Positions 1-35,703 are shown, counted from the stretch's first letter. The stretch: DNA of 35,703 nucleotides from Nitrospira sp. (GCA_029881435.1 JAOUMR010000024.1:1-35703), one strand, 5' to 3'. Notes: generated by a model from the letters alone, not told the origin. Numbers and translations are program-made.

Positions 1-320
1 GGAGCGGCAGCCGGCGGGCGACCCGGAGAGGGCCGCGATAGCGGGAGCGGACGGGCTCGCGGCGCCCGAATGGAATCTTCGGTCACGATCCAGGTTCCTT
101 CAAGCCAATATCGGACAGGCTCCTAGCTGCCCTAAAGAACCTGGATCGGCTCTCTCCCAATTTTAGTGATCCATTTGTCTCTGGCTCATCGGGTTCTCCT
201 GTGTAGCCATAAGAATATCTGACAGAAAACGGATCGGAACAAGTTTTTCCGCTCAAGCCTCCTGAATTTGGTAAGCTCTACGCTGTTTTCTTCTCTGAAG
301 ACACAGAGTAAGCTGAGCGT
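1..320. other. Left-edge region without a recognised gene
   Basis: The first 70 bases are very GC-rich and could be the tail of a gene or element cut by the window edge. A plus-strand frame starting at base 2 stays open to about 166, but its translation matched nothing I recognise. An exact inverted repeat lies at 86-97 and 137-148. The remainder up to the PBP gene is lower in GC and presumably holds its promoter, although I could not pick a convincing -35/-10 pair. Confidence 0.5.
86..148. repeat. Inverted repeat, 12-bp perfect arms
   Basis: CGATCCAGGTTC at 86-97 is matched exactly by its reverse complement at 137-148, with a 39-nt spacer. No U-run follows, so it is not a simple intrinsic terminator. 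It could be a stem-loop in an untranslated region, an operator dyad, or the trace of a small element. Confidence 0.6.
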
Positions 321-2633
321 ATGTCATTTCGTACATCTCGAGGTTTGGTTGTCCGGATGAGGAGGAGCCTGACTTGGTGCCTTGGAATTGCGGGGGCAGG
401 GCTCCTTGTGCTGGCAGGGTACGGATTTGTCCTCTCCACGAGCTTGGCCCTACCTAAGAGCGACGAACATCCACCGCTGCTGATCTATGGAGCGCAGTTT
501 TTTCTCACACCGGGGCTGCATCCCGTCGATGAGGGTTTGTTCGACCGTCTGCATCGCCTAGAATATAGGCCGGTCACCGCCAAACCGAAGGTCCCGGGTG
601 AGTATTTCGCGACCACGAGCTCGATTGAGATTTTTCTGCATGCTCAGGAAGAACAGCGGCTCCCTGCTCGATTAGTCAAATTGACGTTGATGAACGGTGT
701 TGTCACCGAGGTCTTGTCTGCCACTGATGGACGACCCGTCTCACTCGTGACGCTCGAACCGGTTTTGATTAGTGGAGTGCGGGCCGGGACGAAGCAGCTT
801 CGGGAATGGATTCCACTAGACCAGATACCCCCCAGCTTGATTCAGACGCTACTGACCATCGAAGATCGACGCTTTTTCTCTCATGTTGGGGTTGATCCTA
901 TTGCTATCGGACGAGCGCTTTGGACCAATATCACTCGTGGGGCAGTTGTGCAGGGTGGCAGTACACTGACTCAGCAATTGGCGAAGAATCTCTTCTACTC
1001 TCCCAAACGCACGATATGGCGAAAGTTCAAGGAGCTGGTGGCTTCGCTGGCGCTCGAATTCAAGTACCGCAAACAAGATATATTGGAAAGCTATGTCAAC
1101 GAGATCTATCTGGGCCAAGCCGGTCCCGTGTCGATCTACGGTGTGGGGGAGGCGGCCCATCGGTACTTCGGCAGACCGCTCGATCAATTGTCGATCGAGG
1201 AAATTGCGTTGATCGTCGGATTGATCAAAGGCCCCAATATCTATTCGCCAGTAAAAAACGCTGAGCTTGCGACCAAGCGTCGGGATGTGGTGCTTCACCG
1301 TTTGCGCGAAGAAGGAATCGTAACAGAGGAGTCGTTGAAAGCGGCCTTGGCTCGTCCGGTGAAGGTCATGTTGGCCGATGACGCCCTCACCGATGCCCCA
1401 TACTTTGTCGATTTCCTGCTAAAAGATATCGAGCAAGGGACCGGAGTGGTCACTCCGGAAGGGTCACGAATTTATTCGACGCTCGATTCCAGAGCGCAGC
1501 AAATTGCTGCGCAGGTTTTACAGGAAGGACTCGCCAAGCTCGAAAAGAGCCATCCCGCGTTGGCCGACGTTGAGCCGCCGCTTCAAGGAGCTGTCGTCGT
1601 ATTGGATGTGAAGCGTGGTCATGTGCTGGCGATGGTTGGCGGACGCGATTATCGAGTGAGCCAGTTCAATCGTGCGGTACAGGCGCATCGAACAGCGGGC
1701 TCTCTTTTTAAACCGTTTGTGTATTTGGCCGGCTTTGAGGCGGCTCGGGATCAAGGGGCGACTGGTCTCACGCCAGCGACATTGTTGGCAGATGAACCAG
1801 TCACATTGGAATCAGGTACGGGTCAGTGGTCGCCTCAAAATTATGACCGACAGTATCGAGGGCAGGTGACGGTTCGAACAGCGCTCGAGCAGTCATTGAA
1901 TGTTCCGGTCGTCCGAACAGCTCACCGAACGGGGATGCTGGCGCTCAGGCGCCAGCTGCAAGCCTTTGGAATTACCACTCCCTTGGCGGACAATCTGTCC
2001 CTTGCGCTTGGGAGTTCTTCCGTTTCGTTACTTGAGATCACAGCCGCGTATGCCGGGCTTGCCAATGGAGGGGTCGTGATCCGTCCCGTGGCGCTGTCCA
2101 ATATGACGCGTGAAAGGGGAGAGACGATCTGGAGTCCACCCCTGGATCGACGTCATGCGGCGACTCCTCAGGGAGCGTTCCTTGTGACCTCTCTCCTGAA
2201 AGGGGTGGTGGATCGAGGCACTGCTTCCAAGGCCAGGGCGCTTGGGGTGAGGGGGCCGGTTGCGGGCAAGACTGGGACAACGGATGGGTCTCGAGACGCC
2301 TGGTTTGTCGGATACTCGCCGGACATTGCCATTGGTGTGTGGGTTGGGTTTGATGATGAGCGAGCCCTCAAACTGACCGGTGCGCAGGCCGCCTTGCCCA
2401 TTTGGAGTGAGCTGGCCGCTCGGCTCATTCCTGGGGACCTTCCCGATTTTGAGATACCCATTGGGGTCGTTCATCGCCGGATTGATCCAAGAACGGGTCA
2501 GCTTGCGACCTCGCGATGTCCGGAGAACAGGTCAGAGTACTTCATTACAGGGACGGAGCCCAAGACCTACTGTGAAGTCCACGGGGGTGGGGTTTGGGAG
2601 CGACTGAAGCAGACATTCGACTTTTCCTCGTAG
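321..2633 (+). CDS. mrcB: Bifunctional penicillin-binding protein, class A, PBP1b type
   Basis: Peptidoglycan synthase that polymerises lipid II and cross-links stem peptides in the periplasm. A single N-terminal membrane anchor spans about residues 16-40. A region at about 65-150 resembles the UB2H domain of E. coli PBP1b. The GT51 glycosyltransferase follows, with catalytic Glu181 in EDRRFF, the QGGSTLTQQLAKNLF block at 211-225 and the second Glu261 in NEIYLGQ. The transpeptidase has the nucleophile Ser461 in SLFK, an SLN triad at 525-527 and KTGT at 650-653. All catalytic motifs are intact and 770 residues is normal for the family. PBP1b rather than PBP1a is chosen because of the UB2H-like segment and the spacing to the GT51 motif; the symbol is by homology class. 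A bactofilin gene follows 104 bp downstream on the same strand, consistent with a cell-wall/morphology cluster. Confidence 0.9.
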   Translation: MSFRTSRGLVVRMRRSLTWCLGIAGAGLLVLAGYGFVLSTSLALPKSDEHPPLLIYGAQFFLTPGLHPVDEGLFDRLHRLEYRPVTAKPKVPGEYFATTSSIEIFLHAQEEQRLPARLVKLTLMNGVVTEVLSATDGRPVSLVTLEPVLISGVRAGTKQLREWIPLDQIPPSLIQTLLTIEDRRFFSHVGVDPIAIGRALWTNITRGAVVQGGSTLTQQLAKNLFYSPKRTIWRKFKELVASLALEFKYRKQDILESYVNEIYLGQAGPVSIYGVGEAAHRYFGRPLDQLSIEEIALIVGLIKGPNIYSPVKNAELATKRRDVVLHRLREEGIVTEESLKAALARPVKVMLADDALTDAPYFVDFLLKDIEQGTGVVTPEGSRIYSTLDSRAQQIAAQVLQEGLAKLEKSHPALADVEPPLQGAVVVLDVKRGHVLAMVGGRDYRVSQFNRAVQAHRTAGSLFKPFVYLAGFEAARDQGATGLTPATLLADEPVTLESGTGQWSPQNYDRQYRGQVTVRTALEQSLNVPVVRTAHRTGMLALRRQLQAFGITTPLADNLSLALGSSSVSLLEITAAYAGLANGGVVIRPVALSNMTRERGETIWSPPLDRRHAATPQGAFLVTSLLKGVVDRGTASKARALGVRGPVAGKTGTTDGSRDAWFVGYSPDIAIGVWVGFDDERALKLTGAQAALPIWSELAARLIPGDLPDFEIPIGVVHRRIDPRTGQLATSRCPENRSEYFITGTEPKTYCEVHGGGVWERLKQTFDFSS

Positions 2634-2737
2634 CTGCATCTTCGCCACACCGTGGTGCTGGATTCCACAAACTGTTAGGTGTATTCCTGATCCTCAGGTA
2701 ACCTTGGGGGGAGACTGGCCTGCACAGAGGAGTCCCC

Positions 2738-3181
2738 ATGAAAAAGACTGGTTATGCAGACGACGGCAACATTACGCTGTTGGCAAAGGGAGTCGAACTC
2801 AGGGGTGAAATCAAGGTTGAGGGTACGGTGCGCATCGATGGACGTCTGGACGGTGAGGTGCATACGAAGGGCGAAGTAATTGTCGGCGAAGATGGAGTGG
2901 TGAAGGGATCTATCCATGCTGATTCGCTGATCAGTAGTGGACGCATCAAAGCCACGGTCACGGCCACAGGGAAAATCCAGCTCCTCAAGACCGCTATTCT
3001 CATCGGTGAGGTGCATTGCCCCGCGATGCTGATGGAGGACGGGGCGAAATTTCAAGGCGTGAGTGATATGGGTGTCACCGGCTGGCCCGAGGAAGCGCCG
3101 AAGCTGCCCAGTAATGTTCGAGATATGAACGCCCATCGTGGGAAACCCGTCGCGTTGATCGGACGAGAAGTCGACCTCTAA
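2738..3181 (+). CDS. Bactofilin family cytoskeletal protein
   Basis: Small (147 residues) polymer-forming protein of the bactofilin family (formerly DUF583). Members assemble into non-polar filaments through a right-handed beta-helix and often position cell-wall enzymes. The core at about residues 18-110 shows the short repeating beta-turn pattern (GVELRGEIKVEGTVRIDGRL and similar units rich in G, V and I/L). The N- and C-terminal tails are short and polar. GAGGAG lies a few bases before the ATG and supports the start. It follows the PBP1b gene on the same strand, so a role in placing peptidoglycan synthesis is plausible but inferred. Confidence 0.9.
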   Translation: MKKTGYADDGNITLLAKGVELRGEIKVEGTVRIDGRLDGEVHTKGEVIVGEDGVVKGSIHADSLISSGRIKATVTATGKIQLLKTAILIGEVHCPAMLMEDGAKFQGVSDMGVTGWPEEAPKLPSNVRDMNAHRGKPVALIGREVDL

Positions 3182-3328
3182 GCAAACCGCAGATTGCTTC
3201 TTCACGGTCCGCGTCCCATTCGATGGCCCTCTCACTGTCCTGCTAAGTCTTCCACCCGTGACAGAACTTGCCGGATCTGCTATCTACTCGGTGCTTCTGG
3301 TGCTTCTTAAGGGAACCCCACATCATTT

Positions 3329-4426
3329 ATGACTCGACAGCAGATCTTCTCCATCGTGTTCTTTGCCCTGGTGGTCTTGTTGCTCTACCAGATTGGGTTG
3401 ATGTTCAAACCGTTCTTGTTTTCGGCGCTCTGGGCCGGACTGCTTGCCCACTGGGCTTTTCCTCTGCATCTTCGTCTGACGAGGTTGTTCGCAGGGAAAG
3501 AGATGCTTTCTGCCGGCATACTGACTGTTGGGGCGATGGCGATCGTCGTCGTGCCGTTGGTGGTGATGGGGGTGATGCTGGTGCGCGAGGCAGGTGTTGC
3601 GGAGCAGGAGATCCGAGTATGGATTTCAGGGGGAGGGCTTCAGAGACTACCGGAGCAACTGGCGGCCATCCCGATCATTGGTGGCTGGTTGAAGTCGGCT
3701 CTGGCAGGGAGCGCGACCCCCGCCTTTTCCCTGGAACAATCGGTGATGACAGGAGTGAAGGAACTCAGCCAATTTCTGATTGGAGGGATGGGAGGCCTGC
3801 TGAAGAATACCTTTGCGCTCGTCGTTAATTTCTTCCTGATGTTACTGATTCTGTTTTTCCTCTTCAAAGATGGCCGGCAGTGGCTCTCCGTTCTGTACGA
3901 TTTGATTCCGATGGAGGAGTCCCACAAGTCTAAAATCCTGGTTCGGTTGGACCAAACCATTCGAGCTGTGGTGAAAGGGGTGCTGGTGACGGCGATCGTG
4001 CAGGGGGTGCTGGCTGGTATGGCCTATGTGGCCCTCGGTGTGCCGTTTCCAATGGGACTCACGGCGCTAACCATCGTCTTGGCCCCGATTCCGTTCGGCG
4101 GAACCGGTTTGGTGTGGTTGCCGGTGGCACTCTATCTATTCTTGGTGGGAATGACCGGGAAAGCACTGGCCATGCTGGTGTGGGGAATTGGTGTCGTCTC
4201 AATGGTCGATCAATTTCTTCGACCCTGGTTAATCGGTCAAGATGTACAGATTCCCGTGTTGCTGCTGGTCTTGAGCGTGTTAGGGGGATTAGCCCTCTAC
4301 GGATTGCTCGGCCTGTTCATCGGCCCCATTCTCGTCAGTTTGTTAATGACCGCCGTGCAGATCTATCGAGAAGAATATCATCTCAAACAGCTGGAGGTCT
4401 CGGCGAGCCCGCCCGCGCCTTCATAA
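3329..4426 (+). CDS. AI-2E family transporter (PF01594-like) membrane protein
   Basis: Polytopic inner-membrane protein of 365 residues. It has two N-terminal hydrophobic helices (about 5-50), a third near 60-90, a soluble amphipathic stretch (about 90-150), then four or five more helices to about residue 350. The segment with APIPFGGTG and the C-terminal LGGLALYGLLGLFIGPILVS pattern is typical of the AI-2E/YdiK/PerM family. Family members have been linked to export of autoinducer-2 or other small molecules or to Na+/H+ antiport, so the substrate here is not predictable. The ATG follows a gene-free stretch of 147 bp after the bactofilin. It is probably its own transcription unit. Confidence 0.85.
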   Translation: MTRQQIFSIVFFALVVLLLYQIGLMFKPFLFSALWAGLLAHWAFPLHLRLTRLFAGKEMLSAGILTVGAMAIVVVPLVVMGVMLVREAGVAEQEIRVWISGGGLQRLPEQLAAIPIIGGWLKSALAGSATPAFSLEQSVMTGVKELSQFLIGGMGGLLKNTFALVVNFFLMLLILFFLFKDGRQWLSVLYDLIPMEESHKSKILVRLDQTIRAVVKGVLVTAIVQGVLAGMAYVALGVPFPMGLTALTIVLAPIPFGGTGLVWLPVALYLFLVGMTGKALAMLVWGIGVVSMVDQFLRPWLIGQDVQIPVLLLVLSVLGGLALYGLLGLFIGPILVSLLMTAVQIYREEYHLKQLEVSASPPAPS

Positions 4427-4478
4427 CGGTTTCGTGACTTCCAGTCGACGGCTCACACGTCACGAATCACGCTTTCTG

Positions 4479-5072
4479 CTACTCGAGCGGAATGATAATC
4501 GCGATCCCACCCATCACATCGTTCAACTTAAAATCCTGTTTCGGACTCAGCGGATGACTGTTATGACAGGTGATGCAGGCAGACGAGACGGCACGATCTG
4601 AATAAATGGCTTGGAAATATTGTTTCTTGCCGCTTGAAACAATCCCTGTGACCGGCCGATCAGGCTGTCGCTTGAGAACGTCCAATGCCTTTCGTTCAAA
4701 CTCTGTGGCAGGCGCATTACGTTGATAGATCGGGGAAAACCCGATCAGCCGGTAACGGATTCCGCTCCCGCTTTCTGCAACTAGCCGACCGGAGTGTTGA
4801 AGAAACTGGGCCGGTAAGGGCAGGGTGTTGTCTTGCTCCCACTGTTCAGTTGAAGCCACAATGCCCTTTTCTTGCAATCGGTTGACGATGTGTGAGGTGT
4901 AAAAGGTACGATCTGCTTCGAGGATGGCATGAATGTAGTCGGCGACCTTTTGCGGCGAGATACCGATTGTGGTGGGGCTCTCCTTGGCAGCGTGAAGCGC
5001 AGCCACGGTCCAGAAGCCTCCTAAGAGGAGTGCGACGGTTGCGGCTTGGAACGTGAAGCGGAAGTAGTCCAT
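4479..5072 (-). CDS. Secreted c-type haem protein, Tll0287-like/DUF3365 domain
   Basis: Predicted periplasmic or membrane-tethered haem protein of 197 residues. Residues 5-28 form a signal/anchor helix. The mature part resembles the Tll0287-like (DUF3365) fold, with a single covalent haem motif CITCH (Cys166, Cys169, His170) and the downstream segment DVMGGIAIIIPL typical of the family. The domain has a PAS-like fold and is found alone or as the sensor module of signalling proteins. The start is set at 5072 because AGGAG lies just upstream of this ATG and a signal peptide follows. A start at 5147 would add an unlikely basic leader. The gene overlaps the 3' end of the upstream kinase gene by 52 nt and is last in the operon, so it probably serves as redox or gas-ligand sensing partner to that kinase (inference). 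Confidence 0.85.
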   Translation of the reverse strand: MDYFRFTFQAATVALLLGGFWTVAALHAAKESPTTIGISPQKVADYIHAILEADRTFYTSHIVNRLQEKGIVASTEQWEQDNTLPLPAQFLQHSGRLVAESGSGIRYRLIGFSPIYQRNAPATEFERKALDVLKRQPDRPVTGIVSSGKKQYFQAIYSDRAVSSACITCHNSHPLSPKQDFKLNDVMGGIAIIIPLE

Positions 5073-7516
5073 GTGTCTCCTAGTGGAGGCGTTGAGGTAT
5101 TGATCGGAAGCGTGACGTGGCATGCTGCGCCTCGATCTTCGACGCACTCGATGCGGATATCGCCTCCGAACTTTCGGATAATGCGCCTGGCGACGGTGAG
5201 TCCAAGGCCTGAACCTTCTCCCTGTTCCTTCGTCGTAAAAAATGGGTCGAAGACTTTTGATAGGTGCTGTTTGGAGATGCCCGGCCCTGAATCGGCGATG
5301 GTGGTCGTCACCATATGGTCTGACACGACGGTTGTCAACGTCAGCGCTCCAGTGCCCTTCATGGCATGGATGGCATTGGTCAGCAGATTCACGAACGCTT
5401 GCCGCAGTTGGTCTGGGAGTACCAAGACCGGGGTATGGCCTGCGTAGGTCTTGTGGATCACGACATCGTTCATATCAACGGTGGCTTGTGCTGTGGCCAG
5501 CGCCTTGTCCAATACCTCCTCCACCGGAACCGACACCGGCTTATCCGAGGCCTCACGGTCGGTGACTCCGGTAAAATCTCGAATGATGGTGGCCATGCGA
5601 CGGCCATGAGCCACGATATCTCGGGCGTAGCTCTTGATATGCTCTAGGTCCTGTTCATCCTGAAGGATTTCTCCCAACCCAATGATTCCAAACAATGGAT
5701 TATTGAGTTCATGGCCGATTCCGGCCGTTAATACCCCGAGGCTTCCCGTCTTTTCCGCCTGGACCAGCTGGTCTTGCAGCCGGCTCTCGTCCGTAATGTC
5801 TCGAAGCACCAGCCCGATACTGTCTTCTTCGCCTGGTTTCGTGGGCAGTCGGAACCATTGATAATGGTAGATGCGTGATCCGATGGGGAGCTCAGAACGA
5901 TGACCGGCTGGTTCATGATCTGTACGAGGCTGCAGTGGGTCTCGTGGTGCCGTTTCACGCTCGATATCAGGCATTGTGGCCGACGTACCGCCGTTCATCT
6001 GGAATTCTGTTTGAAGCTGTTTCTGAACGCCTGGGTCGAGTGACAGAATCGAAAACAGCGATGTATCCGACGACGTCTCCCGGACCGAAAACGCTTCACG
6101 GGCTGTCTGATTGATGTAGCGCACGATTTGATGGGAATCGATTAAGACAATGGGAGTCGGAACGGCGTCCAAGATTTGATCCGTCGACTGCTGCAGGACC
6201 TGGAATTCTTGGGTTTTCAGCTTGACCTGGTCGGTTAGCCCTGCAAATGCGGCTTTCAACTGCGTATTCATGCGGGTGAATTCTCTCGCAAGGTCTTCCA
6301 GCTCATCGCCGGTGTTGATCTGAATCGGTGTCTGGAGCTCACCGCGCCCGATGGCCTGTGCAGCCTGTTGCAGTTGCCGGACCGGCGTCACGATACGACC
6401 TGCTGCAACGTAGCCGAGCGAGGCCAGCAGCACGATGGCGACGGCCCCGAACACCATCACCCAGGTGAGCAGATGTTGGATCGGTGCGAACAGTTCATCC
6501 GACGATTGCCAGACGAACGTGTGCCACGATCCACTGTCGATCGAGCCGTTGGTCGCCCGGCTGGTTTCCAGAAGCGGGGCAAAGCCGATGACGGAGGTCG
6601 ATTGCCCGCCGTGGCCATCGCTGGAGGCCTCCACCCAGCCAGGGTGTTGAGGGGTTACGAGTGGGGTCAAGTTTCGATCGGACAAGGGGACGCCTGTCGG
6701 AAGAATAGGGCAACTGATAACAATGCCGTTTGTGTCGATCAGCATGACGTGGCCGGTCTTGCCGAATCGAATGGCATGGGTTGAGGGGGAAAAGAATTCC
6801 TTGGCATCGATGACATGATGAAGCACGCCGACGGTTTCGTAGCGCAAGCTATCCATGATGGGGAGTGAGATCGTGAACACATAGGTGTTCACCTGGTCGT
6901 CAAAACGGATGTCTTCGATGTAGAGCTGGCCCACCGCTTTATTGAAAGCTCCTTGCCACCAACGGGTGTCCTGGTGTCTGAAAGCCGGATGGTCGGTCAT
7001 GGTGGCGACGAGTGCTCCCTGCGCATCAGTCAAGAACAGCATCTTCGTCGATGCACGGACAACCTGTGGCAGTAACTGCCCTGGTGGGCTGTACACTCCG
7101 GCATAGTATTCGTGGAGTAATGCGCTGAGTGTATTCCCTGTCAGCGATTTGAGCGCAGCAGGGTCTCGCTCTGTCCAGCGCTGTTCGAGGTCTGCGAGAG
7201 CCGATATTGAGCGTTTTGGATCGCTTGAAGCATCGCGGCGGCGTTCCAGTTCCCGAATGATCGTCGGATCATGGGCGATTCGAGCGGTATGCGAGATTTC
7301 TTCGACCACGAGGAGGTCAAGTTTGCGAGCCGCTTCTGTCGCCAGAGCCTTAAAGCTTTCTCCACTGATTTCACGGATTTCCTGAGACCCCTGCCAGAAG
7401 GCCATCCCCAAACCGACGACGAGAGGGATGATCCCCACGAGGAGCATAGACAGTATGACTTTGGTCTTGAGCCCCCATCTGGTACCAGACAGTGAGGATG
7501 TGGGCGTTGTTGTCAT
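5021..7516 (-). CDS. Membrane sensor histidine kinase with periplasmic dCache-like domain, HAMP and PAS
   Basis: An 831-residue sensor kinase. TM1 is at about 18-41, a large periplasmic domain of dCache/PDC character at about 42-345 and TM2 at about 347-373. A HAMP linker covers about 374-425, a coiled stretch 425-440, and a PAS domain about 441-575. HisKA carries phospho-acceptor His602 in GHELNNPL, and the HATPase has N714 (NLLTNAIHAM), a DSGPG motif near 742 and a GSGLGL lid near 768-773. All catalytic boxes are present. The GHELNNPL H-box is typical of HPK4-type kinases. The start codon overlaps the stop of the preceding kinase gene (ATGA, 7513-7516), indicating translational coupling. 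The 3' end overlaps the haem-protein gene. The ligand is unknown. Confidence 0.92.
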   Translation of the reverse strand: MTTTPTSSLSGTRWGLKTKVILSMLLVGIIPLVVGLGMAFWQGSQEIREISGESFKALATEAARKLDLLVVEEISHTARIAHDPTIIRELERRRDASSDPKRSISALADLEQRWTERDPAALKSLTGNTLSALLHEYYAGVYSPPGQLLPQVVRASTKMLFLTDAQGALVATMTDHPAFRHQDTRWWQGAFNKAVGQLYIEDIRFDDQVNTYVFTISLPIMDSLRYETVGVLHHVIDAKEFFSPSTHAIRFGKTGHVMLIDTNGIVISCPILPTGVPLSDRNLTPLVTPQHPGWVEASSDGHGGQSTSVIGFAPLLETSRATNGSIDSGSWHTFVWQSSDELFAPIQHLLTWVMVFGAVAIVLLASLGYVAAGRIVTPVRQLQQAAQAIGRGELQTPIQINTGDELEDLAREFTRMNTQLKAAFAGLTDQVKLKTQEFQVLQQSTDQILDAVPTPIVLIDSHQIVRYINQTAREAFSVRETSSDTSLFSILSLDPGVQKQLQTEFQMNGGTSATMPDIERETAPRDPLQPRTDHEPAGHRSELPIGSRIYHYQWFRLPTKPGEEDSIGLVLRDITDESRLQDQLVQAEKTGSLGVLTAGIGHELNNPLFGIIGLGEILQDEQDLEHIKSYARDIVAHGRRMATIIRDFTGVTDREASDKPVSVPVEEVLDKALATAQATVDMNDVVIHKTYAGHTPVLVLPDQLRQAFVNLLTNAIHAMKGTGALTLTTVVSDHMVTTTIADSGPGISKQHLSKVFDPFFTTKEQGEGSGLGLTVARRIIRKFGGDIRIECVEDRGAACHVTLPINTSTPPLGDTWTTSASRSKPQPSHSS

Positions 7517-8664
7517 GCTTCCGTCCGAGGGGTTCTCTCAGCACGTGATGGGTTACCGGGGAATGTGAGGGTAAAGGTTGAGCCTTGGCCGACGTGACTC
7601 TCGACTCCAACCACGCCCTGCATGTGCTGGATCACATTTTTGATATTATAGAGCCCCAGTCCTGTCCCCTTTCCCGGGGGCTTTGTGGTGTAGAACGGTT
7701 CAAAAATTCGAGTCAAGACTTCCGGCGCGATGCCGCAGCCGGTGTCTGAAACACGAACCTGTGTTGCGCCGGCTACAGCGGTCGTTTCTAGCGTCAGCGT
7801 ACCGTGATGCTCCATCGCTTGAACTGCGTTGGTGATCAGGTTCACGAACACGTGGAGCAGTTTATCAGGATTTCCCTTTACGAAGATGTCAGGTTGATAG
7901 CGCTTGTGAATCTCAATGTCTTGCAGTGCCACGGCATAGCGGGCGATCTTCAGGGCTTCGTCAAGCTTGCTGTTGATGTTGACGGGGCCGTCTTGCTGTA
8001 AAGACGCGCGGCGAGAGTAGGAGGTAAGGTCTCGGCAAATAGCCGTCGTCCGTTTCACGGCGTCAATGATGTCCAAGGCTTGGGCGTGCACGGTCGTGAG
8101 GTCCGTTTCTTCAGCCAGATTTTCTGCCATGCCGAGAATCAGTTGGAGTGGATTGTTCATGTCATGAGCGATGCCGGCTGCAAACGAGCCCAAACCGGCG
8201 AGCTTCTCTGCATGGAGCAATTCGGTTTGCAACGTTGATTCATGTTGGACAAGTAGCCAGAGTAGGCATGACGCCTGTCCAGTTATAATCGCAGTCCCTG
8301 GCGACCGGTGTTGCTGAAGGACGGACTCTACTGATGGATCACCGGTCACGTCCATTACAACATCGAGTGTGTGGTCCCTGAGCAGATCGGCAATCACTCC
8401 GTACACCGGCACATTCAGCTCTTGGGCTCGTTTGAGCCCTGGTGCTGAGGCATCCTTGTCGGTTATTCCCACGATCTCAATTGCCCGAATCTGATGGAGC
8501 ACCTCAAGAAGTGCGGTGCCTCCACGGCCAGCGCCGAGGATCGCAACCCTCATCGGAAGCGCGGCCAGCGACGAGGTGTCCCGCTGGGTTTTCACGCTCG
8601 AATGAGCGATGGCCGGAGATATGGCCGCCGTACCCATTCCATCCGATGGTGGCCTGTCTATCAT
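7513..8664 (-). CDS. Cytoplasmic histidine kinase with N-terminal Rossmann (NAD(P)-type) domain
   Basis: A 383-residue protein with no transmembrane segment. Residues about 38-125 form a dinucleotide-binding-type Rossmann half: beta1 and the glycine-rich loop AILGAGRGGTALL (41-53), an acidic residue at the end of beta2 (ITDKD, 67-71), and VVMDVTGDPSV (102-112) like the oxidoreductase/homoserine-dehydrogenase NAD fold. A helical linker leads to HisKA with His167 (GIAHDMNNPL) and a complete HATPase (N279 in NLITNAVQAM, DTGCGI near 307, GKGTGLGL near 331-338). No dehydrogenase catalytic domain is present, so the Rossmann part is probably a sensor for a nucleotide cofactor (inference). The ATG overlaps the stop codon of the receiver gene by 4 nt and its own stop overlaps the next kinase by 4 nt. 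Confidence 0.85.
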   Translation of the reverse strand: MIDRPPSDGMGTAAISPAIAHSSVKTQRDTSSLAALPMRVAILGAGRGGTALLEVLHQIRAIEIVGITDKDASAPGLKRAQELNVPVYGVIADLLRDHTLDVVMDVTGDPSVESVLQQHRSPGTAIITGQASCLLWLLVQHESTLQTELLHAEKLAGLGSFAAGIAHDMNNPLQLILGMAENLAEETDLTTVHAQALDIIDAVKRTTAICRDLTSYSRRASLQQDGPVNINSKLDEALKIARYAVALQDIEIHKRYQPDIFVKGNPDKLLHVFVNLITNAVQAMEHHGTLTLETTAVAGATQVRVSDTGCGIAPEVLTRIFEPFYTTKPPGKGTGLGLYNIKNVIQHMQGVVGVESHVGQGSTFTLTFPGNPSRAERTPRTEA

Positions 8665-9095
8665 AGACGCGCCAATTCTCGTTGTTCCATGGCACGACCG
8701 ACGGCAGCCTTCAATATCTCACCCTCCACCGGCTTTACGAGATAGTCCACGACGCCCTGCCGAAGGAGCGAGGTCGCCATTTCGGTGTCCGGGAACCCGG
8801 TCAAGACAATTAATGGCACACGCGGATAGTTCTCGCGAAAGTAGGCAATGGCTTCGATCCCGTTCACTTTTGGCATCCGGATGTCGCAGATCATGACATC
8901 CAGCAGGAGGCGATTTTCGCCCCAGTTGATGGTTTCAATGGCTTTCTCCCCATTCTCAGCTTCAAGCACATCGTACCCGGCTTTTTGCAGAGTCATTCGG
9001 ACGACTTTCCGGATATCTGGTTCGTCATCGACGATCAATACCCGACCATTGCAGCTCTCACCTCCGACAAAAAACCCGGACTTGAATTCGCTCAT
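8661..9095 (-). CDS. Stand-alone response-regulator receiver (CheY-like)
   Basis: Single receiver domain of 144 residues with no output domain. Acidic pocket residues Asp23/Asp24 lie in LIVDDEPDIRK, the phospho-acceptor is Asp71 in CDIRMPK, the switch Thr is in VLTGFPD (about 99), and the conserved Lys121 is in VKPVEG. The start at 9095 is favoured over an upstream ATG at 9125 because AGGAGG sits 5 nt before it. First gene of a four-gene minus-strand operon with two kinases and a haem protein. It therefore probably shuttles phosphate between the kinases or acts by protein-protein interaction; the output is unknown. Confidence 0.92.
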   Translation of the reverse strand: MSEFKSGFFVGGESCNGRVLIVDDEPDIRKVVRMTLQKAGYDVLEAENGEKAIETINWGENRLLLDVMICDIRMPKVNGIEAIAYFRENYPRVPLIVLTGFPDTEMATSLLRQGVVDYLVKPVEGEILKAAVGRAMEQRELARL

Positions 9096-9348
9096 GGCAA
9101 CCTCCTTGGTGGGAACGGATTCCATTAGGTCTCGTCATGACACAAACCCTTCGCAAAGCCGGTGCCGAAGTTGAAAGGCATGCGAGGTTCCATCTTTTCA
9201 ACAGGAAGCTGAATCAAACTTGCGCCTGCATTTCGCCGACTGGCTCAAAGGCACCACCAGGTTGGCGAAATCCACCACCGACGGATGCTCATTGCCTTTC
9301 AGGACACGTTTCAGCTAGGGTATTGAAAACACTGCTGGAGTTGATACT

Positions 9349-9588
9349 GTGATTACACCTGATGTGCTTACCGAATATATTCGCGAGAGCCTGCCGGACG
9401 CTGAGGTGACAGTGACCGATCGTACAGGGACCATGAATCACTTGAAGGTCGTCATCGTTTCCAATGGGTTCGAGGGGAAAAATCTTTTAGATCGGCACCG
9501 CCTGATCTATCAGGCCCTCGATACACCCATGAAGGATGGACGGATCCACGCATTAGAACTCACCGCTCGAACCAAAGATGAGACATAG
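9349..9588 (+). CDS. BolA/IbaG family protein
   Basis: A 79-residue BolA-fold protein. BolA proteins bind [2Fe-2S] clusters together with monothiol glutaredoxins and take part in iron-sulfur trafficking and iron regulation. The central block, with HLKVVIVSNGF (about 25-35) and the conserved RHRLIYQAL segment with its cluster-ligand His (about 44-52), is clear. The start is a GTG at 9349 with GGAG upstream. It is followed 8 bp later by a CGFT-type glutaredoxin gene, the classic BolA-Grx pairing, which supports the call. Confidence 0.92.
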   Translation: MITPDVLTEYIRESLPDAEVTVTDRTGTMNHLKVVIVSNGFEGKNLLDRHRLIYQALDTPMKDGRIHALELTARTKDET

Positions 9589-9596
9589 GAGGGGCC

Positions 9597-9920
9597 ATGG
9601 CCGACCAGATAGAAGAAGAAATCCAAAACGAAGTGAAGGCGCATAAGATTTTGATCTATGGCAAGGGGACCAAGACGATGCCGATGTGCGGGTTCACGAG
9701 GGAAACCATGCAGTTTTTCGACAAGTATGGGTACCCGTACGAACTCATCGACGTCCTGGCGCAACCGGCTAAGCGCGAGGCGCTGACGAAAATCACGAAT
9801 TGGCCGACGCTTCCTAAGGTGTTTATCGACGGCACCTTCTACGGCGATACCGACGTGCTCGATCCGATGGCCGCCAAGGGCGAGATTGAACCGCTGCTGA
9901 AAAAAGCATTTGGGAAATAG
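9597..9920 (+). CDS. grxD: Monothiol glutaredoxin, Grx4 (GrxD) family
   Basis: A 107-residue monothiol glutaredoxin that would bridge a [2Fe-2S] cluster between two monomers or with BolA, using glutathione. The active site is CGFT at 31-34, where most relatives have CGFS. The glutathione/cluster pocket shows KGT (23-25), WPTLPKVFIDG (69-79) and GDTD in place of the usual GGCD. AGGAGG precedes the ATG. It is co-transcribed with the BolA gene 8 bp upstream. The TAG stop is also the outer edge of an inverted-repeat element (9918-10040). Confidence 0.92.
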   Translation: MADQIEEEIQNEVKAHKILIYGKGTKTMPMCGFTRETMQFFDKYGYPYELIDVLAQPAKREALTKITNWPTLPKVFIDGTFYGDTDVLDPMAAKGEIEPLLKKAFGK

Positions 9921-10040
9921 GCAGGGCATCCCTGCTAGTCTCTTGCTCCCCGAGCGCGCACGCGGGAGTAACCACAATCGACAATTATGGGCGGTGCTCG
10001 CTCGACGGGCGCAGTGAGACCAACAGGAATGCCCTGCCTA
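9918..10040. repeat. Intergenic palindromic element with 16-nt inverted termini
   Basis: The arms at 9918-9933 and 10025-10040 match as inverted repeats at 15 of 16 positions. The left arm includes the glutaredoxin stop codon. Between them are smaller GC-rich hairpins (for example CTCCC/GGGAG around 9946-9968). No coding frame is evident. Size and placement resemble the element at 16788-16910, though the arm sequences differ. It may fold into a long stem that ends the bolA-grxD transcript. Confidence 0.5.
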
Positions 10041-10102
10041 AAGGGGTGGGCTAGGGGCTCATTCCTCGCACATCCGTTCCATCCGAGACTTGAGAAGAGA
10101 GC

Positions 10103-10945
10103 ATGAAAATCCCCATGGTGAAGAGACTCTCGCATAAAGCGAGTAGGGCGATGGGAGGGCTATGCGTGATCGCCAGCTTGGGATGTGCGTCTGGCCATCA
10201 TGCCACTCATCCTGCATGGGAACATTCGCGGATCGTCGATCTGACCCATTCATTTGGAACGGATACGATCGTTTGGCCGACGGAAGAGGATTTCAAGCTC
10301 GTTGTTCAGCACGCGGAGGATACGCCAGGCGGGTACTACTATGCCTCGAACCGTTTGGAGTTGGCCGAGCATGGTGGTACGCACATCGACGCGCCGATTC
10401 ACTTTTCGAGAGGGAAGCAGACGCTGGATCAGATTCCACTTGAACGATTGGTTGGAACTGGCGTCCGAATCGATGTTGCTGAGCAATGTGCCGGCGATAG
10501 GGACTATCAAGTGGCGATCTCAGATCTCGAACGATGGGAAGCTGAACATGGGCGGATTCAAAACGGCGCCATTGTCTTACTAGATACGGGTTTCGCAAGC
10601 TTCTGGTCAATTCGGGAAGACTATTTGGGAACGGCGTTGAGAGGGCAGGAAGGTGTGCGGGCGCTGCATTTCCCAGGATTACATCCTGAAGCCGCTGTCT
10701 GGCTGGTACGCGAGCGGCAGGTCAAGGCTGTGGGTATCGATACGGCGTCGATTGATTATGGGCAATCGACCAAATTCGAATCACATGTGGTTTTACTTTC
10801 AGAAAATGTTCCGGTGTTTGAGAATCTCGCCAATCTGTACGACTTACCGCTTCGCGGCTTTGATGTAATCGCCCTTCCCATGAAAATCGCCGGTGGGACT
10901 GGCGGTCCAGTGCGTATTGTTGCTGTCGTACCTCGCTCCCATTAG
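10103..10945 (+). CDS. Lipoprotein cyclase / kynurenine formamidase-like metal hydrolase
   Basis: Member of the metal-dependent 'cyclase' family (PF04199), which includes bacterial kynurenine formamidase KynB. The signature HGGTHIDAPIHF at 90-101 provides the His/Asp metal ligands, and the C-terminal half has the family motifs GIDTASID (211-218) and ENLANLYDLP (about 240-249). The N-terminus is a lipoprotein signal with lipobox ASLGC and Cys28, so the enzyme should be exported and lipidated, unlike cytoplasmic KynB. Length (280) is family size plus the signal. An indoleamine 2,3-dioxygenase gene lies 4.4 kb downstream, so a role in hydrolysing N-formylkynurenine is possible but not shown. Amidohydrolysis of another cyclic or formyl substrate is equally compatible. 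The 3' end overlaps the convergent DUF429 gene by 4 bp. Confidence 0.83.
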   Translation: MKIPMVKRLSHKASRAMGGLCVIASLGCASGHHATHPAWEHSRIVDLTHSFGTDTIVWPTEEDFKLVVQHAEDTPGGYYYASNRLELAEHGGTHIDAPIHFSRGKQTLDQIPLERLVGTGVRIDVAEQCAGDRDYQVAISDLERWEAEHGRIQNGAIVLLDTGFASFWSIREDYLGTALRGQEGVRALHFPGLHPEAAVWLVRERQVKAVGIDTASIDYGQSTKFESHVVLLSENVPVFENLANLYDLPLRGFDVIALPMKIAGGTGGPVRIVAVVPRSH

Positions 10946-11658
10946 CGTTTGGCCTTCACTCGTGGCGTTTTGAGTTCCTTCGATCCTTCATGTCTCCCAT
11001 CGAAAGCTGGGATCAGGATTCCAGTCTCACCTCCGAGCATCAGTCCTTGACCTAAGAGAGACCATCGGCCTACGAGAGCCGCGGTTGCTGCGTCCAACTC
11101 ATCGCTTGTCGCGGTCTTCTTTAGTCCACGCAGGCCAAGTTTCCTTAGACCGTTGAGGAGGCCGAGTCGGTCTTTGTGTTGCCGCGGAATTCTCCAAAGA
11201 TCTTGCGCCGCGCCGGGGTAGCACTCAACGGCCTGATAGCCCAAAGAAACGAGATGTTTCTTCAGCGCAAGGCCTCGCTCAGTCAACATGCGCATGGGGC
11301 CAAGCGTGATAGGAAAAAAGCGGATGCCTCGGCGGAGCAGTTCACGATCGCATTCCCGCAGATGTTCACCGGCACGATCATGAATGGTACGCCGTCCGTT
11401 CGGCAAGCTGAGTGGGGCATCGATTGGGACGAGGGTAGGTCGAGCCTCTCTAACGAAGTCGAGAATGTCATCGTCGCTGAACATGATGTGCGTTTCAGCA
11501 ATCAAATTGCGCAGCACACAGATCCCCGTCGGCCTCTTTGGCGACCCGGCGAGATCGATGCCGACGACAACAAGAGGTGGTTTTTGAGCCACTGGAGTTT
11601 CCCTGCTTGGTATTACAGTTGTTTCTTTCCACACCCTTTTCGGTTGCATGAGACCCAT
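10942..11658 (-). CDS. DUF429 domain-containing protein
   Basis: A 238-residue protein of the DUF429 family, which has a predicted RNase H-like fold and unknown function. VVGIDLAGSPKRPTG (about 31-45) has the first-strand Asp, PIDAPLSLP follows at about 97-105, and the later GYQAVECYPGAAQ and SDELDAATAALVGRW segments contain further conserved acidic residues. The start is uncertain: the ATG at 11656-11658 lacks a clear ribosome binding site, and an internal start before the GIDLAG core is possible. Its stop overlaps the end of the convergent cyclase gene. Confidence 0.78.
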   Translation of the reverse strand: MGLMQPKRVWKETTVIPSRETPVAQKPPLVVVGIDLAGSPKRPTGICVLRNLIAETHIMFSDDDILDFVREARPTLVPIDAPLSLPNGRRTIHDRAGEHLRECDRELLRRGIRFFPITLGPMRMLTERGLALKKHLVSLGYQAVECYPGAAQDLWRIPRQHKDRLGLLNGLRKLGLRGLKKTATSDELDAATAALVGRWSLLGQGLMLGGETGILIPAFDGRHEGSKELKTPRVKAKR

Positions 11659-12083
11659 GTATATTCACATGTATGAAGCCCCATCAAGAGACAAGCTCTC
11701 AAATGTCACAACGGCGACCGAGCAAGCTGAGCCAGAAGTTTGCTGATGAGAAGATAGAACGAGCGAGACGTTAGACTCCAGAAGAACGGCTGACTATCGC
11801 ATTACACCTCTCCGATTTCTGCTACGAATTGAACCGGTGTTCTCCGAAGCCCTAAGCTGATACTGGGCGTGCTCTTTCCTTTCTTGTTGTTATCACTGAT
11901 CTCTGCGAAGCTTTCACGGATGGAGATGCGTTTTCAGTTTTGCTTCTCAATGCAATTTAACTTGTCGTGGCTGGATAAGAACGCGGTGGCAATTCTCATG
12001 CGATTTGTTCCAGCCTTGACGTTGATGTTACTCCATTGCTTGTTGGAACGTGTTTGGCTCTTGTTAAGAAGGGAGCTCTTGCT
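11659..12083. other. Mostly non-coding stretch between DUF429 and the disrupted gene
   Basis: Apart from the broken small ORF at 11673-11855 I see no supported gene. An open frame from 11869 to 12087 encodes a string of hydrophobic residues, but it overlaps the better-supported start at 12084 and lacks a ribosome binding site. Base composition is more AT-rich than the surrounding core genes, in keeping with acquired or decaying DNA. Confidence 0.5.
11673..11855 (+). pseudogene. Small ORF with an internal stop (61 codons)
   Basis: From ATG 11673 the frame reads 33 codons, meets TAG at 11772-11774, and continues for 26 more sense codons to TAA at 11853-11855. The second half (TPEERLTIALHLSDFCYEL) reads like real protein and resembles the end of short bacterial hypothetical proteins. 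The simplest view is a point-mutated remnant (TTG or similar to TAG). It lies immediately before the IS-disrupted gene, in a region that appears to be decaying. Confidence 0.4.
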
Positions 12084-12456
12084 GTGACAGAGACTAAAGA
12101 ACGCGCAGTTGAAGCGTTTTGGATCTTAAATGACTTTATCGGCGACCTGGTAACTGCAGTGCGAGCGTCTGAATATTTTAATTCGCCAAAATTCAAGGCA
12201 GGTGCCAGTGATAAAGTGCTTCGGCTCTGCAATAAGATGGCCGGCTCATTCCTTTTTGTAACTTTAGCGAAATGGATAGAATTCTATGATCATTACAAAG
12301 TCTTGATACCAGAAGAAATTAAAGGCAAATGTAAACAATTACGGAATGAACTGGAAAGAAGAGGCGTGCGAAAGCTCCGGAACGAAGTTGTCGGCCATAT
12401 TTGGAGCGACAAACATGATCGCCCCTTGATGCCGAAAGAAATTGAAGAACTAGGCA

Positions 12457-12462
12457 GGGCCA
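12457..12462 (+). repeat. Target-site duplication, left copy
   Basis: GGGCCA directly precedes the TG end of the insertion sequence and is repeated at 15108-15113, as expected for IS21-family transposition (4-8 bp duplications). Confidence 0.9.
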
Positions 12463-12467
12463 TGCGT

Positions 12468-12559
12468 ATTCCGACCCAAGCCGGCCACTGATTCCGACGC
12501 AAGTCGGCCACCCGTTCCGACGGAACGCGGCCACTGATTCCGAGGTGAAGCCGGCCACT
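12468..12559 (+). repeat. Four tandem 23-bp IS-end repeats
   Basis: Four consecutive 23-bp units start at 12468, 12491, 12514 and 12537. The consensus begins ATTCCGA and ends CGGCCACTG. A further inverted partial copy follows near 12573-12590. Such multiple end repeats are the known transposase-binding sites of IS21-type elements. Confidence 0.85.
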
Positions 12560-12709
12560 TTTCCGAGTCCTCTCGGAATCGGTGGCCGACATCCCTCGGA
12601 CTCCAGGGCGGGGTGATTCCCCAGCAGTCCGTCTCCCCGAGTCACTCGCGACGCAGGTCCTCCTCAACCTTGGGTATCGTGGGCCTTCCATTTTATGGGG
12701 GAGGTGCCG

Positions 12710-14269
12710 ATGCCAGCGGAGCGAGTGACCATGCGGAAGATCAAAGACATACTTCGACTCAAATGGGGCTGCGGGCTCAGCAATCGACAAGTCGCGGCCA
12801 GTTGTGGCGTGGCGCGGAGCACGGTGGCGGAAACGCTCTATCGGGCCACGGCGGCGGGAGTCTCCTGGCCGTTCCCGGAGGACCTGGACGATCAGCAGCT
12901 GGAAACCCGGCTGTATCCGGCGGCGCCGTCGCCGACCGGCCCGCCGCGGGCGATGCCGGAGTGGGCGACCGTGCATCAGGAATTGACGCGGAAAGGCGTG
13001 ACCCTGGCGCTGCTCTGGCAGGAGTATAAGGCGCAGCATCCCGACGGCTATCAGTACAGCCGCTTCTGCGATCTCTATGGTGCCTGGCGCGCCACCTTGG
13101 ATCGCTGCCTGCGGCAAGAGCATCGGGCGGGCGAGAAACTCTTCGTCGATTACGCGGGCCAGACCGTGCCGGTTCAGGACCGACGGACCGGCGAGGTGCG
13201 GCCAGCCCAGATCTTCGTCGCCGTCCTGGGCGCGTCGAGCTATACCTACGCCGAGGCGACCTGGACGCAAACGCTCCCCGATTGGACCGGGTCCCATGTC
13301 CGGGCCTTCGCCTATTTGGGCGGCGTGCCAGAGATCATCGTGCCGGACAACTTACGAAGCGGCGTGACGAAAGCCTGTCGATATGAACCCGAACTGAACC
13401 CGACCTATGCCGATCTGGCCCGGCACTACGATGTCGCGGTGATTCCAGCCCGGGTGCGCAAACCCCGCGACAAGGCCAAGGTCGAAGCGGGCGTCTTACT
13501 CGTCGAACGGTGGATCCTGGCCTGTCTGCGGCATCACCCTTTCTTCAGTCTGGCGGAGCTCAACACGGTGATCGCCGCCTGTTTGGACCGGCTGAATCGC
13601 CGGCCCTTCAAGAAACTCCCTGGCTGTCGACAATCGCAGTTCGAGGCCGTCGATCGTCCAGCCCTGCAGCCGCTGCCGACCGAGCCGTACGTCTATGCCG
13701 AGTGGCGGACGGCCCGGGTCAATATCGATTCGCATCTCGAGATCGAGGGCCACTACTACAGCGTGCCGTCGCCGTTGGTCCATACGGCCCTCGATGTGCG
13801 GCTGACCGTGACCACGGTCGAGTGCTTCCACAAGAACCAGCGTGTGGCCAGCCACGTGCGGAGTGCGGAGCGAGGCCGGCACACCACCGTCGCCGCGCAT
13901 CTCCCGTCGTCGCACCAACAGTATCTGGCGTGGTCCCCCTCCCGCCTGATCCAGTGGGCGGAGACCGTCGGGCCGGCCACGGCCACGGTGGTCGACACGC
14001 TCATGACCCGCCGCCGGCATCCCGAACAAGGCTATCGCTCGTGCCTCGGGGTCTTGCGGCTGGAACGAGACTACGGCCCCGTGCGGCTCGAGGCGGCGTG
14101 TCGTCGGGCTCAGGCGATCGACGCGGTCGCCTATAAGAGTGTCCAGTCGATCCTGAAAACCGGACTGGACCAACAGCCGCTCCCCGAGCCGGGTTCGACG
14201 GTCCCGCTGCCGTTCGAGCACGCCCATCTGCGCGGCACCACCTATTACCAACAGGAAGGAGATTGCTGA
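12710..14269 (+). CDS. istA: IS21-family transposase IstA
   Basis: DDE transposase of the IS21 family, about 519 residues from this start. An N-terminal helix-turn-helix (LRLKWGCGLSNRQVAASCGV) is followed by the catalytic core: first Asp in FVDYAGQ, second Asp in VPDNLRSG, and Glu in KAKVEAGV, all present. The C-terminal beta-rich domain with EGHYYSVP is usual for the family. The start at 12710 is preferred over 12695 because GGGGGAGGT lies 5 nt upstream of it. Its stop codon overlaps the istB start. Confidence 0.95.
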   Translation: MPAERVTMRKIKDILRLKWGCGLSNRQVAASCGVARSTVAETLYRATAAGVSWPFPEDLDDQQLETRLYPAAPSPTGPPRAMPEWATVHQELTRKGVTLALLWQEYKAQHPDGYQYSRFCDLYGAWRATLDRCLRQEHRAGEKLFVDYAGQTVPVQDRRTGEVRPAQIFVAVLGASSYTYAEATWTQTLPDWTGSHVRAFAYLGGVPEIIVPDNLRSGVTKACRYEPELNPTYADLARHYDVAVIPARVRKPRDKAKVEAGVLLVERWILACLRHHPFFSLAELNTVIAACLDRLNRRPFKKLPGCRQSQFEAVDRPALQPLPTEPYVYAEWRTARVNIDSHLEIEGHYYSVPSPLVHTALDVRLTVTTVECFHKNQRVASHVRSAERGRHTTVAAHLPSSHQQYLAWSPSRLIQWAETVGPATATVVDTLMTRRRHPEQGYRSCLGVLRLERDYGPVRLEAACRRAQAIDAVAYKSVQSILKTGLDQQPLPEPGSTVPLPFEHAHLRGTTYYQQEGDC

Positions 14270-15033
14270 TGTTACGTCATCCCACACTCACGGCACTGGA
14301 GACGCTGAAACTCACCGGCATGGCCACGGCCTTGGCGGAGCAACTGGAGATGCCCGACGTGCAGCGGCTCAGCTTCGAGGAACGGCTCGGGCTCTTGGTC
14401 GATCGGGAACGGACGACTCAAGAGAATCGCCGCCTGGCGCGGCGGCTGGCCCAGGCCCGGTTCCCCGGCAGCGCCACGTTGGAAGATCTGGATTATCGCC
14501 ATCCCCGGGGAATCGAGAAAAGTGTGATCGCGTCCCTGGCGACCGGTCAATGGATTCGCAGTCATGACAATGTGTTGATTGTGGGGCCGACCGGTGCGGG
14601 CAAGACGTATCTGGCCTGTGCGCTGGCCCAGATGGCGTGTCGGCTGGGCTGCTCCGCGCTCTATCTGCGACTGCCGCGGTTCTTTCGGGAACTCGCGATC
14701 GCCAAAGGGGATGGCCGCTATGGGCGTCTGCTCCGGAGTCTCGCCAAGACCGACCTCGTGGTCCTGGACGATTGGGGGCTCGCGCCCTTGACTGACGAGC
14801 ACCGCCGCGATCTCTTGGAACTCCTCGATGATCGCCACGGGCGGCGGGCCACCCTCGTGGCGAGTCAACTCCCGATCGATCACTGGCATGCGGCGATCGG
14901 GGAGCCGACGCTCGCCGATGCCATTCTTGACCGGCTCGTGCACAATGCCTATAAGATCACGTTGAAAGGAGAATCGATGCGCAAACGGTTAGCCAAATCG
15001 GACGGAAGTCGGCCACTGAAGGCCGAGCACTGA
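14269..15033 (+). CDS. istB: IS21-family ATPase helper IstB
   Basis: AAA+ ATPase that assists IstA in target selection and strand transfer, 254 residues. The Walker A motif is GPTGAGKTY and the Walker B motif is LVVLDDWG, followed by the family region ASQLPIDHWH and ADAILDRLVHNAY. The ATG at 14269 overlaps the istA stop (TGATG), and AGGAAGGAG precedes it, so translation is coupled. The coding end contains one copy of the GGCCACTGA end-repeat. Confidence 0.95.
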   Translation: MLRHPTLTALETLKLTGMATALAEQLEMPDVQRLSFEERLGLLVDRERTTQENRRLARRLAQARFPGSATLEDLDYRHPRGIEKSVIASLATGQWIRSHDNVLIVGPTGAGKTYLACALAQMACRLGCSALYLRLPRFFRELAIAKGDGRYGRLLRSLAKTDLVVLDDWGLAPLTDEHRRDLLELLDDRHGRRATLVASQLPIDHWHAAIGEPTLADAILDRLVHNAYKITLKGESMRKRLAKSDGSRPLKAEH

Positions 15034-15057
15034 GGCCCTGCGTCGCGGGGCTCCGAG

Positions 15058-15107
15058 GGGTGGCCGGATTCGCTCGGAATCGGTGGCCGGATTCAGCGGA
15101 ATACGCA
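15058..15107 (-). repeat. Right-end IS repeats
   Basis: Read on the minus strand, the right terminus starts TGCGT and continues with a 22-bp and then a 23-bp unit. Both begin ATTCCG and end in CCGGCCACC, matching the left-end array in inverse orientation. Confidence 0.8.
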
Positions 15108-15113
15108 GGGCCA
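15108..15113 (+). repeat. Target-site duplication, right copy
   Basis: GGGCCA immediately follows the CA end of the insertion sequence, identical to 12457-12462. The disrupted gene resumes in frame after it. Confidence 0.9.
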
Positions 15114-15370
15114 TAACCAATGGCGATGAGATGGCATTCTTGAAATGGATAAATGATCCCAGCCATAATCATCTTGGCGAGACCATTGTTGGTGTGAGCG
15201 AGGCTGTTCGAGATTTAATAAAGGAGAAGTGGGCACTGTCAGAAAGTGATTTGCTTCGTTCCAGGGAATAAAGAAAAAACAACGTCTCTTTTTGCAATGC
15301 TTTTTTGTAGCTGCAGTGCGGCTTCTTTCAACGGCACTCTCCTCATTCTCTCCTTAAGGCTCTTGGTGGG

Positions 15371-16573
15371 CTAGGCGCCGATAGTTTGTTTCGTTTCGTC
15401 CAGATGCTTTTGTAGATATGTCATGAACGGAGTGCCGCCGGTGCCGACTGCAGTGGGGTTGGTTGTGCTGGTCTGGTGTTGGCGATTGATGTAGCTGTCT
15501 GCGTAGCCGATATGGATTTCACGGAACTGTGCCAGAAGGCCGACGCACACACCGTAGGCTGACCAGAGTTCGGAATGGCTTTGTCTGCGATCATGGACAT
15601 AGCTGGAAAGGCGGGCGCGCCCGCTGCTGTCAGTCTGGCTCTCGAGGGCTTGAAGAAAAGCCCGGTGGCGGGGTGGCATGTACTCCCGCATTTCTTGCAG
15701 GTACACCGTCAAGGGATCGGGCGCATGGTGGATACCCAGTCCCGCGTCCAGGCACGGGACGATCGTACTCTGTGCTCCGGTCTCACCACGGAACTGCTGC
15801 GGTTGTTGGGCATAGGCTTCGACCTTCTCATAAATGAGGCCATCGGGTAATGACAGGCTATTCTTCCAGCCGTGAATGTAGGGCCGCACGCGGGTGTAAT
15901 ACACATAGGGATCGCAGCGTTCTTTCATGCGGAGCAACGTATCCCGCATAGCGGTTTGCGCGGACGCCAGAGCTTGTAAACCCAACAGTACCTCATCGTC
16001 ATTTCCTTCAGAGGCTGCGTTTATCGCCCGTACCAGACCAGCCAAGCCAGGTCCCGCCTGTTGCTCAATCTGGATGTGGACGACGACAAACCACTCTTCG
16101 TCCAGCCCACCGAGAAAATTCTGCAGGAGCACGATATTGTCGAGCTGAATCGGCTTCGTCCCATCAAGTCGGCGCCAGTTGTCCAATGCGTAAGACGCAT
16201 AGGAGAGGACTGGCGGCCGGCCGAGCTTTTGGGCGATCTCAGACCATGGCCGGGCAAGCTGGGAGGGGAGCTTGACGGCCGGTTGCCCCAGCGTTTCCCA
16301 AACATAGGCATGGCCCGCGAAGGAAAGCATCCGCAGTGCGGCTCGGCACTCGTCTTCGCGCCAATTCGATGGAATGGATGGAAGCAACGCTGGTTGTTCG
16401 TCGATAAACTGCCGGACCTGGCGTGCGCTCAATAGTTTCGGCATCTCGTGGCCCAGATGATTCAGCGTGGGGCAGTCGAGCAGAGTTTCGCATGGGTCCG
16501 ACGGTAGGAATCCCCGCTCAGGAGAGATTCCGAAATCTGTAAGCGACAGTGGTTGGGAGGTGGAGGATTTCAC
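15371..16573 (-). CDS. Indoleamine 2,3-dioxygenase family haem enzyme
   Basis: Haem dioxygenase that would open the indole ring of tryptophan to N-formylkynurenine, 400 residues. Family landmarks in order: RPPVLSYASYALDNW near 119-133, EWFVVVHIQIEQQAGP near 160-175, PYIHGWKNSLSLPDGLIYE near 231-249, FRGETGAQST near 261-270, the proximal haem ligand His354 in FREIHIGYADSYI, and the C-terminal GTGGT loop near 377-381. All are in register with human IDO1. The start is set at the GTG 16573 because AAGGAG precedes it. A longer ATG frame (16654) would run through a terminator-like palindrome. Bacterial homologues are sporadic. The formamidase-like gene at 10103 could supply the next step. Confidence 0.92.
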   Translation of the reverse strand: MKSSTSQPLSLTDFGISPERGFLPSDPCETLLDCPTLNHLGHEMPKLLSARQVRQFIDEQPALLPSIPSNWREDECRAALRMLSFAGHAYVWETLGQPAVKLPSQLARPWSEIAQKLGRPPVLSYASYALDNWRRLDGTKPIQLDNIVLLQNFLGGLDEEWFVVVHIQIEQQAGPGLAGLVRAINAASEGNDDEVLLGLQALASAQTAMRDTLLRMKERCDPYVYYTRVRPYIHGWKNSLSLPDGLIYEKVEAYAQQPQQFRGETGAQSTIVPCLDAGLGIHHAPDPLTVYLQEMREYMPPRHRAFLQALESQTDSSGRARLSSYVHDRRQSHSELWSAYGVCVGLLAQFREIHIGYADSYINRQHQTSTTNPTAVGTGGTPFMTYLQKHLDETKQTIGA

Positions 16574-16645
16574 AGGGGCTCCTTGCCCACACTCTACCAC
16601 TCCTCTATGAGATTGCAATCGGTTGCAGAAACCCACTCCAAACCA

Positions 16646-16671
16646 AAAGGCCACCTGTACAGGTGGCCTTT
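16646..16671 (-). terminator. Perfect palindrome, probable terminator of ahcY
   Basis: AAAGGCCACCTGTACAGGTGGCCTTT is a perfect 26-bp palindrome. On the minus strand it is followed by TGG, and its own arm supplies the U-rich end (CCTTTT). It lies downstream of ahcY and 73 nt before the IDO start, insulating the two. An operator for the IDO gene is the alternative reading. Confidence 0.65.
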
Positions 16672-16787
16672 CAATTTATTATTCCTCTCTCCGCAGGTGT
16701 GGTGCCGGTGCTCTCAACTGCGCGCGCTATTTCACCCGCCCACCCGAGCGCGCCGAGCTCTTGCCCTCAGCGAGCATCGCCCGAATC

Positions 16788-16910
16788 AGGATGCTCAAAA
16801 TGGCATCCCAGCTAGGCCGCAGGGAGCTCGGCGACCGAAGCGTACCCTTGCGGTACGTTGCAGGGAGACGGGCGACTGAGAACAACGCTGGGGGACATTT
16901 TCAGCATCCT
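16788..16910. repeat. Intergenic palindromic element abutting the ahcY stop
   Basis: AGGATGCTCAAAATG at 16788-16802 pairs with CATTTTCAGCATCCT at 16896-16910 (14 of 15). The element ends one base before the ahcY stop codon triplet. A small internal hairpin CGTACC/GGTACG lies near 16840-16856. Size (about 123 bp) and location at a gene end parallel the element at 9918-10040. Confidence 0.55.
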
Positions 16911-16911
16911 G

Positions 16912-19417
<2,506 letters not shown>

Positions 19418-19746
19418 ATGCCCTCGTGGGTTCAGGTTATGAAAAGCCAGTGCTATTGTGTCTGTCGATGGTAAATGTGAGGATGTGGTGCCGAGTGATG
19501 AGCCACGCACAAACCTTGCCAATTCTAAAGATATCGATCGGTTTTGTCCATTACTTCGGTGGTGGAGGCATGAGAAATTGTCACCTGCCGTTTACTTGAC
19601 TCAGGTTTTTCTGGGCTTGTAACATGCCTGAGTTCATAGGAAATCATCTCGTACCGAGCATGAAGTCATGCCTGATGATCACAATGACGATAAGGCCGTA
19701 ACATCGCCTATCTGAATCACGTACTATTTAAAGTTAAAAAGTTAAT
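19418..19746. other. Divergent promoter region, metK / tlpA-like gene
   Basis: 329 bp between divergently transcribed genes. It must carry both promoters, but I could not assign firm -35/-10 boxes. The word CATGCCTGA occurs twice in direct orientation (near 19624 and 19668). The stretch just before the thioredoxin gene is AT-rich. No recognisable SAM-sensing riboswitch and no credible small gene were found. Confidence 0.5.
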
Positions 19747-20301
19747 ATGCGACATCACCTGGTAGCACCGTGCTTAACGCTTGTGGTCGTCAGTGGGATC
19801 GTCTTGGGAGTATTCTCTGCCACGGAGTCAGCCCAATCTGTGAAGCGACCCGGTATTGAGCGGGGAGTGGTTCAAGTCGGTGACGAAGCGCCGAACTTTA
19901 TGTTGCGCGATCTTGCTGGAAAAGTGATGAGCTTGTCGCAGTTCAGAGGCAAAGTTGTCCTCTTGAATTTCTGGGCGACCTGGTGCGGACCGTGTCGTGT
20001 CGAGATGCCGGCCATGGAACAGCTGTATCAAACGTTCCCCCGACGAGAATTCGAGATTCTCGCCGTCTCAACGGATTCTCAGGGTGCGGCTGTGACACGG
20101 CCATTCCAGAAGAAAATGGGCTTTACTTTTCCCATTCTCCATGACTCGGAGTATCGCACTGGGTTAGTGTATGGGGCTCGCACACTGCCGATTACGTTCA
20201 TGCTCGATCGCCAGGGGATTGTGCGTCAAAAGATCTTCGGCGCTCGCGATTGGGCTTCCCCTGAGGCTCGTGAATTGATTCATGCGCTGATGAAGTCGTA
20301 A
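19747..20301 (+). CDS. TlpA/ResA-like periplasmic thiol-disulfide oxidoreductase
   Basis: Thioredoxin-fold protein of 184 residues with an N-terminal membrane anchor or signal (about 5-29) and the redox motif WCGPC (Cys80, Cys83). The preceding VVLLNFWAT strand and the cis-Pro loop TLPITFMLDRQG are typical of the ResA/TlpA group, which reduces apocytochrome c haem-site cysteines or other periplasmic disulfides. The gene for CcdA, which would supply its electrons, starts 2 bp after its stop, so the two are one unit. Confidence 0.9.
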   Translation: MRHHLVAPCLTLVVVSGIVLGVFSATESAQSVKRPGIERGVVQVGDEAPNFMLRDLAGKVMSLSQFRGKVVLLNFWATWCGPCRVEMPAMEQLYQTFPRREFEILAVSTDSQGAAVTRPFQKKMGFTFPILHDSEYRTGLVYGARTLPITFMLDRQGIVRQKIFGARDWASPEARELIHALMKS

Positions 20302-20303
20302 CG

Positions 20304-21050
20304 ATGACACAATCGATCCCACAGATTTCCCTCATCGCCGCGTTCACCGCGGGGCTTCTCTCATTTGTGTCTCCTTGCGTCCTGCCGTTGGTGCCAAGTT
20401 ATATCTCGTATATCACCGGACTCTCGGTCGAGCAGCTCACCGATGCCTCTGAGCGGATGAAATTCAAGAGGGCGATCGTCGTGAACTCTCTGCTGTTCAT
20501 CGCCGGGTTTTCCTCGGTCTTTATCGCCTTCGGGGCGTCAGCGAGCTTTCTGGGACAAATCTTGATCACTCATCAGGACGTCATTCGCCGCGTCGGCGGA
20601 GTCTTGATTATTGTGTTCGGGCTGTATCTGCTCGGGATTTTGAATCTCAAGTTCCTAAAGATGGAACATCGATTTCAATTCCGTAACAGGCCGGCCGGGT
20701 ACCTGGGATCGTTCCTGATCGGAGTGGCCTTTGCCGCAGGGTGGACACCCTGTGTCGGACCGGTACTGGGCTCCATTCTTCTCTACGCGAGTACGACCGA
20801 CTCCCTTCTCAGCGGGGTTGTCCTCCTGACATGTTACTCGTTCGGGTTGGGGCTGCCGTTGTTCCTCACGGCCTTAGGTGTGGATCGATTTCTGGCGTAT
20901 TTCAAAGAAGTGCGAGCTTATTTGTGGGGAGTTTCGACGGTAAGCGGGGTCATGCTGGTTCTGGTCGGCGTGATGATCTATGCGAACTCACTCACGATGG
21001 TGACCAGTTTCTTGGAGCGCTATGGAATCGGGTGGTACCTGGGGCAGTAG
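20304..21050 (+). CDS. ccdA: Cytochrome c biogenesis protein CcdA (DsbD transmembrane-like)
   Basis: Inner-membrane protein of 248 residues with six hydrophobic segments. It carries the two conserved redox cysteines, Cys25 in FVSPCVLPLVPSY and Cys150 in GWTPCVGPVLGS, that pass electrons from cytoplasmic thioredoxin to periplasmic TlpA/ResA-like partners. It directly follows such a partner. Several c-type haem proteins in the window (4479 and 32728) would need this pathway. Confidence 0.93.
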   Translation: MTQSIPQISLIAAFTAGLLSFVSPCVLPLVPSYISYITGLSVEQLTDASERMKFKRAIVVNSLLFIAGFSSVFIAFGASASFLGQILITHQDVIRRVGGVLIIVFGLYLLGILNLKFLKMEHRFQFRNRPAGYLGSFLIGVAFAAGWTPCVGPVLGSILLYASTTDSLLSGVVLLTCYSFGLGLPLFLTALGVDRFLAYFKEVRAYLWGVSTVSGVMLVLVGVMIYANSLTMVTSFLERYGIGWYLGQ

Positions 21051-21195
21051 TGAGTGTTGGTCTCGTACGCCGCCTTCAGCTTTGATCCTTTGCTCCCTCC
21101 CCGGGTAGAAATCATAACCTACGCCCGTCATCTTCCGCCTTCCGTCGCCTCGCTGACAGAGGCATTTCCTTGATCCCGAACCAGTGACGACTGAA

Positions 21196-22188
21196 TTAGC
21201 ACCAGGCGCCAAGGCGGCAGACCGTGAAAGCGTTTCCGAGCGCACCCGAGGTGGGAGAACTAAGCCGGTCGAACGATGAGGGAACACCAAGAGTCCCTAT
21301 CGCTGAAGATGGTGATGAAGAAACAGATGGTTCGCTAGGGGTAGGCGGTCGGCTGCTTAGGATGATCGCCGAGCCGGCATCTGAAAGAGAGGCTGGATCT
21401 GATTTTTGTGCCAGGAGGGTATTGGGGCGTGCTCCGCCGATTTTCTCCAATAACTGGGTCCCGGCCTCGGACGCCGTACTGTTGGGATGTTTGTCCAAGA
21501 GCACGACGAGATTGTCTTTTGCCCAATCGTCGGCACCCATTTCATGGTATGCCTTGGCCTGGAAGTATAGGGCATCGGAGGCGACCGGCTTATCCGGATA
21601 GGTTTTGATGACCTGGTCGAACCGATGAGCGGCAGCAAGATATGAACCCCGTCGGTAATAGAATTGTCCCACGAAGAGATGCATCTGAGCGATCCAATTG
21701 TGGCACTCCTCAAGTTTTTGCTGCGCCTGCGCATCGTAGCGGCTGCCGGGGAAGTCTTTTCTCATCTGTTCGAACGCTGCGATGGCTTTCTGTATCGGTT
21801 CGGGATCTCGGTCGATGGTCTTGGCCATTTTGAAATGAATTTCACCGATCCTGAATGCGGCGTAGGGAGCCAGCACGTGATTGCGATGAAGGTCCATGAA
21901 GTGGTTGTACTCCACTAAGGCCTCTGCATACTCTTCTTTCTCAAAATACGCTTCTCCCCGCTTCATGATCACGTTGGGGTGGTAATGGTTGTCGACGGTA
22001 TCACCGATAAAAATTTGCTCGTCCGTTCCACTGATGACCTTCTTGAGCCCACTCCGAACGTCACTTGGGGTGATATCACCGGCGCAGGAGACCATCAAGA
22101 GTGACCCAAGGGTCAGACAGCCGGCCAGTCGAACACGTAAGGATATGAATCGCGGATGAACACCCGGATGAAAGCTGAAGACGCTCAT
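21196..22188 (-). CDS. BamD-like TPR outer-membrane lipoprotein
   Basis: Lipoprotein with lipobox LLMVSC (Cys35 from this start) and tetratricopeptide-like repeats over about residues 60-270. The segment RGEAYFEKEEYAEALVEY and the repeated pattern KTYPDKPVASDALYFQAKAY match the BamD/YfiO family, whose members help the BamA machine insert outer-membrane proteins. The C-terminal 70 residues are Ser/Pro-rich and low in complexity, an extension not seen in short BamD proteins. Another in-frame ATG lies 6 codons upstream (22206), and neither start has a strong ribosome binding site. A CpoB/YbgF-like coordinator is a less likely alternative. Confidence 0.82.
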   Translation of the reverse strand: MSVFSFHPGVHPRFISLRVRLAGCLTLGSLLMVSCAGDITPSDVRSGLKKVISGTDEQIFIGDTVDNHYHPNVIMKRGEAYFEKEEYAEALVEYNHFMDLHRNHVLAPYAAFRIGEIHFKMAKTIDRDPEPIQKAIAAFEQMRKDFPGSRYDAQAQQKLEECHNWIAQMHLFVGQFYYRRGSYLAAAHRFDQVIKTYPDKPVASDALYFQAKAYHEMGADDWAKDNLVVLLDKHPNSTASEAGTQLLEKIGGARPNTLLAQKSDPASLSDAGSAIILSSRPPTPSEPSVSSSPSSAIGTLGVPSSFDRLSSPTSGALGNAFTVCRLGAWC

Positions 22189-22242
22189 AGTCGACACACA
22201 TAGCAAGGAAACGCGTAAAAATCAATCACATGACCGGTTTGG

Positions 22243-22271
22243 TTGACCTGTCTGTGCATGCTCCCTATAAT
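22243..22271 (+). promoter_or_regulatory. Sigma70-type promoter of fabH
   Basis: TTGACC at 22243-22248 and TATAAT at 22266-22271 are separated by exactly 17 bp, near-consensus for a housekeeping promoter. Transcription would start near 22278, leaving a leader of about 60 nt before the fabH start. Confidence 0.75.
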
Positions 22272-22335
22272 TCAGCCCAAGATTCGCTTTGTGCAATCTG
22301 ATCAATTTCGCTAGAAATGCTAATGGTTTAGGGGA

Positions 22336-23328
22336 ATGCTTCGACCGAGGATCATTGGACCTGGCAGCTATCTTCCTTCCCGTGTCGTCACCAACGAGGA
22401 GATCGCCCGTATGACGGGGGTATCTCCGGCTAGTATCGAACGACTCACCGGTATACGGACGCGGCGTTGGGCTGCAGAGCAGGAGGCGTCTTCCGATATG
22501 GCCATTGCGGCAGGGCGCCGGGCCCTCGATGCCGCTGGATGTTCGCCTTCCTCCATCGATGCCATCATCCTCTCGACAACATCTCCCGATATGGCATTTC
22601 CGTCAACAGCGTGCGCGGTTCAACGAGGCTTAGGATGCCGGCAAGTAGGAGCCTTTGATGTGTCTGCGTCCTGCTCGGGATTTTTGTACGGCCTTTCCAT
22701 GGCGCAAGTCATGATTCAGAGTAGCCATGTGCGGACCTGTCTCGTGATCGCGTCAGAGGTGAAGTCACGATCCCTCGATCACCAGGATGAAGCGACGACA
22801 CTGTTGTTTGGCGACGGTGCTGGAGCCGTCATCGTTCGAGGTGAAGAAGATCACAGCCCTGAGCGGCGAGGAATTCTCGGCGTCAAGTTATATGCCGATG
22901 GAGCACACCACGGACTTATCCGTGTTCCTGGCGGCGGATCGCGGTTGCCATTATCGTCCGATATGTTGAAAACGGGAGGGCATACGCTCCGTATGCGGGG
23001 GGCACCGCTCTTTCGACTGGCCGTTCGACGAGTCGAACGCGCGGTGATGGACATCCTGAAGGAATTTGGTGTCTGTCAGGAAGATGTTAAGCAGGTTGTG
23101 CTCCATCAGGCGAACGGGCGTATCCTATCTCAAATTGCGGGTCGTTTGGGTGTCGGTCCCGATCGTTTGGCATCGGTGATCGAACAGTACGGCAATACGT
23201 CCTCGGCATCTCTTCCGATCGCGCTCGATGATGCGGTGCGCAATGGAAAGATCTCGCCAGGAGACCTCGTGCTCCTTGGCAGCTTTGGCGGCGGCCTGAC
23301 ATGGGCTACGAGCCTCGTTCGTTGGTAA
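22336..23328 (+). CDS. fabH: Beta-ketoacyl-ACP synthase III
   Basis: Starts fatty-acid synthesis by condensing acyl-CoA with malonyl-ACP; 330 residues. The catalytic triad is complete: Cys113 in SASCSGFLYG, His257 in LHQANGRI and Asn287 in YGNTSSAS. The FGDGAGAVIV loop (about 158-167) and the C-terminal GGGLTW are standard. Size and N-terminus (RIIGPGSYLPSRVVTN) fit FabH. The purine-rich AGGGGA abuts the ATG with almost no spacer, which is unusual. A non-fatty-acid KASIII cannot be excluded because other fab genes are not beside it. Confidence 0.92.
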   Translation: MLRPRIIGPGSYLPSRVVTNEEIARMTGVSPASIERLTGIRTRRWAAEQEASSDMAIAAGRRALDAAGCSPSSIDAIILSTTSPDMAFPSTACAVQRGLGCRQVGAFDVSASCSGFLYGLSMAQVMIQSSHVRTCLVIASEVKSRSLDHQDEATTLLFGDGAGAVIVRGEEDHSPERRGILGVKLYADGAHHGLIRVPGGGSRLPLSSDMLKTGGHTLRMRGAPLFRLAVRRVERAVMDILKEFGVCQEDVKQVVLHQANGRILSQIAGRLGVGPDRLASVIEQYGNTSSASLPIALDDAVRNGKISPGDLVLLGSFGGGLTWATSLVRW

Positions 23329-23452
23329 CGGGCTCCGTAGGCGTCGGAATTTTCGCAGGACCTAGCATGCTCTGCCAAGTTCAACCAAAGTAAAAAGGTC
23401 GAGATGACGGTAGCCCAACTCTGGGCAAAGTTCCCGCCGTGAGTCGTTAATC

Positions 23453-25327
23453 CTAAGAGGTTAGCCTGCAGATCTTGCCAGCTTCGGTCGTAGAAGCGGA
23501 GCTGAGAGCTTTATCTCCGAGCGGCAGGCGAACGACAAAACGACTGCCCTGAGGATGATTCGCCTCCACCCATACATGCCCGCCATGCCCTTCAACGATG
23601 TGTTTCACGATCGCTAAGCCCAACCCCGTTCCTCCTAGCTCACGCGAGCGCGCCTTGTCGACACGATAAAAACGTTCAAAGACACGAGGCCGGTCTTGCT
23701 CCGGGATCCCGATGCCAGTATCGGCGACGCTCAGATCAATGGCCGTCGCCGGTCGCTCGGAAATTCTCGATGAAGAGGCCCAGGCGGCGCTGACCGTAAT
23801 GGTTCCACCCGCTGGCGTATACTTGATCGCGTTATCGAGCAGATTGCTCAAGACTTGTGCAAGCCGGTCTTCATCACCGGCCACAGGGGGGAGCAACGGC
23901 ATGATCGCTGTGACGAGGTGGTGGCGCTTCTTGTCGGCCATCGGTTTGACCATCGAGAGTGTCCGCTCAACCAGGGCTTGCAGTTCAAGCGGTTCTTCTT
24001 TCAAGGAGACGCGGCCGGATTCGATCTTTGACAATTCGAGTAGGTCTTCGATGATCAGATCCAGCCGATCGCTTTGCTTGAGGATAATGTCCAAAAAATT
24101 CTTGGACGCAACAGGATCGTCCTTGGCGCCGTCGAGCAGAGCCTCAACATACCCTTTAATGGAGGTCAGCGGAGTACGAAGCTCGTGCGAGACGTTCGCC
24201 ACAAAATCTGTCCGTATCTTCTCTAAGCGTCGCAGCTCTGTAATATCGTGGAAGACCAACACCACACAGGCTTCGTTTTCTCCTTTACCTCCTGCGGGAG
24301 ACGCTTCAATTTGCAAGCATCGCCCTGTAAGCGGCAGCACAATTTCATCCTGATGATGGGCCGGTGATTGAAGGATGAAGGCTACTAATTCGTTCAGCCG
24401 TTGATGGCGAAATAGCTCGGTGCAGGGGCGGCCTCGCGCGTCGATACGGGAGATGCCGAACATCCGTTCAAGCGCCGGATTGACCTGCAAGACGTGGCCA
24501 CGATAGTCCAAGACCATGACGCCTTCGACCATTGATGTCAGGACAGCTAAGAGTTGCGTGCGATCTTCCGACAGTTCGTCAATCTTGGCGTGGAGCTGAT
24601 CGACCATATGATTCAGTGTGGAGGCCAAGAGGCCGACTTCATCTTGCGCGGTTGTCCTGATGTGAAGGGCTTGGTTCCCGGAACCCAGTTGGCGAGCGGC
24701 CGAGGCGATGTCCGAAAGGGGCTTGGTAATACTATGTGCCAACCACACACTCAACGAGAGGGTAATGAGAAACGCCACACCAAGGGCCAAAAAGAGATGC
24801 TGCCGTACCTCCGATAGTTCGTGATCAAGCATCACCATTGGAATCCCTACCCGTAGGACAAGTGGTGAAGTCTCTTGAGCAGTTTTCATGAGGACAGCAC
24901 GATACATCGTCCGTTCGCCGGTGGTGTGACTGGAGCGGATGTCCCGTCCTTGTCCTGTGGAAAAGGCTTGATCGATTTCCGGGCGAGCTTTGTGATCTTC
25001 GATGACGGCGAGTTCGGCACCTTGAACGGCGCTATCGGCGAGAATGGCTCCATCTGTGGCGATCAATGTCACCCGAGCAACGGCCCGGGTGCCGAGATCA
25101 CGCGCGGTTTCCTGAAGTTGAGCAGGGAGTAGGGATGAATGCTCTTTGCCAAAGAGAGGCTGGAACCCGTATTCGACGAGTTTGGTTTTTGCCTCCAGGA
25201 CCTCACCCAATTGTGCCAAGCGCTGTCGTTCGAGGGCTTGAATTGTCATTACGCCCGCGATTAGCAAGCCACAGACCACCGCCACCAGCGTTCCGAGCAT
25301 GACCTTCCAGCGGATCGACCACGTCAT
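23453..25327 (-). CDS. phoR: PhoR-like membrane sensor histidine kinase
   Basis: Sensor kinase of 624 residues. TM1 is at about 9-29, a periplasmic domain at about 30-170, TM2 at about 178-198, HAMP at about 199-250 and PAS at about 255-365. HisKA has His381 in NVSHELRTPLTSIKG, and a complete HATPase follows (NLLDNAIKYT, DTGIGIPEQD, GTGLGLAIVKH). The H-box and domain order are those of the PhoR/ResE group. It overlaps the upstream response-regulator gene by 4 bp (ATGA). The symbol follows the family; a phosphate role is unproven because no pst or phoU genes are in the window. Confidence 0.88.
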   Translation of the reverse strand: MTWSIRWKVMLGTLVAVVCGLLIAGVMTIQALERQRLAQLGEVLEAKTKLVEYGFQPLFGKEHSSLLPAQLQETARDLGTRAVARVTLIATDGAILADSAVQGAELAVIEDHKARPEIDQAFSTGQGRDIRSSHTTGERTMYRAVLMKTAQETSPLVLRVGIPMVMLDHELSEVRQHLFLALGVAFLITLSLSVWLAHSITKPLSDIASAARQLGSGNQALHIRTTAQDEVGLLASTLNHMVDQLHAKIDELSEDRTQLLAVLTSMVEGVMVLDYRGHVLQVNPALERMFGISRIDARGRPCTELFRHQRLNELVAFILQSPAHHQDEIVLPLTGRCLQIEASPAGGKGENEACVVLVFHDITELRRLEKIRTDFVANVSHELRTPLTSIKGYVEALLDGAKDDPVASKNFLDIILKQSDRLDLIIEDLLELSKIESGRVSLKEEPLELQALVERTLSMVKPMADKKRHHLVTAIMPLLPPVAGDEDRLAQVLSNLLDNAIKYTPAGGTITVSAAWASSSRISERPATAIDLSVADTGIGIPEQDRPRVFERFYRVDKARSRELGGTGLGLAIVKHIVEGHGGHVWVEANHPQGSRFVVRLPLGDKALSSASTTEAGKICRLTS

Positions 25328-26034
25328 TCTGGTTCGTCTACATCTTTCAGTTTGTATCCGAGCGATTTGACCGCCACGATGGCTTCTTCAAGGAGCGGAA
25401 GCTTCTGTTTTACACGACGGATATGGACGTCGACCGTTCTCGTCGTTCCATAATAGTCGTACCCCCACACGGCGTTCAGCAATACCTCGCGGGTGAGCAC
25501 ACGACCTCGATGGCGCAGCAAATATTCGAGTAAGCCGAATTCCTTCGCCGTCAAGGTGACCTCTTGTTTGCCAAGGCTGACTTCATGCCGGGAGAGATTC
25601 ATTGTGAGCGCATTGTAGCGGTAGAGATTGGGCGCGGTCTCTGGAGTGCGTTCGACTCGCCTTAATAGAGCTTTGAGGCGGGCGACCAGCGTTTTCGGGC
25701 TGAAGGGCTTGGTGACATAATCATCTGCGCCCAGTTCCAGTCCGACAATCGTGTCCGATTCTTCGGCTTTGGCCGTCAGCATGATGATCGGCAGCATGGC
25801 GGTGTCAGGAGCAGAACGTAGACGCTTGCAGACTTCCAGGCCGTCCATTTCCGGCAACATGAGATCAAGGACCACGAGATCCGGTTTATCCTCCGTGACC
25901 TTCTTCAGGGCTTCGAGCCCGGTCATTGCGACGACAGTTCGAAAGCCTTCTTTCTCGAGGTAATGTTTGACAAGGTGCAGAATATCCCGTTCATCTTCGA
26001 CGATCAGGATTTTCTTGTGCGTCATGCTACCCAT
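25324..26034 (-). CDS. phoB: PhoB-like response regulator, OmpR family
   Basis: DNA-binding response regulator of 236 residues. The receiver has Asp57 in VVLDLMLPEMDG and the Lys of VTKPFSP. The OmpR-type winged-helix C-terminus contains VTLTAKEFGLLEYLL and GYDYYGTTRTVDVHIRRVKQKL. Two possible ATGs lie 9 nt apart (26034 and 26025); neither has a strong Shine-Dalgarno sequence. First gene of a two-gene operon with the sensor kinase, coupled by an ATGA overlap. Confidence 0.9.
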   Translation of the reverse strand: MGSMTHKKILIVEDERDILHLVKHYLEKEGFRTVVAMTGLEALKKVTEDKPDLVVLDLMLPEMDGLEVCKRLRSAPDTAMLPIIMLTAKAEESDTIVGLELGADDYVTKPFSPKTLVARLKALLRRVERTPETAPNLYRYNALTMNLSRHEVSLGKQEVTLTAKEFGLLEYLLRHRGRVLTREVLLNAVWGYDYYGTTRTVDVHIRRVKQKLPLLEEAIVAVKSLGYKLKDVDEPE

Positions 26035-26213
26035 GCGGATCTCAGCGTACGGGGCAGGGGAGAGGCTGTCAAGTAACCGCGGTAAGGCTGGAGTTGAGAC
26101 TGGCTCGTAGTAGACAGATTACGTGTAAGCCACTGCAGCGCTCGACGGTCCGGCAAGGTGAGTCACTTCGAATCGTGCGAAGCCGAACGCATCTCTCCTG
26201 ATCACCGTCCTGC

Positions 26214-26609
26214 TCAGCTCCTTGATCTCACATCAACGAGAATTCCGCAGAGATCGATGAAGACCCTGACGTTACCCGTTGTATCCTTGCGCGCGACCGT
26301 GAAGATGAGGTTGGATCCCGGATCTGCGTAGAGAATGATGTCCTGGCTTCCGAAATACCGTACTGGAAATTCGGGCTCGGCGATCTCAGCTACACCGTTG
26401 AGTGCAACAGGATAGATGCCCGTTCTCGATCCTGTTGTCACGTGGACAGCGTAAAAGAGAGGTTGCTTGGGATGCCCAAACCCGTTGATGCCTAGAAATT
26501 TGACATGGAATCGTTTTTTGGCCGGAACAGTAGAGATAACGACTTCCTTGATACTTTCTCCCGCGCTCAGATTGACGGCTGCTCCCGTTTGAAAAGGTCG
26601 TTGAGCCAT
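26214..26609 (-). CDS. Hypothetical protein, 131 residues
   Basis: I do not recognise this family. AAAGGAGG lies 9 nt before the ATG, so translation is well supported. There is no signal peptide or membrane segment. The predicted product is beta-rich (alternating hydrophobics such as EVVISTVPAKKRFHVKFLG, DIILYADPGSNLIFTVARKD and VRVFIDLCGILVDV) and may form a small beta-sandwich. It stands alone between the phoBR pair and ispH. Confidence 0.7.
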   Translation of the reverse strand: MAQRPFQTGAAVNLSAGESIKEVVISTVPAKKRFHVKFLGINGFGHPKQPLFYAVHVTTGSRTGIYPVALNGVAEIAEPEFPVRYFGSQDIILYADPGSNLIFTVARKDTTGNVRVFIDLCGILVDVRSRS

Positions 26610-26977
26610 AAGAAGCGCCTCCTTTTGTACTGATCGGAATTCAGAGAGGGAAATGTTCTAACCGCCTGATAGATGCGAAGTCTTCATCGAGATCGAGCGT
26701 ACGGGGGAGGAGGGAGAGAGTCAAGTGGAGGGGGCAAGGGATCAGAAAGGTGGTCGCGCGCTTCAGCTGAGATCTTTATCGCTTTACGCATTTCTTTATG
26801 AATGATGTGTGCGTCTGGGCACTCCCGTATGATCCCACTATGAAATTTGGGAGCAACATGGCTCCCACGGAGATGGCGGCAATTCTGTTGACGGGCCCCA
26901 TGGATCTGACGTATCGTGAACCCTCATCCTGAGAAGACTTCTTTGTTCGAGCACTGAGCTAAGGAGCGACGACAACC
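26610..26977. other. Intergenic region upstream of ispH
   Basis: 368 bp with no supported gene. A hairpin with a perfect 7-bp stem (TGGGAGC at 26848-26854, GCTCCCA at 26861-26867) lies in the ispH leader. A purine-rich run follows the hypothetical gene's start (about 26700-26740). A 30-codon frame at 26841-26933 is too short and has no ribosome binding site. Confidence 0.5.
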
Positions 26978-27940
26978 ATGAAGATATATCTCGCCAATCC
27001 CCGTGGGTTTTGCGCCGGAGTCGACCGGGCAATCGAAATCGTAGAACTGTCTCTTAAGAAATATGGCGCTCCCATTTATGTGCGCCATGAGATCGTCCAC
27101 AGCCGCCATGTCGTGAAGTCGCTCAGGCAAAAAGGCGCGGTCTTTGTGGAAGAGTTGAACGAAGTTCCGGAGGGATCGGTCGTCATCTTCAGTGCGCATG
27201 GAGTAGCCAAGTCCGTCTGGGAGGAAGCCAATCGTCGGCGCTTGCACGTGATCGATGCGACCTGCCCGCTGGTGATCAAAGTCCATAACGAGGTGAACCG
27301 CGATTATACGCAGGGGTATGAGCTGATCCTCATCGGGCATGCCGGCCACCCGGAGGTCATTGGGACGTTGGGCCAGGTCCCCGACAAATTTCACCTGGTG
27401 TCGTCTGTCAACGATGTGGAAAAACTACAAGTCGAGAATACAGTCAATCTGTCGTATGTCACGCAAACGACGCTGAGTGTGGATGAATGTCGGGACATCG
27501 TCGGCGCGCTGCATGAACGGTTTCCGAACATCAAGGGACCACATCAGGAAGATATCTGTTACGCGACGCAGAACCGACAGAATGCGGTTAAAGAATTGTC
27601 CCGCCTCGTGGATGTCATTCTGGTCATCGGCTCACCGAACAGCTCCAATTCCAACCGGTTGCGGGAGTTGGGGGAGCAGTGCGGCATTCCATCCTATCTC
27701 ATTGATTCAGCCGCGGACATTAATCCGGCATGGTTAGAAGGGGCCAAGGCGGTCGGGATTGCTGCCGGTGCTTCAGCGCCAGAAATTCTCGTGACCGAAG
27801 TGGTGGCGTTTTTGAAAGTGTCGGAACCATCTGAGGTTGAAGAGCTGACGGTTATTGAGGAAGACGTCGAGTTCCTTCTGCCGAAGGAACTCGTTCAAAT
27901 AGAATCCTCCAAGAGATCAGTTGCCGGCATTGCCGGCTAG
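26978..27940 (+). CDS. ispH: 4-hydroxy-3-methylbut-2-enyl diphosphate reductase
   Basis: Last enzyme of the MEP isoprenoid pathway, a [4Fe-4S] protein that makes IPP and DMAPP; 320 residues. The three cluster cysteines are present: Cys12 ([12 protein letters not shown]), Cys96 ([11 protein letters not shown]) and Cys194 ([11 protein letters not shown]). His41 (EIVHSRHVV), His74 (FSAHGVAKS), [11 protein letters not shown] with the catalytic Glu126, TQTTLS and the [11 protein letters not shown] substrate loop complete the active site. AAGGAG lies upstream of the ATG. A short acidic tail extends the C-terminus. Confidence 0.96.
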
Positions 27941-28176
27941 TTTGCCCGCGGATAACGGCCTTAAGCAACTTGCGTACGGCAGCCTTGGCGAGTGAGGTGT
28001 GCCGGCTTTGTCATGCCAGGGCTTTTCCAGGAACCACCCCATAAATTGTAGACACAACTCCGTATTACCCTATTGGCTGTGTTTTATTTTGATTTCTTGA
28101 AACCTCTATGGTAGAAGGGCCGGAAATTTTTGTTTCCTTATGAGAACGTTCTATCTGTGCATGGAAAGGTGAATCG

Positions 28177-31100
28177 ATGCACTTGAAATCGTTGAATATG
28201 CTGGGCTTCAAGTCGTTTGCGGAGGCCAAGATTGCATTTCCCGAGGGGGTCACTGCAGTGGTGGGGCCCAATGGAAGCGGGAAGAGCAATGTCGTCGATG
28301 CTATCCTGTGGGTACTGGGTGAGCAGAGCACCAAGACGCTCAGAAGTGAAAAGATGGAAGACGTCATTTTTAACGGCACCGAAGTCCGAAAGCCGTTGGG
28401 CATGGCGGAGGTCTCGCTGGTGATTGGTGGGTTGGATCAGGCGGCGATGAAACTGGATGGAAACTCGGGGCTTCCGAGTGAATTGACTGAAGTGCAGGAG
28501 TTGATGATTACCCGTCGTCTATACCGCAACGGCGAGAGCGAGTATCTCATCAACAAGATTCACTGCCGGCTGAAAGATATTCGCAGTCTGTTGCTCGATA
28601 CGCGTGCTGGGAGCAAAGGGCACACCGTGATCGCGCAAGGGCAGATTGATCAGATCTTGAACGCTTCCCCACAAGATCGACGTGAACTCATCGAGGAAAC
28701 TGCCGGCATTGTTCGCTACAAGAAGCAGAAAGCCGAGGCGTTACGAAAGCTGGAAGCGACGCAGCAAAACCTCTTGCGCGTTCGAGACATCGTGGCCGAG
28801 GTCAAGAAGCAACTCAATTCTCTGGAGCGGCAGGCACGCCAGGCGCGGACCTATCAGACCTTGCAAGGTGAAGCTCGTGAGATCGAAGTGATCTTGTTAA
28901 CGAGAGAGTTTAGGACACTGCGGCAGACGTTGCAGGAGGTCGAGAGTGAGGTTCTGAATCTGGATCAGCAGGAATCGGAGAAAGCGGCTGAACAAGCTCG
29001 ATTCACGACGGAGCTCGAACAGGCTCGTCTCGATGCCATTGCCACGGCGGATTCCATCGGGAAGATTCGAGAGGAGTTGGCGGGAGTGGAGCAGCAGCAG
29101 GCGCATGCGCTGACTGCGGCGGAGGTTGAACGCAATCGTGGTCAGTTGTTCAGCCAACAACAAGTTCAGGAGTCGGCTGAGCTAGAAGAGCTTGTCCGTT
29201 CGCAGGAACAGGTGGTCGATACACTTCAGACCATTGAGTCTTCATTGGTCAGGCTCGAGGAGGATGTAACGCTTCGAAATCAAGCTCTCGAGGAGCTTGA
29301 TCGGGAGATGACACAGTTGCTTGATCAGCGTGCAGCGGCTGTCGCAGAAGAGGAACGAGGGCGTAAAGATGTGCTGCAACTCGCCGTGCTTGTCGCCAAC
29401 ACCGAGCAGAGCATCTCGCAGTTGGGACAGCGGATGGAAGGGTTCACCAACCGTGCATCCCGGTTGACCATGGAGCGAGATGAGCTTCAGGATCAACGTG
29501 AATCCTTGATCGCTCGTCACGAAACATTGCGCGAAGAATATGGAAATGCGGACCGCCTCGTTGCGACGCTGCAAGCGGACCAACGCACCGTGAAAGAGGA
29601 AGTCGCTCAAGCGGTCGGACTCATGCAGTCTCTGGATCAGGTTATCTTGCGGCGTTCTGAAGAACTCGCTGGGTTGGAGTCACGCCTAGAGGCGCTGCAA
29701 AGTGTGGTTCGTGAGGAGATGGGATACGGCCGGCAGGGGGCAGATCAGGGTCCGGCTCTGAAGTCTTGTGAAGGGGTGCGTGACGCAGTCGCCGAATGGT
29801 TGCTGATTCCATCTGGGATGGAGCGTGCAGTCGAAGCGGTGTTAGGTGAACGTGTTCGTGGGTGGTTTGTCGATGAACCGTCAGTCGGGCGGCGATTGAT
29901 CCAGTTTCTCCAGGAAGAGACATTGGGCAGGGGGAGCTTTATCCCACAGCATCCGCGTTGGGCAGGGGGACAAGTTCATGATTGGTGGTCGGTAATCGCC
30001 ACTGAGCCGGAAGTCGTTGGTCGGGCCGTGGATCTGATTCAGACCGATGCGGACCGAACGGTTGCTCGTGATTCGTTATTCGATCGAGTCGTGATCGTTC
30101 GTTCTCTGGACCACGCGCTCCAGCTGTGGGAACGCCATGCTTGGAGCGCTCCGACCGGTCCGATCCTGGTGACTTTAGAGGGTGACGTGGTGGATGCGTC
30201 CGGTATCGTGACGGGTGGTCAGGTGCAGGGCACGCCGGGTTTACTCGAGCGACGACGAGAGGTGCTTGACCTTGAAACCAAGCGGCAAGTGCTTGTGATG
30301 GAGCTTGATCAGAATAAGCAGCAGCGAGAGATCGTGTATGCCCAGATTCAGGAGCTAACCGAGCGCGACCGTCAGCTTGGAGATTCGCTGCGTGAGGCCG
30401 AAATGCAAAATCTGTCGTTGCGCAAAGACGAAGAAAAGCTCCAGCATGTGTTGACCGATCTTGATCACAGACTCAACGCGGTGGAAGCCGAGATTCAGGA
30501 AGGTCTGAGTGAGCGTGAGCAGCTGGAACAAGAATCCCAGTCGGTCCAAGCCCAATTGGGTCAGTGGATTGCAGAAAAAATCGGGCATGATACGTTGTTG
30601 TCGCGGGTACGTGAGGGACTTGGGCTGCTCGATCAGAACCTGCGAACACATCAGGAACGTGTCACGGAGGCCAGGTTAGCTGCTGAGGGACTGCGGGCTA
30701 AACGAGAGCATGAGCAGCTGAATCGGGCTCGGGTGACGCAACAGATTCAAGAAACGGAGGATCGGCGTCGGGTATTGGGCGAGCATCTCGACAGTCTGAA
30801 GGGTCTGATCGAGCAGAGCCAGACTGAACAAACTCGTCAAGAAGCCCTTTGCCGAGAACTAGGCGTGACCGCAGGGCAGGTCAAGGAAAATCTGGTAGCC
30901 GCTCAAGAGCGACACGCGCACCAGACGGGGGCCAGTCAGGCCTTGGAGAGCAGTCTCGATCAATCACGGCGAGGAATGTCTGCGATTCGTGACGCGCGCA
31001 TGACGATAGAGGTTCGTCGCGCTGAAATTCGCATGCAATTGGGTACGGTCGAAAGTACGTTATCGGGCACGTATCAACTCGATCCATTGACACTGGTGGA

Positions 31101-31857
31101 TGTGTCTGCGGGATCGAGCGAGCCGACGGTGATGGCCGATGCTGCGCCTGAGCCCGAAACTGTCGAATGGTCTGATCCCGAACTGAAGGAACAGTTACAG
31201 AAACTCCGTGACCGGCTTGATCGTATGGGACCGATCAATTTGGCCGCGATCAGTGAGCACCAAGAACTTGAGGAGCGCCACACATTCTTATCGGCTCAGG
31301 AGCAAGACTTGTCGAATTCGATCACGTCGCTTAAGGAGATCATCCAGCGGATTCATCGTACGACTAAAGAAATGTTTGCTGCGACGTACGATGAACTACA
31401 GCAAAAGTTCACCGAAGTGTTCAGTCAGTTTTTCCCTGGGGGGCGTGCCGAGTTGCAGTTGGTCGAGGAAGCCTCGTCGGAAAACGGCGAACCGTCCGGC
31501 AGTGAAGAGCCGGGTATTGAAATTGTCGCGCAACCACCCGGAAAACGACTGAAGAGTATTACCATGCTGTCGGGAGGCGAAAAGACGCTTACGGCGATGG
31601 CGCTGCTGTTTGCGAGCTTTCTCATTCGGCCGACGCCGTTTTGTTTATTGGACGAAATCGATGCCCCGCTCGATGAGGAAAACATTGGGCGGTTCACGGC
31701 GGTCTTGAAGGATCTGGCACAGAATGCTCAATTCCTCGTCATCACCCATAACAAGCGAACAATGAGCATCGCAGATTCTCTCTTTGGCGTGACGATGGAA
31801 GAACCGGGTGTCTCCAAACTGGTGTCGGTGAGGCTCGGAGAGCTGCAACCAGCCTAG
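28177..31857 (+). CDS. smc: Chromosome partition protein Smc
   Basis: Structural maintenance of chromosomes ATPase, 1226 residues, slightly longer than the typical bacterial protein. The N-terminal head has Walker A GPNGSGKSN (30-38). A long coiled coil covers about 170-510, the hinge about 520-680 (with EGDVVDASGIVTGG near 668) and the return coil about 680-1030. The C-terminal head has the signature LSGGEK (1131-1136) and Walker B LLDEIDAPLD with Asp1159/Glu1160. All ATPase motifs are intact. No scpA/scpB genes are in the window. The leader includes a weak AAAGGTG ribosome binding site. Confidence 0.97.
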   Translation: MHLKSLNMLGFKSFAEAKIAFPEGVTAVVGPNGSGKSNVVDAILWVLGEQSTKTLRSEKMEDVIFNGTEVRKPLGMAEVSLVIGGLDQAAMKLDGNSGLPSELTEVQELMITRRLYRNGESEYLINKIHCRLKDIRSLLLDTRAGSKGHTVIAQGQIDQILNASPQDRRELIEETAGIVRYKKQKAEALRKLEATQQNLLRVRDIVAEVKKQLNSLERQARQARTYQTLQGEAREIEVILLTREFRTLRQTLQEVESEVLNLDQQESEKAAEQARFTTELEQARLDAIATADSIGKIREELAGVEQQQAHALTAAEVERNRGQLFSQQQVQESAELEELVRSQEQVVDTLQTIESSLVRLEEDVTLRNQALEELDREMTQLLDQRAAAVAEEERGRKDVLQLAVLVANTEQSISQLGQRMEGFTNRASRLTMERDELQDQRESLIARHETLREEYGNADRLVATLQADQRTVKEEVAQAVGLMQSLDQVILRRSEELAGLESRLEALQSVVREEMGYGRQGADQGPALKSCEGVRDAVAEWLLIPSGMERAVEAVLGERVRGWFVDEPSVGRRLIQFLQEETLGRGSFIPQHPRWAGGQVHDWWSVIATEPEVVGRAVDLIQTDADRTVARDSLFDRVVIVRSLDHALQLWERHAWSAPTGPILVTLEGDVVDASGIVTGGQVQGTPGLLERRREVLDLETKRQVLVMELDQNKQQREIVYAQIQELTERDRQLGDSLREAEMQNLSLRKDEEKLQHVLTDLDHRLNAVEAEIQEGLSEREQLEQESQSVQAQLGQWIAEKIGHDTLLSRVREGLGLLDQNLRTHQERVTEARLAAEGLRAKREHEQLNRARVTQQIQETEDRRRVLGEHLDSLKGLIEQSQTEQTRQEALCRELGVTAGQVKENLVAAQERHAHQTGASQALESSLDQSRRGMSAIRDARMTIEVRRAEIRMQLGTVESTLSGTYQLDPLTLVDVSAGSSEPTVMADAAPEPETVEWSDPELKEQLQKLRDRLDRMGPINLAAISEHQELEERHTFLSAQEQDLSNSITSLKEIIQRIHRTTKEMFAATYDELQQKFTEVFSQFFPGGRAELQLVEEASSENGEPSGSEEPGIEIVAQPPGKRLKSITMLSGGEKTLTAMALLFASFLIRPTPFCLLDEIDAPLDEENIGRFTAVLKDLAQNAQFLVITHNKRTMSIADSLFGVTMEEPGVSKLVSVRLGELQPA

Positions 31858-31916
31858 GGACTCACCTTGTGCATGGCATTGTCACTCGTTATGGCGGGTG
31901 AATCTGATACGTCCAG

Positions 31917-32696
31917 TTATGCTTCTTCCAGCTGAATCGTTTCCACGTGGACTTTGGCGACTCCTTGTTCAGCAAATCCAAGCTGTTCGGCTGCCCCTCG
32001 GCTCAGGTCGATGATCCTTTTCCCCGAATCGGGATTGTGGTCGCTGGGGAAGGGGCCACGGTCATTCACTCTGACAACGATCGACCGTCCATTCTCTAGA
32101 TTCGTTACCTGTACGTGAATGGGAAGCGGTAGATACTTATGTGCCGCCGTCAAGGCTCTCGGGTTGAACAGTTCGCCGTTGGCTGTCATGTGACCTCCTT
32201 GCTGGCGCCTGGTTTCTTCTCCATACCACGATGCCAAACCCGTCTCTTCGTACCTCTGTGCGCTGGCAAGGGTCATCGGCACATAGTGACGGCCCTTGAC
32301 GGTATAGGGCGCGTTTTTTACTCGTCCAAGACGAATCGCCTCCTTGACCGGGAGCCCATCGATTGTCTCGAGATCGTCCCTCATCAAAGGATATTCCAAT
32401 GGAGCGCGGACAACCTCAAAGGTGAATTTCCCGATCTGATACACGAGCTTGGTGGTCGCCTTCGTAAATTGATAGGTTCCTCGGACAACCCATATCGTGC
32501 CTTTGACTGTCTTCTTGACGACGCGGTAGCCCGTCTTGATTGCCGAGAAGGTTGTCTTGATTGCTGAAAAGGACGTCTCAATCACCGAACAGGACGTGAC
32601 AGTCAGAAGGGTGGGGAGTAGGAGCAACGGAAGTGTAAACGTATTTGTCCTGAGACCCTGATATACAACTCCCAAGGTTGAAGGATGGGATTTCAC
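31917..32696 (-). CDS. rlpA: RlpA-like septal ring lipoprotein (DPBB domain)
   Basis: Lipoprotein of 259 residues that starts with GTG at 32696. The lipobox LLTVTSC places the lipidated Cys at residue 36. A short repeat (FSAIKT twice) and helical stretch lead to the double-psi beta-barrel at about 150-255: TGLASWYGEE, MTANGELFNPRALTAAHK, VRVNDRGPF and RIIDLSRGAAEQLGF. These contain the family's conserved Asp and His. RlpA proteins bind or cleave denuded glycan strands at the septum. No SPOR domain is present. Confidence 0.88.
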   Translation of the reverse strand: MKSHPSTLGVVYQGLRTNTFTLPLLLLPTLLTVTSCSVIETSFSAIKTTFSAIKTGYRVVKKTVKGTIWVVRGTYQFTKATTKLVYQIGKFTFEVVRAPLEYPLMRDDLETIDGLPVKEAIRLGRVKNAPYTVKGRHYVPMTLASAQRYEETGLASWYGEETRRQQGGHMTANGELFNPRALTAAHKYLPLPIHVQVTNLENGRSIVVRVNDRGPFPSDHNPDSGKRIIDLSRGAAEQLGFAEQGVAKVHVETIQLEEA

Positions 32697-32727
32697 TGAC
32701 TTACTCTTGATGGACCAGTTCAGGTAC

Positions 32728-34350
32728 TTACATCTTCATCCCGCCCATGTCCATACCCATGTGCATGCCATCTGCCGCATCATGCACATAGTCGGCTGGC
32801 GGGGGTAGAATTTCCTTTTCCTGATTCAGTTGGTCCACTTGTTGTGTTAAGAAGTCAATGTCCGTCCAATCGGGCCCATCGGTTTCAGGGATCCACCGTG
32901 CTCGTAAGTATCCGAAGCGGTCGAACAGGAACTCCATGTGTGTCGGTACGGTTCCCTCACCCATGAGGTCGGGATTGGATATGGTCCGTCGAAAAAGGGA
33001 ATACGTGCGCGCGATCTCGGCTGCACCTTGTACCACCAGTGGGAAGGGTGGGTCCTCTGTGATAAGGGCCGTCTGCTCCGGGGTGAGGTCCGTCAGTGGT
33101 ACGGCCAAAACCTCGGTTTTGTGGTCTCGTAGCACCTGGTAGGCGAGCCGTAGTTGATCGAGCCGTTCACGCGAGTCCGGCCACGAAAACAGGACCAGCA
33201 GTACGGCATTTTCCCCACGGAAGTCTTTCAATCTGCCGGTGTGTCCGTCATGGGTTGTATAGGAGAAACCCGGGGGGGCAAGGTACGGTTGGTTGGGGAG
33301 GACACGGGTGTTGATAATGCGTGCTTGATAGCCCCGCGAGAGGGCATGGACGAAATTCACAAGATCCCAACGCTCTTTCACGGAAAATTTCTCACCCCAT
33401 GGAGGCATGCCTGTTCCGGGAATGCCATTCGTGAGCCAATGAAAAAAATCTCCTGGAGTATGCATGCCTGCGTGAGGCTCCGTCAGTAAATCGACTGGTT
33501 TTTTCGGCAAGGTTTTGGACAAAATGCCATCACCTTTCGCTTGGTGTCCGTGGCAGGGGACACAGTTTTCAGCAAAGATGGTCATGGCGTGAGCGACGGA
33601 TTCAGACTTAAACGGGACCGTGGTCTGACGGTAGGTTTCCGGAAAGGCCTCAACTGCCAGGGCGTATGACCCAACGGCGAGCGCCGAAATTGTGAGCACT
33701 GTGGGTAGGCCGAGCCGCCAACTCAACCGCCAGCCCTTCATCTGAGCAAGTAAAGCGATGCCTCCTGCCACTATCAGCAGAACCATCGCAGCCCATATGC
33801 CGATCACAGCGTCCAGCATGCCCATGCCCCATGTGTTGGCGATGGAAAAGCGGAAGGGATAAGGCCAGTCGTAGACGACTGCGTGATTTGGTGGGTGATC
33901 GTTCGCCACTACGTGTCCCGCCCAAATCAGCGCAAGTGTACAAACACCCTCGATCACGACCCATGTTCGGAGGGTGCGTTTAGTGGCTGTGGCTGTTTCT
34001 GTATTTGTCGCGAGGGCTGGTAGCAGAATGAAGTGGATCCACAACGTAATTGCCAGAACCAGAAAGACGATCGCAAGTTTTCCAATGAGTAACCAGCCGG
34101 AGTGTGTGACGAATACAGCAGCATAGTTTTTGTCTATCAAGGGGTGCGCAGCCTTCAAACCCGTCACAAAAACTGCGGCCAAAACCAGCAGTCCCATCAT
34201 GGATAACCACTTGAGAGTTTGGACTCCAAACCATTTGGTGCTCTCGGACGGACGCTTTCCAGTAGAGGTGAAGACCGCTGCAAGAAAGGTGAGCAACACT
34301 CCGATCCACAGGATCGCCAGGGTGAGGTGGACCGCGGTAGATGTCATCAT
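32728..34350 (-). CDS. CopD-like membrane / cytochrome c / thioredoxin-like fusion with Met-His tail
   Basis: A 540-residue mosaic. The first 235 residues hold about six membrane helices of the CopD/copper-resistance type (AAHPLIDKN and THSGWLLIGKLA segments). A c-type cytochrome follows, with CVPCH (Cys263, Cys266, His267 from this start) and axial Met315 in GTGMPPWG. Residues about 360-510 form a thioredoxin/SCO-like domain that lacks the CxxC pair: the expected site reads SWPDSRER. The tail GMHMGMDMGGMKM is a Met/His copper-binding sequence. GGAGGAGG precedes the ATG pair at 34350/34347; the longer frame to 34416 is disfavoured. A role in periplasmic copper handling or in assembly or electron transfer to a copper oxidase is inferred. 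Confidence 0.83.
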   Translation of the reverse strand: MMTSTAVHLTLAILWIGVLLTFLAAVFTSTGKRPSESTKWFGVQTLKWLSMMGLLVLAAVFVTGLKAAHPLIDKNYAAVFVTHSGWLLIGKLAIVFLVLAITLWIHFILLPALATNTETATATKRTLRTWVVIEGVCTLALIWAGHVVANDHPPNHAVVYDWPYPFRFSIANTWGMGMLDAVIGIWAAMVLLIVAGGIALLAQMKGWRLSWRLGLPTVLTISALAVGSYALAVEAFPETYRQTTVPFKSESVAHAMTIFAENCVPCHGHQAKGDGILSKTLPKKPVDLLTEPHAGMHTPGDFFHWLTNGIPGTGMPPWGEKFSVKERWDLVNFVHALSRGYQARIINTRVLPNQPYLAPPGFSYTTHDGHTGRLKDFRGENAVLLVLFSWPDSRERLDQLRLAYQVLRDHKTEVLAVPLTDLTPEQTALITEDPPFPLVVQGAAEIARTYSLFRRTISNPDLMGEGTVPTHMEFLFDRFGYLRARWIPETDGPDWTDIDFLTQQVDQLNQEKEILPPPADYVHDAADGMHMGMDMGGMKM

Positions 34351-34645
34351 GTTAGAGCAACCTCCTCCGTAACAATTTATCGCCAGGACACATGCGGCGA
34401 TTGTTGAGTCGAGCATGTATCACCGACTGAGCCATATCTGAAGCTCAAATGAAGAACCGATATCGATGCTAGAAGCGGATCGAAGGTCCTCCTACTTCCT
34501 CAGAGGAGGTGATCGCTGCAGCTCGCTCACGGTAGTTTCTCCCAGAGATACAGGGAAATTCTTGGGGTAAGTTGCGTCGGTTGCATAACTCCTGTCTAAC
34601 ACCATTAGCTTGGCTTATGCCAGTGCCTTGCCCGGATATCCTGAG

Positions 34646-34675
34646 AGGTGCCGCCATTGACGGCGGACCTTTTTA
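34646..34675 (+). terminator. Intrinsic terminator, plus strand
   Basis: The stem AGGT-CCGCC / GGCGG-ACCT has one bulged G, a six-base loop and a run of five T. No gene is visible before it on this strand. Confidence 0.7.
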
Positions 34676-34725
34676 ACCGTGTTTCATACAGTGTCGAGCT
34701 AGCCTGATTTTTCCTGTCATCGTAC

Positions 34726-34767
34726 CAATTTGTGTAGGCTGTATGATTCATAACGATACACAAATTG
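34726..34767. repeat. Perfect 11-bp inverted repeat
   Basis: CAATTTGTGTA at 34726-34736 and TACACAAATTG at 34757-34767 are exact inverse copies separated by 20 bp. The AT-rich dyad could be a repressor site or a stem in an RNA. No U-run follows. Confidence 0.65.
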
Positions 34768-35156
34768 ATCTGACTCAAGGCCACAACGTCCTCCAGGCAT
34801 TCGAAAAAGTTTCAGGCTAGCGCAGTGCGTGGCTCACCCGTACCTGCGAAAGCCATAGCGAACAGTAAAAGGAGAACGTATTTCCGATCAACGACTTACA
34901 GAACGAAAGGACTTTTTGATTTAGTGGAGATGCCGGTTCATTTTCAGAAAAGATGGTTTCACTATTCGAATATCACGGCGTTAGGTATTTTTGTTGCCTG
35001 CGGCATTCTTGAAATATAGTTGCTACAATAGAGTTAGCCTTTTACAGCTCCAGCCGGGACGGCGCGATGCCAATCTCACGCAGTCGATTGCGAAGGCAGT
35101 ATTTGGAATCGGTCAGCTACCTCGCCTTTACCGGCTCGCACGCAGGCGAGTGATTC

Positions 35157-35318
35157 GTGACCGATCGCCCGGATAGTCGAAATCGTCGGCTTGTGGAGCG
35201 TGGTGAAATGAAGGAGCAGACGGATGACGCGCTGGAACCTGCCAGGGGAATTCTGAATGGACTGCGCATCTCGCTCCTCTTGTGGGGCGTTATTGGTCTC
35301 GCTTTCTTCTTGACATAA
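35157..35318 (+). CDS. Small single-pass membrane protein
   Basis: A 53-codon frame from GTG 35157 (or 36 residues from ATG 35208) to TAA 35316-35318. The last 24 residues read ARGILNGLRISLLLWG followed by VIGLAFFLT, a typical single transmembrane helix preceded by a charged segment. The ARGILNGL-LLW pattern resembles short membrane proteins found in many Gram-negative genomes. The shorter start has GGAG 9 nt upstream, while the longer follows a stop codon directly, so either is possible. A plus-strand terminator at 35407-35439 fits its transcript. Function unknown. Confidence 0.6.
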   Translation: MTDRPDSRNRRLVERGEMKEQTDDALEPARGILNGLRISLLLWGVIGLAFFLT

Positions 35319-35703
35319 TAACATCCACCCTGTTTGCTTCCGATCTATTTCATGCACCACCACGTGTATTTACAATAAGCACAGGACGGGCCTTGACAAT
35401 TTTCCCTCCGGCCTCTCAATGAGAGGACCGGACTTTTTTAGCCGGGTTTCCTCAAGGATTGAAAGCCTGAAACCAATTCTGCCGTGTAGTGTTGCGACGA
35501 CCAGTTGCAGCCTCTGCCCGAAGGCATCCCTGATCACCGGTACTCGCAAAAAATATAGGTTCATCAGGCACTTCCCACCCCTAATCCGGACGTAAGGTCG
35601 TTGGCAGACTCCTCAGGCGCAACATACGGGCTCAGATCACGATGGCCAGGCGGGGAACAGCTGCGCCTGGCGGGCCACCACCACAGCGGGGCATCCTGAC
35701 GCG
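35319..35703. other. Right-edge region
   Basis: Apart from the terminator at 35407-35439 no gene is supported. The last 120 bases become GC-rich and contain a hairpin (GCCAGGCG at 35645-35652, CGCCTGGC at 35664-35671). Frames on both strands are open at the edge, so part of a gene or mobile element may begin here. Confidence 0.45.
35407..35439 (+). terminator. Intrinsic terminator, plus strand
   Basis: An 11-bp stem, TCCGGCCTCTC paired with GAGAGG-CCGGA with one bulged A, an AAT loop and six T. It lies 88 nt after the small membrane-protein gene and probably ends that transcript. Confidence 0.8.

Follow-up and report, generated by a model that had tools for sequence, protein, structure and literature searches.

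A conserved four-gene signalling operon of Nitrospira encoding a stand-alone receiver, two histidine kinases and a haem Cache protein

The window, i.e., the whole stretch of 35,703 nucleotides of Nitrospira sp. DNA that was analysed, carries on its minus strand four overlapping genes, preceded by a sigma-54-type promoter core and a conserved upstream element:

8661..9095, minus strand: receiver, single-domain, 144 amino acids, with the ribosome-binding site AAGGAGG upstream; Pfam Response_reg, 97.7 bits
7513..8664, minus strand: Rossmann-kinase, a soluble histidine kinase of 383 amino acids with a Rossmann domain at about residues 37-130, HisKA with H167, and HATPase_c
5021..7516, minus strand: dCache-kinase, 831 amino acids, with a transmembrane segment at about residues 15-40, a periplasmic dCache domain, a second transmembrane segment at about residues 345-375, HAMP, PAS, HisKA and HATPase_c (Pfam, hydropathy)
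4479..5072, minus strand: haem protein, 197 amino acids from the ATG at 5072, a stand-alone haem Cache protein of c type in the Tll0287/DUF3365 family, either secreted or anchored in the membrane
9153..9167, minus strand: sigma-54 -24/-12 promoter core CGGCACCGGCTTTGC with GG-N10-GC spacing, some 58 nt before the ATG of the receiver gene, from an upstream alignment
9241..9259, minus strand: conserved upstream element TGGTGGTGCCTTTGAGCCA, a candidate enhancer (activator-binding) site, from the same alignment

The receiver and Rossmann-kinase genes share 4 nt (8661-8664), the two kinase genes 4 nt (7513-7516), and the dCache-kinase and haem genes 52 nt (5021-5072). The overlap lengths of a preliminary description of this DNA are thus exact on the open reading frame coordinates of the minus strand, and the domain make-up that it gave for all four proteins was confirmed with Pfam. 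The overlaps suggest a coordinated production of the proteins. The genes next to the operon encode an AI-2E-type transporter and a bactofilin on one side; the other side has bolA-grx4 as a divergent pair. Vertical inheritance is sufficient to account for bolA, grx4 and the transporter gene, which were rejected as functional members of the system: within the family they are neighbours of the operon, but they are absent beside the same four genes in other families.

The receiver possesses Response_reg as its only Pfam domain, which bears out the earlier view of a receiver without an output domain. Each residue of its acidic pair, D23 and D24, was kept in 62 of 62 non-fused sequences, the predicted phospho-acceptor D71 in 63 of 63. 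Both kinases have the HisKA histidine and the N, G1 and G2 boxes (Pfam, with the motifs counted in relatives), and the catalytic residues of the receiver and both kinases are conserved across relatives. In the dCache-kinase, HAMP scored 48.1 bits, accompanied by a weak PAS match and HisKA and HATPase_c; the dCache_1 match of 40.2 bits lies below the cut-off of 45, while a sister-lineage relative reached 74.5 bits (Pfam).

The preliminary description had proposed a search for the four-gene order in other genomes. The Rossmann domain was present in 145 of 146 related genomes, and the 29 operon-type loci fetched from genus and family (L038-L065, L077) had, without exception, the four genes in identical order. 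A scan of named genomes yielded 80 loci, 64 of them with a Rossmann-kinase of the operon type; among these the receiver was located upstream in 62, the dCache-kinase was present in 57, the haem gene in 48 and the complete set in 47, many of the remaining loci terminating at contig ends. Nitrospira moscoviensis (L100) and N. defluvii (L115) possess the full set, and the order recurs in other families of the order with different neighbour genes. Nine loci have a dCache-kinase gene without a haem gene, seven of which stop at a contig or locus end; with intact flanks, the haem gene is genuinely missing behind the dCache-kinase gene in L098 and L131 only, compared to 48 loci where it is present. 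A chance order or a cluster specific to this genome, the latter named in the preliminary description as a refutation of its idea, is ruled out by this conservation in the genus, in the family and beyond. Only close relatives have the exact overlap lengths: the 52-nt overlap was found in 17 of the 47 named four-gene loci and the 4-nt overlap of the kinase genes in 23, with small gaps in loci lacking the exact overlaps and a distance of up to about 270 nt between receiver and Rossmann-kinase genes. The data support one conserved signalling module composed of a cytoplasmic Rossmann-kinase, a membrane-bound dCache-kinase, a haem protein and an output-less receiver.

In the alignment of the Nitrospira regions 5' of the receiver gene, CGGCAYNNNCYTTGC is conserved with the GG-N10-GC spacing. 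A strict sigma-54 pattern, [N]GGC[AG][CT]N5TTGC, had a single match in the whole window, at 9167-9153 on the minus strand. The strict element occurred in 30 of 37 upstream regions of Nitrospiraceae context, compared to 0.07 expected after shuffling each region, a count that spans related loci and hence does not represent 30 independent events; five of the seven misses carry the element with C as last base. GGCA and TTGC are constant and the stretch separating them is variable, as expected for sigma-54. Outside this context the strict element was present in three of the seven loci of two-gene or sister form and, outside the family, in one of 19 four-gene loci; its scarcity in the latter is a point against the favoured reading given below. 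Further upstream, the conserved element TGGTGGTGCNTTTGAGCCA has its sole exact copy in the genome here, and a second TGGTGG block is located just upstream of it. The element may be an activator site; a search of the genome for other close copies found none, so a genome-wide regulon acting through it is not indicated. A sigma-70 promoter was not found in the scan upstream of the receiver gene. For FNR/NNR-type sites, the window contained six matches with one mismatch, compared to 4.4 expected, none of them in the upstream region of the operon. The promoter suggests that expression of the operon would need an NtrC-type activator. The genome encodes such a protein with a degraded receiver (L245) beside genes for a multicopper oxidase, a truncated globin and a cytochrome c; it is 53% identical to the activator of the sister locus L133. 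As the activator of the operon it was set aside as a lead only, since its neighbour genes are not preceded by a strict sigma-54 site.

Shorter and rearranged forms of the locus reveal which genes belong together. In L080, L101, L106 and L145 the receiver and Rossmann-kinase genes stand alone, without dCache-kinase and haem genes, which identifies these two as the minimal pair. In a sister lineage (L128, L133) the order is receiver, Rossmann-kinase, NtrC-type activator and dCache-kinase; the last has only about 30% identity to the dCache-kinase of the operon and may be a different kinase. Together, the two-gene units and the NtrC-type sister form suggest a core pair of receiver and Rossmann-kinase to which the other two genes were added later. 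Natural fusions go one step further: in many genomes, e.g., at L067, L092, L102, L113, L134, L136, L250, L251 and L253-L256, the Rossmann domain lies inside the receiver. It is placed between the LTG motif of strand 4 and the strand-5 LVKP, where it stands in for part of helix 4, and the reading frame is intact. The N-terminus of these receivers mostly resembles that of the operon receiver. A predicted membrane helix at the N-terminus marks one subtype (L092, L134, L249, L250), and in L134 the gene after the fusion encodes a relative of the haem protein. Such fusions are evidence that Rossmann domain and receiver probably work together, while phosphotransfer itself is unproven by them. The fusions and the two-gene units strengthen the link between Rossmann domain and receiver.

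The Rossmann part of the kinase scored 27.0 bits against DapB_N (cut-off 25.6, Pfam). In an alignment of 56 sequences (A4), G44, G46, G48, G49 and D69, the aspartate ending strand 2, were invariant, likewise a V-T stretch of the domain. The AlphaFold model of the Rossmann-kinase had a mean pLDDT of 81.6; a fold search with the full-length model was dominated by kinase cores. Among PDB sequences, the domain matched two NAD-dependent enzymes best, inositol dehydrogenase and the acylating acetaldehyde dehydrogenase. These matches, with the invariant glycine motif and D69, point to NAD(H) as the likeliest ligand. Literature on Rossmann-type sensor kinases was searched for and not found.

For the haem protein, the Tll0287-like domain (PF11845) reached 66.4 bits, compared to a cut-off of 24.1, and was the only domain above cut-off. 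The single CxxCH motif, CITCH at residues 166-170, has both cysteines and the histidine invariant in 44 sequences. The protein is encoded by a separate gene and has only an N-terminal hydrophobic segment, with no fused transmembrane signalling module (Pfam, hydropathy). Its model, based on the 44-sequence alignment, had a mean pLDDT of 76, and the best structural match was Tll0287 of Thermosynechococcus (5b82; Z 10.7, 141 aligned residues, rmsd 3.5), ahead of all others. No relative turned up among PDB sequences when the protein or its profile served as query; the sequence of L221, a Cys-type relative, did retrieve Tll0287, the matching cysteine of L221 being situated in FKAVCAPVGK. In a joint alignment, the column of this axial cysteine is occupied by leucine (Leu91) in 44 of 44 operon haem proteins, and the mature proteins contain no cysteine outside the CxxCH motif; the axial role of the column is taken from a preprint's account of Tll0287 and the equivalent Pseudomonas putida cysteine (PMC12889525). 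That work, from 2026, distinguishes Cluster 1, stand-alone proteins with redox roles and an axial Cys ligand, from Cluster 2, NO sensors fused to transmembrane helices and a signalling module, with slow NO release and no stable oxygen complex (PMC12889525). The stand-alone relative of P. putida with Cys/His ligation releases NO fast and appears redox-like, whereas the HAMP-linked relative of P. azotoformans without the cysteine releases NO slowly (PMC12889525). Judged from the sequences, the missing cysteine would make a diatomic gas, e.g., NO, a likelier haem signal of the operon protein than the redox state in general, although the signal may still be redox. H48 is near-invariant and Y58 and H173 are invariant in the operon proteins; these residues could still act at the haem, H48 being a candidate for a His/His ligation. 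The genomes of the order have up to 11 matches to the stand-alone haem family, and paralogues without the axial cysteine are mostly located apart from signalling genes, e.g., beside ATP synthase genes; thus the missing cysteine alone is no proof of sensing.

Different roles for the two sensory parts have to be weighed against these assignments. As a small periplasmic protein, the haem protein may carry electrons or scavenge NO, its co-expression with the kinases being fortuitous. The abundance of the family in the genomes, mostly apart from signalling genes, would agree with this, as would the redox roles assigned to the stand-alone type (PMC12889525); but the operon copy has a fixed place immediately after the dCache-kinase gene across families, often overlapping with it, while the neighbours of the paralogues are mixed, and it lacks the axial cysteine of the redox type. 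We consider a non-sensory role rather unlikely. The Rossmann domain, in turn, may sense a ligand that is no redox dinucleotide, such as a nucleotide or acyl compound, or serve as a dimerisation part only. Its weak sequence matches spread over many Rossmann families, including CoA_binding; the invariance of glycine motif, strand-2-end aspartate and V-T stretch is, however, hard to account for without ligand binding, and we regard such a role as improbable.

A further explanation separates the operon into two neighbouring systems with only the transcript in common: the receiver would serve the Rossmann-kinase, while dCache-kinase and haem protein would signal to a regulator elsewhere, for example an NtrC-type sigma-54 activator, of which the genome encodes more than 12. 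The place of the NtrC-type activator between the two kinases in L128 and L133 fits this arrangement, and so does the absence of the dCache-kinase from the two-gene units. Kinase positions 8 and 15 after the phospho-histidine reportedly matter for partner choice, as concluded from work on HK853-RR468; the Rossmann-kinase has Leu and Asn there, the dCache-kinase Gly and Ile. This unlikeness has been counted for two systems, but by itself it would neither support nor exclude a shared receiver. Against a separation, the four-gene loci of several families have no second receiver gene with the dCache-kinase, the gene overlap suggests coordinated production, and the low identity of the L128/L133 kinase limits its value as a precedent. 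On this balance two separate systems are doubtful.

We favour a sigma-54-transcribed phosphorelay of Nitrospira and its order with a Rossmann-kinase core and a periplasmic dCache/haem input, a reading to which, as a whole, we assign roughly even odds (about 0.5). The preliminary description had proposed one phosphorelay reading two signals; gene order and domains uphold the conserved module of two kinases, haem protein and receiver, and the convergence of both signals on the receiver is kept here as part of the favoured reading. The sigma-54 promoter, the missing axial cysteine, the fusions and the two-gene and sister forms are additions to that description. The core, with the Rossmann-kinase as cognate kinase/phosphatase of the single-domain receiver, is well supported by genomics. 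The extension, with dCache-kinase and haem protein as a later periplasmic input, is moderately supported. In the favoured reading, an NtrC-type activator would drive expression of the operon. A dinucleotide, most likely NAD(H), would set the kinase activity by binding to the Rossmann domain, and the receiver would thereby report the reductant state of the cell. In the periplasm, the c-type haem without axial cysteine would bind NO or another small ligand, or change its redox state, and the haem protein would alter the dCache-kinase in trans, which may add phosphate to the operon receiver or oppose its addition. The receiver might act by contact with a partner protein or by handing on the phosphate. 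A more specific version is a split sensor of nitrifying bacteria in two compartments: the haem Cache protein without axial cysteine detects periplasmic NO and governs the dCache-kinase in trans, the NAD-reading Rossmann-kinase sets the same receiver from the cytoplasmic side, and the Rossmann domain can act on the receiver directly, as in the fusions. This version is tentative and in its full detail unlikely to be correct. Overall, the operon looks like a device in which a metabolic signal from within the cell is combined with a gas or redox signal from its surroundings.

In Nitrospira, which drive nitrite oxidation as well as complete ammonia oxidation, the module was present in almost all genus members that were looked at, so its signal is probably central to the life of these bacteria. 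If the split sensor were true, one relay would weigh nitrogen-oxide stress against cell reductant. A search for literature on NO or redox sensing by Nitrospira through such a relay found no paper. With the operon, the action of a haem Cache domain from outside the kinase chain becomes open to testing, and the simple rule that stand-alone proteins are redox proteins and fused ones gas sensors has a possible counter-example; the fusions add an architecture in which the receiver carries a Rossmann domain close to its signalling face.

The operon is a real two-component module, conserved across an order of bacteria related to nitrifiers. The preliminary description knew of no named system with exactly this gene set, and none appears in the searched library; we regard the operon as a novel variant within two-component signalling rather than a separate type. 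Spo0F, DivK and CheY-type proteins are single-domain receivers in phosphorelays. The operon receiver shares with them the stand-alone form, the acidic pair and the phospho-acceptor aspartate, but differs by its fixed operon with Rossmann-kinase and haem protein, and no phosphotransferase gene adjoins it. The relation to NtrBC/AtoSC-type systems is apparent in the kinase cores, which score best against AtoS, in the receiver, which scores best against AtoC, and in the sigma-54 promoter, as in many such operons; the operon receiver, however, is without AAA+ and DNA-binding parts, and the kinases are two instead of one. A paralogue in the same genome (L072), a Rossmann-HisKA_3 (NarX-type) kinase with a NarL-type regulator, has the same Rossmann domain at about 40% identity and likewise overlapping kinase and regulator genes, but its kinase core is of the NarX type and the C-terminal part of its regulator is LuxR/NarL-like. 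With the sCache_heme or DUF3365-Tll0287 family, the haem protein has in common the Cache fold, the inserted CxxCH haem site and the secretion. Within this family it is stand-alone like the redox type of P. putida, but with leucine in place of the axial cysteine, and it lacks this cysteine like the sensor type of P. azotoformans, but is unfused and encoded behind a separate dCache-kinase.

In orphan receivers from a further set of genomes, the Rossmann domain is inserted between strands 4 and 5 of the receiver fold; some of these proteins also carry an N-terminal membrane helix.

Receivers with an inserted Rossmann domain (positions within each locus)
L067: 4680-5480
L092: 8596-9468
L102: 8680-9474
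L113: 2119-2919
L134: 1705-2634
L136: 7612-8445
L250, L251, L253-L256: listed without coordinates

Directly 3' of the L134 receiver lies a relative of the haem protein (2457-3326); the kinases are absent there. The L134 record is labelled as a gammaproteobacterium and may be a misbinned Nitrospirota contig. Stand-alone haem Cache proteins lacking the axial cysteine were numerous in Nitrospirales (loci L188-L207), several of their genes adjoining the gene of the ATP synthase epsilon subunit.

Throughout the Nitrospiraceae the operon is adjoined by a bolA/Grx4 pair.

9349-9920, plus strand: bolA and monothiol glutaredoxin (Grx4), divergent from the operon

A further related locus (L131) contains a Rossmann-kinase with neither receiver nor haem gene; upstream of the kinase are a globin-like sensor and STAS and anti-sigma-type genes (5225-8685).

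In the genome that holds the window, a paralogue of the Rossmann domain belongs to a NarX-type kinase (C160:4822; L072:4858-6619) whose gene overlaps that of a NarL-type regulator, an arrangement kept in relatives. Contig C150 of this genome (L245:1846-5706) encodes an NtrC-type activator with a degraded receiver, adjoining a nirK-like multicopper oxidase, a cytochrome c and a truncated globin that begins with a signal-peptide-like sequence. Upstream there is a queG-like gene, and one also precedes the receiver operon of the sister lineage (L133).

As for known systems, a receiver with a Rossmann domain between strands 4 and 5 is, to our knowledge, an architecture without a previous account.
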